Source of the DNA: Verrucomicrobiia bacterium
GTDB lineage: Bacteria; Verrucomicrobiota; Verrucomicrobiia; Verrucomicrobiales; Akkermansiaceae
Assembly: GCA_030430455.1 (NCBI GenBank)
Contig: JAUIJB010000003.1
Coordinates: forward strand, 1 to 64,000
Reading direction: 5' to 3'
DNA: 64,000 bases
Below are positions 1 through 64,000 of the stretch, one piece after another. Made by a program: the position numbers and the translations under genes. Below the pieces are notes generated by a model, which was given only the letters and a program-made list of their open reading frames with translations, ran no database searches and had not been told where the DNA came from. The stretch's first letter is position 1. Every line of letters begins with the position of its first letter.

Positions 1-2
1 AG

Positions 3-166
3 CCATGGAAACCGGCGCGGACACGCGGAGTAAGCAGCGAAAGGAGAGCTGTCCCGATTGCCTCCTTCCGCCCAGCCTGGAAAACCAACGGCTGCCGCAC
101 CGCAAACCAGCCATGGAAACCGGTGCGGACAGCCGTCTGAATGATCGACGCGAACCCTGTCCCGAA
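3..166. repeat. Two diverged copies of a 108-bp-spaced direct repeat
   Basis: The 21 bases from 3 (CCATGGAAACCGGCGCGGAC...) recur at 111 with one mismatch, and CTGTCCCGA at 49-57 recurs at 157-165 with exactly the same 108-bp offset. The offset is a multiple of three, so an open frame across both gives two peptides that begin METGAD; nothing else supports a protein here and the frame has no recognisable domain. The first copy touches the window edge, so more copies may lie to the left. I read it as an intergenic tandem repeat rather than a gene. Confidence 0.6.
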
Positions 167-192
167 GGCGCGCATCGATCGGAAAATAACGC

Positions 193-262
193 CCAACTCC
201 GGCCCCGAGCTGACACCTGCGGTGGGTGCCGCAGGGCAGTGGGCCTCAAGGACCGGAGTTGG
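193..262. terminator. Nested inverted repeat downstream of the MraZ-like gene
   Basis: CCAACTCCGG at 193-202 pairs perfectly with CCGGAGTTGG at 253-262. Inside it CCTGCGG at 216-222 pairs with CCGCAGG at 229-235 around a 6-nt loop. The structure lies 70-140 nt beyond the stop of the minus-strand gene ending at 332. It could be a terminator without a U-tract or a mobile repeat; the sequence alone does not decide. Confidence 0.4.
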
Positions 263-331
263 AAGGGCGAACAGCATGTTGTCGTTCTAGGGTGAAATCT
301 TGGGTGAAAGTCTGGGTGGGTGTCCTGCAGG

Positions 332-778
332 TCAGAGGACCCCGAGTCCGCCGTCGTCCATCATCAGTTCGATCTCGGCGATCTTGTCGAAGCTCTCCTC
401 GGTGCAGAGGATGTAGTAGGGGCCGCGGCCGGCGAGGCGGACCAGCGCCTCGGCCTTCAGCCCGATGCGCTCGGCCCACTCCTTGGGCACGGTCAGCTTG
501 CCCTGCCCGCTGATCTGGGCCTCCTTCGAGTTCATCCGCAGCGAACCGACCAGGGCGTTCTTCTTGGTCTGGTCCAGCGGCGACTGCTCGATCTGGCGGA
601 ACTTGTCCTCGAACTGCGCCCGGCTGAAGACCTTGATGACCGGCACCTTGTGCTCGGCGGACATCTGCAGCCGGACCGGCTCGCCCTCGACGTCCGGACG
701 CCAGCCCACCGGGATGGAAACCCGATACTTCGGGTCCATCTTGTTGTCGGTGTGACTCTCGTGGACTTTGACGGACAT
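332..778 (-). CDS. MraZ-like DNA-binding protein (double AbrB fold), orphan
   Basis: A 148-residue protein with two SpoVT/AbrB-like swapped-hairpin halves: residues 14-23 read MDPKYRVSIP and residues 90-98 read SGQGKLTVP, the two positions where MraZ has its DKGR(L/I)SIP-type signatures. The length fits MraZ (about 140-150 residues). MraZ is a repressor of the division and cell wall cluster and binds repeats before mraZ-mraW. Here no mraW, ftsL or penicillin-binding gene follows, so it is not in its usual setting. The ATG at 778 is chosen because upstream residues of the longer frame show no family similarity. The call rests on the paired motifs; a general AbrB-family regulator is the alternative. 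Confidence 0.6.
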   Translation of the reverse strand: MSVKVHESHTDNKMDPKYRVSIPVGWRPDVEGEPVRLQMSAEHKVPVIKVFSRAQFEDKFRQIEQSPLDQTKKNALVGSLRMNSKEAQISGQGKLTVPKEWAERIGLKAEALVRLAGRGPYYILCTEESFDKIAEIELMMDDGGLGVL

Positions 779-1430
779 CGTTCGAAGCGAAAAGTTCGCT
801 GAAGTGCCGCGAAGTACACCAAGAAACACCGATCCGGTCAATGGAAATCAAAGAAACATTAATTTTCCGCGTAAGTCGCTGACTGTCTAGGGTGTTAGCT
901 GGTGTTTACGGGTGCACTTTCCGCGAAATCCATGAAAATTTCGGGTGATTTCGGGCCTCAATTTTAAAAAATCAGGGCATTTGGGGGCCATTCGGCGAAG
1001 GCTTTCGTCTTTCGGTGTACTTCGGGGGTCTCTGGGAATGGCGGGGCGGAAGAGCCGGGACTGGCGGGGTCCGGCTGGCGCTGCGGACCGGCTGGAAAGC
1101 GCTGGCTGGGTGGTGAGCGGCTGCGAGAGCAGGCGGAGCGCAGGGAATAGGTCCTATGGGTCCTATAGGACCTATGGAAGCATCTCCTGGGCTCCGCAGT
1201 GTCGGTCCTGGCGCTGCGAAGATGGGCGGGGCGGGAGCTCACCTTCCGGAGCCGTCCCAAAATCAAGGATGAGGCGCAGCCTCATGCCATATAGGTCCCA
1301 TAGGTCCTATCGGTCTTATTCCCTGCGCTCCGCCACTTCTCCCCAGCCACTGGGTCACCCAATCGGCGCTTTCGCTCTCCAGCCGGTCCGCACCACCAAG
1401 CGGCCTCACCGCACCCCCACCCCGGGCCCC
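779..1430. other. Gene-free stretch carrying a large inverted repeat
   Basis: I see no convincing gene on either strand between the MraZ-like gene and the DUF4136 lipoprotein. The left part (779-1000) is locally AT-richer than its surroundings and is the likely promoter region for the minus-strand MraZ-like gene. The right part is occupied by the inverted repeat described separately. Confidence 0.5.
1083..1391. repeat. Large imperfect inverted repeat with TCCTATAGG-type core
   Basis: The left arm (1083-1177) and right arm (about 1287-1391) are imperfect reverse complements. Outer ends GCGGACCGGCTGGA (1083-1096) and TCCAGCCGGTCCGC (1378-1391) match exactly; further in GCGGAGCGCAGGGAATA (1134-1150) matches the complement of the right arm, followed in both arms by repeated GGTCCTAT / GGACCTAT units. 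The roughly 110-bp centre carries a perfect hairpin, ATGAGGC (1269-1275) and GCCTCAT (1279-1285). No transposase lies inside, so this could be a MITE-like element or a structured intergenic repeat. Confidence 0.7.
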
Positions 1431-2021
1431 TCAGGACTGCGGCGGGAAGCCCTCGAGGAGCCTGCGGGCCACGCTGCGGGCGTCCTGCAGCAGCATTTCC
1501 TCGCTGCGGCGCTCGTCCACCCCGACACTGCCGCGGCCGCGCCAGACCACCCGGTCGCTGTCCGGCTCGGTGATCAGGAAGCGCACGCCCAACTGGGTTT
1601 CCGGAACCTGGTAGCCGGAGCCGCCCGCCGTTCCCGGCCCCGCCAGCCACGCGCTGCCGTCGCCGCCCGGCACGTAGCGGGCCTCGTAGCTCGGCGCCCT
1701 GCCGACCTCGCGGTAGCCGGGGGCACGGGCGCCGCGGGCGTAGACGTAGAGGTCCGGGGTGCCGCTGGTGACCTGGCGCAGACCGCGTCGCGCCAGGATG
1801 CCGTCGACCTCGCCGACGAAGGCCGCCCGCACCCGCTTGTCCGCCGCGGTGAAGTCCTCGCGGGCCGCCGCGTCGAGCGGGACCCAGGCGTAGGTCTGGT
1901 ACTGCGAGTAGTCGACACCCTCGGTGCCCTGCACCTCGAGGTCCATGGTGCTCGGCGCACAGGCCGCCAGGAAGAGGACCCCGAGCGAGGCGACGACAAG
2001 GGAGGGAAGCTGGAGGTTCAT
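1431..2021 (-). CDS. DUF4136-like outer-membrane lipoprotein
   Basis: A 196-residue protein with a lipoprotein signal: a hydrophobic stretch and lipobox LAAC with Cys21. The mature part shows DUF4136 traits: a Y-x-x-Y-x-T-Y-A-W region after the anchor (about residues 38-47), then a region on calculated alpha/beta pattern ending with a conserved acid-rich stretch. Family members are envelope lipoproteins of unknown role. ATG at 2021 is preferred over a TTG six bases upstream. It stands alone on the minus strand, about 50 bp downstream of the next gene, so the two may be co-transcribed. Confidence 0.7.
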   Translation of the reverse strand: MNLQLPSLVVASLGVLFLAACAPSTMDLEVQGTEGVDYSQYQTYAWVPLDAAAREDFTAADKRVRAAFVGEVDGILARRGLRQVTSGTPDLYVYARGARAPGYREVGRAPSYEARYVPGGDGSAWLAGPGTAGGSGYQVPETQLGVRFLITEPDSDRVVWRGRGSVGVDERRSEEMLLQDARSVARRLLEGFPPQS

Positions 2022-2074
2022 GGCCAACAGGCTACTCCCCCGGGTGCCGGCCTAGAAAGCGCGAAAGCCGGAAT

Positions 2075-3994
2075 TCAGGCCGAGGCCTGCCACTCGAGGC
2101 GCAACGCGTGCGCCATCGAGGGGTCGCTCAGCGCAAGCCCCTCGACCGGGTCGCCGGCCCGCCGAACCCGCAGCCGGCCGCCACGGCCGCCGAGCTTGCG
2201 GTCGAGCTCGACCGCCACCCGTCCCATCGTCATCCGGACGTTCACCTCGACCACCGCGCGCAGCGCCAATCCTCCGTCGTCGCGGCGGTGCACCAGGGCA
2301 TCGACGCCGGCCGGTCCGCGGTAGCCGGGCAGGAGCTCCGCCAGCACCCGCGGCACCCGCTCGCCGTAGAGCGCCATGACGCCTTCCCGGGCGAACAGCT
2401 GCTCGGACACCGCGGGCTCGAGGAGATTGCCCCACTTCCGGCCGACCCGCGTGCCGCGGTAGCGGCCGGCGCGATCGTTCTCCATCACGCTCATCCCGGC
2501 CAGCCGGGCACCGCCCGCGCCGTCGAGGTCGTAGAGCGCCGAGAAGTCGACGACGACCCGCAGCCGCGGTTCGACCAACACCACGCCGTGAACCGCAAGG
2601 ATGTCGACCAGCCAGCGTCGCCAGGCAAGGTCGTCCCGCTCGGCGGGCCCGACGATCCGCTGCGCGCGCCCGGCGCAGGCGTGCGCGCCCTTGATGATCA
2701 CCTCCCCCCGCACGAGGAGCGACTCGACCTCGGCCGTCGCCCGCTGCGCATCCCCGAATCCCCTCCCGCCCGGCTCCCGGCCGAGGCGCCGGCCGAGTTC
2801 CAGGCCGAGTTCCTTCGAGAACCATCCCGCCGGCAGGGCACCCCGGTTGGGAAACAGCGAGTTGCCGGCGACCTCGATGCCGTCGAACAGGTCGGCGGCG
2901 TCGGGCGACCAGGCCCACGGCGCCAGCCCGCCCAGCTTGCGCCGGCGCAGCTCGTCGATCTTGTCGAGCGCGACGATCTCGGGCAGCTCGAGCCCCGCGT
3001 CACGCAGCCGCGCCAGGTGATCGATCGACGGCGGACGCCGTAGCAGCAGGACGTCGTCGCGCCGGCACCAGGCCAGCGCGGCGAGCTCGAAGTCCTGCTC
3101 CATCGCCGCCACCTTGCGGCCGGGCGAATGGCTCCCGCCGCGCGCCGCCGCGGCGACGTGCGACTCGGCGTCCGGGTTGAACCAGGCGACCACCGGCGTG
3201 CGCCCGCGCGACTGCTCGAAGAACTCGAGCTTGCGGATGAACTCCTCGTCGAGCCCGGCGAGCCGGCGACCCTCGGCGTTGAACGGGGCGAGCCCCTTCG
3301 CCCGCACCGGCGAGAGCGGGAAGGCCTGCAGGTCGCAGAACGCCTTCCAGTCGCTGCGGTCGCCCTGCTTCCAGCGCCGGAACCACTTCACGCCGTGGCC
3401 GACGTGGCCGATCTCGTCGCGGTAGATCTTCTCCAGCACCGCGGCGGTCGCGTGGTCGCCGACCTCGTGGAACTTCCCCGCGTAGTGGCGCGAGAAGTCG
3501 AGGTTGGCCTGCTCGAAGGTTAGGTTCAGGCGGGTGACGAACTCCAGTGGAGACCGTACTTCCGAGATCAGCCGCCAGAAGTAGTCGTTGAGCGGCAGCT
3601 CGCCGAACTCGATCCCGCACTCGCGCATCCGCCGCAGGTAGAGCCGGGTGTGGACCTGCTCCTCGCGCATCGCCTCGTAGACGCCGCGGCGGTATTCGCC
3701 GGGCGCGTCGGGAAAGCGCAGCAGCACCAGCGCCATCAGCTCGGCGGCGAGCAACTCGTGGTTGGCCAGGAAGTGCATCAGCCTGCCGCGCTCGCGGTCG
3801 TCGTCGAGCCGGTTGAGCCCGGGGAAGCGCACCCGCACCCCGCGCCCGCCGATCGCCAGCCCGTCCGGACGGACCGGGCTCGACGGCACCGCCACGGCCC
3901 GCCCCGGCGCGGCGTCGCCGGCGACCCGCGGGCCGACCGCCAGCTTCTCCTCGAGCGTCGCCCCGAAGAGCACCCGCTCGGCTGCCTCGCGCAT
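2075..3994 (-). CDS. DUF455 ferritin-like domain fused to an ATP-grasp-like domain
   Basis: About 639 residues. The N-terminal half matches the DUF455 ferritin-like family: it opens MREAAERVLF..TLEEKL and has a four-helix di-iron pattern (ANHELLAAELMAL, EEQVHTRLY, FEQANLDFSRHY, EIGHVGHG), that is E, ExxH, E, ExxH. The C-terminal half has ATP-grasp traits: a lysine in EVIIKGAHACAGRAQRIV and a Mg-ligand-like VVEVNVRMTMGR. DUF455 proteins are usually only about 270-300 residues, so the fusion is unusual. The ATG at 3994 gives the family's usual start; ATG at 4036 and GTG at 4000 are in frame. The substrate is unknown; an amide- or ester-forming ligase coupled to an oxidation is one possibility. 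Confidence 0.6.
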   Translation of the reverse strand: MREAAERVLFGATLEEKLAVGPRVAGDAAPGRAVAVPSSPVRPDGLAIGGRGVRVRFPGLNRLDDDRERGRLMHFLANHELLAAELMALVLLRFPDAPGEYRRGVYEAMREEQVHTRLYLRRMRECGIEFGELPLNDYFWRLISEVRSPLEFVTRLNLTFEQANLDFSRHYAGKFHEVGDHATAAVLEKIYRDEIGHVGHGVKWFRRWKQGDRSDWKAFCDLQAFPLSPVRAKGLAPFNAEGRRLAGLDEEFIRKLEFFEQSRGRTPVVAWFNPDAESHVAAAARGGSHSPGRKVAAMEQDFELAALAWCRRDDVLLLRRPPSIDHLARLRDAGLELPEIVALDKIDELRRRKLGGLAPWAWSPDAADLFDGIEVAGNSLFPNRGALPAGWFSKELGLELGRRLGREPGGRGFGDAQRATAEVESLLVRGEVIIKGAHACAGRAQRIVGPAERDDLAWRRWLVDILAVHGVVLVEPRLRVVVDFSALYDLDGAGGARLAGMSVMENDRAGRYRGTRVGRKWGNLLEPAVSEQLFAREGVMALYGERVPRVLAELLPGYRGPAGVDALVHRRDDGGLALRAVVEVNVRMTMGRVAVELDRKLGGRGGRLRVRRAGDPVEGLALSDPSMAHALRLEWQASA

Positions 3995-4116
3995 TTCCAC
4001 GCCGCGAGGCTGGGACGCCCGGCCACCGGATGTCAAATGGCGCCGTCCCCGGCCGGAAATCGACCCCGCTCGGGATCGACTCGGCGGGGGTCTTCGGCTA
4101 TCCTCCCGGTCGAAGG

Positions 4117-5523
4117 ATGATGTCCCCCCGCTTCCTCAGCCTCAGCTTGCCCGCGCTGCTGGCCGGTCCGCCGCTTCCTGCCGCGCCCGGCGGCACCAAC
4201 CTCGGCTTCGAGGACGGCCTGTCCGGGTGGACCCACGGCGGGGTCGCGGTGGTGGCCGACCCGGTCCACCAGGGGAGCTCCAGCCTCGCACTCGGCGGCG
4301 GCTTCATCGAGCAGGCCCTCTCCGGCTGCACGCCCGGGTCGCTGCACCACCTGCGTCTCGCCTACCGCCGCGAGGACTCGGCGCAGGACTGGCTGCTCGG
4401 CCACGCCCGGATCCGGGTCGACGGCCAGGTCATCGGCGAGATCCACAACAAGCAGACCGACGAGTTCCTCGACCCGACCGGGTTTGCCTTCATCCCGGCA
4501 AGCGCCACCCCGCTGCTGCGCATCGAGTCGCTGAGCGCCTCACCGGGACTCATCCTCGACGACCTCCGCATCCAGCCCGGGCCCCTCCCCTCGCCGCCGA
4601 GCGAGTCCTGGTCGAACCTGCAGGTGATGACCGACGCGCGCGGTGGCCGGCGCCTGGTCAATGGCAGCTTCGAGGCGGCGGTGGCCGACCCCGCCGCCAG
4701 CCCGGAGGTCTCCGGCGGGCCCTGGAACCCGCACATCAGCGGGGACGCCCTGCCCGGCTGGCGGGTGACGCGCGAGAACATCGACCTGATCGGCTCCGCC
4801 GCCGGCCCGCCCGACGGCGGCTGGGTGCTCGACACCAACGGCCACGGCAACGGCGCGATCGCCCAGACGATCACCGGCCTCGAGCCCGGGGGGACCTACA
4901 CCCTCTCCTTCCACTACGCCCGCCATACTTCCTGGGGCTCCGACCCGATGACCGCCGAGCTGCTGGCCAACGGAAACGTCGCGGCCTCGCTGGTCCGCAC
5001 CAGCGACCAGGACTGGGACGACGGCTACGCGCTGGCCGAGGTGCCGCTGCGCGCGAGCGCCGCCGGCGTGCTCGCGATCGAGCTCCGCTCGACCGTCACC
5101 GACCAGGGCGGCAACATCGCCTTCGACGACTTCCGCCTCGCCGCCGGCGGCGATGCCTTCGCCGCCTGGGCCGTCGCCAAGCGGACCGAGGCCGACCCCG
5201 CCGCCAACCCCGACCGCGACCCCCACGCCACCGGCTTCGAGTTCCTCTTCGGCCTCGACCCGGAGGTTCGCAATCCGGCGTTCCAGGCCGATCCGGAGGG
5301 CCTGGTGCTGCCGCTGCGCGGCGACGCCCTGCAGCAGGGCTTCGACCTGGCCCTCGAGCTCACCCGCGACTTCGAGCACTGGATTCCCGCGGGCGATCCC
5401 GCCAGCGGTGTCCGCGCGATCATCGACACCTCCGCACCGGGCAGCGACGGCACCCGCCACTACCAGTTCAACCCCGACGAGCCCTACCTCATCTGGCGCT
5501 TCGAGCTGGTCACCCCGCCGTAG
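4117..5523 (+). CDS. Secreted DUF642-like protein with two jelly-roll modules
   Basis: A 468-residue secreted protein with a short signal peptide (FLSLSLPALLAGPPLPAAP). Residues about 25-160 form a first carbohydrate-binding-like jelly-roll beginning TNLGFEDGLSGWTH; about 185-345 form a second that starts RLVNGSFEAAV and contains GWRVTRENIDLIG and GTYTLSFHYARH, characteristic of DUF642 / choice-of-anchor modules. The C-terminal 120 residues (NPDRDPHATGFEFLFGLDP onward) resemble the beta-sandwich tail common in verrucomicrobial secreted proteins. Likely cell-surface or extracellular binding, without a catalytic domain. It diverges from the DUF455 gene. ATG at 4117 follows a weak GAAGG. Confidence 0.6.
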   Translation: MMSPRFLSLSLPALLAGPPLPAAPGGTNLGFEDGLSGWTHGGVAVVADPVHQGSSSLALGGGFIEQALSGCTPGSLHHLRLAYRREDSAQDWLLGHARIRVDGQVIGEIHNKQTDEFLDPTGFAFIPASATPLLRIESLSASPGLILDDLRIQPGPLPSPPSESWSNLQVMTDARGGRRLVNGSFEAAVADPAASPEVSGGPWNPHISGDALPGWRVTRENIDLIGSAAGPPDGGWVLDTNGHGNGAIAQTITGLEPGGTYTLSFHYARHTSWGSDPMTAELLANGNVAASLVRTSDQDWDDGYALAEVPLRASAAGVLAIELRSTVTDQGGNIAFDDFRLAAGGDAFAAWAVAKRTEADPAANPDRDPHATGFEFLFGLDPEVRNPAFQADPEGLVLPLRGDALQQGFDLALELTRDFEHWIPAGDPASGVRAIIDTSAPGSDGTRHYQFNPDEPYLIWRFELVTPP

Positions 5524-5594
5524 CGGCCGGGGATCCGCATTCCCCCGCCCTTTCCCTTTGGCATTCCGCCCGCCCGCCGCTATGGGCATGGGCC

Positions 5595-6848
5595 ATGGCA
5601 GCCAAGAACGCGAAGAACGCCAAGAAGAAGGGCAAGAAGTCCTCGAAGTCCGCCTGGGAGTCGCCGATGCCGGCGCGGCAGTTCGACTTCATGCGGGAAA
5701 TCCTTGCCGCCCCCAGCCCGGTGGGCCTCGAGGGCGCGATGAGCTACGGCGTGCTCAAGCCCTTCTTCGACGGGATCAAGCCGAAGTCCTGGGCGATCCA
5801 CCAGTTCAAGGGCAACGCCGGGATCGTGCTCGACACCCACCCGGACGGGAATGACATGCCCTCGGTGATGGTCATCGGCCACGCCGACAAGATCCGCCTG
5901 CAGGTCCGCAGCATCGGCAAGGACGGCAAGATCTGGGTCAACAGCGACTCCTTCCTGCCCTGCACCCTGATCGGCCACGAGGTGATCCTGTTCTCGCAGG
6001 ACCCCGGGAAGCCGGGCCAGTTTCGCCGCATCGAGGGCGGCACCATCGAGGCCCTCGGCGCGATCCACTTCTCCAACCCGAAGCAGCGCACCGGCGAGCA
6101 GGGCATCAAGCCCGAGCAGCTCTTCCTCGAGCTGCAGATGCACGGCGAGGACCCCAAGAAGCGGGCCGAGAAGCTGGGCATCCGCCCCGGCGACCCGATC
6201 ATCCTCAACCGCCCGGTCCGCCGCGGCTTCACCGACGACACCTTCTACGGCGCCTACCTCGACAACGGCCTCGGCTGCTTCATGGTCGCCGAGCTGGCCC
6301 GCCTGCTGGCGAAGAAGCCGCTGAAGAACATCCGCGTCCTCCACACCATCGCCACCCACGAGGAGATCGGCCGCTTCGGCGCCGCCTCGATCGCCGGCGA
6401 GCTGCTGCCCGACATCATCGTCGCCGCGGACGTCAACCACGACTACGACGCCGCCCCGGGGCTCGCCTCGCAGCGGATGAACTCGCTGTCGATGGGCAAG
6501 GGCTTCACGCTGACCAACGGATCGATCACCAGCAACTACGTCAACAGCCTGATCGAGACCGCCTGCAGGAAGGCGGGCATCCCGGTGCAGATCGACTTCT
6601 CCGGCCGCGACACCGGCACCGACGCGATGGCCGCCGCCCTGGCCGGCTTTGACAGCGCGGCGACCTCGGTGGGCTTCCCGATCCGCAACATGCACACCAT
6701 CTCGGAGACCGGCCACACCGGCGACGTGCTCGGCGCGATCCACGGCCTCGACGCGACCCTGCGCCACATGGACCAGATGAACGGCGGCAAGGGCCTGACC
6801 CGCGCCGACCTGAAGAACCACCACCCGCGCCTCGACGAGGCGAAGTAG
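5595..6848 (+). CDS. M42-family (glutamyl) aminopeptidase
   Basis: 417 residues. Metal and catalytic motifs of the M42 co-catalytic family are present in order: GHAD (metal ligand H and D), YLDNGLG (bridging Asp, normally LDDR), THEEIG (catalytic and metal Glu pair), AADVNHD (metal Asp) and MHTISETGH (last His). Family members are cytoplasmic tetrahedral dodecamers trimming peptides, some with cellulase-like annotation. The N-terminus carries a Lys/Ala-rich extension (MAAKNAKNAKKKGKKSSKS) that is not typical of the family. Start ATG 5595 gives this extension; no other ATG precedes the catalytic core before residue 25. Confidence 0.85.
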   Translation: MAAKNAKNAKKKGKKSSKSAWESPMPARQFDFMREILAAPSPVGLEGAMSYGVLKPFFDGIKPKSWAIHQFKGNAGIVLDTHPDGNDMPSVMVIGHADKIRLQVRSIGKDGKIWVNSDSFLPCTLIGHEVILFSQDPGKPGQFRRIEGGTIEALGAIHFSNPKQRTGEQGIKPEQLFLELQMHGEDPKKRAEKLGIRPGDPIILNRPVRRGFTDDTFYGAYLDNGLGCFMVAELARLLAKKPLKNIRVLHTIATHEEIGRFGAASIAGELLPDIIVAADVNHDYDAAPGLASQRMNSLSMGKGFTLTNGSITSNYVNSLIETACRKAGIPVQIDFSGRDTGTDAMAAALAGFDSAATSVGFPIRNMHTISETGHTGDVLGAIHGLDATLRHMDQMNGGKGLTRADLKNHHPRLDEAK

Positions 6849-6859
6849 GGCAGCGGAGT

Positions 6860-6905
6860 GGCGCCTTGCAGGCGCCATGGCATGGACCGGCGGCTTGCAG
6901 CCGCC
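6860..6905. terminator. Twin hairpins with identical TTGCA loops
   Basis: GGCGCC-TTGCA-GGCGCC at 6860-6876 and GGCGGC-TTGCA-GCCGCC at 6889-6905 are two perfect 6-bp stems with the same loop, starting 12 bp after the stop of the M42 gene. No T-run follows. They may end transcription or protect the 3' end. Similar short hairpins with other loops occur elsewhere in the window. Confidence 0.45.
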
Positions 6906-6940
6906 ATTTGGCGGACGGCGGTTGGGAGTCAAAGAGCCAG

Positions 6941-7180
6941 CGGCTGGCATCCCTTCAGGATGCCGACCTTCACCCCACCCTCATCCCGGGGGTGTCGCTC
7001 CGCTCGACCCCCGGCCAATGGCTTGGATCCCGCCGGGATCCGATTGCGCGAACCTCGCGCCGCCCTCTCCTCGATCCCAGCGGGATCATAGCCTTTAGCC
7101 GGGGGTTGAGGAGCCCGCAGATGCGGGCGACGACATCCCCGGATTCCCCTCCTCATCCGACCCCGGCCGGGGTCGCAGCC
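6941..7180. repeat. Dispersed intergenic repeat, copy A
   Basis: This stretch shares CGGCTGGCATCCC, GGGGGTGTCGCTCCGCTC, ATGGCTTGGATCCCGCC and a terminal GGGGTCGCAGCCG with 30757-30906, in the same order. It fills the gap between the convergent M42 and exchanger genes and includes several small palindromes (GGATCCCGCCGGGATCC). It has no coding content. Copy A is longer, with an extra internal segment at about 7075-7155. Confidence 0.75.
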
Positions 7181-7189
7181 GGATCGGGC

Positions 7190-8119
7190 TCATCCCCGCG
7201 GCCACATCCACGCGAGGTAGACGGCGTAGATCGCCAGCAGGACCGCGCCCTCCCGGCGGCCGACGGTGCGCCCACTGCGCATCATCGGCCACAGCAGCGC
7301 CGCGGTTCCGAGCATGAAGATGCGGTCGACGTCGCGCACCTCGGCGCCGGTGATCGGGTGGATCACCGCGGCGAGGCCGAGAACGAAGAGCAGGTTGAAG
7401 ATGTTCGAGCCGATCACGTTGCCCAGGGCGATGTCCGGCTGGCCGCGCAGCGCCCCCACCACCGAGGTCGCCAGTTCCGGCATCGAGGTTCCGGCGGCGA
7501 TGATCGTCAGCCCGATCACCGCGTCGGAAACCCCCAGTGCCCGGGCGATCGCCACCGAGTGCTCCACCAGCAGGTTCGAGCCGAGGGCCAGCAACGCCAG
7601 GCCGACGCCGAGGTGGACCAGCGCGCGGCCGGTCGGCATCGCCCCGAAGACCTCCTCGTCCCGGCGGCGCTCGCGGCGGGCCTCGCGGACGATCCAGGCG
7701 GTGTAGCCGGCGCTGGCCACGGCCAGCAGCGCGCCCTCCCAGCGGGCCACGCTGCCGTCCCACAACACGGCCAGGCCCGCCACGGTCACCAGCAGCATCA
7801 CCGGCCCGTCGCGGCGGATCGCGACCGACTCGGCCCGCACCGGCCGGATCACCGCCGCGAGCCCGAGGATCACGGCGAGGTTGAAGATGTTGGAGCCCAC
7901 CACGTTGCCCACCGCGATGCCCGGCTGGCCGCTCCACGCCGCCTTCAGGGAGACCAGCAACTCCGGCGAGGAGGTTCCGTAGGCGACGACCGTGAGGCCC
8001 ACCACCAGCGAGCTCAGGCCGAGCCGCACGGCGATCCCGGCGCCCCCCTTCACCAGCCACTCGGCGCCCCAGAACAACAGGCCGAAGCCCACCATGGTCC
8101 ATACGATCGCGAGAATCAT
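7190..8119 (-). CDS. CaCA-family cation (Ca2+/Na+ or K+-linked) exchanger
   Basis: 309 residues, about ten hydrophobic segments in two similar halves. Both alpha-repeats are visible: GTSSPELLVSL with VGNVVGSNIFN in the first half and GTSMPELATSV with LGNVIGSNIFN in the second, the ion-binding signature of YrbG-like exchangers. It works in the inner membrane, exporting Ca2+ (or another cation) against Na+ or H+. The two halves are joined by a charged cytoplasmic loop (EARRERRRDEE). Stand-alone gene; regulation is not evident. Confidence 0.9.
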   Translation of the reverse strand: MILAIVWTMVGFGLLFWGAEWLVKGGAGIAVRLGLSSLVVGLTVVAYGTSSPELLVSLKAAWSGQPGIAVGNVVGSNIFNLAVILGLAAVIRPVRAESVAIRRDGPVMLLVTVAGLAVLWDGSVARWEGALLAVASAGYTAWIVREARRERRRDEEVFGAMPTGRALVHLGVGLALLALGSNLLVEHSVAIARALGVSDAVIGLTIIAAGTSMPELATSVVGALRGQPDIALGNVIGSNIFNLLFVLGLAAVIHPITGAEVRDVDRIFMLGTAALLWPMMRSGRTVGRREGAVLLAIYAVYLAWMWPRG

Positions 8120-8222
8120 GGCCGCGTGCTATCGCGCCACCGTCCAGCCGTCGATTGGGATCCGCCGGAGTGTTTCCATCCGGTCCGGGACCCGCCCGAA
8201 CCGGCGAGGGCCATGGAAGCTG

Positions 8223-9278
8223 CTAGGCGATCCCCACCTCGCTGAGCAGGTAGACCGCGAAGGAAGCCAGCCAGTGGTCGCCCTCGTAGTGCCCCGTCGC
8301 GACCCGGGCCAGGCCGGCCTCGGAGTGGGCCGCGGCGGACTCCTCGAGGACGGCACGTCGTGGATCCTTCCCGTCCAGGACCGAGGCGATCCCGCGCATG
8401 GCCCAGGCCCGCGACAGGTTGAGCCCCGCCAGGTGGACCAGCTGGCCATCGCCCAGGTCGCTCACCCGGACCGGAGTCAGCAGCTTGCCGCACTCGCCGC
8501 GCCCGAGCGCGGGGAGGAATCCGTCCAACCAATCCGGGAATTCCCCCGGCTCGAGCACCCGGCGCATCAGGTCGGCCTCGTTGAGCCCGGCCGAGAAGAA
8601 GTCGTTCCCCGAGGGCTCGTAGCGGACGGGATAGTCGCGGTCGCCGCGGTAGAACTGCCGGGCCTTCTCCAGCAGGAGCCCTTCGAACGCAGCGTCGCCG
8701 GTGGCGCGTGCGTGATCGATCATTTGCGCCAGCGGAAAGGCCGACTCGGGGTGGAAGCCGCATCGCACCGGCCAATCGAGCCTGGGCAGGTAGTCCTTCG
8801 CCAGCCCGACGATGGCCTGCTCGAGCGGCCGGCAGCGCTCCGCCCAGCGGCGGGCATCGGGGTCATCGAAGCCGCGCAGCTCGGTGGCGAGCCGCAGCGC
8901 CCAGGCCCAGCCGTACATGCGCTCGAAGCTGCGGTTCTCCTTTTCCCCAAAGTAGGCCGCCTCGGCCCGCAGCTCCTCGGCGCGGAATCGCTCGCCGAGC
9001 GCGCGGCGGATTTCCCCGGCCACCGGCGCCCCGGGATGGCAGCGCAGCAGGCGGACCAGCATCCAGTGGCCGTGGACCGCCGAGTGCCAGTCGAAGCAGC
9101 CGAAGAACACCGGGTGCAGCTCGCGCGGCGTCCTGAGCGACTCCGGCCCCGTCAACAGGTGACCCGGCTTGTTGGGAAACTCGCGGCCGATCCCGTCCAG
9201 GGCCAGCCGGGCAAAGCTTTCAACCTGCTCTTGCGTCACGCGGCCCATCGTTTCCGCCCGGGCGCGAAACGCCAGCAT
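8223..9278 (-). CDS. DUF2891 family protein
   Basis: 351 residues. It follows the DUF2891 pattern: FARLALDGIGREFPNKPGH, then RELHPVFFGCFDWHSAVHGHWMLVRL and later YEGDHWLASFAVYLL. The helix-rich alpha/alpha-toroid-like fold with W and H clusters suggests an enzyme, but no activity is known for the family. No signal peptide, so cytoplasmic. ATG 9278 is used; ATG at residue 11 is also possible. Confidence 0.8.
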   Translation of the reverse strand: MLAFRARAETMGRVTQEQVESFARLALDGIGREFPNKPGHLLTGPESLRTPRELHPVFFGCFDWHSAVHGHWMLVRLLRCHPGAPVAGEIRRALGERFRAEELRAEAAYFGEKENRSFERMYGWAWALRLATELRGFDDPDARRWAERCRPLEQAIVGLAKDYLPRLDWPVRCGFHPESAFPLAQMIDHARATGDAAFEGLLLEKARQFYRGDRDYPVRYEPSGNDFFSAGLNEADLMRRVLEPGEFPDWLDGFLPALGRGECGKLLTPVRVSDLGDGQLVHLAGLNLSRAWAMRGIASVLDGKDPRRAVLEESAAAHSEAGLARVATGHYEGDHWLASFAVYLLSEVGIA

Positions 9279-9344
9279 CGATCCATCCCCGACGCTGCGG
9301 CTTGCCCCGCGGCGGTCGCGGGCTCAGGATGGTCGCCCGTCCCC

Positions 9345-9824
9345 ATGAACCGCCGCCTGCTCCTCCTCGCCCCCGCCGCCGCCATCGGCGCCCTGCTTTC
9401 CTCCTGCGGCACCGTCGGTCTCGACGGCGGCGGCGGTGGGGACTACGCCGGCACCACCATCAACAGCCGCAACCAGGCGCTGATCCAGCGCGAGACCCGC
9501 GCCGTGTTCGCGGCGAAGGGCTTCAGCTACAGCGGCGGCACCGCCACGGTGCTGCGCTTCTCGAAGCAGGGTAGCCGCTCGGCCCAGATCACCTGGGGCA
9601 CCAACCTGAACGGCAACCCGGTCTACTTCCGGCCCGAGGTCCGCCTGCAGCCGCTCGGCGACCGCACCCGGCTGAGCTGCGAGGTGTTCATCACCCAGCA
9701 GAGCACGGTCTACGGCGAGAACGTCCGCCAGCCCTTCCTCGGCGGCAGGGCCGGCTACAATGCGATGATGAGCGACATCCGCCAAAGGGTGGAACGGGCG
9801 GAGAAGGCCGCGGGTGGGCGCTGA
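9345..9824 (+). CDS. Small lipoprotein of unknown function
   Basis: 159 residues with a lipoprotein signal peptide: MNRRLLLLAPAAAIGALLSSC, Cys21 following LLSS. A glycine-rich linker (GLDGGGGGDYAG) follows the anchor. The mature region (residues 35-150) has alternating strands (ITWGTNLNGNPVYFRPEV, RLSCEVFITQQS) that suggest a beta-sandwich. I do not recognise a named family. It is read in the direction of, and 59 bp before, the DUF2071 gene. Confidence 0.7.
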   Translation: MNRRLLLLAPAAAIGALLSSCGTVGLDGGGGGDYAGTTINSRNQALIQRETRAVFAAKGFSYSGGTATVLRFSKQGSRSAQITWGTNLNGNPVYFRPEVRLQPLGDRTRLSCEVFITQQSTVYGENVRQPFLGGRAGYNAMMSDIRQRVERAEKAAGGR

Positions 9825-9883
9825 GGATCCGCAACCCGCAACCCACGACTTGCCCGAGGGCGCGTGCTCTCCTTTGTTCCACC

Positions 9884-10627
9884 GTGCCGACCCCGACCCT
9901 CAAGCAACGCCTCGAGCTGCGCGACCCGCCACCGGGCCGCGCGGTGATGTCGCAGCGCTGGGCGGAGCTCCTGTTCCTGCACTGGAGGGTGGACGCGGAA
10001 CGCCTCCGCCCGCGCCTCCCCGCCGGCCTCCACCCCGACCTCCACGACGGCGAGGCCTGGCTCGGCATCGTCCCCTTCCGCATGCAGCGGATCCGCCCGC
10101 GCGGCCTGCTGCCGCTGCCCTGGCTGTCGTGGTTCCTCGAGCTGAACGTCCGCACCTACGTCCACGACGACGCCGGCACGCCGGGCGTGTGGTTCTTCTC
10201 GCTCGACTGCAACCAGCCGCTCGCCGTCGAGTTCGCCCGCCGCGCCTTCCACCTCAACTACTGTCACGCGGCGATGTCGAGCCGCCGCGACCAGGGGCTC
10301 ATCGACTACCGCTGCCGTCGCCGCGGCGAGGACGCCGACGCCCGCTTTCGCTACACCGCCGATGGCGGGGCACGCGAGGCCGAGCCCGGCTCACTCGAGT
10401 TCTTCCTCGCCGAGCGCTACCTGCTTTACTCGAGCGACCCGGCGGGGCGGATCCACCAGGGCCGGGTCCACCACGCACCCTACCGCCTGAGGCCGGGGCG
10501 CTGCGAGTCGTGGAGCATCCTGCCCGCGAGCTGGGACGGCATCGAACTGGGCGACCGCGAGCCCGACTCGGTCCTGTGGGCGGACCCGGTGGGTGTCCGC
10601 GTCTTTCCCCTGAAACCGTCCGGTTAA
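9884..10627 (+). CDS. DUF2071 (YqjF-like) protein
   Basis: 247 residues. Family markers are RWAELLFLHWRVDAERLRPRLP near the N-terminus, then GIVPFRMQRIRPRG and FLELNVRTYV, with GVWFFSLDCNQPLAV in the middle. DUF2071/YqjF proteins adopt an acetoacetate-decarboxylase-like fold; no enzyme role is settled. The GTG start at 9884 is chosen because homologues carry the PTPTLKQRLxLRDxPPGR-type N-terminus before the first ATG (9947). Confidence 0.75.
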   Translation: MPTPTLKQRLELRDPPPGRAVMSQRWAELLFLHWRVDAERLRPRLPAGLHPDLHDGEAWLGIVPFRMQRIRPRGLLPLPWLSWFLELNVRTYVHDDAGTPGVWFFSLDCNQPLAVEFARRAFHLNYCHAAMSSRRDQGLIDYRCRRRGEDADARFRYTADGGAREAEPGSLEFFLAERYLLYSSDPAGRIHQGRVHHAPYRLRPGRCESWSILPASWDGIELGDREPDSVLWADPVGVRVFPLKPSG

Positions 10628-10644
10628 GCTGCGGTGAGGGGTTC

Positions 10645-10818
10645 GGACCAGGATGGATCGGATGCATGGGCTGGGTCGATCGGAACGCAGGCTTCAGCCT
10701 GCCCCGAGGCACCCTTTGGCCCCGCTTTCCCACCTCTCAGCCGACTGAAGTCGGCGCTCCGATGACTCGCTGACCGAAGGTCTAAAAAACATCCCATCCA
10801 TCCCATCCATCCTGGTCC
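10645..10818. terminator. Convergent intergenic region with 26-bp inverted repeats and hairpins
   Basis: GGACCAGGATGGAT... at 10645-10670 is inverted at 10793-10818 with two mismatches in 26. Between them lie two further perfect hairpins: GCAGGC-TTCA-GCCTGC (10687-10702) and CCGACT-GA-AGTCGG (10741-10754). The region separates the convergent DUF2071 and uxaC genes, so a bidirectional terminator is plausible; it also resembles a small repeat cassette. Confidence 0.5.
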
Positions 10819-10858
10819 CAAAAAACGACGGGTCGACCGGGAGCGGGCTACGGTCGAC

Positions 10859-12265
10859 TCACTCCAGGCCCAGGTAGTCCCGTGCGTTGGCGTAGCAGAT
10901 GTTGCGGACCATCCCGCCGACGAGCTCGAAGTCCTTCGGCAGCGAGCCCGACTCCATGTCCCGACCGAGCAGGTTGCACAGCACGCGGCGGAAGTACTCG
11001 TGGCGCGGGTACGACATGAACGAGCGCGAGTCGGTGAGCATGCCGATGAAGCGCGACAGCAGGCCGAGGTTCGACAGCGCGTTCATCTGCCACTCCATCG
11101 CCTCCTTCTGGTCGAGGAACCACCAGCCGGATCCCAGCTGGATCTTCCCGGGGACGCTGCCGTCCTGGAAGTTGCCGAGCATGGTGGCGAAGGCGTAGTT
11201 GTCGGCCGGGTTGAGGTTGTAGAGCACCGTCTTGGGCAGCGCGTTCTCCTCGTCGAGGCGGTCGAGGAAGATCGCCAGGCGGTCGACCTGCGGCCAGTCG
11301 CCGATCGAGTCGAAGCCGGTGTCCGCCCCGAGCTTGCGGAACATCCGGCTGCTGTTGTTGCGCCGCGCGCCGAGGTGGAGCTGCATCGCCCAACCGCGCT
11401 CGGCATTCCAGCGCCCGACGTGCAGCATGATGAAGCTGGCGAACTGCTCCTTTTCCCGCGGGGTCGCGGCCTCGCCGCGGCGCGCCTTGTTGAAGATCTC
11501 GCGCGCCTCCGCCTCGCTGGGAAAGTCGGCGAAACAGCGCTCAATGCCGTGGTCCGAGGCCCGCCCGCCCAGCTCGTGGAAATAGTCGTGGCGCGCCTTG
11601 AGGGCGTCGAGCAGCTCGTCGAGCGTGCCGGCCGACTGGCCGGCGGCCGCCTCGAGCGTGCCGATCCACGCGTTCCAGGCCTCCGGCTGGTCGACATTGA
11701 GCGCCTTGTCGGGGCGGTAGGTCGGAATCACCCGCGTGGCGATGCCCGACTTGGCGATCTCGCGGTGGTGGGCGAGGTCGTCGGCCGGGTCGTCGGTCGT
11801 GCCCACCACCCGGACCTTGAACTTGTCGAGGATGCCGTGGGCAGTCAGCTCGTCGCCGGCGAGTTGCTCGTTCGCCCGCTCCCAGATCGACTCCGCGGTC
11901 GACTCGTCGAGCAGCTCTTCGATGCCGAAGTAGCGCTTCAGCTCGAGGTGGGTCCAGTGGTAGAGCGGGTTGCGCAGCGTGTGCGGGACCGTCCGCGCCC
12001 AGGCGAGGAACTTCTCCTTCGACGTGGCGTCGCCGGTGCAGAACTCCTCCGCCACCCCGTTCGAGCGCATCGCGCGCCACTTGTAGTGGTCGCCCTCGAG
12101 CCAGATCTCGAAGAGGTCGCGGAAGCGGCGGTTCGAGGCGACGTCCTGCGGCGGCAGGTGGCAGTGGTAGTCGAGGATCGGCTCGTCCTCGGCGGACTCG
12201 TGGTAGAGCCGCACGGCCGCCGGAGTTTCGAGGAGGAAGTCGTCGTGAATGAAGGGAGCGCTCAT
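10859..12265 (-). CDS. uxaC: Uronate isomerase
   Basis: 468 residues, the usual UxaC length. It interconverts D-galacturonate with tagaturonate and D-glucuronate with fructuronate, the first cytoplasmic step after pectin breakdown. The amidohydrolase-fold metal motif HxH is at His34/His36 (DYHCHLPP), and the family's RDLFEIWLEGDHYKWRAMR and DNKF-like GMLTDSRSF/PRHEYFRRVLCN motifs are all present. It is the last gene of the dctP-dctQ-dctM-uxaC set, 31 bp behind dctM, pairing uronate uptake with its first catabolic step. Genes for tagaturonate/fructuronate reductases are not in the window. Confidence 0.95.
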   Translation of the reverse strand: MSAPFIHDDFLLETPAAVRLYHESAEDEPILDYHCHLPPQDVASNRRFRDLFEIWLEGDHYKWRAMRSNGVAEEFCTGDATSKEKFLAWARTVPHTLRNPLYHWTHLELKRYFGIEELLDESTAESIWERANEQLAGDELTAHGILDKFKVRVVGTTDDPADDLAHHREIAKSGIATRVIPTYRPDKALNVDQPEAWNAWIGTLEAAAGQSAGTLDELLDALKARHDYFHELGGRASDHGIERCFADFPSEAEAREIFNKARRGEAATPREKEQFASFIMLHVGRWNAERGWAMQLHLGARRNNSSRMFRKLGADTGFDSIGDWPQVDRLAIFLDRLDEENALPKTVLYNLNPADNYAFATMLGNFQDGSVPGKIQLGSGWWFLDQKEAMEWQMNALSNLGLLSRFIGMLTDSRSFMSYPRHEYFRRVLCNLLGRDMESGSLPKDFELVGGMVRNICYANARDYLGLE

Positions 12266-12296
12266 GGAAGATCGGGTGGGAATCGGTCCCGGCGCA

Positions 12297-13589
12297 TCAG
12301 TCCTTGCCGAACAGCTCGGGAAGCCACAGCGAGAGGGCCGGGACGTAGGTGATCACCAGCAGCGCCAGGATCATCGCGATGAAGAACGGCAGCAGCGGCG
12401 GGGTCACCTTGGCGATCGTCGTCTTGCCGACGCCGCAGCCAAGGAACAGGCAGGTGCCCACCGGCGGCGTGCACAGGCCGATGCAGAGGTTGGCGATCAT
12501 GACGATGCCGAACTGCAGCTCGCTCATGCCCAGCTCGGTGACCACCGGCAGGAAGATCGGGGTGAAGATCAGCACCGCCGGGGTCATGTCCATGAAGGTA
12601 CCCACGGCGAGCAGCAGGAGGTTGATCGCCAGCAGGATCACGATCGGGTTCTCCGACAGGGCCAGCAGCGAGGCGCTGACCTGCTGCGGGACGTTCTCGG
12701 TGGTCAGCAGCCAGGACATCCCCGAGCTGGCACCGATCAGCAGCATCACCACCGCGGTGGTGATCGCCCCCTTGAGCAGGATGCCGGGCAGGTCGGCGAT
12801 GCGGACCTCGCGGTAGAAGATCACCGCCAGGATGAAGGAGTAGAGCACTGCGATCGCCGCGGCCTCGGTGGCGGTGAAGATGCCGCCGAGGATGCCGCCG
12901 ATCACGATGATCACCAGCAGCAGGCTGGGCACGGCGCGGACGAAGGTGTTGCCCAGCACGGCCAGCGGGACCGGCGGCGACTTCTCCCACTTGTCGGCGC
13001 GGGCGCGCAGGAAGCAGACCGCCATCAGGAACAGCCCCATGACGATCCCGGGGATGATGCCGGCGAGGAACAGTCCGATGATCGACACGCTGCCGGCCGC
13101 CACCGCGTAGACGATCATGATGTTGCTCGGCGGGATGATCAGGCCGGTGGTCGCGGAGGTCACCGTCAGGGCGACGTTGAAGTCGCGCGGGTAGCCCTTG
13201 CGGTTCATCTCGGGGATCATGAAGCCGCCGACCGACGAGACCGCCGCCGCCGCCGACCCGGAGATCGACCCGAACAGCATGCAGGTCATCGTGTTGACGT
13301 AGGTCAGCCCGCCGGGAAAGCGGCCGACGCAGGCGGCGGCGAAGTCGATCAGCCGGCGCGCGATCCCCCCCTGCCCCATCAGCAGTCCGGAGAGGATGAA
13401 GAAGGGGATCGCCAGCAGCGTGAAGCTGTCGATGCCGTTGGCCATCTTCAGCGCCACCGTATAGATGGCATCGCCGCCGGTGGCGAAGACGCAGAGGAAG
13501 GTGGCGATGGCGATCGCCACGGCGATCGGCACGTCGACGAACAGCATCAGCACGAAGCTGATCACCAGCAACCAGACCGTCGGGCTCAC
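12297..13589 (-). CDS. dctM: TRAP transporter large permease DctM
   Basis: 430 residues, about 12 hydrophobic segments, typical DctM length. Family regions include GLLMGQGGIARRLIDFA, GSISGSAAAAVSSVGG, and the C-terminal GLCTPPVGTCLFLGCG. It is the Na+-coupled channel subunit of a tripartite periplasmic transporter in the inner membrane. It overlaps dctQ by 4 bp, so the two are translated together. With UxaC downstream the likely cargo is a uronate or unsaturated uronate. Confidence 0.92.
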   Translation of the reverse strand: MSPTVWLLVISFVLMLFVDVPIAVAIAIATFLCVFATGGDAIYTVALKMANGIDSFTLLAIPFFILSGLLMGQGGIARRLIDFAAACVGRFPGGLTYVNTMTCMLFGSISGSAAAAVSSVGGFMIPEMNRKGYPRDFNVALTVTSATTGLIIPPSNIMIVYAVAAGSVSIIGLFLAGIIPGIVMGLFLMAVCFLRARADKWEKSPPVPLAVLGNTFVRAVPSLLLVIIVIGGILGGIFTATEAAAIAVLYSFILAVIFYREVRIADLPGILLKGAITTAVVMLLIGASSGMSWLLTTENVPQQVSASLLALSENPIVILLAINLLLLAVGTFMDMTPAVLIFTPIFLPVVTELGMSELQFGIVMIANLCIGLCTPPVGTCLFLGCGVGKTTIAKVTPPLLPFFIAMILALLVITYVPALSLWLPELFGKD

Positions 13590-14185
13590 GCTTCACCCCC
13601 TTCCTTGGGAAGCTCGGCGGCGCCGGCGGAACCGGGGGCCTCGGCTTCGGCGATGGGCTCTGCGTCGTCCTTTTCTCGAATCACGTCCAACATTTGCGCG
13701 AGGGTGAAGATCACGGTGAAGACGCCGCTGACCGGAACCGCGAGGTAGATCCAGCCCTTGGGGATTCCCAGCGTCGGGGTCGTCTGCTTGAGCTCGAGGG
13801 TGCGGCTGACCAGCTGCCAGCCACCGATGATCAGCGCCGCGATGGCGAACCCGAGGACCACGGCCAGCGCGGTGAGCCGGAGGACCTTGCGCCCGGCGGG
13901 CTCGAACTTGCCGACGAAGTAGTCGACGCCGAGGTGGGCCTTCTTCTCGAAGGCAAGGCAGGCGCCGAGCAGGCCGACCCAGATCATCAGGTAGCGGGCC
14001 AGCTCCTCGGTCCAGCTGCTCGGGTTGTCGATCATCCCCCACTTGGCGAGCATGCGCGAGAGCACGCCCCACAGGACGTCGATCACGAGGGCGCCCATGG
14101 CGACGATCAGGGCGAGCTCGAGCAGCCGCACGAGGAGTCCGATCACCGGGTGGTTCCGGGCGGTGCTGGTGGCGTCGTGGTCCAT
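13586..14185 (-). CDS. dctQ: TRAP transporter small permease DctQ
   Basis: 199 residues with four hydrophobic segments (for example LIVAMGALVIDVLWGVL and LMIWVGLLGACLAF), the DctQ pattern including EELARYLMIWVGLLGA and FEKKAHLGVDYF. A charged C-terminal tail (REKDDAEPIAEAEAPG) extends beyond the last helix. DctQ bridges the periplasmic binding protein and DctM. It begins 6 bp after dctP and overlaps dctM by 4 bp. Confidence 0.9.
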   Translation of the reverse strand: MDHDATSTARNHPVIGLLVRLLELALIVAMGALVIDVLWGVLSRMLAKWGMIDNPSSWTEELARYLMIWVGLLGACLAFEKKAHLGVDYFVGKFEPAGRKVLRLTALAVVLGFAIAALIIGGWQLVSRTLELKQTTPTLGIPKGWIYLAVPVSGVFTVIFTLAQMLDVIREKDDAEPIAEAEAPGSAGAAELPKEGGEA

Positions 14186-14191
14186 GGCGGT

Positions 14192-15208
14192 TCAGCGGAT
14201 CGCGCGGATCTTCTCGACCAGGTCGCCCACCGGCGTGCCCACGTGCTCGTCGTACATCGGCGCCACCTTGTCCATGAAGGGCTGCTTGTCGGGCTCGTAG
14301 ACCTCGACGCCGAGCTCCTTCACCGCCTCGAGCGCCTCCGTGCTCTTCTCCGCCCACAGTTCACGCTGGAACACGCTGGACTCGTCCGCCGCCTGCTGCA
14401 GCCACTCCTGCTCGCGGGGCGAGAGCTCGTCCCAGATCGGCGCGCTGATCAGAAGCATGTCCGGCAGGACGACGTGGCCGTCGAGGCTGAAGTACTTGCA
14501 GGTCTCGTAGTGCTTGTTGGAGTAGAAGCTCGGCGGGTTGTTCTCGGCGCCGTCGACGATTCCCTGCGCCAGCGCCGAGTAGAGCTCGCCCCAGGAGATC
14601 GGCGTCGGCGAGCCGCCCATCATCTCGACCATCTTGATCGCCATCGGGCTGTTCATCACGCGGATCTTGAGCCCCTGGAGGTCGTCGGGCGTCTTGATCT
14701 GGCGGTCCTTGGTGTAGAAGTTGCGGCTACCGGCATCGTAGTAGCACAAGCCGTACATGTTGCGCTCCTTGCCCTTGTGGAGCAGGCCGCGGCCGGTCTC
14801 GCTGTCGGCGAAGGCCCAGAAGTGGTCGGAGTCGCGGAACAGGTAGGGCAGGCCGAAGAGCTGCATCTCCGGGATGAAGGCCTCCATCGGCCCGGTCGAG
14901 GTCTTGGTCATCGCCAGCACGCCGTTCTGCAGCTGCTCGATGCACTCGGTCTCGCCGCCAAGCACGGCGCTGGGGTAGATCTCGACGGTCATCGCGCCGC
15001 CGGAGATCTCCTCGAGGCGCTCCTTGAGGTGGACCATCCCGAGGTGCACCGGGTGCTGCGGGTCGAGGGCGTGGGCGAGCTTGAGGACCTTGGCCTGCTG
15101 GCCGCCGCCGTCGGCGGGACCGCGGCGCATGACCAGCGCGAAGCCGCCGGTGGCGAGCAGGGCGCCGACCAGGAGTCCGGCGAGGAAGAGCGAAATGGAC
15201 CGAGTCAT
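14192..15208 (-). CDS. dctP: TRAP substrate-binding protein DctP
   Basis: 338 residues with an N-terminal membrane anchor or signal segment (SLFLAGLLVGALLATGGFALV). Mature-domain motifs are those of DctP: LAHALDPQHPVHLGMVHLKERL, YPSAVLGGETECIEQLQNG, and LKIRVMNSPMAIKMVEMMGG with the Arg that binds a substrate carboxylate, then ISWGELYSALAQGIVDGAEN. The binding Arg agrees with a uronate cargo. ATG 15208 is taken because the signal segment starts directly after it. First gene of the TRAP/uxaC set; a 161-bp gap separates it from the GNAT gene. Confidence 0.92.
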   Translation of the reverse strand: MTRSISLFLAGLLVGALLATGGFALVMRRGPADGGGQQAKVLKLAHALDPQHPVHLGMVHLKERLEEISGGAMTVEIYPSAVLGGETECIEQLQNGVLAMTKTSTGPMEAFIPEMQLFGLPYLFRDSDHFWAFADSETGRGLLHKGKERNMYGLCYYDAGSRNFYTKDRQIKTPDDLQGLKIRVMNSPMAIKMVEMMGGSPTPISWGELYSALAQGIVDGAENNPPSFYSNKHYETCKYFSLDGHVVLPDMLLISAPIWDELSPREQEWLQQAADESSVFQRELWAEKSTEALEAVKELGVEVYEPDKQPFMDKVAPMYDEHVGTPVGDLVEKIRAIR

Positions 15209-15362
15209 GGATTGCAGAGCTGGGCCAAGGGAACATGGCGCCCAAACCGCGAACAAGCCGATATACCGTCTTCACAGCCGGCGGATACCCCTTTTGGGGG
15301 AGTACTCGACGAGCCTGCCGGCCGCTGGATGATCACGGCCTTGCCTGCATCCCTGCGGGACT

Positions 15363-15380
15363 CCGGACTTCAGTCTCCGG
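15363..15380. terminator. Hairpin over the GNAT stop codon
   Basis: GACT-TC-AGTC (15366-15375) lies inside CCGGA...TCCGG (15363-15380) and spans the stop codon of the GNAT gene. The same 10-mer, in opposite orientation, forms the hairpin at 10743-10752. Further on, CCCC-TTTT-GGGG occurs at 15288-15299. These may separate the rhamnose genes from the TRAP/uxaC genes. Confidence 0.3.
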
Positions 15381-15966
15381 CTTCCCCCTTCACCCAGAAG
15401 GTCAGGGTGTTCATCATCTCGTCGCCGCCGCCGATCTCGCGCCAGGGGAAGGTGGCGCGGAGTTCCGGGTGGCGGACGTAGCCGAGCCCCTGCCAGAAGG
15501 AGTCGAGCGGGCGGTAGCCGGCCGGGCGCTCCGGGTGGTCGGCCGGGCGGTCGACCGCACAGAAGGTGGTGACCGGGAGCCCGAGGCGCGCGGCGTGGGC
15601 CTCGCGACGGCGGAAGAACTCCCGGCCGGCACCCCGGCCGCGGTATTCGGGCAGCAGGATGCTCTCGCCGAAGTAGCAGATCCGGGCCGGGTCCCGGCCC
15701 TGCCCGACGAAGGGGCGCCGGAAGGCCTCCTCGGCCTCGACCAGCGGCAGGCAGGTGGTCGCACCCACCGCACGCGCGCCGTAGAAGGCGAGGCAGGCGA
15801 AGCCACCCTCCGCCCGGCAGTAGCTCGCGAGGTAGTCGCGCTCGTACTCCGGGTCGCCGTCGTAGAGGTAGGGGAACTCGCGGAACACGCGGATCCGCAG
15901 GTCCCCCAGGGCGGCGAGGTGCGGCTCCAGTTCGCCGCCGGAAAACTCGCGGATGTCCAGCTGCAT
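15370..15966 (-). CDS. GNAT-family N-acetyltransferase
   Basis: 198 residues. The acetyl-CoA-binding motif is in ICYFGESILLPEYRGRGAGREFF (R/Q-x-x-G-x-G/A as YRGRGAG), followed by an EAHAARLGLPVTTFCAV strand-helix pair. No substrate can be inferred; GNAT proteins acetylate small molecules or proteins. It is co-directional with rhaB, 19 bp downstream of it, and closes the rhamnose part of the run. Confidence 0.75.
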   Translation of the reverse strand: MQLDIREFSGGELEPHLAALGDLRIRVFREFPYLYDGDPEYERDYLASYCRAEGGFACLAFYGARAVGATTCLPLVEAEEAFRRPFVGQGRDPARICYFGESILLPEYRGRGAGREFFRRREAHAARLGLPVTTFCAVDRPADHPERPAGYRPLDSFWQGLGYVRHPELRATFPWREIGGGDEMMNTLTFWVKGEAGD

Positions 15967-15985
15967 GTCCTTTCCCCGGCCGGCT

Positions 15986-17473
15986 TCAGTCGAGCAGCTT
16001 GACGAAGCGCGAGTAGGCCTCGTCCCACGGCGCCCGCTCCCCGGGCTCGAAGGTCTTGAGCGGCTCGGATTCGCGCAGCAGCGCGCGGCCCGCGGCGAGC
16101 GACTCGAGCCCGCCGCTGGCGATCATCTGCAGCAGCACGTTGCCGTAGGCGGTCGCCTCGTAGGGCCCGACCACCACCGGCACGCCGAGGCTGTCGGCGA
16201 TGGCCTGGTCGAGCGCCTCGTTCTGCCCGCCCCCGCCGATGACGTGGAGCAGGTCGAACTCCCGGTCGACCAGTCGCTGGAGGGTCTCGAAGACCCAGCG
16301 GTACTTCAGCGCGAGGCTGTCGGAGATGATCCTCAGCACCGTTCCCGGGTCCTGCGGCACCGGCTGCCCGCTGCGCCAGCAGAAGCCACGCACGAGTTCC
16401 GGCATGTCGCCGCGGCCGCCGAAGTCGGCGTGGTCGGGGTCGATGAAGGCGGTGAAGGGTTTCGCGGCGGCGGACATTTCCGCCATCTCGCCGAAGGAAT
16501 ACTCGTCGCCCTGCTCGGCCCAGATCCGCCGGCACTCCTGGATCAGGTAGAGCCCGTTGATGTTCTTGAGGAAGCGGATCGTGTCGAACACGCCGCCCTC
16601 GTTGGTGAAGTTCGCCGCGAGCACCTCGTCGTTGACGACCGGGTCCGCCAGTTCGGCGCCCAGCAGCGACCACGAGCCCGAGCTCAGGTAGGCGAAGCGC
16701 GTGCCCGGCTCGGCGGGGACGGCGGCGACCGCCGAGGCGGTGTCGTGGCTGCCCACCGCGATGACCTTGGTCGCCGGGTCGAGGCCGGTCTCCTCCGCCA
16801 CCGCGGGAAGCAGCGTGCCCAGCACCGTGCCGGGGTCGACCAGCGGCGGCGCGATCGACGGGTCGACCCCGATCGCCTCGAAAAGGGCGGGGTCCCAGTC
16901 GCCACGCGGACTCAACAGCTGGGTCGTGCTCGCGTTGGTCCGCTCGCACACCGCCTCGCCGCTGAGCAGGAGGTTGAGGTAGTCCGGCATCAGCAGGAAG
17001 CGCGACGCGCGGGCGAGCAGCTCCGGCCGGTCGCGCTGCTCGGCGTGAAGCTGGTAGAGGGTGTTGAGCGGCAGGAACTGGATGCCGGTGCGGCGGAAGA
17101 CCTCCTCCTTCGGCACCTTGGCGAAGACCTCCTCCATCGCGTTCCCGGTCCGCGGGTCGCGGTAGTGGGTCGCCGGGGCGAGGCGCTCGTGCCTGGCGTC
17201 GAGGAGCACGTAGTCGACCCCCCAGGTGTCGACGCCGATCGACCGGATCCGCTCGCTGCCGAACTGCCCGGCCGCCTGCTCAAGGCCGGCGCGGATCTCC
17301 TTCCACAGGTCGTCGAGCCCCCACTGCAGCCCGCCGTCGACCTCGATCGCGGGGTTCGGGAAACGGTTGACCACCTCGAGCCGGAGGCGACCGCCCTCGT
17401 TGATGCCGGCGATCACCCGGCCGCTGCCGGCGCCGAGGTCGACGGCGAGGTGGATGCTGGTGTCGGAATCCAT
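15986..17473 (-). CDS. rhaB: Rhamnulokinase
   Basis: About 495 residues, the usual RhaB length, FGGY kinase fold. It phosphorylates L-rhamnulose to rhamnulose-1-phosphate. The phosphate-1 motif is at the N-terminus (HLAVDLGAGSGRVIAG), GVDTWGVDYVLLD follows, and the C-terminal domain has the adenosine motif LLHVIGGGGQNEAL. GSHDTASAVAAVP and YLSSGSWSLLG are typical of rhamnulokinases. It follows mqo by 25 bp. ATG 17473 gives the family start; ATG 17491 adds six residues. No rhamnulose-1-phosphate aldolase is found in the window. Confidence 0.92.
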   Translation of the reverse strand: MDSDTSIHLAVDLGAGSGRVIAGINEGGRLRLEVVNRFPNPAIEVDGGLQWGLDDLWKEIRAGLEQAAGQFGSERIRSIGVDTWGVDYVLLDARHERLAPATHYRDPRTGNAMEEVFAKVPKEEVFRRTGIQFLPLNTLYQLHAEQRDRPELLARASRFLLMPDYLNLLLSGEAVCERTNASTTQLLSPRGDWDPALFEAIGVDPSIAPPLVDPGTVLGTLLPAVAEETGLDPATKVIAVGSHDTASAVAAVPAEPGTRFAYLSSGSWSLLGAELADPVVNDEVLAANFTNEGGVFDTIRFLKNINGLYLIQECRRIWAEQGDEYSFGEMAEMSAAAKPFTAFIDPDHADFGGRGDMPELVRGFCWRSGQPVPQDPGTVLRIISDSLALKYRWVFETLQRLVDREFDLLHVIGGGGQNEALDQAIADSLGVPVVVGPYEATAYGNVLLQMIASGGLESLAAGRALLRESEPLKTFEPGERAPWDEAYSRFVKLLD

Positions 17474-17498
17474 CGGTCGCGCTTGGAACATTCGGGGG

Positions 17499-18983
17499 TC
17501 AGACCAGCTGCAGGGCCGACTGGGCGGCGGTGTGCAACTCCTCGTAGCGCCCGCGGTTCTCCGCCGCCTTGAGGTCCTCGTCCCAGTTCGGGATCATCTC
17601 CTTCATCCGCGCCTGGCTCTCGGGCGACTCGAGCAAGCCGGGCAGGCAGCGCTGGATGCACTCGAGCATCACCTTGGTCGAGATCGAGGCGCCGGGCGAG
17701 GCGCCGAGCAGGGCCGAGATCGTGCGGTCGGCGCTGGTCAGCACCTCGGTGCCGTAGTGGACGATGCCGGGGGCCTCGCCGGGGACCTTCTTGATCGCCT
17801 GCACGCGGATGCCGGCATCGATCACCTTCCAGTCCTCCTCGCGCGCCGCGGGGTAGAAATTGTAGAGCTCCTTCATCCGCTTGTCCTTCGACTGCAGCCC
17901 CTGCTCGACGAGGTACTTGACCAGGTCGAGGTTGTGGATGCCGACCTGCATCAGCGAGGCGATGTTGTGGGGACGGATCGAGGTCGGCAGGTCGAGGTGG
18001 CTGCCGCCGACGTGGAGGAACTTGCCGGTCCAGGCCGCGTAGGGGCCGAAGAGGAGGTATTTCTTTCCGTCGATGATCCGGGTGTCGAGGTGCGGCACGG
18101 CCATGGTCGGCGCGGCGCCGAGGGCCTGGCCGTAGACCTTGGCGGTGTGCTTCTCGACCACCTCCGGGTTGTCGGTGATCATCCACTGGCCGCCGATCGG
18201 GAAGCCGCCGTAGCCCCTGGCCTCGGGGATGCCCGACTTCTGCAGCAGCGGCAGCGAGCCGCCGCCGGCGCCGATAAAGACGAAGCCGGCCTCGACGTCG
18301 CGGCGCTCGCCGCTCTGCTCGTCGCGCACGGTCACCCGCCAGCCCTTGCCGCTGCGGTTGAGGTCGACGACCCGGGTGCCGAAGTGCGTGGCGCAGTCCG
18401 GCTGGGCGTCGAGCCACTCGCAGTAGTTGCGCGAGATCTCGCCGAAGTTGACGTCGGTGCCGCCCATCATGCGGGTCGCCGCGACCGGCTGGTCCTCGTC
18501 GCGCCCCTCGACCAGCAGCGGCGCCCACGAGCGGATCGTGTCGCGGTCGGTGCTGTGCTCCATCGGCGCGAAGAAGTGGTGCGCCTTGAGCCCGTCGAAG
18601 CGCGCCTGCAGGTAGGGGATCTGCTCGCGGGTGTGGACCAGCGAGATGTGCGGGACGGGATTGATGTAGTCGCGGGTCGACTTGAGCAGGCCGTTGCGCG
18701 CGCCCCACGCCCAGAACTGCAGCGAGTACTCGAACTCCTCGAAGACCGAGATGGCCTTGGACACGTCGACCGTGCCGTCGGCCTCCATCTCGGGCGTGTA
18801 CGACAGCTCGCAGATCCCGGCGTGGCCGGTGCCCGCGTTGTTCCAGCCCTTGGAGGCCTCCTGGGCGGGTTCGTCGGCGACCTCGAAGAGCTGGATCTCG
18901 AGGTCGGGTTTCAGCGACTTGAGCATCGCCCCCAGCGTGGAGGACATGATGCCCGAGCCGATCAGGACAACGTCGGTTTTCAT
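17499..18983 (-). CDS. mqo: Malate:quinone oxidoreductase
   Basis: 494 residues, the family's normal length. An FAD-binding Rossmann start (DVVLIGSGIMSSTLGAML) is followed by NNAGTGHAGICELSYTP, a hallmark of Mqo, and by GAGGGSLPLLQKSGIPE and FGPYAAWTGKFL. It oxidises malate to oxaloacetate and passes electrons to quinone at the membrane. Its place between a permease and rhamnulokinase is unusual; it may support the flux of three-carbon products into the TCA cycle, or simply be co-regulated. ATG 18983 is chosen because the FAD motif begins at once. Confidence 0.93.
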   Translation of the reverse strand: MKTDVVLIGSGIMSSTLGAMLKSLKPDLEIQLFEVADEPAQEASKGWNNAGTGHAGICELSYTPEMEADGTVDVSKAISVFEEFEYSLQFWAWGARNGLLKSTRDYINPVPHISLVHTREQIPYLQARFDGLKAHHFFAPMEHSTDRDTIRSWAPLLVEGRDEDQPVAATRMMGGTDVNFGEISRNYCEWLDAQPDCATHFGTRVVDLNRSGKGWRVTVRDEQSGERRDVEAGFVFIGAGGGSLPLLQKSGIPEARGYGGFPIGGQWMITDNPEVVEKHTAKVYGQALGAAPTMAVPHLDTRIIDGKKYLLFGPYAAWTGKFLHVGGSHLDLPTSIRPHNIASLMQVGIHNLDLVKYLVEQGLQSKDKRMKELYNFYPAAREEDWKVIDAGIRVQAIKKVPGEAPGIVHYGTEVLTSADRTISALLGASPGASISTKVMLECIQRCLPGLLESPESQARMKEMIPNWDEDLKAAENRGRYEELHTAAQSALQLV

Positions 18984-19006
18984 GGTGAGGGATCGGGGCC
19001 GCCGGG

Positions 19007-19207
19007 TCATATCTCGACCTGGGAATCGGTCGGCTGGAGCTTCCGGGCGGAGAGCCAGGGAGTGCCGAACAGAAACCAGATCACCATACCGGCAAGCATC
19101 ACGAGCTTGTTGCGATCGACGTCGATGACGCCGGTGAAGACGAGGATGGGACCGAGGGCGGTGAGCAGGAGACCGACGAGGCCGCCAATTTTGAAGATGG
19201 CATTCAT
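19007..19207 (-). CDS. 66-residue two-helix membrane protein
   Basis: A tiny protein with two hydrophobic segments (GLVGLLLTALGPILVFTGVI and KLVMLAGMVIWFLFGTPWL) and a polar C-terminus. It starts only 3 bp after the NCS1 permease stop and ends 23 bp before mqo, so it belongs to the same transcript. The tight coupling suggests a partner of the permease, perhaps a stabilising small subunit, but no family function is known to me. Confidence 0.75.
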   Translation of the reverse strand: MNAIFKIGGLVGLLLTALGPILVFTGVIDVDRNKLVMLAGMVIWFLFGTPWLSARKLQPTDSQVEI

Positions 19208-19210
19208 GGG

Positions 19211-20635
19211 TCAGGCGTTCTTTTGGATGAGTTTGCTGAGGATGATGTAGAGCACGCCGCAGGCGATCCAGCAGGGGATCACGAGGTAGGCGGCGAAGAC
19301 GCTCTCGACCTCGGGCAGCTCCTGACCGGCGATCAACTCGTGGATCGGCTTGCGGAAGATGAGATAGAGGCCGACGAGCACCGGAAGCAGCCACGCAAGC
19401 AACACGGCGGGATTGAAGGCGGAGCGGGTCGAGTGGGCATACTCGTCGCGCAGGCCGAGCTTCTTCATCAGCCAGAAGTCGACGAAGATCACCGCGCCCA
19501 TCGGGCCGAGCACCGTTCCGTAGGTCCCGACGAAACCGAGCAGCTTGCCGGAGAGCGTCGGGAAGGCTCCTGCAATGGTCGCGATGATCCCGGCGACGAG
19601 GGTCATCGCGACCCGCTTGGACCCCGGGAACATGCCCTGGAAGGCGAGCCCGGCGCGGTAGATCGTCGGGTTGGCGGTGGTCCAGCCGGCGATGATCACG
19701 CAGACGATGCCGGTCCAGCCGATCGAGCGCCAGGCGAGCATGCCGGGATTGGCGGAGGTGTCCTGGTGGAGCTTGATCTGGGCGGCCAGCAGCAGCGCGG
19801 CGCAGATCCAGGCGACGTAATGACCGAGGAACATTCCGATCGCCGGCGCCCAGCCCGAGGACTTGTCGCGGGCGAAGCGGAAGATCGACAGGTCGGCCAT
19901 GCCGAAGTGCATCGCGCCGTTGCAGAGCCAGCCGAAGATCACGATCTTCCAGAAGCCGAAGTCATCGGCGCCGTCCTTCTCCTGCACGAACTTCACGGCA
20001 TCGTCCCAGGTAAAGGGCGTGCCGGCGCCCATCTGGGCGTAGGAAACGAGGCCGCAGGCGCAGAACACGATGATCATCCACGGCGCGGCGATGTTCGCAA
20101 CACGGGCGACCATTTCATAACCACGGCAGGCGATCGCGGCGATGACGGCGCCGACGGCCAGCACGATCGCGGTGAAGGCCGGCGAGCTGAGTTCATACCA
20201 GTTTTCCGGCACCTCGAAAGTCACGTCGAAGGGAACGCCGACGGCCGAGGCCGAGACGGTGACCATCGCGCCGGCGAGGAAGCAGAACAGCAGGCCGTTG
20301 ACGAAGTTGTAGAGCTTGACCGCGCCGCCGCCGGCGATGCGCTCGAGCTGGTAGTAGAGCGTGTAGCGCTTGCTCATCGCGATCGGCGTCACGAGGAAGC
20401 GCCAGGAGAGGGTCGCGAGGATGTTGCCGAGCAGCAGGCCGAGGATCAGGTCCTGGATGCTCGCGCCGGCCGCGAGGAACAGCGGGCCGATCATGAACTC
20501 GGTGCCCGCGGTGTGCTCGCCGGCATACATGCCCCAGAATTTTCCGGGACCCTTCAGGGCGGAGGCGGGCACGGGCTGGCGCTCGAACTCGTCTCCGGCT
20601 TGGGCGACCTGCTCGGCCGGGTTGTCGTTGCTCAT
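19211..20635 (-). CDS. NCS1-type (purine-cytosine permease-like) transporter
   Basis: 474 residues and about 12 hydrophobic segments. The family pattern is visible in FWGMYAGEHTAGTEFMIGPL, then SKRYTLYYQLERI, and FWKIVIFGWLCNGAMHFGMADLSIFRFARD. NCS1 proteins are known for nucleobases, allantoin, hydantoins and thiamine. Here the gene lies directly between rhamnose isomerase and the mqo-rhaB genes, and no other rhamnose permease is in the operon, so a sugar or related cargo is an inference worth testing. Starts 69 bp after rhaI. Confidence 0.8.
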   Translation of the reverse strand: MSNDNPAEQVAQAGDEFERQPVPASALKGPGKFWGMYAGEHTAGTEFMIGPLFLAAGASIQDLILGLLLGNILATLSWRFLVTPIAMSKRYTLYYQLERIAGGGAVKLYNFVNGLLFCFLAGAMVTVSASAVGVPFDVTFEVPENWYELSSPAFTAIVLAVGAVIAAIACRGYEMVARVANIAAPWMIIVFCACGLVSYAQMGAGTPFTWDDAVKFVQEKDGADDFGFWKIVIFGWLCNGAMHFGMADLSIFRFARDKSSGWAPAIGMFLGHYVAWICAALLLAAQIKLHQDTSANPGMLAWRSIGWTGIVCVIIAGWTTANPTIYRAGLAFQGMFPGSKRVAMTLVAGIIATIAGAFPTLSGKLLGFVGTYGTVLGPMGAVIFVDFWLMKKLGLRDEYAHSTRSAFNPAVLLAWLLPVLVGLYLIFRKPIHELIAGQELPEVESVFAAYLVIPCWIACGVLYIILSKLIQKNA

Positions 20636-20704
20636 GGCTTGGGCTTATGGATGTCGCCAGTGGATGCGGCGCGGATGGATTGGGTGGGTTGGGTCGGATC
20701 TGGC

Positions 20705-21904
20705 TCATGCGTAGCTGGCGGCCCCGTCGAGGCCCAGCTCCTTGCGGCGCTTGGCGCGGTCGGCGGCGGCGGCGGCGGCGTAGCCCGACTCGCGGTGGGC
20801 GGCCAGCGGGTCGGCGGCGAGCCCCTTCGACTCGCGCCACTCGCCGATCGCGGCGCGGACGTCGGCCTGGAAGGCCTCCTGCAGCAGCGCCTCGGCGTCA
20901 ACGATCTCGCCGGCCTCGCGGTGCCTGGCGAGCCGGTCGAAGTCGACCAGCGAGGCCTTGGCCCACAGCTCCTGCGCGCGGGTGACCGTCTGGATCATCG
21001 CCTCGACCTTCGGCTTCAGGTTGTGCGACTGGTCGACCATGTACTCGATCGCCGGGTAGTCGCCGCCCTTGTCGTGGGCGTAGCTGTGGATCTCGAAGAA
21101 GATCCGGAAGATCTGGTAGGGGTCGATCGAGGCCAGCGTCAGGTCGTCGTCGGCGTAGCGCCGGTCGTTGAGGTGGAAGCCACCGAGCATCTCCTCGTCG
21201 AGCAGGTAGGCGACGATCTGCTCGATGTTCTGGCCCTGGTAGTGGTGGCCGGTGTCGACCAACACCTTGGCCTGCGGGCCCATCTTCTTCGAGTGGACGT
21301 ACGACATGCCCCAGTCGGCGAGGTCGGTGTGGTAAAAGGCCGGCTCGAAGGGCTTGTACTCGACCAGGAAAACCTGCTCGGCGGAGAGCTTGTTGTGGAA
21401 CTCACGCAGGCAGCCCTCGAGGCGCTGCTTGCGGGCGCGGATGGAGTCCTGGCCCGGGTAGTTGGTGCCGTCGGCCAGCCACAGGGTGACCACCCGGCTG
21501 GCGACCTGTTGGCCGAGCACGATCGACTCCTCGACATGCTTGCGCGCCGCCGCCCGCACTTCGGCATCCGGGTGGCACAGGCTGCCGAGCTTGTATTCCT
21601 GGTCCTGGAACAGGTTCGGGTTGATCGACCCGATGCGCACCCCCTTGGCCGCCGCCTTTGCCGCGACCTCCTTGGGGTCCTCGTCCGGCTTGAAGTCCCA
21701 CAACACGTGAACCGCCACCTGCGGGCAGCAGCCGGTCAGTTGGTTGACGTGGCCGGCGTCGGCCAGCTTGTCGTCGAGGTCGATCGCCGCGCCGTCCTGG
21801 AGGAACTTGCCGAAGCGGGTCCCCGTGTCGGCGAAACCCCAAGAGGGAAGCTCGATTTCAAATCGGTCCAGGGCCCGGTGGATGCGCTCGGTGGCAGTGC
21901 TCAT
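20705..21904 (-). CDS. rhaI: L-rhamnose isomerase (RhaI-type sugar isomerase)
   Basis: 399 residues, TIM-barrel sugar isomerase of the RhaI kind. It converts L-rhamnose to L-rhamnulose, the substrate of RhaB encoded in the same operon. Metal- and substrate-site stretches include VFLVEYKPFEPAFYHTDLADWG (metal Glu and His), KVLVDTGHHYQGQNIEQIV and GGFHLNDRRYADDDLT with the Asp-rich site. ATG 21904 is followed by the family start (TERIHRALDRFEIELPSWGF). It is the first gene of the ten-gene minus-strand run and diverges from a LacI-family regulator across a palindrome. Confidence 0.92.
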   Translation of the reverse strand: MSTATERIHRALDRFEIELPSWGFADTGTRFGKFLQDGAAIDLDDKLADAGHVNQLTGCCPQVAVHVLWDFKPDEDPKEVAAKAAAKGVRIGSINPNLFQDQEYKLGSLCHPDAEVRAAARKHVEESIVLGQQVASRVVTLWLADGTNYPGQDSIRARKQRLEGCLREFHNKLSAEQVFLVEYKPFEPAFYHTDLADWGMSYVHSKKMGPQAKVLVDTGHHYQGQNIEQIVAYLLDEEMLGGFHLNDRRYADDDLTLASIDPYQIFRIFFEIHSYAHDKGGDYPAIEYMVDQSHNLKPKVEAMIQTVTRAQELWAKASLVDFDRLARHREAGEIVDAEALLQEAFQADVRAAIGEWRESKGLAADPLAAHRESGYAAAAAADRAKRRKELGLDGAASYA

Positions 21905-22002
21905 GAAACTTGGGTTTGGTGGGTTTGAAGGATTCGGAAGGGATCGCCCGACGCCGCCGGAAAGCCGGTAGTCGCTCGAGCTAAAGTTGAGATGCAAAAA
22001 AA

Positions 22003-22016
22003 TGACATCGGTGTCA
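22003..22016. promoter_or_regulatory. Candidate LacI-family operator between rhaI and the regulator
   Basis: TGACATCGGTGTCA has 6 of 7 symmetric pairs and a central CG, as in operators of LacI-family proteins; flanking A/T runs extend the symmetry (AAAA left, TTTT right, offset by one base). It lies 99 bp before the rhaI start and 97 bp before the regulator start, so one regulator could act on both. I found no second exact copy near the other promoters in the window. Confidence 0.6.
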
Positions 22017-22112
22017 ATTTTGATTGAAACAGAGTGAGACAGCGGCAGTTTGCTGTTTGAATTTCCGCTTTGGAGCGAGCCCGGACTGCTGCCGTGGCGT
22101 CCCTGGAAAACC

Positions 22113-23117
22113 ATGGCCACCATTTATGAGATCGCTGAGAAAGCGGGAGTGTCGCCGAAGACGGCGGCGCGGATCCTGGCGGGTGAGTCGAAGCGCTCGA
22201 AGCACCATGAGCGGGTGCTCGAGTGGGCCCGCAAGCTTGGCTACGTGCGCAACGTCAGCGCGGCGAACCTGCGTTCGAAGCGAACCCACCTGATCGGCCT
22301 GCTGGTCCCCTTCGTCGACAACCCCTACTACACCCAGATCATCCAGGCCTTCCACGACACCCTGGGTGACCGCGGTTTCCGGGTCCTGCTGGCCTGTTCC
22401 TTCGGCCAGTCCGAGGAGATCCTCTCGGCCCTCGACCTGTTCCGCAGCTACGGGGTCGACGGCATCCTGATCAATGGCAGCGAGGGCGAGTTCCCGAAGC
22501 TTGCCAGCGAGCGGCTCGACCAGTTCCGCGAGGAGAAGCGCGCGGTCATCCTGCTGGGCCGCAACACCGAGGATCACGGGCTCGACCAGGCCGACGTGGC
22601 AAATGCCGAGGGCATCGCGAGCATGGTCGATCACCTGGTCGGGCGCGGCCATGAACGGCTTGGCTTCATCGGCGGGCGGCCGACCAACGGGGCCTTCCAG
22701 GCCCGCCACGAGGGCTTCCTCCGCGGACTCGGGCAGCACGGGCTCGAGCGGCGGGAAGAGTGGTCCAGCTGGGGGTCGGCGACGCCGGAGGATGCCGGCC
22801 GCCGGGCGCTGGAGATGCTCGCCGCCGAGCCGCGCCCGAGCGCCTTGGTCTGCGGCAACGACCTGATGGCCCTCGGGGTCCTCAAGGCCTGCCGCGAGGC
22901 CGGCATGGAGGTGCCGGGCGAGGTCGCGGTGACGGGATTCGACGACATCGAGGCGGCCTGCCTGATGGTCCCCGGCCTCACGACCTTGCGCCAGCCTTTC
23001 AACCGCCTGTCGCGGGAGTGCGCGGCCCTGCTCGAGCGACGCATCCGCGAGACCTCGCCGGAGCCGCCGACCCGCCTGGTGTTCGACACCGAACTGGTGG
23101 TCCGCGGCTCGAGCTGA
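22113..23117 (+). CDS. LacI-family transcriptional regulator
   Basis: 334 residues. The HTH (IYEIAEKAGVSPKTAARILAG) opens the protein, followed by hinge region NVSAANLRSKRTHLIGLLVP and a periplasmic-binding-like ligand domain with VDGILING, GFIGGRPTNGAFQAR and ALVCGNDLMALGVLKA. It lies divergent from rhaI, so the likely inducer is rhamnose, rhamnulose or a related product. It may act as a repressor at the palindrome 22003-22016. ATG 22113 places the HTH at the first residues; an upstream frame start is unneeded. A GCGCT-CGCA-AGCGC hairpin follows the stop at 23118. Confidence 0.9.
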   Translation: MATIYEIAEKAGVSPKTAARILAGESKRSKHHERVLEWARKLGYVRNVSAANLRSKRTHLIGLLVPFVDNPYYTQIIQAFHDTLGDRGFRVLLACSFGQSEEILSALDLFRSYGVDGILINGSEGEFPKLASERLDQFREEKRAVILLGRNTEDHGLDQADVANAEGIASMVDHLVGRGHERLGFIGGRPTNGAFQARHEGFLRGLGQHGLERREEWSSWGSATPEDAGRRALEMLAAEPRPSALVCGNDLMALGVLKACREAGMEVPGEVAVTGFDDIEAACLMVPGLTTLRQPFNRLSRECAALLERRIRETSPEPPTRLVFDTELVVRGSS

Positions 23118-23361
23118 GCGCTCGCAAGCGCCGCCCGGGGCACGGATGCCTACTTGGGGAGTCGCCGCGGGGAAGCGCTGCAAGATGAGCCAACAAGCGC
23201 CGTAGGCAACCGGGGCGGGTGCCGCACGGGTTGGCTTCCAGCCCCGCGAGTCCCTCCGGTATCCATGCCGCACCGATCCGTCCGACGACATCCCACCCGA
23301 AGGGTGCTAGCCTGCCGAACCGGGCCGACCTGCTGACGCCGGCTCCCTGCCTCCGACCACC

Positions 23362-25809
23362 ATGACCAGCCGCTTTCACCCGGGGCTCGCGACCCTCCTC
23401 CTCGCCGCCCTCGCCGCCGCGGCGCCGGTCCGCATCGACATCGACTGCTCGAAGCCGGACACCCCGCTCAGCCCGCACCTCTACGGCTTGTTCTTCGAGG
23501 ACATCAATTTCGCTGCCGACGGCGGGCTCTACGCCGAGCTCGTCCAGAACCGCTCGTTCGAGTACTTCCCGGTGCGGGGCAACGACCCGATCGGCCGCCA
23601 GTACCACCCGCTCCATGCCTGGACCAAGGTCGAGGAGGGCCGGGCGCGGGTCGAAATGAAGGTCGCCGGCCAGTCGCCCCTCAACCCCAGCAACCCCCAC
23701 TACCTCCGGCTGCAGTTCTTCCAGACCGGCGAGGAGGCCGGCGGGGCGGCCGGCGTCGCCAACGGCGGCTACGACGGCATCCGCCTCGACGAGGGCGCCG
23801 GCTACCGCGTCTCGCTCCACGCCCGCTTCAGCGAGTGGACCGGCGAGCGCGAGCTGCGCGTCGCCCTCGAGCTCGAGGACGGCCGGGTGTGCGGCGAGAC
23901 CACCCTCGGCCCGGCGGCCGAGGGATGGACCCGGCTCGAGGGCCGCCTCGAGTCCTCCGCAACCACCGGCGGGGGCGAGCAGGCGCGCCTGGTGGTCACC
24001 ACGACGGGCACGGGAAGGCTCGACCTCGACGTGGTCTCGCTGTTTCCCGAGGACACCCACGGCGGCCGGCCCAACGGGCTGCGGCCGGACCTCGTCGCCG
24101 CGCTGGCCGAGCTGAACCCGAAGTTCCTGCGCTTCCCGGGCGGCTGCATCGTCCACGGCAGCGGCCTCGACAATGCCTACCGCTGGAAGGACAGCGTGGG
24201 CGAGGTCGCCGCGCGCAAGCCCAACTGGAACCGCTGGGGCTACCACCAGACCTACGGCCTCGGCTACTACGAGTATTTCCTGCTCTGCGAGGACCTCGGC
24301 GCCACCCCGCTGCCGGTGGTCCCGGTCGGCGTCTCTTGCGGCTTCAACGAGCCCTACCAGGTGGTGCCGATGGACGAGCTCGGCGAGTGGATCGACGACG
24401 CCCTCGACCTGATCGAGTTCGCCAACGGCCCGGCCGACAGCGAATGGGGCGGCCTGCGGGCGTCGATGGGTCACCCCGAGCCCTTCGGCCTCGAATACCT
24501 CTGCCTCGGCAACGAGGAGCACGACCGCGCCGAGATGCGCGAGCGCTTCCCGCACTTCGTCCGGGCGATCCGCGAGGCCCACCCGGAGATCAGGCTCATC
24601 GGCACCTCGGGCCTCGGCCCGGGCACCCCGCTCTACGACCTGATGGCCGAGCTCGACGTCCACAGCACCGACGAGCACTACTACGAGGACCCCGAGTGGT
24701 TCATCGCCAACCAGAACCGCTTCGACGACTTCGACCGCGACGGTCCGAAGATCTTCGTCGGCGAGTACGCCTCGCGCGGCAATACCCTCTTCAATGCCGT
24801 CGCCGAGGCGGCCTTCCTCACCGGGGTCGAGCGCAACGGCGACCTGGTCGACATGACCTGCTACGCCCCGCTGCTGGCCAACGTCCGCCACGCGCAGTGG
24901 AACCCGGACCTGATCTACTTCGACAAGCGCCGCGTCGTGCGCACCCCGAACTACCACGTCCAGAAGCTCTTCGCGACGCACAAGGGGGACGCCTACCTCG
25001 CCAACCGGGTGACGCGTCCAGCGAGCGACCGGCTGGAGACGATCTCCGGCCGGGTCGGCATCGGCAGCTGGAGGACCGCGATCGAGGTCGAGGACCTGAA
25101 GGTCAACGGCCAAGAACTCGACCCGGCGGGCTGGGAGGTGATCGCCGGCGACTTCGCGGTCGAGGACGGCCGCTACGTCCAGCGCGACCCCTCCGAGACC
25201 CCGGCCGAGAGCCTCGGCCGGGCGAAGCATGCGGGCGAGGAGGTGACCTACACCCTGCGCGCCCGCAAGACCACGGGCGAGGAGGGCTTCCTGGTCATCT
25301 TCGGCGGCGGCGACGGGCGCCGCTACTGGTGGAACGTCGGCGGCTGGGGCAACTCCCGCCACGCCCTGCAGGTCACCGAGGGCAACCAGCGCAAGGTCCT
25401 CACCGAGAAGCGCGGCCGGGTGCGCCGGGACCGCTGGCACGAGCTGCGGGTCGAGCTCGGCCCCGGGCGGATCCGCTGCCTGCTCAACGGCGAGCTGGTC
25501 CACGACCACCACATCCCCCACCCCGGCCTCAGCGTCTCGCCGACCCTCGACCGCGCGACCGGCGACATCCTCGTCAAGCTCGTCAACCCGACCGATCAGC
25601 GCATCGACACGCGAATCCGGCTGGACCACGCGGGGAAGCTCAAGCCGGAGGCCGAGCTGGTCGAGCTGAGCGGCGAGCGCGACGCGCTGAACACCCTCGA
25701 GGCCCCCGACCGGGTGCGGCCCGAGACCCGCACGATCCGGGTGGCCGGGGAGTTCGATCACCTCGTCCCGCCGATGGCGGTGCAGGTCCTGCGGATCCGC
25801 CGCGAGTGA
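23362..25809 (+). CDS. Secreted GH51 alpha-L-arabinofuranosidase
   Basis: 815 residues with a signal peptide (LATLLLAALAAAAPV). The GH51 barrel carries acid/base Glu385 (CLGNEEHD) and nucleophile Glu468 (FVGEYASR). HLYGLFFEDINFAADGGLYAELVQNRSFEY is the classical family start; its first part is at residues 38-50. A jelly-roll-like insert follows (GYDGIRLDEGAGYRVSL), and the last ~250 residues hold an extra LamG/concanavalin-like module (WRTAIEVEDLKVNG to HELRVELGPGRIRCLLNG). It removes arabinose side chains of pectic arabinan or arabinoxylan. First of three co-directional secreted genes. Confidence 0.92.
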   Translation: MTSRFHPGLATLLLAALAAAAPVRIDIDCSKPDTPLSPHLYGLFFEDINFAADGGLYAELVQNRSFEYFPVRGNDPIGRQYHPLHAWTKVEEGRARVEMKVAGQSPLNPSNPHYLRLQFFQTGEEAGGAAGVANGGYDGIRLDEGAGYRVSLHARFSEWTGERELRVALELEDGRVCGETTLGPAAEGWTRLEGRLESSATTGGGEQARLVVTTTGTGRLDLDVVSLFPEDTHGGRPNGLRPDLVAALAELNPKFLRFPGGCIVHGSGLDNAYRWKDSVGEVAARKPNWNRWGYHQTYGLGYYEYFLLCEDLGATPLPVVPVGVSCGFNEPYQVVPMDELGEWIDDALDLIEFANGPADSEWGGLRASMGHPEPFGLEYLCLGNEEHDRAEMRERFPHFVRAIREAHPEIRLIGTSGLGPGTPLYDLMAELDVHSTDEHYYEDPEWFIANQNRFDDFDRDGPKIFVGEYASRGNTLFNAVAEAAFLTGVERNGDLVDMTCYAPLLANVRHAQWNPDLIYFDKRRVVRTPNYHVQKLFATHKGDAYLANRVTRPASDRLETISGRVGIGSWRTAIEVEDLKVNGQELDPAGWEVIAGDFAVEDGRYVQRDPSETPAESLGRAKHAGEEVTYTLRARKTTGEEGFLVIFGGGDGRRYWWNVGGWGNSRHALQVTEGNQRKVLTEKRGRVRRDRWHELRVELGPGRIRCLLNGELVHDHHIPHPGLSVSPTLDRATGDILVKLVNPTDQRIDTRIRLDHAGKLKPEAELVELSGERDALNTLEAPDRVRPETRTIRVAGEFDHLVPPMAVQVLRIRRE

Positions 25810-25998
25810 GCCGGCCGCCGCGGAAAATGGCGGTCGATCCGGGGCAAGACGAGGCGGCTGGCCGCTGGCGCGCCGCCCCCCGGGCGGGGAAATTGCCGCG
25901 AATTGTCGGGAAACGACAGAATCGCCCCGTTTCTTCCGTGAAAGGGTAGGGTGCCGTGGCGCCCATCCCAGAACCCCCGCCACCAACCCGGTCATTCC

Positions 25999-28974
25999 AT
26001 GTTCCAAAAGATCCGACTCCTGCTGCCCCTCGTCCTGCTGGGTGCCGCCTTTGCCGCCCCGCTGCTGTTGCCAACCGCGGACGAGCGTCGCCTCGAGGTG
26101 CTGTTCTTCGGCGCCCCGCGCGAGAACGGCCCCGGCCACGACCCGGTGACCCGCTACCGGGTGCTGAAGAAGGCGCTCGGCACCGAGGGCATCAACCTGA
26201 GCTACCTCGAGGAGCCGGCCAAGGCCTTCACGCCGGAGACCCTGGGCAAGTTCGACGCCGTGCTGATGTACGCCAACTGGAACATGCACGACCCGATGCC
26301 GGCCGGCCAGCTGAAGGCGCTGCTCGACTACGTCCGCGGCGGCGGAGGCTTCCTGCCGATCCACTGCGCCTCGGCCTGCTACGGCGGGTCGCCCGAGTTC
26401 GTCCGCCTGGTCGGCGGCCGCTTCAAGTCGCACCAGAGCGGCGTGTTCCAGGTACGCGACATCGAGCCGAACCACCCGATCCTCAAGGGCCTCGACGGCT
26501 TCAAGGCCTGGGACGAGACCTACGTCCACGACTCCCACGGCGAGGACCGCGAGATCCTCCAGAAGCGCGAGGACGAGCCGTGGACCTGGACCCGCACCGA
26601 GGGCGAGGGCCGGGTCTTCTACACCGCCTCCGGCCACGACCACCGCGTCTGGGACCTGCCGGAATTCCACGACCTGTTGCGCAACGCGATCTACTGGGCC
26701 GTCGGCCCGGACAAGTACCAGCTGATGCGCAACCTCGACCTGCCCGAGCCCGGCACCGAGCGGGTCGAGCTCCCCGGCTACCTCGAGCGCAAGGCCATCA
26801 CCGAGGCCCAGGAGCCGCTCCCGCCGGAGGAGTCGATCAAGCTGATCCAGGTCCCCCACGGCATGCGGGTCGTGCTGTTCGCCAGCGAGCCGGACATCGT
26901 CAACCCGATCCACGTCGCCTGGGACCACCGCGGGCGCGCCTTCGTGGTCGAGACCATCGACTACCCGAACAACCTCCAGCAGGGCAACACCGGCAACGAC
27001 CGCATCACCATCTGCGAGGACACCGACGGCGACGGCCGCGCCGACAAGTTCACCCGCTTCGCCGAGAAACTGTCGATCCCGACCTCGCTGGTCTTCGTCA
27101 ACGGCGGCCTGCTGTGCACCAACGGCAGCGAGGTCCTCTTCCTCAAGGACACCGACGGCGACGACCGCGCCGACGTCCGCGAGGTCGTGCTCGACGGCTT
27201 CGGCATGGGCGACACCCACGCCGGCCCCTCGAACCTGCGCTACGGGATCGACGGCTGGATCTACGCCACGGTCGGCTACTCCGGCTTCCGCGGCGAGGTC
27301 GGCGGCGAGTCGCACGACTTCGGCCAGGCGGTGTTCCGCTTCCTGCCGGACGGCTCGAAGCTCGAGGTCCTCCAGAACACCACCAACAACACCTGGGGCC
27401 TCGGCTTCACCGAGGAGTTCGAGGTCGTCGGCTCGACGGCCAATGCCAACCCGAGCTGGTACCTGACCTTTCCCCGCAAGGAGTATGAGAGCGCCCGGCT
27501 CAAGCAGGAGCGGACCCCGCGCGCCGACGACAACCCGCTGTTCAACCCGATGTCGATGGACATCCGCCAGGTCGACCAGCACGGCCGCTACACCTCCGCC
27601 GCCGGCCATGCGGTCTACACCGCGCGACGCTTCCCCGAGGACTACTGGAACCGCGTCGCCTTCGTCTGCGGGCCGACCGGCAAGCTCGTCGGCCACTTCG
27701 ACCTGCAGCGCGACGGCGCCGGCTGGAAGGCCGTGCAGAGCCGCAACAACCTGTTCGCCTCGGCCGACGCCTGGACCGCCCCGGTGTGCGCCGAGGTCGG
27801 GCCCGACGGCGCGGTGTGGATCTGCGACTGGTACAACCTGGTCATCCAGCACAACCCGACGCCGAACCGGCAGTCGGCCGGCATTTCCGCCGAGCGCGGC
27901 AAGGGCAACGCCTACTCGACCCCCCACCGCGACAAGGAGCACGGCCGGATCTACCGCGTCTTCCCGGAGGACAGCCCCGACGACCCGAACCCCGGCCTCG
28001 ATCCGGACAAGCCGGCGAGCTGGTTCACCGCCCTCGACCACCCGAACCTGTTGTGGCGCCTCCACGCCCAGCAGATGATCCTCGACAACGCCGACCCCCG
28101 CCTGGTCCCCGAGCTGGCCCGGGTGGCGAAGACCGGCAGCGCCGGCAGCCCGCACGCGCTGCATGCCCTCCACGCCCTCGGCGGCCTCGACGATGAGCTC
28201 GCCACCGCCGCGCTCACCTCGAGCCTCGCGCCGCTGCGCCGCGCCGCGCTCGCCGTGGCCAGCCCGGCCGCGCTCAAGGCGGCCTTCGGCGAGAACCCGA
28301 TCCTCGAGGCCGACGGCCGCGAGCTGGCCGACACTCTGGTGGCGCTCTCCTCGAGTGCCGCCGACCCGGCGATCGGCGGGCTGATCTTCCGCACCGCCGA
28401 GTCGCGGCGCGCCATCCTCGACGACCCCGTCATCGCCGACGCCTGGAGGATCGCCGCGCGGCGCCAGGCCGACGGCGAGCTCGCCGCGGCCGGCGACACC
28501 GAGCCGTCCGGTCGACTCCAGGGCGAGCTGCTGGCGCTGAAGTCCTTCCGCAGCGAGCCCGAGCCGGTCGCCATCACCCGCCGCCACAAGCCGGACCCCG
28601 AGGTCCACTCGCGCGGCCGCGAGGTCTTCAACCGCACCTGCATCGCCTGCCACGGCGCCGACGGCAAGGGCGTGCCGCAGGCCTTTCCGCCGCTCGACGG
28701 CTCCGACTGGGTCACCGGCGCGGCCTCGGTGCCGATCCGCATCATCCTCCACGGCATGATGGGCCCGGTCGAGGTCAACGGCGAGACCTACAACAGCGCG
28801 ATGGCCCCGCTCGGCCCGGTGCTCTCGGACCAGGAGGTCGCCGACGTCCTCACCTACGTCCGCCAGAGCTGGACCAACGACGCCCCGCCCGTCAGCGCCG
28901 ACGAGGTCGCCAAGGCCCGCAGCGCCGAGGCCGGCCGGACCACGATGTGGACCGCCAAGGAACTCGGCCGCTGA
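25999..28974 (+). CDS. ThuA / PVC-type dehydrogenase / cytochrome c fusion
   Basis: 991 residues with signal sequence (RLLLPLVLLGAAFAAPLLL). In order: a ThuA domain (about 25-230, with FDAVLMYANWNMHDPMP and GGGGFLPIHCASACYGG), a soluble-sorbosone-dehydrogenase-like propeller (about 270-680, with GMRVVLFASEPDIVNPIHVAWD and DTDGDGRADKFTRF), a HEAT-like helical part, and a C-terminal cytochrome c with one heme motif (CIACHGADGKG). This is the planctomycete-verrucomicrobial domain type. It probably oxidises a sugar derivative in the periplasm, passing electrons to heme. It sits between the GH51 and GH39 genes, so a role in processing released sugars is inferred. Start ATG 25999 precedes the signal peptide. 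Confidence 0.88.
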   Translation: MFQKIRLLLPLVLLGAAFAAPLLLPTADERRLEVLFFGAPRENGPGHDPVTRYRVLKKALGTEGINLSYLEEPAKAFTPETLGKFDAVLMYANWNMHDPMPAGQLKALLDYVRGGGGFLPIHCASACYGGSPEFVRLVGGRFKSHQSGVFQVRDIEPNHPILKGLDGFKAWDETYVHDSHGEDREILQKREDEPWTWTRTEGEGRVFYTASGHDHRVWDLPEFHDLLRNAIYWAVGPDKYQLMRNLDLPEPGTERVELPGYLERKAITEAQEPLPPEESIKLIQVPHGMRVVLFASEPDIVNPIHVAWDHRGRAFVVETIDYPNNLQQGNTGNDRITICEDTDGDGRADKFTRFAEKLSIPTSLVFVNGGLLCTNGSEVLFLKDTDGDDRADVREVVLDGFGMGDTHAGPSNLRYGIDGWIYATVGYSGFRGEVGGESHDFGQAVFRFLPDGSKLEVLQNTTNNTWGLGFTEEFEVVGSTANANPSWYLTFPRKEYESARLKQERTPRADDNPLFNPMSMDIRQVDQHGRYTSAAGHAVYTARRFPEDYWNRVAFVCGPTGKLVGHFDLQRDGAGWKAVQSRNNLFASADAWTAPVCAEVGPDGAVWICDWYNLVIQHNPTPNRQSAGISAERGKGNAYSTPHRDKEHGRIYRVFPEDSPDDPNPGLDPDKPASWFTALDHPNLLWRLHAQQMILDNADPRLVPELARVAKTGSAGSPHALHALHALGGLDDELATAALTSSLAPLRRAALAVASPAALKAAFGENPILEADGRELADTLVALSSSAADPAIGGLIFRTAESRRAILDDPVIADAWRIAARRQADGELAAAGDTEPSGRLQGELLALKSFRSEPEPVAITRRHKPDPEVHSRGREVFNRTCIACHGADGKGVPQAFPPLDGSDWVTGAASVPIRIILHGMMGPVEVNGETYNSAMAPLGPVLSDQEVADVLTYVRQSWTNDAPPVSADEVAKARSAEAGRTTMWTAKELGR

Positions 28975-29001
28975 GCGCCGCGGGGAGGCCACTCCCTGCA
29001 T

Positions 29002-29031
29002 GACGGGGATTGCGGTTCCGCGATCCCCGTC
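29002..29031. terminator. Strong hairpin between the cytochrome and GH39 genes
   Basis: GACGGGGATTGCGG (29002-29015) and CCGCGATCCCCGTC (29018-29031) pair in 13 of 14 positions around a TT loop. It lies 27 bp after one stop codon and 20 bp before the next start. No T-run follows. It may terminate, attenuate or stabilise the message between the two genes. Confidence 0.55.
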
Positions 29032-29050
29032 CTTGCCCCGACATGTCACC

Positions 29051-30736
29051 ATGAAAACCCTGACCATCGCCCTGCCCCTGGTGCCGCTTTGCCTCGCCCC
29101 CCTCGCCCCGCTTGCCGCGGCCGACGAGTTCGACGTCGGCGTCCGCATCGACGCCGCCAAGCCCACCGGCCCGCTCAAGCCGATCTGGCGCTTCTTTGGC
29201 GCCGACGAGCCGAACTACGCGACGATGACCTACGGCCGCGAGCTGCTCGGCCACCTCGGCGAGATGAAGCCCGACCAGGTCTTTTTCCGCGCCCACAACC
29301 TGATGACCAGCGGCGACGGCAGCGCCGCGCTGAAGTGGGGCTCGACCGGGATGTACGGCGAGGACGGCCGCGGCCGGCCGATCTATGACTGGGAGATCGT
29401 CGACGGCATCTTCGACGCCTACCTCGAGAACGACGTGCGTCCCTACGTCCAGATCGGCTTCATGCCCGAGGCGCTCTCGGTCAAGTCCCACCCCTACCGC
29501 CACCACTGGACGCCCAAGGCGAAGTACGACGAGATCTACACCGGCTGGGCCTACCCGCCGAAGGACTGGGACAAGTGGGAGGAGCTCGTCTACCAGTGGG
29601 CCAAGCACTGTGCCGAACGCTACGGCGAGGAGGAGGTCCTGCAGTGGTACTGGCAGACCTGGAACGAGCCGAACATCGGGTACTGGCGCGGCAGCCGGGA
29701 GGAGTTCTTCCGCCTCCACGACCACGCCATCCACGCCGTCCGCCGCGCGATCCCCGGCGCCAAGGTCGGCGGGCCCGACGTCGCCGGCGGCCCGGGCGGC
29801 GACTTCCTCGAGGATTTCATCGACCACTGCATGGTCGGCGAGAATGCCGCCACCGGCCGCAAGGGCACCCCGCTCGACTTCCTCTCCTTCCACGCCAAGG
29901 GCTGGCCGCAGACCGTCGACGGACGCGTCCAGATGGGCATCTCGAACCAGCTGCGCGACATCGACCGCGCCTTCGGGGTGATCGCCCGCTACCCGCAGCT
30001 CAGCGAGACGCCGATCGTCATCGGCGAGTCCGACCCCGAGGGCTGCGCGGCCTGCCAGGGCGACTCGCTGGCCTACCGCAACGGCTCGATGTATTCCTCC
30101 TACACCGCGGCCAGCTTCCCGCGGAAGCTCGACCTCGCCGCCAAGCACGGCGTCAACCTCGAGGGTGCGCTGACCTGGGCCTTCCAGTTCGAGCCCACGC
30201 CGTACTTCGCCGGCTTCCGCTCGCTGGCCACCAACGGCATCGACAAGCCGGTGCTCAACGTCTTCCGGATGTTCTCCAAGATGTCCGGCGAGCGCCTGCC
30301 GGCGGAGAGCGACGGCGCCATCCCGCTCGGCGAGCTGGTGGAGAAGGGCGTCCGCGGGAAGCCCGACGTCGCCACCTTCGCCAGCCGCGACGGCAACCGC
30401 CTCGCCGTACTCACCTGGCACTACCACGACGACGACATCCCGGGACCGGTCGCCAAGGTCGACATCGCGATCAGCGGCGCCCCGGCCGGCCCGCCGGACA
30501 GCGTCCGCCACTTCCGCGTCGACGAGAACCACTCGAACGCCTTCACCCTGTGGAAGTCGATGGGCTCGCCGCAGGAGCCCGACGCCGGCCAGCGCGCCGA
30601 GCTCGAGCAGGCCTGCAAGCTGGCCGAGATCGACCCGCCCGCCGAGTTCCAGGTCAGCGACGGGACGGTCGGGTTTTCCTTCGACCTGCCGCGCCAGGGC
30701 GTCTCGCTGCACCTGCTGGAGTGGGCGGACGAGTAG
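29051..30736 (+). CDS. Secreted GH39-like glycosidase
   Basis: 561 residues with a signal peptide (MKTLTIALPLVPLCLAPLAP). A beta/alpha-barrel glycosidase with acid/base Glu206 in QTWNEPNIG and likely nucleophile Glu326 in IVIGESDPEG, spaced as in GH39 (beta-xylosidase/iduronidase). The C-terminal part (about 420-560) is a beta-sandwich typical for GH39. Which glycoside it cuts (beta-xyloside or beta-galactoside-type ends of pectin side chains) cannot be read from the sequence. Start ATG 29051 precedes the signal peptide. Confidence 0.8.
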   Translation: MKTLTIALPLVPLCLAPLAPLAAADEFDVGVRIDAAKPTGPLKPIWRFFGADEPNYATMTYGRELLGHLGEMKPDQVFFRAHNLMTSGDGSAALKWGSTGMYGEDGRGRPIYDWEIVDGIFDAYLENDVRPYVQIGFMPEALSVKSHPYRHHWTPKAKYDEIYTGWAYPPKDWDKWEELVYQWAKHCAERYGEEEVLQWYWQTWNEPNIGYWRGSREEFFRLHDHAIHAVRRAIPGAKVGGPDVAGGPGGDFLEDFIDHCMVGENAATGRKGTPLDFLSFHAKGWPQTVDGRVQMGISNQLRDIDRAFGVIARYPQLSETPIVIGESDPEGCAACQGDSLAYRNGSMYSSYTAASFPRKLDLAAKHGVNLEGALTWAFQFEPTPYFAGFRSLATNGIDKPVLNVFRMFSKMSGERLPAESDGAIPLGELVEKGVRGKPDVATFASRDGNRLAVLTWHYHDDDIPGPVAKVDIAISGAPAGPPDSVRHFRVDENHSNAFTLWKSMGSPQEPDAGQRAELEQACKLAEIDPPAEFQVSDGTVGFSFDLPRQGVSLHLLEWADE

Positions 30737-30756
30737 GCGCCCCGTGTTGACGGACG

Positions 30757-30906
30757 CGGCTGGCATCCCTCCAGGATGCGGGTTTCTGGATCACTCCCAA
30801 CCGGGGGTGTCGCTCCGCTCAAGCCCCGGCTCATGGCTTGGATCCCGCCGGGATCCCATTCCGAGAACCCCGCGCGCCCTCTTCGATCCCGGCAGGGGTC
30901 GCAGCC
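30757..30906. repeat. Dispersed intergenic repeat, copy B
   Basis: Second copy of the repeat at 6941-7180, sharing CGGCTGGCATCCC, GGGGGTGTCGCTCCGCTC, ATGGCTTGGATCCCGCC and GGGGTCGCAGCCG in order. It fills the gap between the convergent GH39 and GH105-DUF4861 genes, as copy A fills another convergent gap. Confidence 0.75.
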
Positions 30907-30921
30907 GCGCCCGCCAGAATA

Positions 30922-32910
30922 TCACCGCATCGCGAAGCCCTTCAGGTAGTCGACCCACTCCTTCTCCGTGGTGATCCCGCCCTGGCCCTCCCAGCCGAAG
31001 CCGGTGTGCCAGGAGATCTTGCCCTCCTCGTCGGTGCGGACGAGGACCAGCGACTGCTTGGCGTCACCCGTGCCGTGCTCCAGGGTCTTCACCACCTGCT
31101 CCGGGTCGACAATCACCCCGCTGCCGAAACCGAGCCCGTCGATATTCTCCCACAGCGAGAAGCGCCCGCTCGGAGGCGAGGCGGTGAACGTGGCATCGCC
31201 GGTCTGGTGCTTGAGGCCGATCACGACCTCCAGCGGCTTCGCCTCGCCATCGATGGTGAAGGCCGACTCGCAGCGGACCAGGCGCGAACCAAGCTCGATG
31301 GTCACCCGCTTGGTCTCGCGGGCGATGCTGCCGCCGGGCAACATCGCCTCGTAGTCGAGCTCGAACACGCCGCGCTGCGGTGTGTCCTCGATGATCCGGT
31401 AGGCCGTGTAGGTCTCGAGGTTGGCGGGCTGGCCGTCGAGCCACAGCGCGATGCCGCCGCAGCCGCGCGAGTCGCCGACCTTGTAGACGTCGTAGCCCTC
31501 GCCGTGGTCCTCGTGATAGGACTTGGCGGCCCACTCCGGCTGCCCGTGGGCCTCGGCGGTCTGGTAGACGGTGAGCTTGGTGCGGTCCTCGACGTACCAC
31601 TTGTCCATCACCGGGTAGGGCACGCGCTTCGGCCAGGCGTCGAAGCCGCCGTCCTCGGCGCCCTCGCGCAAGGCCGGCCCGTAGGCGCGGAAGGCGACGA
31701 GGTCGTTCTCGAAGGCGAAGTCGTCGGCGCGCTCGGGGACGTAGCGGATCCGCACGGCGGGTTGCTCGCGCAGGTAGCGGTCCGGCAGCTCGACGCCGTC
31801 GAAGCTGGCCAGCGCGGGGCGGCGCTTTTCGGGGTCGAGCCCGCGGACGATCTCCGAGCCGGCGAGCAGGATCGCCCCCGCGCCGTAGATCTCGGTCGAC
31901 TCCGGCCCGGCCTCCCCGGGGCGGTCGCCGATCTTCTGGATGTGGCCGGGCATGCCGTCGCGCTGGATGCAGCCCTCCAGCGCGGCCCAGCCCTTCTCGG
32001 CGGCGGGGCGGAAGGTTTCCTCGGGCAGCAGCCCGCGGTTGAGGCCCCAGGCGATGCCGTAGACGAAGAAGGCGGTGCCGCTGGCCTCGCCGTTGTCGCC
32101 GTCGGAATCGAGCAGGCTGGTGCGCCAAAGACCGTCGTCGTGCTGCAGCTTGACCAGCGCGTGCATCATGTCGTGGTAGAGCCCGAGGTAGCGCCCGCGC
32201 GACGGGTGGTCGGCGGGAAGGTGGTTGAGGACGTGGACCAGGCCGCCGACGACCCAGCCGTTGCCGCGCGACCAGAAGATCTTGTTGCCGGCCTCCGACC
32301 TGCGGTCGAAGAAGCGGTGGTCGCGCCAGAACAGGCAGTGCTGCGGGTCGTAGAGGACGTCGACGCAGGTCCACCACTCACGGTCGGCCCACTCGAGGAA
32401 CTTGCCGTCGCCGGTCAGCTCGCTGAGGTGGGTCCACACCGGCGGCGACATGAACAGGGTGTCGCACCAGGACATGGTGAAGGTCCCACCCCACTCGGAG
32501 ACCGCCGGCTCGCCCTGGAGCTTCTCCATCAGCTCGTCGAAGCGCTTGATGCTGGGCTTGAGCTTGGCGAGGTCGTGGTCGCGCCGGTAGAGCTCGAGCC
32601 AGGCCTGCAGCACCGCGTGGTCGTCGGGGTGCACGACGAGCTTCCCCGGGCCGTAGCCGGCGCGCTTGCCGTAGCCGTCAACCGCCTCGAGGTACTTCGC
32701 CTCGCCGGTGACCTGGTGGAGGTTGACGAGGCCGAGGTAGAACGGTGCCTGGGTCCAGTCGGTGATCGGATGCTTCGACGGGTGGTCGAGCTGCCAGTCG
32801 GCGACCCGCTTCATCTGGCTGGTGACCGACTCGACGGTCGGCGCGGCCGTGCCGGACGGGGTGAGGGAAGTGAACGCCGCGGCGAGGAACAGGGTGGCTG
32901 GGATCTTCAT
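30922..32910 (-). CDS. Secreted GH105 unsaturated galacturonyl hydrolase fused to DUF4861
   Basis: 662 residues with signal peptide (MKIPATLFLAAAFTSLTPS). Residues about 25-380 are a GH105 alpha/alpha-barrel with MSWCDTLFMSPP (catalytic Asp region) and FWSRGNGWVVGGLVHV. The remainder (about 390-660) has the beta-rich DUF4861 pattern (KRVPYPVMDKWYVEDRTKLT onward). GH105 removes the unsaturated uronic acid left by pectate and rhamnogalacturonan lyases. The fused DUF4861 probably adds a second activity or binding site, function unknown. It is read from the PL9-like gene's direction, 302 bp behind it, so lyase and hydrolase can act in sequence. Confidence 0.85.
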   Translation of the reverse strand: MKIPATLFLAAAFTSLTPSGTAAPTVESVTSQMKRVADWQLDHPSKHPITDWTQAPFYLGLVNLHQVTGEAKYLEAVDGYGKRAGYGPGKLVVHPDDHAVLQAWLELYRRDHDLAKLKPSIKRFDELMEKLQGEPAVSEWGGTFTMSWCDTLFMSPPVWTHLSELTGDGKFLEWADREWWTCVDVLYDPQHCLFWRDHRFFDRRSEAGNKIFWSRGNGWVVGGLVHVLNHLPADHPSRGRYLGLYHDMMHALVKLQHDDGLWRTSLLDSDGDNGEASGTAFFVYGIAWGLNRGLLPEETFRPAAEKGWAALEGCIQRDGMPGHIQKIGDRPGEAGPESTEIYGAGAILLAGSEIVRGLDPEKRRPALASFDGVELPDRYLREQPAVRIRYVPERADDFAFENDLVAFRAYGPALREGAEDGGFDAWPKRVPYPVMDKWYVEDRTKLTVYQTAEAHGQPEWAAKSYHEDHGEGYDVYKVGDSRGCGGIALWLDGQPANLETYTAYRIIEDTPQRGVFELDYEAMLPGGSIARETKRVTIELGSRLVRCESAFTIDGEAKPLEVVIGLKHQTGDATFTASPPSGRFSLWENIDGLGFGSGVIVDPEQVVKTLEHGTGDAKQSLVLVRTDEEGKISWHTGFGWEGQGGITTEKEWVDYLKGFAMR

Positions 32911-32969
32911 GGTGGATGGCTCAGGCGGGGTCTGGGGAACGGTCGAATCCAGTGACGGATGAACGAGGC

Positions 32970-33011
32970 GGAAACCGCAGATTACGCAGGTTGGCGCGGA
33001 TTCAAGAATCC
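32970..33011. repeat. 42-bp repeat, right-hand copy pairs with 36182-36224
   Basis: GGAAACCGCAGAT...GAATCC: the 42 bases contain three diverged CGCAGATTN-type units. The reverse complement of 36182-36224 carries the same sequence with a few changes, so the two copies flank the PL9-like gene as an inverted pair. The rest of 32911-33212 holds no gene I can support. Confidence 0.7.
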
Positions 33012-33212
33012 GTTTGCGGCAATTGCTGAAATCGACGGCTTTTCATCGCGATAACGAGGCTCGAGTTGCTTGGCTCAGTCGCGGTCAGGTTCGGGCTTGG
33101 CGGTGGTCGGATTCAACCCGAAAGGGTTTCATGCAAGCCCACGGCAGTCCCCTGACCGAACGTTCGGCGAGCCTGGGGATCTTTCAGCCAACCACGCGTC
33201 CCCGGCCGGCCG

Positions 33213-36074
33213 TCACGGCAGGTCGAAGGCGACGCGGTAGAAGGCGCCCGCATCGGGCGGCGAGGGGTCCTGGTAGTGGGTCGTCGGCGCCTGCCCGGGT
33301 ACCGTGTCGATCTCGCTCCAGCCGTCGAGGGTGGTCGAGCGCTCGACCCGGAACCCGATCCCCTCCGCGCCCGGCCAGCTGAACCCGCCGGTCCCGGCCT
33401 GGGTGATCCGGAAGGCCTCGCTCCCCGAGGTGGGGTCCAGCGCGAGCCGTTCCTCCACGGCATTGCTCGATCCATCGCCGTCGGGGTCGGACGAGGGCTG
33501 CTGGGCGAGGTCACCGAACCAGTCGAACTCCCAGGCGTCCGGCAGGCCGTCGGCGTCGCGATCGGAGGTCGCGCCGACCCGGGTGATCTCGACCGAAGAA
33601 AGCCGCAGCTCGCCCGCGGATCCCGTCGCCGCCAGCCGGAGGGACTGGCGGCTGCCGTCCGCGACGAAGGCGGCGTCCACCGCCGACTCGGCCGGGCCCA
33701 ATGTCCGGGTGCCCAGCGGGACTCCGTCGATCCACAACTCCAGCTCCGCGCCGGCGCTGGTCGCCGTGCCCACCACCCGGAGGTGATAGGTCTCGCCGGG
33801 CTCGAAGCCGTCGCAGGCCTGCCCGATGGCGCCGGCGCCCCCGAGGGAGGCGACCTGCCCGCCGCCCTGGGGAGTCACCCCGGCGCCGGGCTCGAATTCC
33901 CACACCATCCCGGCCGGCCGCGGCGTGGTGGCGCCGACGACGGGGAGCGAGAAGTCGAAGTTGCCGATCTCGATCGCATCCCGCTCGAAGCCGCCGAGGT
34001 CCGGGGCGGTGCCGGCGAAGGGAATGCCCACGTCGGTTCCCGCATCGACCAGGTCGCTGCCCGGAACCAGACGCATCAGCGGCACCACCGGCAGCTTGCC
34101 GTCGGGCTGGCGCGGCGCGCTCAGGAAGGACTCGTCGAGGCTGACGAAGTCCGCCGCGTCGACGGCCACCGCCAGGTCCCAGGCGTTGTGGCTGCTGTCG
34201 CAGGACGCCAGGTCGGCATTGGCCAGCTCCTCGAGGGTCGCGTCGATGCCGACGTTGTTGCGCAGGACGTGGTCGAAGCCCGGGACGTCGTCGTCGACCA
34301 GGGGGTCGGTGTCGTAGTTCAGCAGGTTGAAGTTGCGCCGGTTGCGCAGCGCGGTGTTGGCGATGAAGTCGAGCCCGCCGGGGTGGTGGTTGGCGTAGAA
34401 GCCGTTCTGCTTGTTGCCCACCGCCAGGCAGCCGCGCACCACGTGGCGCGGGATCGGGCTGGGTACGGAGCTCGGCGGCTTGCCATAGCCGCCCGCCTTG
34501 AAGCCGGTGCCGTCGCCGCGGCTGACCAGGCTGCCATTCTCCTCGCTGTAGCCGTTGTAGGCCGCCCAGCAGTCCTCGATGAGCACGGCGTGGTCGACGT
34601 TGATCAGGTCGAAGCCGTCGTCGCTGTTGAGCCAGGCGCGGCAGCCGCGGAAGACATTCCCCTCGTCGGCGCTGGCATGGCAGCCGAAGCCGTCGACATT
34701 GCCGCCCACCCCGCCCTCCGAGGTGTAGTCCCAGTTGCGGTAGGCGTCGCAGTGGAGCACCAGGTTGTCGCGGCCGTTGCCGATCCACATCCCGATCGCC
34801 TGGTTGTCGCGCAGGACCAGCCGCTCGTAGAGGTTGTGGCTGCCCTCGTTGTCGAAGCAGATCGACTGGGTGTGGGTGGTGATGTTGACCTGCACCCCGG
34901 TCACGGTGAGGCCGCGGAAATGGAGCCAGTCGGCGGTGACGTAGAAGGTGTAGATGCGGTAGCCCGCCGGGTTGACCGCGGTCATGTCGATCACCGGCTC
35001 CTCGCCGGGATAGGCCCAGTAGCGGATCGGGTTGCCCGCGGTGCCGCTCTTGTTCATGAGGAAGACCCGCGCGAAGATGCCGGTGTATTCGTCGACCTGG
35101 CCGACGTCGATCGCATGCGTGCCGCCGCGGAAGTAGACGGTGGTGCCGGGCGCGGCGGCCTGCTGGGCGCGGCCGATCGTCGCGAAGGGCTCGTCGATGC
35201 TCCCCGGGGCGGCGTCGTCGCCGTCGGGGGCGACGTAGAACACCGCGCCGCCGCCCGGATGGGCCAGGCCGTCGTTGGGGTCGGTCGCAGCCGTCTCCTC
35301 CGCCTCGTTGTCGAAGCCGTCGCCGTCGGGGTCCCCCGCGCCGTCCTCGAGCTCCAGCTCGGCGTCCGTTGCGATGCCGTCGTCGTCGCCGAAATGGCGG
35401 TCCTCCCAGCGGTCGTCGAGGCCGTCCTCGTCGCGGTCGCCTTCGCCATCGACGGTGCTGCCCGCGATCGACAGCCCGAGGTCGCGCGTCGTGTTGGGCG
35501 AGCCACCCGAGCTGCCGGCATTGCCGGTCTCGGTGTAGTAGTTGCCGGGCGCGAACAGGTCGGACCCGGTGTTGGAGTGGCGGATCGAGCCGATTCCCCC
35601 GCCCGCGGACTGGGTCAACTCGATGCCGTAGCCCGTGGTCCCGGCATTCCGCGCCGGCAGGAAGAAGACGTCGGCTCCGCTCAGGCTCAGGCGCAGGTTC
35701 GCGCCGCTGCTGGTGCCGCCGGTGGGCACCGTCAGGCTGTGGACGAGGGTGCCGGCCGACCAGGTCCCGGCGGTGACGTCGGCCAGCTGGTACACGCGGA
35801 GGACCAGGTCACCGGCGGTGCCATTGAGGGCGACCGACAGGACGAGCTCCTCGACATCGAGGGAATCGGCGAGCTGGAAGCTCTGGCGCAGCTCCCGCGC
35901 ATCGGTGATGCCGCGCGCACCGGGGCTGTTGGCCTCGGGGTCGAGGGTGAAGAGCGCGCCACCGACATCGTAGCCGCCGTCGGCCGAGAGCACGATGCCA
36001 CCGAGCGCCGCGGACGGCGCCGCAAGCGCGAGCATCAGGGCCACCAGCCCCGGGAATCGGCGATTCAATTCCAT
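33213..36074 (-). CDS. Secreted PL9-like pectate/rhamnogalacturonan lyase
   Basis: 953 residues with signal peptide (VALMLALAAPSAALG). An N-terminal beta-sandwich (30-200), a calcium-type spacer rich in D and E (about 208-270), then a right-handed beta-helix (275-640). The helix carries PL9 signatures: WLNSDDGFDLINVDHAV with the Ca2+-binding Asp cluster, and GDGTGFKAGGYG with the likely catalytic Lys, then HVVRGCLAVGNKQNGFYANHH. A jelly-roll and C-terminal Ca-repeat module (DRDADGLPDAWEFDWFGD) end the protein. It cuts polygalacturonate or rhamnogalacturonan outside or in the periplasm, making ends for GH105. The substrate choice within PL9 is not decided. Confidence 0.8.
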   Translation of the reverse strand: MELNRRFPGLVALMLALAAPSAALGGIVLSADGGYDVGGALFTLDPEANSPGARGITDARELRQSFQLADSLDVEELVLSVALNGTAGDLVLRVYQLADVTAGTWSAGTLVHSLTVPTGGTSSGANLRLSLSGADVFFLPARNAGTTGYGIELTQSAGGGIGSIRHSNTGSDLFAPGNYYTETGNAGSSGGSPNTTRDLGLSIAGSTVDGEGDRDEDGLDDRWEDRHFGDDDGIATDAELELEDGAGDPDGDGFDNEAEETAATDPNDGLAHPGGGAVFYVAPDGDDAAPGSIDEPFATIGRAQQAAAPGTTVYFRGGTHAIDVGQVDEYTGIFARVFLMNKSGTAGNPIRYWAYPGEEPVIDMTAVNPAGYRIYTFYVTADWLHFRGLTVTGVQVNITTHTQSICFDNEGSHNLYERLVLRDNQAIGMWIGNGRDNLVLHCDAYRNWDYTSEGGVGGNVDGFGCHASADEGNVFRGCRAWLNSDDGFDLINVDHAVLIEDCWAAYNGYSEENGSLVSRGDGTGFKAGGYGKPPSSVPSPIPRHVVRGCLAVGNKQNGFYANHHPGGLDFIANTALRNRRNFNLLNYDTDPLVDDDVPGFDHVLRNNVGIDATLEELANADLASCDSSHNAWDLAVAVDAADFVSLDESFLSAPRQPDGKLPVVPLMRLVPGSDLVDAGTDVGIPFAGTAPDLGGFERDAIEIGNFDFSLPVVGATTPRPAGMVWEFEPGAGVTPQGGGQVASLGGAGAIGQACDGFEPGETYHLRVVGTATSAGAELELWIDGVPLGTRTLGPAESAVDAAFVADGSRQSLRLAATGSAGELRLSSVEITRVGATSDRDADGLPDAWEFDWFGDLAQQPSSDPDGDGSSNAVEERLALDPTSGSEAFRITQAGTGGFSWPGAEGIGFRVERSTTLDGWSEIDTVPGQAPTTHYQDPSPPDAGAFYRVAFDLP

Positions 36075-36181
36075 GCTTCACCCTAATCGCTGTCAGCAGC
36101 CCGACCGATCCCCCGTTCGGGGCATGAGCCCGTATCCGTGAATCAACCCGACTCTCCTGGTCGCGTTCGAGGGCCGCAGCT

Positions 36182-36224
36182 GGATTCTGAAATCTGCGTC
36201 AATCTGCGTTCATCTGCGGTTTCC
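36182..36224. repeat. 42-bp repeat, inverted copy upstream of the PL9-like gene
   Basis: Inverted partner of 32970-33011: it ends CATCTGCGGTTTCC and starts GGATTCTGAAATCTGCG, matching the other copy in reverse complement with few differences. It lies between the PL9-like gene start and the GH43 stop. Confidence 0.7.
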
Positions 36225-36256
36225 CCACTCCAGGGCCCGCTTCATCATGCCCCGCA

Positions 36257-37270
36257 TCAATCCTCCCCGGCCAGCCAGGCGACCTCGTCGCGGGGCGCCT
36301 TGAAGATGGTGCCGTGGCGCAGGTTGGGCGGCATGTCGAGGCGGTCGGTCTCGTCCTTCCACTCCTCGAGGTCCTCCGAGCTGATGCACGAGTAGTGCTT
36401 GCTGGTGAAGGCGTCGGCGTAGACCAGCCAGCGACCGTCGTGGCGCAGCAGGCTGGGTCCCTCGACCTGCTCGCCGGGGCGGATCGACGAGCCGGGCCCG
36501 AGGATGGGGTCGCCGAGGTCGGAAAACTCCAGCGGTTTCCCCTCGCTGGCGGGCGCGAAGGCGAGCCGCAGGTTCTTGCCGCCGTCCTCGCGGAAGAGTT
36601 CCTTCTTCGCCACCATCACCCAGCGCTCGTTGGCGGGGTCGGGGTGGACGACCGGGTCGATCACGCTGTAGCCCGGGTCGTAGAACAGGCGGGCGGGCGA
36701 GAACTTCCCGCCGTCCTTCGTCCGGACGACGAAGCTGCGGTGGTCGAGGTCGTGGGCGATCGGGCTGTCGCCATCCTCGAGTTCGCGCGGGGTGGTCGAC
36801 GAGAACAGGATGAAGAAGTCGCCCCGCACCGGGTCGCGGTGGATCTCCGGCGCCCACACGTTGAGCGGCTGGTCGTCCTCCGGCAGCTCGGCGGGAAAGG
36901 GCCGCACCTGGGTCGGCTCGGACCAGTCCGCGAGGTCGCCGGAGCTGGCGTAGCCGAACACCCGGCCCTCCCAGTTGCTGGTCCAGACCATGTGGAAGGT
37001 GCCGTCGTGGAACAGGATCGAGGGGTCGCGGGTCAGCGACTGGTCGGGCCACTTCGGCGGCGCGAAGACCGGCTTGTCGTCGTTGAGCGGCTCGAAGTGG
37101 AAGCCGTCGTCGCTGGCGGCGAGGAACACGCCGGTCTCCCCGTTGCCGCGGAAGTACGACAGGATGAAGACCTCGTCCTTGGCCGCATCGGCGCCATCGG
37201 CCGCGCCGGCAGCTCCGGCCACCATCGGCAGCAGGCCGGCTCCGAGCAGGGAAATCACGCCTGGCCTCAT
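36257..37270 (-). CDS. Secreted GH43-like five-bladed propeller glycosidase
   Basis: 337 residues with signal peptide (VISLLGAGLLPMVAGAAGA). Five-bladed-propeller motifs are SLTRDPSILFHDGTFHMVW (candidate catalytic base Asp), NVWAPEIHRD and VEGPSLLRHDGRWLVYADA (candidate acid Glu), as in GH43 arabinanases and arabinofuranosidases. Its ATG overlaps the GH2 stop by one base (TGATG), so translation is coupled. Probably acts on arabinan or galactan side chains. GH32 is the alternative family, less likely from the motif spacing. Confidence 0.75.
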   Translation of the reverse strand: MRPGVISLLGAGLLPMVAGAAGAADGADAAKDEVFILSYFRGNGETGVFLAASDDGFHFEPLNDDKPVFAPPKWPDQSLTRDPSILFHDGTFHMVWTSNWEGRVFGYASSGDLADWSEPTQVRPFPAELPEDDQPLNVWAPEIHRDPVRGDFFILFSSTTPRELEDGDSPIAHDLDHRSFVVRTKDGGKFSPARLFYDPGYSVIDPVVHPDPANERWVMVAKKELFREDGGKNLRLAFAPASEGKPLEFSDLGDPILGPGSSIRPGEQVEGPSLLRHDGRWLVYADAFTSKHYSCISSEDLEEWKDETDRLDMPPNLRHGTIFKAPRDEVAWLAGED

Positions 37271-39549
37271 CACTTCGCGTCGATTTCGACCTTGGCGGAC
37301 TCCAGGCCCTCCGAGCTGGCCGTGACCACGATCGTGCCCTCGCCCGTCGCCCGGACGATCGCCAGGCAGCGGCCCTGGAAGGCCGAGCGCTTGTCGCCGA
37401 CGAAGGACTCGTGGCTGGTGATCGAGCCGTTGTCGACCGCGACCAGCTCGCCCGGCCCCGCGACCTCGAAGCGGACCTCGTTGGACGAGCGCGGGCAGGT
37501 GTTGCCGGCGGCGTCCTGGACCCGCACCTCGATGTGGGCGACGCGTTCGAAGTCCTCGGTGAGGGAGCCGACGTCGCTGCCGACCGCCAGCTTGGCGGGC
37601 TCGCCCGCGGTGGCCACCTCGTCGACGGCGACCTCCTCGCCGCCGCGGCGCGCGACGGCCTTCAGGGTGCCCTTCTCGAAGGGGACGTTCCAGTTCAGCT
37701 GGATGTCCTTCTTGACCTTCTTGGTGCCGAGCGACTCGCCGTTGAGGAACAACTCGACCTCGTCGGCATTGCTGTAGATCTCGACCTTCTGCTCGTCGTC
37801 GTTCTCGGGGGTCCAGTCGGGGAAGAGCACCTGGCGGCGCTTCCACTCGACCACCTCGTAGCCCGGGTCCGGCGGGGTCGCCTCGGTCGGCGCCAGGCGG
37901 CGGAAGATTTTCACCATCGGCTTCTCGCTCCACCAGCTCATGCGCTCCCAGCCGCGCGGCTGGACCCAGCCGGTGCGGTCGAGCAGGCCGGCATTGAAGC
38001 TGGTGACCGGCCAGCTGCGGGCCTCGCCGAGGTAGTCGATGCCGCACCACAGGAACTGGCCGGCGTGCTGCGGGTTGTCGCGGCAGTGGAACCAGGTGCT
38101 GCGCTCGTGGCCCTGCTCGGTGCCGACGATCTTGCGGCTCGGGTCGTCCTTCCACGCCTGCAGCAGCTCGAGGTCGCGGTAGTTGGTGCCGATCACGTCG
38201 AGCTTGTCGGCGAGCCCGTTGTCGTAGTCGTGGGTGACGTTCGGCCGGAACAGCGCCTGGGTGACCGGGCGGCTCGGGTCCTCCTCGTGGCAGACGCGGA
38301 CCAGGTCGTCGAGGATCCCCTTGGCGAGTTCCTCGTCATGGGTGTCGCGGATCTCGTTGCCGACGCTGTAGAGGACCACGCTCGGGTGATTGCGGTCGCG
38401 CCGCACCATCGCCCGCAGGTCGCGCTCCCACCAGTCCTTGAAGAACTTGTGATAGTCGTGCGGGTTCTTGCCCTTGGTCCAGCAGTCGAAGGACTCGTCC
38501 ATGACCAGGAAGCCCATCCGGTCGCAGAGGTCGAGGAAGCCGGGGTCGGGCGGGTTGTGGGCGCTGCGGATCGCGTTCACGCCGAGCTCGCGGAGCCGGG
38601 TGAAGCGGCGCTTCCACACGTCCAGCGGGACCGCCGCGCCGACCGCGCCGCCGTCGTGGTGCAGGCACACGCCCTTGAGCTTGAGGTTCTCGCCGTTGAG
38701 CCAGAAGCCGGTGTCGGCGCGGAACTCCGCCTTGCGGATGCCGAAGGTGACCGGAACCGAGTCGACCACCTCGCCCTCGTCGTGGAGCTCGACCACCATC
38801 CGGTAGAGCTCGGGCGAGTCGACCCCCCAAAGCCTCGGCTCGGGGACCTTCACCGTGAAGTCGTCGCCGTCGCGCCAGACCTCGAACCGCTGCTTGCCAT
38901 CCGGATCGAAGACCCGGACCCGCGACCTCAGGTCCTTCGCCGCGTCGCGGCGCTCGAGTTGAACCCGCACCACCGCCTCCTCGTCGTTGACCACCGGGGT
39001 GGTCACGAAGACGCCGTCGGGCACGATGCTGGCGGCGTCGGCCAGCACCAGGCGGACGTGGCGGTAGATGCCGGCGCCGGTGTACCAGCGCGAGGCCGGC
39101 TGCGCCGTGGTGTCGCTGCGGACCACCAGGACGTTCTCGCCCTCCTTCAGCTTGCCGGCGAGGTCGCAGCGGAAGGTCGAGTAGCCGTAGGGCCACTCGC
39201 CGACCTTCTCGCCGTTGAGCCAGACCGTGCTGTTGGCCATCACGCCGTCGAACTCGACCCAGGCCGGGCCGTCGTGCGCGGGGGCCTCGAAGGTCCTGCG
39301 GTACCAGGAGCTGCCGCTGGGCAGCCAGCCGCCGGCGCCGCCGGTCGGGGCGTCCTTCTTGAACTCGCCGGCGATGCTCCAGTCATGCGGGACGTCGACC
39401 GACTCCCAGGCGGAGTCGTCGAAGTCCGCGCCGCTGGCGCCGTCGGCGTCGCCCTGGTGGAACTTCCAGCCCGCGTCGAGCGGGCGGGTCTCGCGCCCGG
39501 AGGCGGCGAGCGCCAGGGCGAGGCTGAGGAACGGGATGAGTGCTTTCAT
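37270..39549 (-). CDS. Secreted GH2 beta-galactosidase-like enzyme
   Basis: About 759 residues with signal peptide (MKALIPFLSLALALAASG). Modules in order: sugar-binding jelly-roll (ARYRRTFEAPAHDG region), immunoglobulin-like part, TIM barrel with acid/base Glu399 (SVGNEIRD) and nucleophile Glu478 (GTEQGHE), then DUF4982-like and C-terminal Ig-like domains. Length and order fit GH2 enzymes of the pectic galactan type. It starts 28 bp after GH28 and ends overlapping GH43. An ATG 12 bp upstream (39561) is possible; the signal peptide favours 39549. Confidence 0.88.
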   Translation of the reverse strand: MKALIPFLSLALALAASGRETRPLDAGWKFHQGDADGASGADFDDSAWESVDVPHDWSIAGEFKKDAPTGGAGGWLPSGSSWYRRTFEAPAHDGPAWVEFDGVMANSTVWLNGEKVGEWPYGYSTFRCDLAGKLKEGENVLVVRSDTTAQPASRWYTGAGIYRHVRLVLADAASIVPDGVFVTTPVVNDEEAVVRVQLERRDAAKDLRSRVRVFDPDGKQRFEVWRDGDDFTVKVPEPRLWGVDSPELYRMVVELHDEGEVVDSVPVTFGIRKAEFRADTGFWLNGENLKLKGVCLHHDGGAVGAAVPLDVWKRRFTRLRELGVNAIRSAHNPPDPGFLDLCDRMGFLVMDESFDCWTKGKNPHDYHKFFKDWWERDLRAMVRRDRNHPSVVLYSVGNEIRDTHDEELAKGILDDLVRVCHEEDPSRPVTQALFRPNVTHDYDNGLADKLDVIGTNYRDLELLQAWKDDPSRKIVGTEQGHERSTWFHCRDNPQHAGQFLWCGIDYLGEARSWPVTSFNAGLLDRTGWVQPRGWERMSWWSEKPMVKIFRRLAPTEATPPDPGYEVVEWKRRQVLFPDWTPENDDEQKVEIYSNADEVELFLNGESLGTKKVKKDIQLNWNVPFEKGTLKAVARRGGEEVAVDEVATAGEPAKLAVGSDVGSLTEDFERVAHIEVRVQDAAGNTCPRSSNEVRFEVAGPGELVAVDNGSITSHESFVGDKRSAFQGRCLAIVRATGEGTIVVTASSEGLESAKVEIDAK

Positions 39550-39576
39550 GAGGGATTGCATCGAAGGTTGCCGCGA

Positions 39577-41064
39577 TCAGTCGTCCTCCGAACCGACCCC
39601 GACGCCGAGCTGGACCGCGTCGGCATCGGCCTTGTCGACCTCGTCGACGCTCTTCTGCCAGGCCTCGGCGGAGAGTTCGCCGGGCGCGGGCGGCTCGACG
39701 CCCTCGCAGTTGTCCAGCTTGACCGGCTTGCCGTCGACCGTGCGCAGCGTGACGTCCTCGAAGCTCCAGTCCGCGGCGTTGGCGATCTCGCCGGCGGTCT
39801 TCGCCTCGATCGTCACGTTCTTCAGCTCGATCCCGCGGATCGGCTTCTCCGGGTAGGCATTGGCGTGGATCGCGCGGTCCGCCCCGGTGGCGACCACGTC
39901 CTCGATGACGATGTCACGCACCAGCGGGATCCCCTTCTCCGGCGGCTCGACGTGGGTGGTCATCACCTTCCAGTGGCGCGGGATCTCGTCGGGATCGACG
40001 TCGTCCGGCAGCGTCGGATAGCTGTAGGCCGGATACCAGTTGAGCTCGAAGTGGATCGGGTTCTTCACCGCCATCATCTTGAGCCCCTTGATGCGGATGT
40101 TCTCGGCGCCGCCGCCGCGGACCCGCGCCGACTTGATGCGCACGCCGTTGCTGGTGCCCAGCGCGGTGAGGTTCTCCACCGTGACGTTGCGGATCACCCC
40201 GGAGGTCTCGCTGCCGAGCGTCAGCATGCCGTGACCCGAGCGGGTGATGCAGTTGCGGATGGTGATGTTCTCGCAGGGGCGGTTGACCCGCAGGCCGTCC
40301 GAGTCGCGGCCCGCCTTGAGGCAGATGTTGTCGTCGTTGCAGTCGATGTCGCAGTTCTGGACCAGCACGTCCTTGGACGAGTCGATGTCGACCCCGTCCG
40401 AGCTCGGGCCGAAGCCGCCGATGTTGGCGCGGATCTTCACGCCGTCGACGACGACCTTCTCGCTGTAGGTCACCGTCACGCTCCAGAACCCGGAGCGCAG
40501 CACGCTGACGTCGCGGATCTCGACGTCCTTCGAGTCATAGACCGCCAGCGCGCGCACGCGCTTGCAGTCGTAGTCGACCGCCCAGCGCAGGCCGCGCTCG
40601 CGGTAGCCCTTGAGCATCCCGCTCTCGCCGTCCTCGCCCCAGAACTTGTGCCACCAGTAGCTGCCGTTGCCGTCGATCGCGCCCTTGCCGGTGATCTTGG
40701 CACCGGACTCCTCGTAGATGTTGACCAGGGCGGCCGGCCACTCCATCTCGATCCCGGCGACCCGCGTCGGCCGGTCCGGGAACAGGTCGTCGTCCTGGAT
40801 CGCCTGGATCGTCACGCCCTCGTCGAGGTGCAGCTCGACGCCCGACTTCACGAAGATCGCACCGCTCGGGTAGAGGCCCTCGTCGAACACGACCGTCCCG
40901 CCGCCGGCCTCGGCCGCGGCATCGATCGCCTTCTGGATCGCCTCGGTGTTGTTGCCCTTGTCGCCGGGCTTGGCGCCGTAGTCGTTGGCCTTGAACTCGG
41001 CGGCCGGAAGGGCCGGAAGGGCGCCGAGAAGGAGGGTGCTGGTCAGGATCGTGCGGATGGTCAT
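39577..41064 (-). CDS. Secreted GH28 polygalacturonase-type enzyme
   Basis: 495 residues with signal peptide (ILTSTLLLGALPALPAAEF). GH28 active-site motifs are complete: SSDGVDID, CNDDNIC with Asp244/Asp245, SGHGMLTLGSE with His278, and GVRIKS. The right-handed beta-helix is evident in the repeated hydrophobic ladders. It hydrolyses galacturonan or alternating rhamnogalacturonan; which one cannot be read here. Its ATG overlaps the GH105 stop (4 bp), so both are co-translated. The acidic tail (DEVDKADADAVQ) is an addition beyond the usual end. Confidence 0.92.
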   Translation of the reverse strand: MTIRTILTSTLLLGALPALPAAEFKANDYGAKPGDKGNNTEAIQKAIDAAAEAGGGTVVFDEGLYPSGAIFVKSGVELHLDEGVTIQAIQDDDLFPDRPTRVAGIEMEWPAALVNIYEESGAKITGKGAIDGNGSYWWHKFWGEDGESGMLKGYRERGLRWAVDYDCKRVRALAVYDSKDVEIRDVSVLRSGFWSVTVTYSEKVVVDGVKIRANIGGFGPSSDGVDIDSSKDVLVQNCDIDCNDDNICLKAGRDSDGLRVNRPCENITIRNCITRSGHGMLTLGSETSGVIRNVTVENLTALGTSNGVRIKSARVRGGGAENIRIKGLKMMAVKNPIHFELNWYPAYSYPTLPDDVDPDEIPRHWKVMTTHVEPPEKGIPLVRDIVIEDVVATGADRAIHANAYPEKPIRGIELKNVTIEAKTAGEIANAADWSFEDVTLRTVDGKPVKLDNCEGVEPPAPGELSAEAWQKSVDEVDKADADAVQLGVGVGSEDD

Positions 41065-42182
41065 GGTTCGTTTGCCTTGGATTTCTCGAGGAGGGCGGTG
41101 GCCGACCACAGGATCGGCGCCTGGCCGTGCAGGTCGCCGGTCGCCCGCGGGCGGTCGAGGTAGAACTGGGTGCTGTGCCCCTTGTCGGTGCCGATGCAGA
41201 CCTCGCGGACGAGGGCCTCGTCGTTGATGTAGCCGGTCAGGGCGATCCACGCCTTGCGCGCCGCCGGGCCGTACTCCTTCGCGTCGAGCCAGCCGTTGCG
41301 GACGCCGGTCACGAAGGCGAAGGTGAACATGCCGGTGCACGAGGTCTCGGGCCAGGACTCCGGATTGTCGAGCAGCTGGCGCCACATGCCGTCGTCGTCC
41401 TGGGTCTCCTTCAGCGCCGCCATCATGGCGCGGTAGCCCTTGAGGATCCGCGCGTGATCCTTGTGATCCTGCGGAAGCTCGCTGAGCAGCTCGGCCATGC
41501 CGGCCGCCACCCAGCCGTTGCCGCGACCCCAGTAGTAGGCCGAGTCGTCGCCGTGGTGGAACAGGCCGTTGGGCTTCTGCAGCTTGTCGAGGTAGGCCAC
41601 CATCGCCCGCGCCGCGCGGTCGAGGTAGACCGCGTCGCCCGTCGCGCGGAACGCCTGGGTCTGGGCGATCGGGATCATGTACATGTCGTCGATCCAGTAG
41701 CGCGCCTCGGCGGTCACGCCGTCGTCGGTGGTCTCCTCCCACTGGCCGTCGGCGAGCTCCTTGCCGAGGGCGAGCGCGCGCTTGTCGCCATTGAGCATGG
41801 CGATCTCGAAGGGCACGGCGCTGACCATGCGGTAGTCGACGTGGCGCATGTGGTTGATGTGCTCCTTGCGCTCATCGGTCAGGTAGGGCTCGAACTTGGC
41901 GATGAGCTTCTTCTCGAGCGCCTCGTCCCCGGCCACGTCGGCGAAGGTCAGGGCGCCGTACCAGACGCAGGCCTCCGGGTAGATCACCCCGAGGTGGGCC
42001 TTCTGCGGGTTCGTCTCGTGGCGGAACTTGCGGGTGAGGAACTCCTCGGACACCCCCTTACCGACCGCCTTGGGGTCGGCGCCGTCGGGCCAGTCCGAAA
42101 AATACGATTTCCCGGGGTCGTCCCCGGCCGCGAGGGCGGGAACCACGAGGGCCAGGGTGGCAAGCAGCGATGGAAGTTTCAT
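41061..42182 (-). CDS. Secreted GH105 unsaturated rhamnogalacturonyl hydrolase
   Basis: 373 residues with signal peptide (SLLATLALVVPALAAG). Alpha/alpha barrel with YWIDDMYMIPIAQ (catalytic Asp region) and YYWGRGNGWVAAGMAELL, then ETSCTGMFTFAFVTG; the usual length for YteR/GH105. It removes unsaturated galacturonate from lyase products. First gene of the tight GH105-GH28-GH2-GH43 operon and divergent from GH106. A second GH105 in the window (30922-32910) is of another architecture. Confidence 0.9.
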   Translation of the reverse strand: MKLPSLLATLALVVPALAAGDDPGKSYFSDWPDGADPKAVGKGVSEEFLTRKFRHETNPQKAHLGVIYPEACVWYGALTFADVAGDEALEKKLIAKFEPYLTDERKEHINHMRHVDYRMVSAVPFEIAMLNGDKRALALGKELADGQWEETTDDGVTAEARYWIDDMYMIPIAQTQAFRATGDAVYLDRAARAMVAYLDKLQKPNGLFHHGDDSAYYWGRGNGWVAAGMAELLSELPQDHKDHARILKGYRAMMAALKETQDDDGMWRQLLDNPESWPETSCTGMFTFAFVTGVRNGWLDAKEYGPAARKAWIALTGYINDEALVREVCIGTDKGHSTQFYLDRPRATGDLHGQAPILWSATALLEKSKANEP

Positions 42183-42466
42183 GGGCGTCTGGATCGGGGC
42201 GGTGTCGGGGCGATGTCGGGGAGGCCGGGGCGGCACGGGTGCCGCCTCGGCGCAATTGGCCACAACACGTCCCAACCAAGCGAGGTCTTTCGTCGGCGCA
42301 ATACCCCAATCGGTCAGCAGCAGCCGGGGGGAACCGGCGAAGTAACCCACTTGCGGGATGCCGCGATGGAAATCGCCCCCGTCCGGCGACGTAAGACGAC
42401 CTCGGGGCTGGCGCCGCGGCCGCGATCCGCCATGGTTCCCACCTTTCCAATCGACCCGACCCAACC
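42183..42466. promoter_or_regulatory. Divergent promoter region between GH105 and GH106
   Basis: About 284 bp between divergent gene starts. It contains a perfect hairpin GGCGGCA-CGGG-TGCCGCC (42229-42246) and an 11-bp direct repeat GGGGCGGTGTC / GGGGCGATGTC (42196-42206, 42207-42217). No copy of the 22003-22016 palindrome is present. Both genes are probably controlled from here, but no promoter can be fixed with confidence. Confidence 0.35.
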
Positions 42467-45019
42467 ATGCGCCTGCTCATCCTGGTCCTCGCCCTCGCGA
42501 CGCAACTCTCCGCCGCCCCCGACACCTCCAAGCCGTGGACCCGCTGGTGGTGGCTCGGCAGCGGGGTCGACAAGGAGAACCTGACCCGCCAGCTCGAGTC
42601 CTTCGCCGCGGCCGGCATCGGCGGGGTCGAGATCTGCCCGATCTACGGCGCCAAGGGCTACGAGGAGCGCGACCTGCCCTTCCTCTCGCCGCAGTGGACC
42701 GACATGCTCGACCACACCTCGCGCGAGTGCGAACGGCTCGGGCTCGGGCTCGACCTGACCACCGGCACCGGCTGGCCCTTCGGCGGGCCCTGGGTGAGCG
42801 ACGAGATGGCCTCGCACCGGATGATCCCCTTCCGCAAGGACGTCGATGCCGGCCAGGTGACCGTCGAGCTGCCCAAGGGCCGGATCGAGTGCCTGGTCGC
42901 CTACCCCGAGTCGGGCGACCCGGTCGACCTCAGCGGCCAGGTCATCGACGGCAAGATCAGCTGGCAGGCCGACGGGCCCCACCGGATCCGCGGGATCCTC
43001 TCGCAGTCGCCGATCCAGAAGGTCAAGCGCGCGGCGCCCGGCGGCGCCGGCAACGTCCTCGACCCCTTCTCGCCGCTCTCGCTGACGAAGTACCTGCAGC
43101 GCTTCGACGCCCCCCTCAAGCGCCTCGGCGCGCCCCAGCCGCGGGCCCACTTCCACGACTCCTTCGAGTACTACGGCGCCAGCTGGACCCCGCGGCTGCT
43201 TGAGGTCTTCGAGGAGCGCCAGGGCTACGACCTGCGCGACCAGCTGCCCGCCTTCTTCGGCGAGGGCGACGAGGAGACCGTCGACCGCGTCGCCCACGAC
43301 TACCGCGAGACCCTCGACTTCCTCCACCACGCCTACCTGTCGCGCTGGAACCGCTGGGCCCGCACCCACGGCTCGCTGACCCGCAACCAGGCCCACGGCT
43401 CGCCGGGCAACCTGCTCGACCACTACGCCGTCGCCGACATCCCGGAGACCGAGATCTTCCGCCACGTCGAGGACAACCAGATCCCGACCCTGCAGTTCGC
43501 CGCCTCCGCCGCCCACCTCAGTGGCCACCCGCTGGTCTCGGCGGAGTCGTTCACCTGGCTCGGCGAGCACTTCCAGGTGAAGCCCGCCGCGCTGAAGGCG
43601 GCCGCCGACTTCCTCTGGCTGGGCGGCGTGAACCACATCTTCTTCCACGGCATCCCCTACACCCCGGAGGAGGCCGGCTGGCCGGGCTGGTTGTTCTACG
43701 CCTCGACCCACATGGGCGAGAACGGCGGCCTGTGGCGCGACCTTCCCGCCTTCAACGACTACATTCATCGGGTCCAGCAGGTCCTCCAGTCCGGCCGCCC
43801 CGACACCGCCGTGCTGCTCTACTTCCCGATCCACGACCTGTGGTCGGAGCACTCCGAAGACCTGCCGCTGTTCACCATCCACAACCAGACCGAGTGGCTC
43901 CACGGCACCCCCTTCCACCGCGCGGCGATGAGCTTGTGGGAGAATGGGATCCCCTGCGACCACCTGTCGGACCGCCTGCTCGAGAAGCTCGAGTTCAAGG
44001 ACGGCCAGCTGCGCGTCGGCGAGTTGGCGTTCCGCTCGCTGGTGGTCCCCTCGCACCGCCACATGCCCGCGGCCAGCGCGGCGAAGCTCGAGGCGCTTGC
44101 CGCCGCCGGCGCGCCCGTCGCCTTCCTCGGCGACCCGCCGACGACCACCCCGGGGATGCCGGGCGAGGCGCTCGAGTTCCCCGACTCGATTCCCGTCGCA
44201 ACGGACCTCCTCGCCCACCTCGCCACGCTCGACATCGAGCCCGAGCCGATGAGCGGGCATGGCGTCCGCTTCGTCCGCCGGGTCACCGACGACGGCCACG
44301 CCTGGTTCCTCGTCAACCACGGCGACGAGCCGATCGATGCCTGGGTCGGGCTGACCACGCCCTTCGCGGCGGCCCTGTTCACCGACCCGGCCAACGACCG
44401 CTCCGGCCGCCCCGAGCTCCGCGACGGCAAGCTCCACCTGGTCCTCGGGCCGGGCGAGTCGCGCCTGCTCAGGACCCTGGCCGAGGGTGAGTTCGAGGCG
44501 GTGGAATGGGACGACCGGCAGCCGGCCGGCGAGGCGATCGCCATCGGCGGCCCGTGGAAGGTCGAGTTCCTCGACGGCGGGCCGGAGGTCCCGTCACCCC
44601 AGCAGCTCGATGAACTGGTGTCATGGACCGAGGCCGGCAAGGAGGCCGCCGCCTTCTCCGGCACCGCCCGCTACACCACCACCTTCGAGGCCGAACCCGG
44701 GCGCTACCTGCTCGACCTCGGCGAGGTCGGCGAGACCTGCCGGGTGTCGCTCAACGGCGAGGAGCTCGGCCGCTCATTCTTCCCGCCGCACCGCTTCGAA
44801 CTCGGGGACCGGCTCAAGGAAGGAAGCAACACCCTGGAGGTCGAGGTGACCAACCTCGCCGCCAACCACATCGCCGAGCTCGACCGCCGCGGCGTCGAGT
44901 GGAAGGCCTTCCATGAGATCAACTTCGTCAACATCGACTACAAGCCCTTCGACGCCTCGGGCTGGAAGCCCCTGCCGTCCGGCCTGCTCGGGCCCGTGCG
45001 GTTGGTGCCGATTGACTGA
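42467..45019 (+). CDS. Secreted GH106-like alpha-L-rhamnosidase
   Basis: 850 residues with signal peptide (LLILVLALATQLSAAP). The start PWTRWWWLGSGVDKENLTRQ and then GIGGVEICPIYGAKGYEERD are typical of GH106, followed by the barrel stretch DLTTGTGWPFGGPWV. Further in, AHFHDSFEYYGASWTP and PLVSAESFTWLG belong to the active-site region, and the C-terminal jelly-roll begins near FSGTARYTTTFEA. It releases L-rhamnose from rhamnogalacturonan, feeding RhaI and RhaB. Divergent from GH105. Confidence 0.85.
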   Translation: MRLLILVLALATQLSAAPDTSKPWTRWWWLGSGVDKENLTRQLESFAAAGIGGVEICPIYGAKGYEERDLPFLSPQWTDMLDHTSRECERLGLGLDLTTGTGWPFGGPWVSDEMASHRMIPFRKDVDAGQVTVELPKGRIECLVAYPESGDPVDLSGQVIDGKISWQADGPHRIRGILSQSPIQKVKRAAPGGAGNVLDPFSPLSLTKYLQRFDAPLKRLGAPQPRAHFHDSFEYYGASWTPRLLEVFEERQGYDLRDQLPAFFGEGDEETVDRVAHDYRETLDFLHHAYLSRWNRWARTHGSLTRNQAHGSPGNLLDHYAVADIPETEIFRHVEDNQIPTLQFAASAAHLSGHPLVSAESFTWLGEHFQVKPAALKAAADFLWLGGVNHIFFHGIPYTPEEAGWPGWLFYASTHMGENGGLWRDLPAFNDYIHRVQQVLQSGRPDTAVLLYFPIHDLWSEHSEDLPLFTIHNQTEWLHGTPFHRAAMSLWENGIPCDHLSDRLLEKLEFKDGQLRVGELAFRSLVVPSHRHMPAASAAKLEALAAAGAPVAFLGDPPTTTPGMPGEALEFPDSIPVATDLLAHLATLDIEPEPMSGHGVRFVRRVTDDGHAWFLVNHGDEPIDAWVGLTTPFAAALFTDPANDRSGRPELRDGKLHLVLGPGESRLLRTLAEGEFEAVEWDDRQPAGEAIAIGGPWKVEFLDGGPEVPSPQQLDELVSWTEAGKEAAAFSGTARYTTTFEAEPGRYLLDLGEVGETCRVSLNGEELGRSFFPPHRFELGDRLKEGSNTLEVEVTNLAANHIAELDRRGVEWKAFHEINFVNIDYKPFDASGWKPLPSGLLGPVRLVPID

Positions 45020-45133
45020 AGCCTGAAGTTCCACGCTTCGCACGGCGGGGGCTCAGCCTTTCCAATGCGGGGACGCACCGCCTTCGAAATGCGGGGTTTG
45101 GAGCTTCTTGCAGCGGCGAGCGCTGCCTTCGTA

Positions 45134-45219
45134 GCCCCGCGAGGGGCTTCCGGATCCTCCCGCATTGCCTTCACCCGGGCTGGACCGCGGGCTACCTTCC
45201 TGCGCCCCGCGAGGGGCTT
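45134..45219. repeat. Two copies of GCCCCGCGAGGGGCTT
   Basis: The 16-mer occurs at 45134-45149 and 45204-45219, 70 bp apart, each with a palindromic core GCCCC-GCGA-GGGGC. Between GH106 and the ISL3 remnant (45020-45316) I see no gene. A shorter relative (GCCCCGCGAG) occurs in the gap before the GH51 gene. Confidence 0.5.
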
Positions 45220-45316
45220 GCGGATTGCCCGGCCCCTCGACGCTCCGGACCGAGGGCGCGGACGGGTGCTTGAGCCGCACGGAGCACCTCCCCCACTTTC
45301 TACTTTTTACGCCTCG

Positions 45317-45859
45317 TCAGCAGAATTTGTGTGAGCAAGGCGGCTCCGGGAGTTCCCCAAGGTTATGATAGAGAACGAGTTTGAGGACCTCGAAGGAGCG
45401 GTGGCCAAAGCTTCGTGCAAGCGAGACCCGGGCCTTGTGGTTCATTCCCTCGACCATGGCGTTGGTGTATTGGCGCTTGGCGACGTGAAAGGGATCAAGG
45501 ACGTTGAGGGCCTGCCCGCAACGCTCGCGCACGACCTTCAGGAAGGGTTTCCACATGTCCGAGCACACGACACGCAGGTCGCCGGCGAAACCGGAGTGCC
45601 ATGTTTCCAACTCGTCGAGCCCGGCGCGGAGGGTGGCCTCGGAGCGGCTGCGCCCGATCCAGAGCAGGCGGCGCGAGCCGCGGTCGATCTGATAGACGAG
45701 CATGAGGAAGTTCAACGAGGTCTTGCCTCGGCCGTGGTGAAGCTCGTCGATGCCGATTGCCGTGACGCCGGCAAGGTCTTGCACGCGGCGGAGCAGTGTT
45801 TTAACGGTGAGTTGAATGGCGGTTGGCGGGTTGGCTGGGCGTGTCGCAACCCCATCCAA
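45317..45859 (-). pseudogene. ISL3-family transposase remnant with internal deletion
   Basis: About 180 residues survive. GVTAIGIDELHHGRGKTSL (first catalytic Asp), LVYQIDRGSRRLLWIG and VVCSDMWKPFLKVVRERCG (second Asp) match ISL3 transposases. After LDPFHVAKRQ the sequence jumps directly to the C-terminus TNAMVEGMNHKARVSL and ends EPPCSHKFC, the family's usual tail; about 100 or more central residues are missing. The zinc-finger N-terminus is also gone. The insertion-sequence ends are not recognisable. Not expected to be active. Confidence 0.85.
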
Positions 45860-45902
45860 TTACCGCCGCCATTCGCAAGCCAAGCCATCCGGAAACCCTT
45901 CC

Positions 45903-45923
45903 GGGTTTTGCCGCGCAAAACCC
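45903..45923. repeat. Perfect 9-bp hairpin upstream of the beta-helix gene
   Basis: GGGTTTTGC-CGC-GCAAAACCC is a perfect stem with 3-nt loop, between the ISL3 remnant and the beta-helix gene (45860-46061, otherwise empty). It could be a leftover IS terminus, an operator or a terminator. Confidence 0.5.
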
Positions 45924-46061
45924 ATAAGCGCTCCTCCGCACGGCCTGACTCGCGGGAGTCCGGTGCTCCCGCGCCCGCCGGTTGGCGGGGCGGGTTTGTC
46001 GGAATTGGGAGCTGGCGAAGGCGCTGCGGAGGTGCTTCGGTCGATGGACCCGCCACATGAC

Positions 46062-48959
46062 ATGAGATGCCCCACGATTTTCCTGCTCCCCTCCATCGCC
46101 TCCGCCGGCGTCATCCATGTCGACTCGACCGCCGGCCCCGGCGGCGACGGATCCTCACCGGGGCAGGCCTTCCAGCACCTCCAGGACGCGCTGGCCGTGG
46201 CCCAGGCCAAGGACGAGATCCGCGTCGCGGGCGGGGTCTACCTACCGAACCAATCGTCGGGCGGCAGCCCCGCCGACCCGACCGCCAGCTTCGTGATTCC
46301 GAACTTCGTCACGGTGATCGGCGGCTTCAAGCCAGGCGCGACCGACGGCGGGGCGGATCCGGACGATCACCCGACCATCCTCAGCGGTGACCTCGGCAAG
46401 GACGACACCGACCCGAACGGCAACTTCATCATCGCCTCCGCCGACGACCAGGTGGGGGCCAACAGCCATCACGTGGTGACCGTGTCCGGCAGCAGCGATG
46501 GCGTCGTCCTGCAGGGGCTGGTGATCACGGCGGGAAACGCGGACGGCGCGCCGTCCAACCACGGCGGCGGGCTGCTCGCGATCGACAGCCGCCTGACGCT
46601 CGACAACTGCCGGCTGCGCGGCAACCGGGGCGGCGGCCGCGGCGGGGCGCTCCACCTCGACAACTGCCGGCTCGAGGCGGTGAACTGCGACTTCGCCGGG
46701 AACCACTCGGTGGAGCGCGGCGGCGCGGTCGGCACGCTCAACGGCAGCGACGCCGAATTCACCAACTGCCTGGTTCGCGGCAACGAGTCGAAGCGCGGCG
46801 GGGCCCTCAACTTCAACGACTCCGACGGAACCTTGCTGAACTGCACGCTTTCCGGCAACCACGCCACGATCAACGGCGGCGCCATCCAGGCGCACTCGAG
46901 CAGCGTGGCGGTGACCGACTCGATCGTCTGGTGGAACCTGGCGGGCGATCCCGGGTCGCGCGGCGCCTCCGGTGCCTCCTTCAACGAGTTGAGCGGCGGC
47001 AGCGTGAGCGCCTCGGAAAGCTCGATCGTCGAGAACGCGGGAGGGGCCGACCCCGACTTCGTCAACGGCTTCGACCCGGCCAACGCCCCCGACACGGCCG
47101 GGAACCACCGCCCCTCGCGCGGCTCGCCGGCGATCAATGCCGGGACCTCCCCGGCCAACGGCAGTTCGACCGACTACGACGGCAACCCGCGGGTCGCCGG
47201 GCCCGCCATCGACCTCGGCGCCTTCGAGGCACTGCCCTTCGATCTCCACGTCGACGACACCGCCGGCGGCGCGGGCGACGGGAGCTCCTGGTCGAACGCC
47301 TTCACCACGCTTCAGCCGGCGCTTGCCGGAGCCCTGCCGGGTGACCGCATCCTCATCGCCGAGGGCGTCTACACGCCGGCGAGCGCCAACGACTCGTTCG
47401 AGATTCCGGCCGATGTCGAGATCCTCGGCGGCTATCCCGACGGTGGCGGAACCCGGGACCCGGACACGCACTTCTCCATCCTCAGCGGGGACGTCGGCAA
47501 CGACGACAACAACCTCGACGGCAACTTCATCGCCGAGCAGACGACCCAGCTGGTCGGGACCAACGCCAGCACCGTGGTGACCACGGCTCCCGGGGTCAAC
47601 CTGACGCCGCTCAACATCATCGACGGCCTGGTCATCACCGCCGGGCGCGCCGTCCCGGAGGTGCCCGCCTTCGCCGGCGACCCGAGCACCGAGGGCGGCG
47701 GCGTTCACTTCATCAGTGACCGCCCGGTCTTCCGCAACTGTCTCTTCTCCGGCAACCAGGCCTACGAGTCGGGCGGCGCGGTCCATGTCAGCAACGCCCC
47801 GGCCGGGCAACTCGAGGGGGACGGGCCGGTCTTCGAGGACTGCACGTTCACCGGAAACGAGGCCACCTTCTTCGGCGGCGCCCTGAGCGTCATCGGTGGC
47901 CGGACCGTCGTCCGCAACGGCGACTTCAACCTGAACGAGGGCCGCAACGGCGGCGCGCTGGCCCACCGTGCCCCCGGGGGCGAGCTCGTGCTCGATGCGT
48001 GCCGCATCCGGGGCACCGAGAACCAAGGCGTGAACGGCGCCGTCCTCCTCGAGGCCAGCACCTCAAGCACCTTCGTCAACTGCCTGCTCAGCGGCAACCG
48101 CGGCCACGCGATCGACCTCTTCGGGGTGCTCACGATGCGCGGCTGCACCATCGCCGGGAACGAGCGACGCCCGGTTTCCAAGAGCGGGGTATCGAGCTCG
48201 CTGAATGTCTGGAACTCGATCTTCTGGAGCAACGACGAGGACTACTTCGCCCAGGGCGGCGGCAGCCTCGCCCAGTTCCACCACAGCCTGGTCGAGGGCT
48301 GGGACTCCGGTGCCGCGGGCTTCGCCAACAACGGCAACCTCGACGGCACCGACCTCGCCAACGACCCGGACTTCGTCAGCGGCATCGGTGGCGGGATCGC
48401 CCCGAGCCTGCTGGGGGACTTCCACCTGATGTTCGACTCCCCCGTCATGTCGGTCGGCGACAACGCCGAGACCGGATCGCCCACCGACCTCGACGGCAAC
48501 CCGCGCATCTCCGGCCACAGCGTCGACCTCGGGGCCCTTGAATACGCGCTGCCCGACAGCGACGGCGACGGCCTGCCCGACAGCTTCGAGCTCGCCCACA
48601 CCTCGCCCGCCTCGGCGACCTCGCTGTCCCCGGAATCCAACCTCGACGGCGACCCCTTCAGCGCGCTGCAGGAGTTCGCCTTCGACATCGATCCCAACGT
48701 CGCCGACGCCACCGGCGCCGCCTACGAGGTCATCTGGAACGATTCCCAGCGGCGGCTCGAGCTCTACTGGACGCCCAATCCGGATGCCTTCCACTACGTC
48801 CGGATCATCCCCGAGTTCTCGAACGACCTCGGCATCACGGACCCCTGGAGCGACACGGCCCTCAGGTTCGGCAGGACTCCCGGCGAACTCCGCGCCGACA
48901 CCCAGACGATCACCCCGCGGCCCCTGCAGCAGTACCTCCGCCTCCGGTTGGTGGATTGA
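46062..48959 (+). CDS. Secreted two-module right-handed beta-helix protein
   Basis: 965 residues with a short signal peptide (IFLLPSIASAG). Two related modules each start with D-T/S-AGG-GDGSS, then a ladder of parallel beta-helix repeats (residues about 25-390 and 395-830), for example NHGGGLLAIDSRLTLDNCRL and EGGGVHFISDRPVFRNCLFS. Both modules contain a PTILSGD(L/V)GxDD... stretch at the same place, so one arose by duplication. The C-terminus has a Ca-repeat (DSDGDGLPDSFELAH) and a beta-sandwich tail. A chlamydial-type polymorphic-protein-like or choice-of-anchor family is close. No catalytic motif was found; adhesin or structural surface protein is likely. It lies downstream of mobile DNA. 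Confidence 0.75.
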   Translation: MRCPTIFLLPSIASAGVIHVDSTAGPGGDGSSPGQAFQHLQDALAVAQAKDEIRVAGGVYLPNQSSGGSPADPTASFVIPNFVTVIGGFKPGATDGGADPDDHPTILSGDLGKDDTDPNGNFIIASADDQVGANSHHVVTVSGSSDGVVLQGLVITAGNADGAPSNHGGGLLAIDSRLTLDNCRLRGNRGGGRGGALHLDNCRLEAVNCDFAGNHSVERGGAVGTLNGSDAEFTNCLVRGNESKRGGALNFNDSDGTLLNCTLSGNHATINGGAIQAHSSSVAVTDSIVWWNLAGDPGSRGASGASFNELSGGSVSASESSIVENAGGADPDFVNGFDPANAPDTAGNHRPSRGSPAINAGTSPANGSSTDYDGNPRVAGPAIDLGAFEALPFDLHVDDTAGGAGDGSSWSNAFTTLQPALAGALPGDRILIAEGVYTPASANDSFEIPADVEILGGYPDGGGTRDPDTHFSILSGDVGNDDNNLDGNFIAEQTTQLVGTNASTVVTTAPGVNLTPLNIIDGLVITAGRAVPEVPAFAGDPSTEGGGVHFISDRPVFRNCLFSGNQAYESGGAVHVSNAPAGQLEGDGPVFEDCTFTGNEATFFGGALSVIGGRTVVRNGDFNLNEGRNGGALAHRAPGGELVLDACRIRGTENQGVNGAVLLEASTSSTFVNCLLSGNRGHAIDLFGVLTMRGCTIAGNERRPVSKSGVSSSLNVWNSIFWSNDEDYFAQGGGSLAQFHHSLVEGWDSGAAGFANNGNLDGTDLANDPDFVSGIGGGIAPSLLGDFHLMFDSPVMSVGDNAETGSPTDLDGNPRISGHSVDLGALEYALPDSDGDGLPDSFELAHTSPASATSLSPESNLDGDPFSALQEFAFDIDPNVADATGAAYEVIWNDSQRRLELYWTPNPDAFHYVRIIPEFSNDLGITDPWSDTALRFGRTPGELRADTQTITPRPLQQYLRLRLVD

Positions 48960-48962
48960 GAT

Positions 48963-48986
48963 CCCCTCCGGTTCCGGCCGGGGTTT
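48963..48986. terminator. Hairpin with T-run between convergent genes
   Basis: CCCCTCCGG (48963-48971) pairs with CCGGCCGGGG (48974-48983, one bulge) around a TT loop, followed by TTT. It lies directly after the beta-helix stop and before the HDAC stop, so it can end transcription of the former. Confidence 0.55.
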
Positions 48987-48999
48987 CGCGCTCCGGCAC

Positions 49000-49953
49000 T
49001 CAGATTCCCAGCAAGATCCTCACGTGCCGCGTCGCACAACGCGCCAGCGAGGCGAGTTCGTAGCCGCCCTCGAGGACCGACACCAGCCGGCCTTCGGCGT
49101 GGCGCGCCGCCAGGTCGACCACCTTTCCGCTGACCCAGGCGAAGTCGTCGTCGCCCAGTCGGAGGTCGCTCATGGGATCGGCGACGTGGGCGTCGAAGCC
49201 GGCCGACACGAAGACCATCCGCGGCCGAAAGGCGTCGAGCGCCGGCATCCAGCGGCACTCGACTCCCTCGCGGAATTCCGCGCCGCCCGCTTCCCGCGAG
49301 AGGTGGACATTCACCACGCCACCCGCCACGCCGACCGCCGCCTCGCTCGAGGCCGCGGTCTGGGCCGCCGTCTGCGCCGCCGTGAACAGGTCGGCCTGGG
49401 ACACCGAGCACAGCAGGACCCGCGGGTCGCCGTGGAAGATGTCCTCGGTGCCGTTGCTGGCGTGGGCATCGAAGTCGATGACCGCGACCCGCTCGAGCCC
49501 GTGGACCTCCAGCGCCTGCGCCACGCCGGCAGCCACGTTGTTGAAGAAACAGAAGCCCATCGCGGAGTCGCGGGTGGCGTGATGACCCGGCGGACGCACG
49601 CAGCAGAAGGCGTTGCCGGCCTCCCCGGTGACCACCATTTCCGTGGCGCGGATGACGGCACCGGCGGCACGCAGCGCAGCCGGAATGGTGGCTGCATCCA
49701 TCAGCGTGTCGGCATCGATGCGCTGCACCTTCGACGGCTTCCTGCCGAGGAACTCGTCGAGGTGCGCCGTGGAATGGATGCGCTCCAACTGGGCCCGGGT
49801 CGCCTCCGGTGCCTCGACGAGCTGAAGGAAATCGAAGACCCCCTCGGCGATCAGGGCGTCCTCGATGACCGCCAGCCGCTCCGGCCGCTCCGCGTGGTCC
49901 TGCCCGGCGAGGTGGCGGTCGCAGGCGGGATGGGTCAGGAAAGCGGTGTCCAT
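49000..49953 (-). CDS. Histone-deacetylase-like (AcuC-type) deacetylase
   Basis: 317 residues with the zinc-hydrolase motifs of the HDAC fold: VRPPGHHATRDSAMGFCFFNN, VIDFDAHASNGTEDIF and VFVSAGFDAHVADP, and SVLEGGYELASLA near the end. Bacterial members remove acetyl groups from lysines or small amines; AcuC acts on acetyl-CoA synthetase. It is divergent from an acetate-CoA ligase/GNAT gene, which suggests an acetylation/deacetylation couple. ATG 49953 lies directly against the first of three 23-bp tandem repeats. Confidence 0.88.
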   Translation of the reverse strand: MDTAFLTHPACDRHLAGQDHAERPERLAVIEDALIAEGVFDFLQLVEAPEATRAQLERIHSTAHLDEFLGRKPSKVQRIDADTLMDAATIPAALRAAGAVIRATEMVVTGEAGNAFCCVRPPGHHATRDSAMGFCFFNNVAAGVAQALEVHGLERVAVIDFDAHASNGTEDIFHGDPRVLLCSVSQADLFTAAQTAAQTAASSEAAVGVAGGVVNVHLSREAGGAEFREGVECRWMPALDAFRPRMVFVSAGFDAHVADPMSDLRLGDDDFAWVSGKVVDLAARHAEGRLVSVLEGGYELASLARCATRHVRILLGI

Positions 49954-50022
49954 GGGCGGGGTGGGCGGGCCATCATGGGCGGGGTGGGCGGGCCATCATG
50001 GGCGGGGTGGGCGGGCCATCAT
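49954..50022. repeat. Three perfect 23-bp tandem repeats
   Basis: The unit begins GGGCGGGGTGGGCGGG and ends CCATCAT; copies start at 49954, 49977 and 50000 with no mismatch. They lie in the 5' region of the deacetylase gene, directly against its start codon. On the minus strand each unit offers an ATG that is not in frame with the gene. Copy number changes there could alter expression. Confidence 0.9.
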
Positions 50023-50056
50023 GGCTCGCGCGTGGGGGCCCACCCGCACTCAAGGC

Positions 50057-50073
50057 CACCCGGGCCCCGGGTG
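50057..50073. promoter_or_regulatory. 17-bp palindrome in the divergent deacetylase/ligase gap
   Basis: CACCCGGG-C-CCCGGGTG is a perfect palindrome with one central base, between the 23-bp repeats and the GTG start at 50175. It may be an operator serving the divergent pair, though no regulator is known. Confidence 0.4.
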
Positions 50074-50174
50074 CAAGACGACCGTGTCCCGTCACCCGGC
50101 CCATGAGTGGAAAGGCACCCCTTTCCGATCCACATGAGATTTACTGTGCGGCCCCGAAGCGATAGTCTCGGACC

Positions 50175-52871
50175 GTGGCTCAGCACTACCTTTCCCCGCT
50201 CTTCGAGCCCGCCGGCATCGCTGTCTTCGGTGCCAGCCCCCGCGCCGGATCGGTCGGTGGACGGGTTTTCGAGAACCTCATCAACGGCGGATTCAAGGGT
50301 CCCATCGTCCCGATCAACCCGAAGCGAAAGACCATCCGCCGGCGCAAGTGTCACCCGAGCCTCGCCGCAAGCAGGCAGCGCCCCGACCTCGCCGTCATCG
50401 CCACACCTGCCGACACCGTGCCGTCGATCCTCGAGGAGTGCGGCCAGGCGGGCGTTCCCGCCGCCATCGTCATGTCGGCCGGCTTCAGCGAGACCGGCAG
50501 CGCCGGAAAACGCCTGCAGAAGAAGGCCCTCGCCGCCGCCAGACGCGGCGGGGTGCGCATCCTCGGACCGAACTGCCTCGGCCTGATGCGCCCCGAGTTC
50601 GCCCTCAATGCCACCTTCGGCAGGAACCAGGCGCGCCCGGGTGACCTCGCCCTCGTCTCGCAATCCGGCGCGCTGTGCACCGCCATCCTCGACTGGGCAG
50701 AATCCCAGGGGATCGGCTTCTCGACCGTCGTCTCGCTGGGCGACGCCGCCGACATCGACTTCGGCGAACTGCTCGACTTCCTCGCCCTCGACCGACTGAC
50801 GCGCAGCATCCTGCTCTACGTCGAGGGCGTGCAGGACGCCCGCTCGCTGCTCAGCGGACTGCGGGTCGCGGCACGCCTCAAGCCGACCATCGTGATGAAG
50901 GCGGGCCGCTTCGAGGCCGGTTCCACCGCGGCGGTCTCACACACCGGCGCGCTGGTCGGCGCCGACGACGTCTTCGACGCCGCCCTCGCCCGCGCCGGCG
51001 TGGTGCGCGTGCCGACCATCGAGGAGCTCTTCGCCGCCGCGCGCATGCTCTCGAGCGAGCAGCGCGTCGGCGGCCGGCGGCTCGCCATCGTCAGCAATGC
51101 CGGCGGCCCCGGGGTCATCGCCGCCGACAGCGCCAGCGAGCACCAGGTCGAGCTCGCCGAGTTGTCGCGGGAAACCATCGAACGCCTCGACCCGCAGCTC
51201 CCGGCGCACTGGTCGCGGCGCAATCCGGTCGACATCCTCGGCGACGCCGACACGCGGCGCTACGAGGCCGCCATCGACGCCTGCCTGGCGGACGACGCGG
51301 CCGACGCGGTCCTCGCCATCCTCACGCCCCAGGCGATGACCGAGCCGGTCGAGGCGGCGCGCGCCGTGGTCGAGGCGCGCAGCCGCTCGACCAAGCCGGT
51401 GGTCGCCTCGTGGATGGGCGAGGCGGCGGTCGACGCGGCCCGCGAGCTGTTCGCCGAGCGCGGCGTCCCCGACTTCCCGACGCCCGAGAGCGCGGTCGCC
51501 GCCTTTTCCCACCTCGCCAACCACCACCGCAACCAGCAACTCCTGCTGCAGGTCCCCGGCCCGCTCACCAGCCGCACCGCACCGGACCTCGCCAGGGCGC
51601 GGCGGATCATCGACAAGGCCTGCGCCCAGGGACGCACCCAGCTCACGCTCAGCGAGTCCAAGGGCATCCTCGAGGCCTTCCATGTGCCGGTCAACCCGAC
51701 CATCGAGGCGAAGTCCGCCCCCGCCGCGGTGGCCGCCGCCGAGAAGCTCGGCTACCCGATCGTCCTGAAGATCAGCTCCCCCGACCTGCCGCACAAGTCG
51801 GACGTCGGCGGGGTCGAGCTGAACCTGCGCGACGCCTACCAGGTCGAGGGCGCCTACCACGCCCTGCGCCGCCGCGTCCGCAAGCGCGCCCCCGATGCCA
51901 CCATCCACGGCATCACGGTGGAGCCGATGTACGAGGCCCGTGGCGGCCGCGAGCTGATGGTCGGCGTGCTCAACGACAAGGTCTTCGGTCCGGTCATCAG
52001 CTTCGGCGCCGGCGGGGTGGCCGTGGAAGTCTACCAGGACCGCGCCATCGCCCTGCCGCCGCTCAACGAAGTGCTGATCGACGACATGATCTCGAAGACC
52101 CGCGTGGCCCGGCTGATCGGTTCCTTCCGCCATCTGCCGCCGGTCGACACCCACGCCCTGGTCGAGGTCCTGCTGCGGATCTCGGAGATGGTCTGCGAGC
52201 TTCCTCAGGTCACCGAGATGGACATCAACCCGCTGGTCGCCGACGAGAACGGCGTCATCGCGGTCGATGCCCGCTTCACGGTGCACCCCGTGCCCCGGAC
52301 GCGGCGCAAGTACGCCCACATGGCGATCCACCCCTACCCGCAGGACCTCGTCCGCGAGCTCACGCTGCGCGGTGGCGAGCAGGTCGTCATCCGCCCGATC
52401 CGCCCGGAGGACGCGCGCATCGAGGAGACCTTCGTGAACGCGCTGTCACCCGAGTCGAAGTACTTCCGTTTCATGGAGGTTCTCAAGCGGCTCACCCCGC
52501 AGATGCTCGTGCGCTTCACCCAGATCGACTACGACCGCGAGATGGCCTTCATCGCCACCGTCGAGGACGATGCCGCGGACGGCGGGGATGCCGGCGAGGT
52601 CGAGGTCGGGGTGGCGCGCTACGGCATCGAGGCCGACGGCCGCTCCTGCGAGTTCGCCATCGTGGTCGCCGACGAGTGGCACGACCGCGGCCTCGGCTCA
52701 CGGCTCATGAAGGCCCTGATGGCCGAGGCCAGGGCGCGCGGCCTGCGCGAGATGTACGGCGAGGTCCTCGCCGCGAATTCCTCGATGCTCGGCCTCGCCC
52801 GGCGTCTCGGCTTCAAGGTCCGCGTCCACGAGGACGACCCCGACCTCAGGGTGGTCAGCCGCAAGCTCTGA
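50175..52871 (+). CDS. Acetate-CoA ligase (ADP-forming)-like protein with GNAT domain
   Basis: 898 residues: CoA-binding Rossmann (about 10-140, AGIAVFGASPRAGSVGGRVF), ligase domain with phospho-His-site His256 in AVSHTGALVGADD, ATP-grasp (about 490-720, KLGYPIVLKISSPDLPHKSDV and VTEMDINPLVADE), and a C-terminal GNAT domain (about 735-898, FAIVVADEWHDRGLGSRLM). This is the Pat/YfiQ layout of lysine acetyltransferases that sense CoA thioesters. The catalytic His of the ligase half is kept, so it may still form acetyl-CoA with ATP. Divergent from a deacetylase. GTG start at 50175 is needed to include the N-terminus. Confidence 0.88.
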   Translation: MAQHYLSPLFEPAGIAVFGASPRAGSVGGRVFENLINGGFKGPIVPINPKRKTIRRRKCHPSLAASRQRPDLAVIATPADTVPSILEECGQAGVPAAIVMSAGFSETGSAGKRLQKKALAAARRGGVRILGPNCLGLMRPEFALNATFGRNQARPGDLALVSQSGALCTAILDWAESQGIGFSTVVSLGDAADIDFGELLDFLALDRLTRSILLYVEGVQDARSLLSGLRVAARLKPTIVMKAGRFEAGSTAAVSHTGALVGADDVFDAALARAGVVRVPTIEELFAAARMLSSEQRVGGRRLAIVSNAGGPGVIAADSASEHQVELAELSRETIERLDPQLPAHWSRRNPVDILGDADTRRYEAAIDACLADDAADAVLAILTPQAMTEPVEAARAVVEARSRSTKPVVASWMGEAAVDAARELFAERGVPDFPTPESAVAAFSHLANHHRNQQLLLQVPGPLTSRTAPDLARARRIIDKACAQGRTQLTLSESKGILEAFHVPVNPTIEAKSAPAAVAAAEKLGYPIVLKISSPDLPHKSDVGGVELNLRDAYQVEGAYHALRRRVRKRAPDATIHGITVEPMYEARGGRELMVGVLNDKVFGPVISFGAGGVAVEVYQDRAIALPPLNEVLIDDMISKTRVARLIGSFRHLPPVDTHALVEVLLRISEMVCELPQVTEMDINPLVADENGVIAVDARFTVHPVPRTRRKYAHMAIHPYPQDLVRELTLRGGEQVVIRPIRPEDARIEETFVNALSPESKYFRFMEVLKRLTPQMLVRFTQIDYDREMAFIATVEDDAADGGDAGEVEVGVARYGIEADGRSCEFAIVVADEWHDRGLGSRLMKALMAEARARGLREMYGEVLAANSSMLGLARRLGFKVRVHEDDPDLRVVSRKL

Positions 52872-52876
52872 GCCTT

Positions 52877-52914
52877 CCCCAACCGCAGCCGGGCTTCCGG
52901 CTGCCCGGCTGGGG
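52877..52914. terminator. Large hairpin just after the ligase/GNAT stop
   Basis: GCAGCCGG-GCTT-CCGGCTGC (52885-52904) is a perfect 8-bp stem inside a longer imperfect one (CCCC at 52877-52880 and GGGG at 52911-52914). It overlaps the truncated end of the IS4 remnant on the other strand and follows the stop by 14 bp, so the remnant may supply the terminator. Confidence 0.5.
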
Positions 52915-53382
52915 ATAGGCCTCCTGGTTGGCTTCGGTGTCCATGAGCTGGACGGAGCTGCCGTCGATGACCTTGAGCGTCAGGCCGTGCCAGAGGTTCT
53001 CCGGGATGATGGCGCGGCTCATGGCGGAGGTGATCTCGCTGTCGATCTGGCGCAGGAGGCGTTGGCTTCAAGAACCTGGGCGAGCCATGCCCAGAAAGAC
53101 CGGAAGGTGTCCGAAGCTGCGCTGGCGTTTGGTGGGATCGATGCGGGTGAGGAACTCCGGAGCAAGCACGGTGCCGAAGAGAACGGCGTAGGCGCAGATC
53201 GAGCGCCCGATGAGGCTTCTGCGCGAAGCAGCAAGGGCGGCTTGCAGGCGGCGCTTGGAGGTGGCAAGAACGGTGGACGGAAAGCGGGTCAGGAGGGGTT
53301 GTTTCTTCACACTTCTCAACCGTACCCGGGCCCGCTTTTCGTCTCTCACTTTCCATCGAAATCGGCCCCAACTACGTGCCAT
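52886..53382 (-). pseudogene. IS4-family transposase remnant, N-terminal half, frameshifted
   Basis: On the minus strand the piece reads QRLLRQIDSEITSAM, then WHGLTLKVIDGSSVQLMDT and NQEAYPQPGSRKPGCG, the IS4-type start of the DDE domain (first Asp in VIDGSS). Upstream, in another frame, FRSFWAWLAQVLEANASC and an Arg-rich N-terminus (MARSWGRFRWKVRDEKRAR) belong to the same protein; about 25-30 residues between the two parts are deleted. It stops 14 bp from the ligase/GNAT gene. No longer functional. Confidence 0.75.
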
Positions 53383-53475
53383 TCAGGGCTGTCCTCGCTC
53401 ATCCCCAGCAGTCAACTACGTCGGCATTTGGCTTTCACTCCCTTGCTTCCTGTGGCGGACTATCTCCGTAGCTAA

Positions 53476-54153
53476 CAGCTTTCTTCCTCCCGAATACCGA
53501 ACCAACCCCCCGAGCAAATCGCACGCGACAAGATCGACGCGCAACTCCGAGCCTCCGGCTGGGTCGTTCAGGATAAGACCGCCATTGATTTTAATGCCGG
53601 GGAAGGCCAAGCCATCCGGGAATATCAGACCGACACCGGTCCCGCCGACTACGTCCTATTCCTCGGCCCCGGCAAGCCCGTCGGCGTCATCGAGGCCAAG
53701 AAGGAAACCCTCGGCCAGAACATCACCGTCACCGAGGACCAGACCGCCGACTACGCCGCTGCCGAACTCAAGTGGGTCCAAAGCACCGGCGAACCTCTCG
53801 CTCAAAAGCACCTCAATGTCGGTGTTTACAGCGCCCTCACAATACCGGTGCCTCCACTCCCCGAGCAACAGGAGATCGTGCGATTGCCCGACAAGCAACT
53901 CGAGGTGATCGCGCAGAACGAGCGGGAGATCGACGCCGCGCTGAAACGCAGCGAATCCCTGAGCCAGTCCATCCTCAAGAAGGCCTTCACCGGCCACCTC
54001 GTCCCCCAGGACCCCACCGACGAACCCACCTCCGTCCTGATGGAGCGCATTCGCAGGGAACGCGAAACCGCCGCCACAAGAAAACCGAATGAGAAGGGCG
54101 CTCAGCGAAAAAGGAGAAAGGCGTCATCCACCGGGACAGCAGATGACGCCTAG
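53476..54153 (+). pseudogene. Chimera of type I restriction HsdR N-terminus and HsdS C-terminus
   Basis: One open frame runs from 53476 (after TAA) without an ATG. From about 53509 it reads PEQIARDKIDAQLRASGWVV, then ADYVLFLGPGKPVGVIEAKKE (the D...ExK nuclease of the EcoEI-type HsdR) up to about 53815; it then switches, in frame, to VPPLPEQQEIVRLPDKQLEV and SLSQSILKKAFTGHLVP, the C-terminal end of HsdS. A deletion that joined two genes of one restriction system explains it. A GTG at 53848 could still start a 101-residue HsdS tail. Helicase, methylase and target-recognition parts are gone. Confidence 0.8.
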
Positions 54154-54163
54154 CTCTATTGCC

Positions 54164-54385
54164 TCAGGACTTGTCGAGCAGGTCGCTCAGCGAAGCCGCC
54201 CCTTCCCGCTTCAAGAGCGTTCCGAGGTGCATATCGCTGCGCGCGCCAAGATCGACACCATACTGCTTTTCGATGGTTCCAACGTGCGTGTCCGAACGTT
54301 TTCCCCTCATCCGGCCGTTGCCGTCATTTCGACTGCGGCAACCCGACATTTTCGGAGCATCATTGCTCCCGCATTTTCTGGCCAT
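54164..54385 (-). CDS. Small conserved-type hypothetical protein
   Basis: About 73 residues, MARKCGSNDAPKMSG then a basic stretch and the C-terminus VGTIEKQYGVDLGARSDMHL, GTLLKREGAASLSDLLDKS. I recall similar small proteins ending in this T-IE-QYG-D-G-R-DMHLGTLL pattern in mobile or accessory DNA, but know no function. Inner start codons at 54349 and 54316 are possible. It sits between the restriction remnant and the toxin-antitoxin pair. Confidence 0.5.
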   Translation of the reverse strand: MARKCGSNDAPKMSGCRSRNDGNGRMRGKRSDTHVGTIEKQYGVDLGARSDMHLGTLLKREGAASLSDLLDKS

Positions 54386-54583
54386 ATGGCTGATTGTGTG
54401 TCCGGCTCCGTCCTTGACCTCCCTGACCCCCGAGGCCACAAGAACCCGTCTCCAATGACGAATCCCCGGAAGGCTCCCTTCGAAGCTGGAGCTGTATCGG
54501 GAAGAAGGGGCGGGTGTCGTGAGCATCCGTCCTTTCCTTTGGATGCCTTAAATATCCCAGATCCCCCGAATCGAACAAGCCAA

Positions 54584-54634
54584 AAGTTCCCAAAAATGGA
54601 AACTTTTTCCTTTTTGTGAACAGCTTGTGAACTT
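54584..54634. promoter_or_regulatory. Candidate operator of the higBA-like operon
   Basis: AAGTTCCC (54584-54591) and GGAAACTT (54598-54605) form an inverted repeat with 7 of 8 pairs and a 6-nt spacer; TTGTGAAC occurs twice, at 54614-54621 and 54625-54632, 11 bp apart. This AT-rich stretch lies within 66 bp of the toxin start, where HigA-type antitoxins usually bind. Confidence 0.5.
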
Positions 54635-54649
54635 ATCTTCGCTCATCAA

Positions 54650-54937
54650 GTGACCATCGCTGGGCGGACATTGATCGAGAAATTCGTGCGGAAGCACGCG
54701 AACGCCAGGGCCCCGCTGGCGGCTTGGCTCGACGATGCCGAACTTGCCGAGTGGAAGACTCCTCAGGACATCAAGGACCGCTACCGCTCGGCGGACTTCC
54801 TGCCGGGCAACCGGGTGATCTTCAATATCGGCGGCAACAACTTCCGGCTCGTCGTTCTCGTCATGTATCGCAACGGAAAGCTCCTCATCCAGAAGGTCGG
54901 CACCCACGCCGAGTACTCGAAGTGGAAGCTGACCTGA
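54650..54937 (+). CDS. higB: HigB-family toxin (RelE-like mRNA interferase)
   Basis: 95 residues, the normal HigB size, with the family pattern APLAAWLDDAELAEWKTPQD, DIKDRYRSADFL, RVIFNIGGNNFRLVV and the end KVGTHAEYSKWKLT. HigB cuts mRNA on the ribosome. Toxin before antitoxin is the usual HigBA order, and the partner starts 15 bp downstream. GTG 54650 keeps the family N-terminus. Confidence 0.9.
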   Translation: MTIAGRTLIEKFVRKHANARAPLAAWLDDAELAEWKTPQDIKDRYRSADFLPGNRVIFNIGGNNFRLVVLVMYRNGKLLIQKVGTHAEYSKWKLT

Positions 54938-54952
54938 ACCCCGAACACTCCC

Positions 54953-56146
54953 ATGAAACTGATCAAGACCTCCAAAGACCACGGCGCCGCCCTCAAGCGT
55001 CTGGAGGAACTCATGCTCGCCGATCCCTCTCCCGGATCGCCGGAGGATGACGAACTCGAACTCCTCGCCTTCCTCATCGAGGATTTCGAGAAGCGCACGG
55101 TCGATATCCCTGCCGCCACTCCGGCCGAAGCGATCCGTTTCCGCATGGAGCAGTCCGGCCTGAAGCAGCAGGACCTCGTTCCGTTCATCGGCTCCAAGGG
55201 GCGGGTGTCCGAGGTTCTCGCCGGAAAGCGGGACCTGACCTTGGCGATGGTCCGCAACCTCCACGAAGGCCTGGGCATTCCCCTGAAGTCGCTGGTTCGA
55301 AACGAACCGGTCGAACTGCCTCCACGGATCGAAACCGAACGCTATCCGGTGAAGGAGATGTTCCTGCGCGGCTACTTCGCCGCTGCTTTCGGCGGCGACT
55401 GGGCGCGGGCAAAAGACCGCGCGGAGGAAATGCTGCACGAATTCTTCGGAGGCCGGGAAGCCGGGCCGATGTGCGCCTTCAACCGACAGACCACGAGCAA
55501 GAAGTCGAAGGTTGATGTCGACGCGGTTCACGCATGGCGTTGCCACGTTCTCGACCGTGCAGGTTCCCTGGCTCTTCCCGGCTACGATCCCTCGGTGCTG
55601 AACGACGACTTCATCCACCGACTCACCGGTGTGAGCCGCCTGGTGGACGGGCCGCTTCAGATCTGTGAGCTCCTGCATGGGGTGGGCATCGCTGTGGTGG
55701 CGGAGAAGCATCTCACCGGAACCCACTTGGACGGAGCGGCGATGTGGCACCCGGAAGGCTTCCCCGTGATCGCATTGACACTTCGCCACAACCGGCTCGA
55801 CAATTTTTGGTTCACGCTCTTCCACGAGTTGGGCCACGTAGTGCTCCATCTCGGGCCTGAATCGGACGAGAGCTTCATCGATACCGATATCGACTCGGTT
55901 TCGGAAAAGGAGACCGAAAGGCAGGCGGATCGATTCGCCCTCGAATCCTTCATTCCCGAGGCGCAGTGGGACCGGCTCGGATCACTGAGGCTGGCGACCG
56001 AGATTCGCGCCGCCGCCCGGCAGCTCGGCATCCACGAATCCATCATCGCCGGGCGCCTGCGCCGGGAAGCGGGAGACTACCGCAAGCACCGGACGCTCAT
56101 CGGACAAGGAAAAGTCAGGTCGCTCTTCTGGCCTGATGACGACTGA
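54953..56146 (+). CDS. HigA-like antitoxin fused to an ImmA/IrrE metalloprotease
   Basis: 397 residues. The first ~120 carry a HigA-like part with helix-turn-helix (AIRFRMEQSGLKQQDLVPFI and GRVSEVLAGKRDLTLAMVRN). Then a linker (RGYFAAAFGGDWARAK) leads to an ImmA/IrrE domain with His291-Glu292-x-x-His295 in LFHELGHVVLH and a following Glu-rich helix (EKETERQADRFALES) that supplies the third zinc ligand. ImmA/IrrE proteases cleave repressors. Such a fusion may bind the higB promoter and respond to damage or phage by proteolysis; that part is inference. It follows the toxin by 15 bp. Confidence 0.85.
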   Translation: MKLIKTSKDHGAALKRLEELMLADPSPGSPEDDELELLAFLIEDFEKRTVDIPAATPAEAIRFRMEQSGLKQQDLVPFIGSKGRVSEVLAGKRDLTLAMVRNLHEGLGIPLKSLVRNEPVELPPRIETERYPVKEMFLRGYFAAAFGGDWARAKDRAEEMLHEFFGGREAGPMCAFNRQTTSKKSKVDVDAVHAWRCHVLDRAGSLALPGYDPSVLNDDFIHRLTGVSRLVDGPLQICELLHGVGIAVVAEKHLTGTHLDGAAMWHPEGFPVIALTLRHNRLDNFWFTLFHELGHVVLHLGPESDESFIDTDIDSVSEKETERQADRFALESFIPEAQWDRLGSLRLATEIRAAARQLGIHESIIAGRLRREAGDYRKHRTLIGQGKVRSLFWPDDD

Positions 56147-56212
56147 AGAACCACCGAAACAACCGAAGAAGAGCCCTTTGGTGAGGTTCCGGAATCCAAC
56201 TTCCAGAAACGA

Positions 56213-56761
56213 GTGGAGGAGCAGGAGCTCCCCGAATTTGCACCGGAACTCGTCGGCTTCCTGCTGGGCCTCGTCACGCTCGTCATTGCCTACCTGACCA
56301 GCATGCCCATCGTGCTCGCGGTCATCGCCCTCGTCCTCATCGCCGGCTTGGTGCTGCTGGCGAAGAACGCCCGCCGCAAGCGTCGGCGAATCCAGCAGGA
56401 CCTCGCCGGCACCCTCGGTCATGCCCCCTCGGAGTCCGAACTCGGCGAGTTGGATTACATCCAGCTCCGCCAGCTCGCCGCCCGCGACGGTGCCATCTCA
56501 GCCGAGGATCAACGCTGCCTCGAGCGATGGACCCGCCGCAACGGCTGGAGCCCCGAGAAGGTCGCCGCGCTGACCCACCGCGCCGAGCGGGAACCGACCC
56601 ATGGCAGCGGCAGGGAGAAGCTCGAGGCCCTGATCCGCTACTCGCTCGCCGACGGCCGCATCGACCGCAGCGAACTCAAGACCCTGCAAACCGCGGCCGG
56701 CTGGGCCGGCCTCGGCAGGAAGGACCTGGGGGACCTCATGAACCAGGTCCAATCGGCCTAG
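56213..56761 (+). CDS. Two-helix membrane protein with TerB-like tail
   Basis: 182 residues. Two hydrophobic segments (VGFLLGLVTLVIAYL and IVLAVIALVLIAGLVLL) are followed by a basic stretch (NARRKRRRIQQ) and a soluble tail whose end (REKLEALIRYSLADGRIDRS) resembles TerB-like acidic helical repeats. Function unknown. GTG 56213 is in the same frame as the upstream HigA/ImmA gene, 66 bp after its stop, and no earlier in-frame start exists. Confidence 0.6.
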   Translation: MEEQELPEFAPELVGFLLGLVTLVIAYLTSMPIVLAVIALVLIAGLVLLAKNARRKRRRIQQDLAGTLGHAPSESELGELDYIQLRQLAARDGAISAEDQRCLERWTRRNGWSPEKVAALTHRAEREPTHGSGREKLEALIRYSLADGRIDRSELKTLQTAAGWAGLGRKDLGDLMNQVQSA

Positions 56762-56880
56762 GAACGGATCGCCCGGCCGGATCCCGGTCCCAGGTTGTGT
56801 GGACACTGGCGCATCCGGGTTGTGCCGTCCGATGCCGGCAATGATGATGGCGGCGCTCCGATCCCACCATCCCGCCATCC

Positions 56881-57342
56881 ATGCAGCTTCCCGCCTCCCT
56901 CGCCCACGTGCTCGCCGACGGTCTCGCGCCCTCGCTGGCGCGCTGGAGCGCGACCCGGGAGACGGCGATCCTCGTCGCGGGAACCCCGCTCGACCCGACC
57001 CTTCGGGACTTCGCCCGGGACCTCGGCATCAGCGACCCCGCGGGCCTCCGCCTGCAGATCACCCCCCGCATCCCGCTGCCCTGCCCCGACCCGCTGGTCA
57101 CGCTCGCCGGACGGCTGGGCTTGCCCGTGTTTCGGCCCGCCGGCATGGCCCTCGGGCGCGGCATCGCCGTGGTCGATCCCGCCCCCGCCACCCTGCGGCA
57201 CGAGCTGGTTCACGTCGCGCAGTACCAGCGCCTCGGCGGCCACCTGCCCTTCATGCGATGCTACATTTTCGAGTGCCTCCACCACGGCTACCTCGACGCG
57301 CCGCTGGAAATCGAGGCGCGCAATGTGTCGCGGACGGTCTGA
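56881..57342 (+). CDS. Small protein with HExxH-like site
   Basis: 153 residues without signal peptide. The only motif is LRHELVHVAQYQRLGGH at about residues 104-120, an HELVH pattern as in zinc peptidases (DUF4157-type), with Glu-rich PLEIEARNVSR as possible third ligand. It is shorter than known peptidases, so a metal site without known substrate is all that can be said. Confidence 0.6.
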   Translation: MQLPASLAHVLADGLAPSLARWSATRETAILVAGTPLDPTLRDFARDLGISDPAGLRLQITPRIPLPCPDPLVTLAGRLGLPVFRPAGMALGRGIAVVDPAPATLRHELVHVAQYQRLGGHLPFMRCYIFECLHHGYLDAPLEIEARNVSRTV

Positions 57343-57381
57343 CGGGATCCGGAAACGGCCGCCTGCCCCGCTTCAACCTGC

Positions 57382-58245
57382 TTACCTGCGGGGAAGCACC
57401 ACTCCCGGCGAACGACCGGGTTGACGCCCACTCAGCGTGTCGCGGTTGTTGTCGAGATTCGTCCAGTCGACCCGGCGGGTCGGGTCGATGTGGTGGATGT
57501 ACTTCTCGATGTTGGTGTAGCCGTCGCCGTTGAGGTCACCGGCGGCGTCCGAGGCGTCGTCGGGGTCCAGCCCGTGCCGGCGCTCCCAGTCGTCCGGCAT
57601 GCCGTCCGCGTCGGCGTCCGGCCACGGGTCGACACGGTATTCCTCGTACTCCGAGAAGCCGCCGACCTGGTCGATGCTGCGCAGAAATCCCTGGGTCTCC
57701 GGCAGGGTGACCGAGCCGCTGCGGGTCATCCGGACGTAGCGCCGGTCATGGCCGTCGCGGGCGGGCAGCGTGGCGCCCACCTCGGCCAGCACGGTCTCGA
57801 AGGCCTTCGCGGCGGACTCGATCGGCAGCGGCGCCATCGGAAAGGGCTCGTCCACGCGGATCTTCGGCAGGATCTCGGCCTCGTCGTAGGCCTCGCCCAG
57901 CTGCACCCCGCCGTCCCGGCTGTCGCGCGTCACTTCGGGGGCGCCCTCAACCACGTTGCCGGGGACAGACGCCTTGCCGAAGTCGCGCGGCCCGTCCTTG
58001 CCGCGCCGGGCCTCGGCACGGTGGCGAAGATACTGCTCGGCCGTCATGGTGGGGTTCAGCTGGGAGAAATAATGCCGCTCGGCGGCACTCAGGCGGGTGG
58101 CTTTCGACCCCTTGTCCGTGGCGGAGTCCGCCGGACCCGCTTCGCCGCCCATCGCCCGCGGAACGAGGACGGCAACGAAGAGCGCCGCGCTCATCGCGGC
58201 TGCAACACCCTTTCCCCGGCTCTCGTTGCTTCGATTGACCTTCAT
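57382..58245 (-). CDS. Secreted protein with C-terminal calcium-repeat module
   Basis: 287 residues with signal peptide (VAAAMSAALFVAVLVPRAMG). No catalytic domain is seen in residues 40-190. The last ~75 (DPWPDADADGMPDDWERRHG and DAAGDLNGDGYTNIEKYIH) match the calcium-binding C-terminal module of verrucomicrobial pectate lyases and similar enzymes. It may be a binding protein or the shortened relative of a lyase. ATG 58245 directly precedes the signal peptide. Confidence 0.65.
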   Translation of the reverse strand: MKVNRSNESRGKGVAAAMSAALFVAVLVPRAMGGEAGPADSATDKGSKATRLSAAERHYFSQLNPTMTAEQYLRHRAEARRGKDGPRDFGKASVPGNVVEGAPEVTRDSRDGGVQLGEAYDEAEILPKIRVDEPFPMAPLPIESAAKAFETVLAEVGATLPARDGHDRRYVRMTRSGSVTLPETQGFLRSIDQVGGFSEYEEYRVDPWPDADADGMPDDWERRHGLDPDDASDAAGDLNGDGYTNIEKYIHHIDPTRRVDWTNLDNNRDTLSGRQPGRSPGVVLPRR

Positions 58246-58354
58246 TTCATCCACCTGTCCGCGAGAATGGCCCGGGTCCCCGGACGACACGCCACTCCCG
58301 GGTGAACACCGGCAGGTTGAAACATCTTTCAGATCCGGATGCCATCCTTGTGAT

Positions 58355-58371
58355 GGCCCCGAATCGGGGCC
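58355..58371. terminator. Perfect hairpin after the Hint protein gene
   Basis: GGCCCCGA-A-TCGGGGCC (58355-58371) is a perfect 8-bp stem, 37 nt after the stop of the minus-strand Hint gene and upstream of the next gene on that strand. It can end transcription between them. Confidence 0.5.
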
Positions 58372-58407
58372 GACCGGATGCCACGCATTTACCTGGCCGT
58401 GCCCCGC

Positions 58408-58926
58408 TCAGCGCGCCGCCGCCATCTCCTCGATCATGCTGTTCACCGGGATGCCGCCGATGCGGTAGCCCGCGTCGTCGGTGAGCAGGTCGAAGCTGCG
58501 GGAGATGCCGCGGACGGCCTCGACCGAGAGGAGACGGTTGCCGGCGACCTCATCGCCGGCCGCAAGATCCTCCGCCGGGACACCATCGACGCGGTGGCGG
58601 CGGGAGAGCACCAGGGTGGCTCCGTTTTCAAAGCCAAGCCGGAGGTGCCCGGGGCGTGACGGCTCCTCGTGGTACTGGTGAACCTGGCGGACCACCACGA
58701 CCTCGCCGCGATAGCCGGTGACGAGGTCCCCGGTGGACAAATCCTCCACCGCCACCGGGCCGGCCGGGGTGTCGATGAGACTGCCCTCCGCCAGGCAGCC
58801 GAACTGCAGCTTAAGCAGCCCCGCGCTCGCGGCGGTCCCCAGCAGGTTGCAGCTCGGACTGGTCAGGCAGAGGCCAAGGGTGGCGGCGAGGACGGCGATC
58901 CGGCGGAGCTGGGAGGAGAGAATCAT
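58408..58926 (-). CDS. Lipoprotein with a Hint (hedgehog/intein-type) domain
   Basis: 172 residues. Signal segment (RRIAVLAATLGLCLTSPSC) with Cys26 as possible lipid anchor. The Hint start is FGCLAEGSLIDTPAGPVAVE with Cys44, then the block-B-like LVLSRRHRVDG (His111) and a C-terminal GYRIGGIPVNSMIEEM. Asn162-Ser163 occupies the place of the intein C-terminal Asn and its +1 residue. Hint domains splice or cleave themselves, but the linking domains here are very short (about 18 residues before and 10 after). It could cleave off the lipid anchor or be an inactive structural domain. Confidence 0.7.
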   Translation of the reverse strand: MILSSQLRRIAVLAATLGLCLTSPSCNLLGTAASAGLLKLQFGCLAEGSLIDTPAGPVAVEDLSTGDLVTGYRGEVVVVRQVHQYHEEPSRPGHLRLGFENGATLVLSRRHRVDGVPAEDLAAGDEVAGNRLLSVEAVRGISRSFDLLTDDAGYRIGGIPVNSMIEEMAAAR

Positions 58927-59174
58927 GGCAAGTCTGGACCGCCCGATCCGGGAGCGGGACCGGCTGTGGCCAGCGGCTTTCCCACCGATCCGCCTCGATT
59001 GCAAACCCATTGGGGGTCATCCTTCCCGGAGATTCGGCCCCTTCGCAGCCGATTTGCCACCACTCAGGGCCAGTCCCGAGACGCCGGGGAGGTTATCGCC
59101 TGGGCGCACCAGCTCCAAGTCGGCGCTGACCTCCATCAGCGCCCGGGCCGCCGGTATCGCCGACGACCGGCGAT

Positions 59175-60680
59175 TTACGACTCCTCCGGCTCGCGCAGCG
59201 TCAGGGCGCCGGTCGGGCAGGCGGCGACAGCCTCCCCGGCGGCGACGCGCAGCGCATCGGACAGCCTGCCGTGGAAGGGCACGCCGAGATGGACGTCGAA
59301 GCCGCGGCCGATGAAGGTGAGCCCGAGGGTCTCCGCGTGGTCGCCGGCGACCCGGATGCAGTTGCCGCAGCGGATGCACTTGGCGGGCTCGAAGCGGACC
59401 AGCGGGTGCTCGATGTTGCGCGAGTAGCGCAGGCGCTCGCCGCTGCTGAAGCGGTTCGGGTTGACGCCGTGGTCGACCGCGAGCTGGCGCAGCCTGCAGG
59501 AATCCGCCTTGGCGCAGTGGCACAGCACGCAGCGCCTCGACTCGGCGATGGCGTGGTCGATATCGGCCGGCTCCCCGCGGGGGGCGCGTGACGACTCGAG
59601 CAGGAACTCGTCCATCTCGCCCTCGAGCAGCCGGCCCATGAAGACCGAGAAGGGCTTCGGCGGACGCCGCACCGGCCGGCCACGGAGGTGCTGGTCGATG
59701 CAGCTGGCCACCGCCTTGCCATCGGCCACCGACTGCACCGGCTTGCCCTTCGGCCGCAGCACGCGACCGGCGGCGAACACGCCGGGTGCGCCGGCGAGCA
59801 TCATGCTCTCCTTGCCGACCTCCGGCGGTACCCCGCCCGGCCCGGTCGCCACCAGCACGGCGTCGAAGCCGTCGAGCAACTCCGGGGGGGCGTCGACCGG
59901 CTCGCCGCAGCGGAACTCGACGCCGGCGCTCCCGATCCGGTCGATCTCGGCATCGAGCACCTCGGCGGCGACGTCCGGGTGGTCGCGGCGGATGCTTCCG
60001 CCCGGCCGGTCGGCGGACTCGAAGACCACCGCGCGGTGACCCTGCCGGGCGAGGAACCAGGCCGCCGACAAGCCGGTGAAGCCGCTGCCGACGATGGCGA
60101 CGCGACCGCCGCGGGCGGGGGCCGCCGGGGGCGTGCGGGGTGGTCCGGCGGCGCGCTCGGTGTCGATGGCGTGAAGCACCAGCCCGGCGATCGCGACCGG
60201 CTCGTCGCGGGTGCCGCGCCGGCAGCCCGACTCGCAAGGCCGGTGGCACACCCGGCACAGGACGCCGGGCAGGGCGAGGTCGCGGCGGATGACCCCGGCG
60301 GCCTCGCCGGTCCGTCCGTGGCGCAGGTGCTCGAGCACCGCGGGGATCGTCAACTGGGCCGGGCAGATCCGCTGGCAGGGCGACAGGCAGTCGCCGAGGT
60401 GGTCGCTGAACAACAACTCAAGCGCCATCCGCCGCGCGGCCCGGACTTCTTCGCTCGCCGACTCGACCTCCATCCCGTCGACCACCCGCGAGGCGCAGGA
60501 CGGGATGAACTGGCCGCTGTGCTTCAGCTTCACCGCGCAGACCATGCACGAGGCGCCGGCCTCGAAGCCCTCGAGGTGGCAGAGGGTCGGGATCTCGATC
60601 CCGGCCGCCCGCGCCGCCTGCAGGATGGTGGCCCCCTCCCCGGCGGGGACGGTGCGGCCGTCGATGGTGATGTGGTTCAT
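59175..60680 (-). CDS. 2Fe-2S/4Fe-4S flavoprotein of the NuoG/GltD-like kind
   Basis: 501 residues. A plant-type 2Fe-2S domain (about 1-75, PTLCHLEGFEAGASCMVCAV and IPSCASR) is followed by a GltD-type Fe-S part (CLSPCQRICPAQL, CRVCHRPCESGC), an FAD Rossmann (AIVGSGFTGLSAAWFLARQG) and more Cys motifs (RCVLCHCAKADSC, CIRCGNCIRVAGD). The NAD(P)H-binding second Rossmann of GltD is much shorter or missing. It lies 42 bp behind the NuoE-NuoF fusion and resembles HydC/HoxU/FdhB-type partners. It passes electrons between NADH and an unseen catalytic subunit. Confidence 0.8.
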   Translation of the reverse strand: MNHITIDGRTVPAGEGATILQAARAAGIEIPTLCHLEGFEAGASCMVCAVKLKHSGQFIPSCASRVVDGMEVESASEEVRAARRMALELLFSDHLGDCLSPCQRICPAQLTIPAVLEHLRHGRTGEAAGVIRRDLALPGVLCRVCHRPCESGCRRGTRDEPVAIAGLVLHAIDTERAAGPPRTPPAAPARGGRVAIVGSGFTGLSAAWFLARQGHRAVVFESADRPGGSIRRDHPDVAAEVLDAEIDRIGSAGVEFRCGEPVDAPPELLDGFDAVLVATGPGGVPPEVGKESMMLAGAPGVFAAGRVLRPKGKPVQSVADGKAVASCIDQHLRGRPVRRPPKPFSVFMGRLLEGEMDEFLLESSRAPRGEPADIDHAIAESRRCVLCHCAKADSCRLRQLAVDHGVNPNRFSSGERLRYSRNIEHPLVRFEPAKCIRCGNCIRVAGDHAETLGLTFIGRGFDVHLGVPFHGRLSDALRVAAGEAVAACPTGALTLREPEES

Positions 60681-60722
60681 GGCGGGCGGAAGTCGGTCTT
60701 GCAGGTTCCGGGTGGCGTTCGT

Positions 60723-63098
60723 CTAGGGGCTGGCCACCTCGATCGCGTCCTCGGGGCACGCTTCCAGGCAGGCGTTGCAGCGGGTGCAGCGGGAGTCGTC
60801 GATGACGTGGCGACGGTAGGGAGTGGCGGGGATCGCGTCGGCCGGGCAGGCCTGGGCGCACAGCGTGCAGCCGACGCAGCCGGGGGTGACCGAGTAGCGG
60901 ATGAGCTCGCGGCATTTGCCGGCCGGGCAGCGGCCGTCGAGGTGGGCCTCGAACTCGCCTCGGAAGTGCGCGATGGCGGTGAGCACCGGGTTCGGCGCGG
61001 TCTTGCCGAGGCCGCAGAGCGAGGCCCGCTTCACCATCTCCGAGAGTTCCAGGAGTTCGTCGAGGTCCTTGCGCTTCGCCTTGCCCGCCACCAACCGGTC
61101 GAGGATGTCGAGCATGCGGCGGGTGCCGATGCGGCAGAAGGTGCACTTGCCGCAGGACTCGCACTGGCAGAACTCGAGGAAATAGCGAGCCACCGAGACC
61201 ATGCAGTCGTGGCGGTCGAGCACGATCAGCCCGCCCGAACCCATGATCGCGCCGACGCCGGCGAGTGACTCGTAGTCGACCGCCGTGTCGGCCAGCGCCG
61301 CCGGCACGCAGCCGCCGGAGGGCCCGCCGATCAGCACCGCCTTGAAGGGCGACCCGTCGGGCGTGCCGCCGCCGATGTCGTCGACGATCTCACGGATGCT
61401 CAGCCCCATCGGCACCTCGATCAGCCCGCCGCGGGCGACCTTCCCCGCCAGCGCGAAGACCTTGGTCCCCTTGCTCTTCGCGGTGCCGATGACCGCGAAG
61501 GCACCCGCGCCGTGGCGCAGGATCCACGGCAGGTTGGCGTAGGTCTCGACGTTGTTGATCAGGGTGGGCCGACCGTGCAGGCCCCGCTCGGCGGGAAACG
61601 GCGGCTTGAGGCGCGGGATGCCGCGCCGGCCTTCCATCGACTCGAGCATCGCGGTCTCCTCGCCGCAGACAAAGGCCCCGGCCCCCTCGAAGAGCTCGAG
61701 CTCGAGGGACATCCCCGAGCCGAGGAGATCGCGCCCGAGGAAGCCCCGCTCGCGGCAGATGCGCAGGGCCTCGCGCAGCCGCTCGACCGCCGCCGGGTAC
61801 TCGGCGCGGACGTAGAGGTAGCCGTGGTCGGCGCCGACCGCGTAGGCGGCGATCGCCATTCCCTCGATCACCCGGAACGGGAAGGACTCCATCAGCATGC
61901 GGTCCATGAAGGCACCGGGGTCGCCCTCGTCGCCGTTGCAGATGACCTCGCGTCGCCCGGCCGCGGTGCCCGCGACCACGCGCCACTTGCGGCCGGTCGG
62001 GAACCCCGCCCCACCCCGGCCACGCAGGCCGCTGCGCTCGACCTCGTCGATGACCTCCCCGGGCGACAGGCCGTCGAGGCACTTGCGCAGGCCGGCGAAG
62101 CCGCCGTGGGCGAGGTAGTCGTCGAGGTCGAGCGGGTCGAGCCGGCCGTAGTGCTCGGTGGCGATGTGCGTCTGGCGACCGAAGAAGGCGGCCACCGGCG
62201 GCGGCGGTTCGAGCTCCTCCGTGGCCGCCTCCACCGTCGCCCCGGCGAGCTGCCCGAGGACTCGCGCCGCGCCGTGGCGGATCCGCGGCCACCACCCGGG
62301 CGGGCGGAAGTAGCGCAGCAAGGTCGGCTCGACCTGGCCGGCGGCGAGTCCGGAGAGCTGCACGGCGGGCATCCCCGGCCGGGCGATCTCGATCATCGGC
62401 GTGCGGTCGCACATGACGACGCAGCCGACCCGCCTCACCGCCACCGGCAGCCGGCGCCGGCGGATGGTCTCGCGCAGCGCGTCGTGGGTTGCGCCGCAGC
62501 CGCGGGCGATGCAACACGAGTCGAGACACAGGCGGACCTCGCCGGCGGGGTGGGCCGGAACCCCGGGCGGCCGCGCCGGCTTGCGGGCCCGCTTGCGGAT
62601 GCCCGCCTCCTCGCGACGGAAGTCATCGATCAAGCGGGCGGCCCGCTCGCGGTTCAGCTGGCCGTGGGTCCGCTCGTCGAGCTGCACCACCGGGGCGAGC
62701 GTGCAACAGCCGACGCAGAAGACCTTTTCCAGCGTGAACTCGCGCGCCGCGTCGGTGTCCTCGCCCGGCGCCAGGCCGAGTTGACCGGCAAGCGCCTCGT
62801 GGACGACCTCGGCCCCACGGATGTGGCAGGCCGTGCCGTTGCACACGCGGATGTGGTGGCGGCCCATCGGCCGGTGACGGAACTGCGCGTAAAAGGTGGC
62901 GACCCCGGCCAGCGTCGCCGGCTCGATCCCGGTCAGCTGGCAGACCCGCTCGAGCGCGGGCTCGGGCAGGTAACGGTAGTGCTCCTGCAGTTGCTGCAGG
63001 ATGGGCAGGGCCTGGTCGCCGTCGCCACCGAGCCGCGCGACCACCTCGTCGACATGGGTCAGATCGACCTCCGGGGCCGGCTGGAGTTCAGTCGCCAT
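60723..63098 (-). CDS. NuoE-NuoF fusion, NADH-oxidising diaphorase
   Basis: 791 residues. A NuoE-like 2Fe-2S domain (about 10-165, VCNGTACHIRG and EKVFCVGCCTLAP) is followed by a second thioredoxin-like 2Fe-2S part (LCLDSCCIARGCGATHD), then NuoF (about 310-700) with FMN/NADH motifs GRGGAGFPTGRKW, VICNGDEGDPGAFMDR and GAFVCGEETAMLES, the 4Fe-4S ligands CESCGKCTFC and, at the C-terminus, two ferredoxin clusters (CVGCTLCAQACPAD, CTRCNACLEACPED). This layout is that of HydB-type and soluble formate dehydrogenase diaphorases. It overlaps the propeller gene upstream by 11 bp. ATG 63098 begins MATELQPAPEVDL. Confidence 0.9.
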   Translation of the reverse strand: MATELQPAPEVDLTHVDEVVARLGGDGDQALPILQQLQEHYRYLPEPALERVCQLTGIEPATLAGVATFYAQFRHRPMGRHHIRVCNGTACHIRGAEVVHEALAGQLGLAPGEDTDAAREFTLEKVFCVGCCTLAPVVQLDERTHGQLNRERAARLIDDFRREEAGIRKRARKPARPPGVPAHPAGEVRLCLDSCCIARGCGATHDALRETIRRRRLPVAVRRVGCVVMCDRTPMIEIARPGMPAVQLSGLAAGQVEPTLLRYFRPPGWWPRIRHGAARVLGQLAGATVEAATEELEPPPPVAAFFGRQTHIATEHYGRLDPLDLDDYLAHGGFAGLRKCLDGLSPGEVIDEVERSGLRGRGGAGFPTGRKWRVVAGTAAGRREVICNGDEGDPGAFMDRMLMESFPFRVIEGMAIAAYAVGADHGYLYVRAEYPAAVERLREALRICRERGFLGRDLLGSGMSLELELFEGAGAFVCGEETAMLESMEGRRGIPRLKPPFPAERGLHGRPTLINNVETYANLPWILRHGAGAFAVIGTAKSKGTKVFALAGKVARGGLIEVPMGLSIREIVDDIGGGTPDGSPFKAVLIGGPSGGCVPAALADTAVDYESLAGVGAIMGSGGLIVLDRHDCMVSVARYFLEFCQCESCGKCTFCRIGTRRMLDILDRLVAGKAKRKDLDELLELSEMVKRASLCGLGKTAPNPVLTAIAHFRGEFEAHLDGRCPAGKCRELIRYSVTPGCVGCTLCAQACPADAIPATPYRRHVIDDSRCTRCNACLEACPEDAIEVASP

Positions 63099-64000
63099 CG
63101 CTTCCCATCGCGTAGAGGTGTTCCCGTCCCCGCAGGTAGACCCGCCCCGGGCCGAAGGCCGGCGAGGCGCCGATCTCCTCGCCCAGCGGGTGCCTGGCCA
63201 GCTCGCGGAAGCCGTCGCCACCGGCCTCGCCGACAATCATCTCACCCTCCCTCGTGAGCAGCCACAGCCGGCCGTTGACCAGACTGGGCGAAGCCTGGAA
63301 GTCGTCCTCGAGGTCGTGTTCCCAAAGGGCCTTGCCGGTCGCGGCGTCATAGGCGAACAGCCGGCCGAAGACGAGGGTGTAGACCCGCTGGCCATCGCCA
63401 AGCAGGCTGCAGACATCCGGGTAGTCATCCTCGTCGCGCCGCCACCGGACCCGGTGGTCGGCGACCCCGCCGCGGGCGGCGACGTCCACCGCGATGAGGC
63501 ACGAGCCGTCGCTCGCGAACCAGGCGACGCCGTCGTGGTAGGCCGGCGAGGGCGCGACGTCGCCCGACATCGCCTCGAGCTTCCACAACTCGGCGCCGTC
63601 GGCCGGGTCGTAGGCGATGATCCAGGGGTCGGCGGCGGTGAGCACCTGGGGCTGTCCGGCGTGCTCGATCACCAGCGGGGTGACCCACGAGCTCGACACC
63701 GGACGATCGGTCGACCAGCGCGTCTCGCCGCTGGCGACATCGAGCGCGAGGATCCGTGACTTGCCGTCACCGGCGCTGCCGCGGTCGTAGACGACGATCA
63801 CCAGGTTGCGCCACATCGCCAGCGAGGTGGCATGGCCGTAGGGGTTGTCGGGCGCGCCGAGGTGGCGGGCCCACAGCGGTTCACCGTCGATGCCGACCCC
63901 GGCGATCTCACCATTGGCGAACATCGCCACCACGTGGCGGCCGTCCGTCACCGCCGTCGGCGCGGCGAAGCCGGTCTCCTCCATCACCTGCGGTGGCTCG
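63088..64000 (-). CDS. PQQ-type beta-propeller protein, 5' end outside window
   Basis: At least 304 residues are in the window; the start lies beyond 64000. Repeated WD/PQQ-like blades are seen (EPLWARHLG, GETRWSTDRP, GAELWKLEAMSGDVAPSPAYH, GKALWEHDLEDDFQASPSLVNG), each with the propeller motif A-x-D-xx-xG-xx-LW. It may be a PQQ enzyme, an outer membrane BamB-like lipoprotein or an outer binding protein; the missing N-terminus prevents a choice. Its stop overlaps the start of the diaphorase gene by 11 bp. Confidence 0.7.
   Translation of the reverse strand, partial: EPPQVMEETGFAAPTAVTDGRHVVAMFANGEIAGVGIDGEPLWARHLGAPDNPYGHATSLAMWRNLVIVVYDRGSAGDGKSRILALDVASGETRWSTDRPVSSSWVTPLVIEHAGQPQVLTAADPWIIAYDPADGAELWKLEAMSGDVAPSPAYHDGVAWFASDGSCLIAVDVAARGGVADHRVRWRRDEDDYPDVCSLLGDGQRVYTLVFGRLFAYDAATGKALWEHDLEDDFQASPSLVNGRLWLLTREGEMIVGEAGGDGFRELARHPLGEEIGASPAFGPGRVYLRGREHLYAMGSDGD

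Follow-up and report, generated by a model that had tools for sequence, protein, structure and literature searches.

The window analysed here (64,000 nucleotides of a Verrucomicrobiia genome) carries on its minus strand a run of five genes that encode, in order, an RhaI-type L-rhamnose isomerase (20705–21904; TIGR02635, E 1.2e-147), a permease of 474 aa (19211–20635), a two-helix membrane protein of 66 aa (19007–19207), a malate:quinone oxidoreductase (Mqo)-family protein (17499–18983; PF06039, E 2.7e-196) and the rhamnulokinase RhaB (15986–17491; TIGR02627, E 9.6e-137). The rhaI and mqo-family genes are each the sole copy in the genome, and the scores of RhaI and RhaB (492 and 456 bits) lie under the respective model cut-offs of 531 and 528 bits. 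Divergent from this run is a LacI-family regulator gene (22113–23117, plus strand; PF00356 and PF13377), the start of which was placed at 22113 to coincide with that of the LacI domain (the ORF as listed starts at 22050). The ORFs, coordinates, strand and gene identities given for this run in the initial annotation are all correct. Between rhaI and the LacI-family gene lies a palindrome, TGACATCGGTGTCA (22003–22016), that is present as a single copy in the window when at most one mismatch is allowed (0.01 expected) and is likely to be the operator of the divergent regulator; a conserved LacI operator of this kind was looked for in the related loci and not found. Downstream of rhaB and on the same strand are the TRAP-transporter genes dctP and dctQ together with the glucuronate isomerase gene uxaC (10859–15256), and the combination of these with the rhamnose genes looks like a locus for the use of rhamnogalacturonan or pectin. 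An alpha-L-arabinofuranosidase gene (23362–25809, plus strand) adjoins the LacI regulator and fits a plant cell-wall sugar locus.

The permease has no match to the NCS1 family of Pfam (PF02133), either in the search of its own genome or by hmmscan at E up to 1. The profile of its family also misses PF02133, Pfam as a whole gives no useful match, and the RhaT profile PF06379 does not match the permease. The sole family match of note is the CodB cytosine permease model NF008241 (NCBIfam), reached at a sub-threshold 46.1 bits against the curated cut-off of 326 bits, so that automatic annotation would at best say cytosine permease. PDB sequences were matched neither by the permease (phmmer) nor by the permease-family profile (hmmsearch), and the link to CodB was revealed only by fold comparison and profile–profile comparison. 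The AlphaFold2 model of the permease, built from 44 relatives (pLDDT 88.4, pTM 0.87), has as its best solved match the CodB cytosine:Na+ symporter (PDB 7qoa; Z 34.3, 394 residues at 3.5 Å), followed by the hydantoin transporter Mhp1 at Z 30.1 (Z 27–30 over PDB 2jln and 4d1a). Both matches span ∼395 residues of the 12-helix LeuT fold, and their scores exceed those of all other families listed, among them choline, iodide and sugar symporters that share this superfold. In agreement with the fold, six CodB-like proteins are matched at 98.8% probability (E 1e-16) in profile–profile comparison. A quick tree with long branches, in which 104 family rows were set against CodB, AllW and eight NCS1 proteins from Verrucomicrobiota, splits the family from this NCS1 side with an SH-aLRT of 100. 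A position within a cytosine or allantoin clade would speak against a sugar cargo; the family is instead a separate branch. Assignment as a cytosine or allantoin carrier was rejected on the Pfam result and on this branch. Judged from the model and the sequence comparisons, a fair name for the permease is that of an NCS1-like family that falls outside NCS1 as Pfam defines it, and not of a firm NCS1 member; the earlier label ‘NCS1-type’ agrees with the fold but not with PF02133, and ‘NCS1-like’ fits better.

Residue matches to CodB, taken from alignments at about 20% identity, point to a retained ion site and an altered substrate pocket. In CodB, Na+ is held by TM1 carbonyls and by Asn275, Thr278 and Thr279 of TM8, whereas cytosine sits between Trp108 and Phe204 (PMC9379551). 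The TM8 motif of the permease (residues 318–327, WTTANPTIYR; 19655–19684, minus strand) brings T319 and T320, which are invariant over 44 aligned rows, onto the Na2-site threonines 278 and 279 of CodB, and Y326 onto CodB Tyr285. Because of these matches, Na+ coupling of the permease is likely. The TM3 position of the aromatic sandwich is predominantly Trp in NCS1 carriers (PMC9379551), whereas the 21 family rows aligned have no Trp there. The TM1-break motif (residues 39–46, GEHTAGTE; 20498–20521, minus strand) is nearly invariant in the family, and the family alignment reveals a further motif in TM6 (residues 236–243, WLCNGAMH; 19907–19930, minus strand). The polar residues E40, H41 and E46 of the former and N239 and H243 of the latter are nearly invariant and are also kept in a sister branch (see below). 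Substrate contacts from TM1 are used by other Na+-coupled LeuT-fold symporters and are missing from CodB and Mhp1 (PMC9379551). The permease, ∼18% identical to CodB and ∼13% to Mhp1, thus combines the sodium-site residues of its closest solved fold with polar TM1/TM6 residues that CodB does not have; it differs from CodB further in its two-helix partner and in a rhamnose context in place of codA. The same paper (PMC9379551) reports neither a small partner nor a link to sugars for Mhp1.

The 66-aa protein follows the permease at a distance of 3 bp from the permease stop codon to its own ATG (TGA CCC ATG). Its homologues measure about 53–68 aa and share a W-F...P-W motif and a pair of hydrophobic helices. 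One lies 3′ of the permease at almost all loci of the family, and a further set of 32 loci has it in 30 (E about 1e-12 or less), whereas none was found downstream of ordinary NCS1 genes in 20 loci. In three loci (L069, L070 and L072) the permease and small protein are one protein of 530–534 aa, and L115 holds a probable fourth such natural fusion. The model of a natural fusion (pLDDT 86.5, pTM 0.79) shows hairpin helices at 476–499 and 505–530, and its permease portion, too, has CodB as a match (Z 36.6). As separate small proteins aligned with full permeases scattered, the two genes of in-frame loci were joined by reading across the stop codon (tables 4 and 6) and entered in the alignment for this model as paired rows, an alignment device that makes no claim on translation. 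The 3-bp gap had been taken to indicate a complex. It is weak evidence alone, given that elsewhere in the family the two genes may overlap or lie as much as about 170 bp apart, and it is the natural fusions that favour the idea. We propose that the small protein is a dedicated subunit of the permease, and from the fusions we infer that the two bind physically. In three loci (L064, L065 and L077) the permease is kept among rhamnose genes with no detectable small partner, as might be expected if the small protein were a separate factor (e.g. in assembly or regulation) and not a stable subunit; this is nonetheless unlikely, as the fused forms (at least three contigs, with L115 a probable fourth) and the fused hairpin of the sister branch both argue for a permanent association. 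The supposed small proteins of those three loci (cluster c33) are hydrophilic and were discarded.

The sister branch comprises seven loci (L117–L123) whose proteins are ∼32–35% identical, measure 571–611 aa (L123 being longer) and end in a C-terminal hairpin. The match of this tail to the small protein is weak at the profile level (hhalign E 1.5e-5, probability 57%; hmmsearch E 0.002). Representative operons (L117 and L118) encode a PfkB kinase and an enzyme of the mannitol-dehydrogenase family, the L121 operon encodes paired zinc dehydrogenases, and the operons lie near LacI-family genes. These neighbours suggest that the sister branch consists of polyol importers and belongs to a wider carbohydrate branch. 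In its broadest form, the proposal is of an NCS1-like branch of 12+2-helix Na+ importers for carbohydrates in Verrucomicrobiota and Planctomycetota, with the hairpin as a dedicated subunit, either split or fused, with a pocket refashioned to take polyhydroxy substrates, and with cargo divided between rhamnose and mannitol- or arabinitol-type polyols; we regard this generalization as evenly balanced between true and false.

Gene context bears most directly on the cargo. A scan of 84,980 species genomes gave 63 relatives, 42–84% identical by best segment and nearly all from Planctomycetota and Verrucomicrobiota, and the addition of loci taken from whole genomes, that of the window and related ones, makes a set of 70 family loci. 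With identities assigned by curated models, a rhamnose gene lies within 5 kb in 65 of the 70, and in three of the remaining five the contig extends only a little way to one side. Rhamnose isomerases of two families are present in 61 loci (52 RhaA, 9 RhaI), and the set also includes 17 RhaB, 14 aldolase/dehydrogenase and 14 rhamnosidase genes. Permeases that are 87% and 83% identical to that of the window (L015 and L016) have RhaA as neighbour, and not RhaI, which implies that the pathway is constant and not one neighbour protein. In a control with the same flanks for both groups, a rhamnose gene was found within 1.5 kb of 0 of 20 ordinary NCS1 (PF02133) loci as against 12 of 12 family loci. 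As the pattern scan tends to pick up close relatives, the family was sampled again, with less bias, by profile search of 288 phylum genomes, and here 15 of 27 family loci (L090–L116) are linked to rhamnose genes (L104 through GH106, L102 through an adjoining rhamnosidase). The other 12 have no rhamnose gene nearby, and for this reason some family members may have a cargo other than rhamnose. Several of the unlinked cases (G067, G120 and G172) have RhaT beside rhaA instead, which fits two interchangeable carriers and likewise suggests that the unlinked members may serve other substrates. RhaT holds the position beside rhaA in no fewer than 10 other genomes, and at most one genome shows both RhaT and the permease there. 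Counted from the printed search tables, a rhamnose isomerase is present in 28 of 28 permease genomes versus 186 of 288 overall (Fisher p 3e-6, uncorrected for kinship). The window's genome holds a second copy of the pair (C56, 38% identical), followed by a GH78 alpha-L-rhamnosidase. Taken together, the gene context strongly supports rhamnose as the cargo. The initial annotation proposed to check its importer reading by co-occurrence with rhaI; the co-occurrence with rhamnose isomerases is strong, and both context and tree support that reading; we infer that the cargo is free L-rhamnose.

That the pair would import a rhamnose-related compound in place of free L-rhamnose (short rhamnosides, another 6-deoxyhexose or L-lyxose) is quite improbable. 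Rhamnosidases adjoin the paralogue in the window's genome and no fewer than 13 other loci, and E. coli RhaT is annotated as a lyxose carrier too; however, the steadiest neighbour is an isomerase, which acts on the free monosaccharide, and the size and fold of the permease point to small molecules, the usual cargo of such carriers. The window's genome does encode a RhaT homologue (C52:7415–8428), 32% identical to E. coli RhaT, and loss of the permease might for that reason not abolish growth of this organism on rhamnose. The earlier statement that the run contains no known rhamnose carrier holds for the five operon genes but is qualified by the TRAP genes after rhaB and by this homologue elsewhere. 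The separate cluster in which the homologue lies (L151; C52, 4750–9664, minus strand) encodes an SDR, an amidohydrolase-2, an FAA-hydrolase and a CoA-transferase III; it resembles a non-phosphorylated deoxysugar pathway, possibly the second route for deoxysugars in the same genome. Entry of rhamnose through RhaT or the adjacent TRAP system, with the permease moving another solute of the pathway (e.g. lactate, lactaldehyde or propanediol) or still a nucleobase, would draw on the presence of the RhaT homologue, on dctP and dctQ adjoining rhaB and on the bases carried by the nearest known folds, but is very improbable given that the RhaT gene belongs to another cluster, the TRAP genes adjoin uxaC and so point to hexuronates, the permease lacks the tryptophan typical of base carriers, and the family is rhamnose-linked both with and without the mqo-family gene.

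The mqo-family gene itself adjoins RhaB in four further rhamnose loci (L063, L064, L066 and L077), where its products are 76–78% identical. The Mqo family includes an L-lactate:quinone oxidoreductase model, and since rhamnose breakdown gives L-lactaldehyde and lactate, the protein may be a lactate enzyme of this type (L-lactate:quinone oxidoreductase) and not a malate enzyme. The bifunctional rhamnulose-1-phosphate aldolase/dehydrogenase that relatives carry within the same operon was not found in the 90.9% complete genome, in which single-family searches directed at this aldolase type returned only SDR matches.

The proposed importer differs from the rhamnose carriers with which it was compared. 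A survey of rhamnose carriers lists three families, none of them NCS1-like, and apart from RhaT, rhamnose uptake has been proposed or shown for RhaY (MFS) and RhaFGHJ/RhaSTPQ (ABC) (PMC3870299), from all of which the permease is distinct in transporter family. The L-rhamnose:H+ symporter RhaT (DMT superfamily) occupies the equivalent place beside rhaA in other genomes of the phylum and has the same proposed job, but its family (PF06379) is unrelated. In working principle, the closest comparison is with SGLT1 and SGLT2 of the SSS family (Z 21–22 versus the model), which are LeuT-fold Na+/sugar symporters with a small membrane partner, MAP17. The comparison is one of function only, as the SGLTs belong to a different LeuT-fold family and the partner here has two helices, whereas MAP17 has one.

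We consider it probable that the permease and the 66-aa protein form an L-rhamnose importer, LeuT-fold and NCS1-like, Na+-driven and of 12+2 helices. The permease would be a secondary importer that has shifted from nucleobase-type substrates to L-rhamnose, operating by alternating access and probably driven by Na+ through the Na2 site between TM1 and TM8. With the base-holding aromatic sandwich of NCS1 carriers lost, the sugar would be held by the polar residues at the TM1 and TM6 breaks, the two-helix protein would complete the complex as its dedicated subunit, and RhaI and RhaB, encoded in the same operon, would receive the imported rhamnose. No earlier proposal of an NCS1-like rhamnose carrier was found in the open-access literature searched, including that on Planctomycetes and Verrucomicrobia. 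The natural occurrence of split and fused forms would, if the pair works as proposed, make the family a compact system for the role of small membrane subunits in LeuT-fold symporters. If the assignment is true, a fold group whose known cargo is bases, hydantoins, allantoin and vitamins would gain sugars as well, and the missing transport step of rhamnose use would be filled for many Planctomycetota and Verrucomicrobiota, phyla noted for the degradation of plant and algal polysaccharides.
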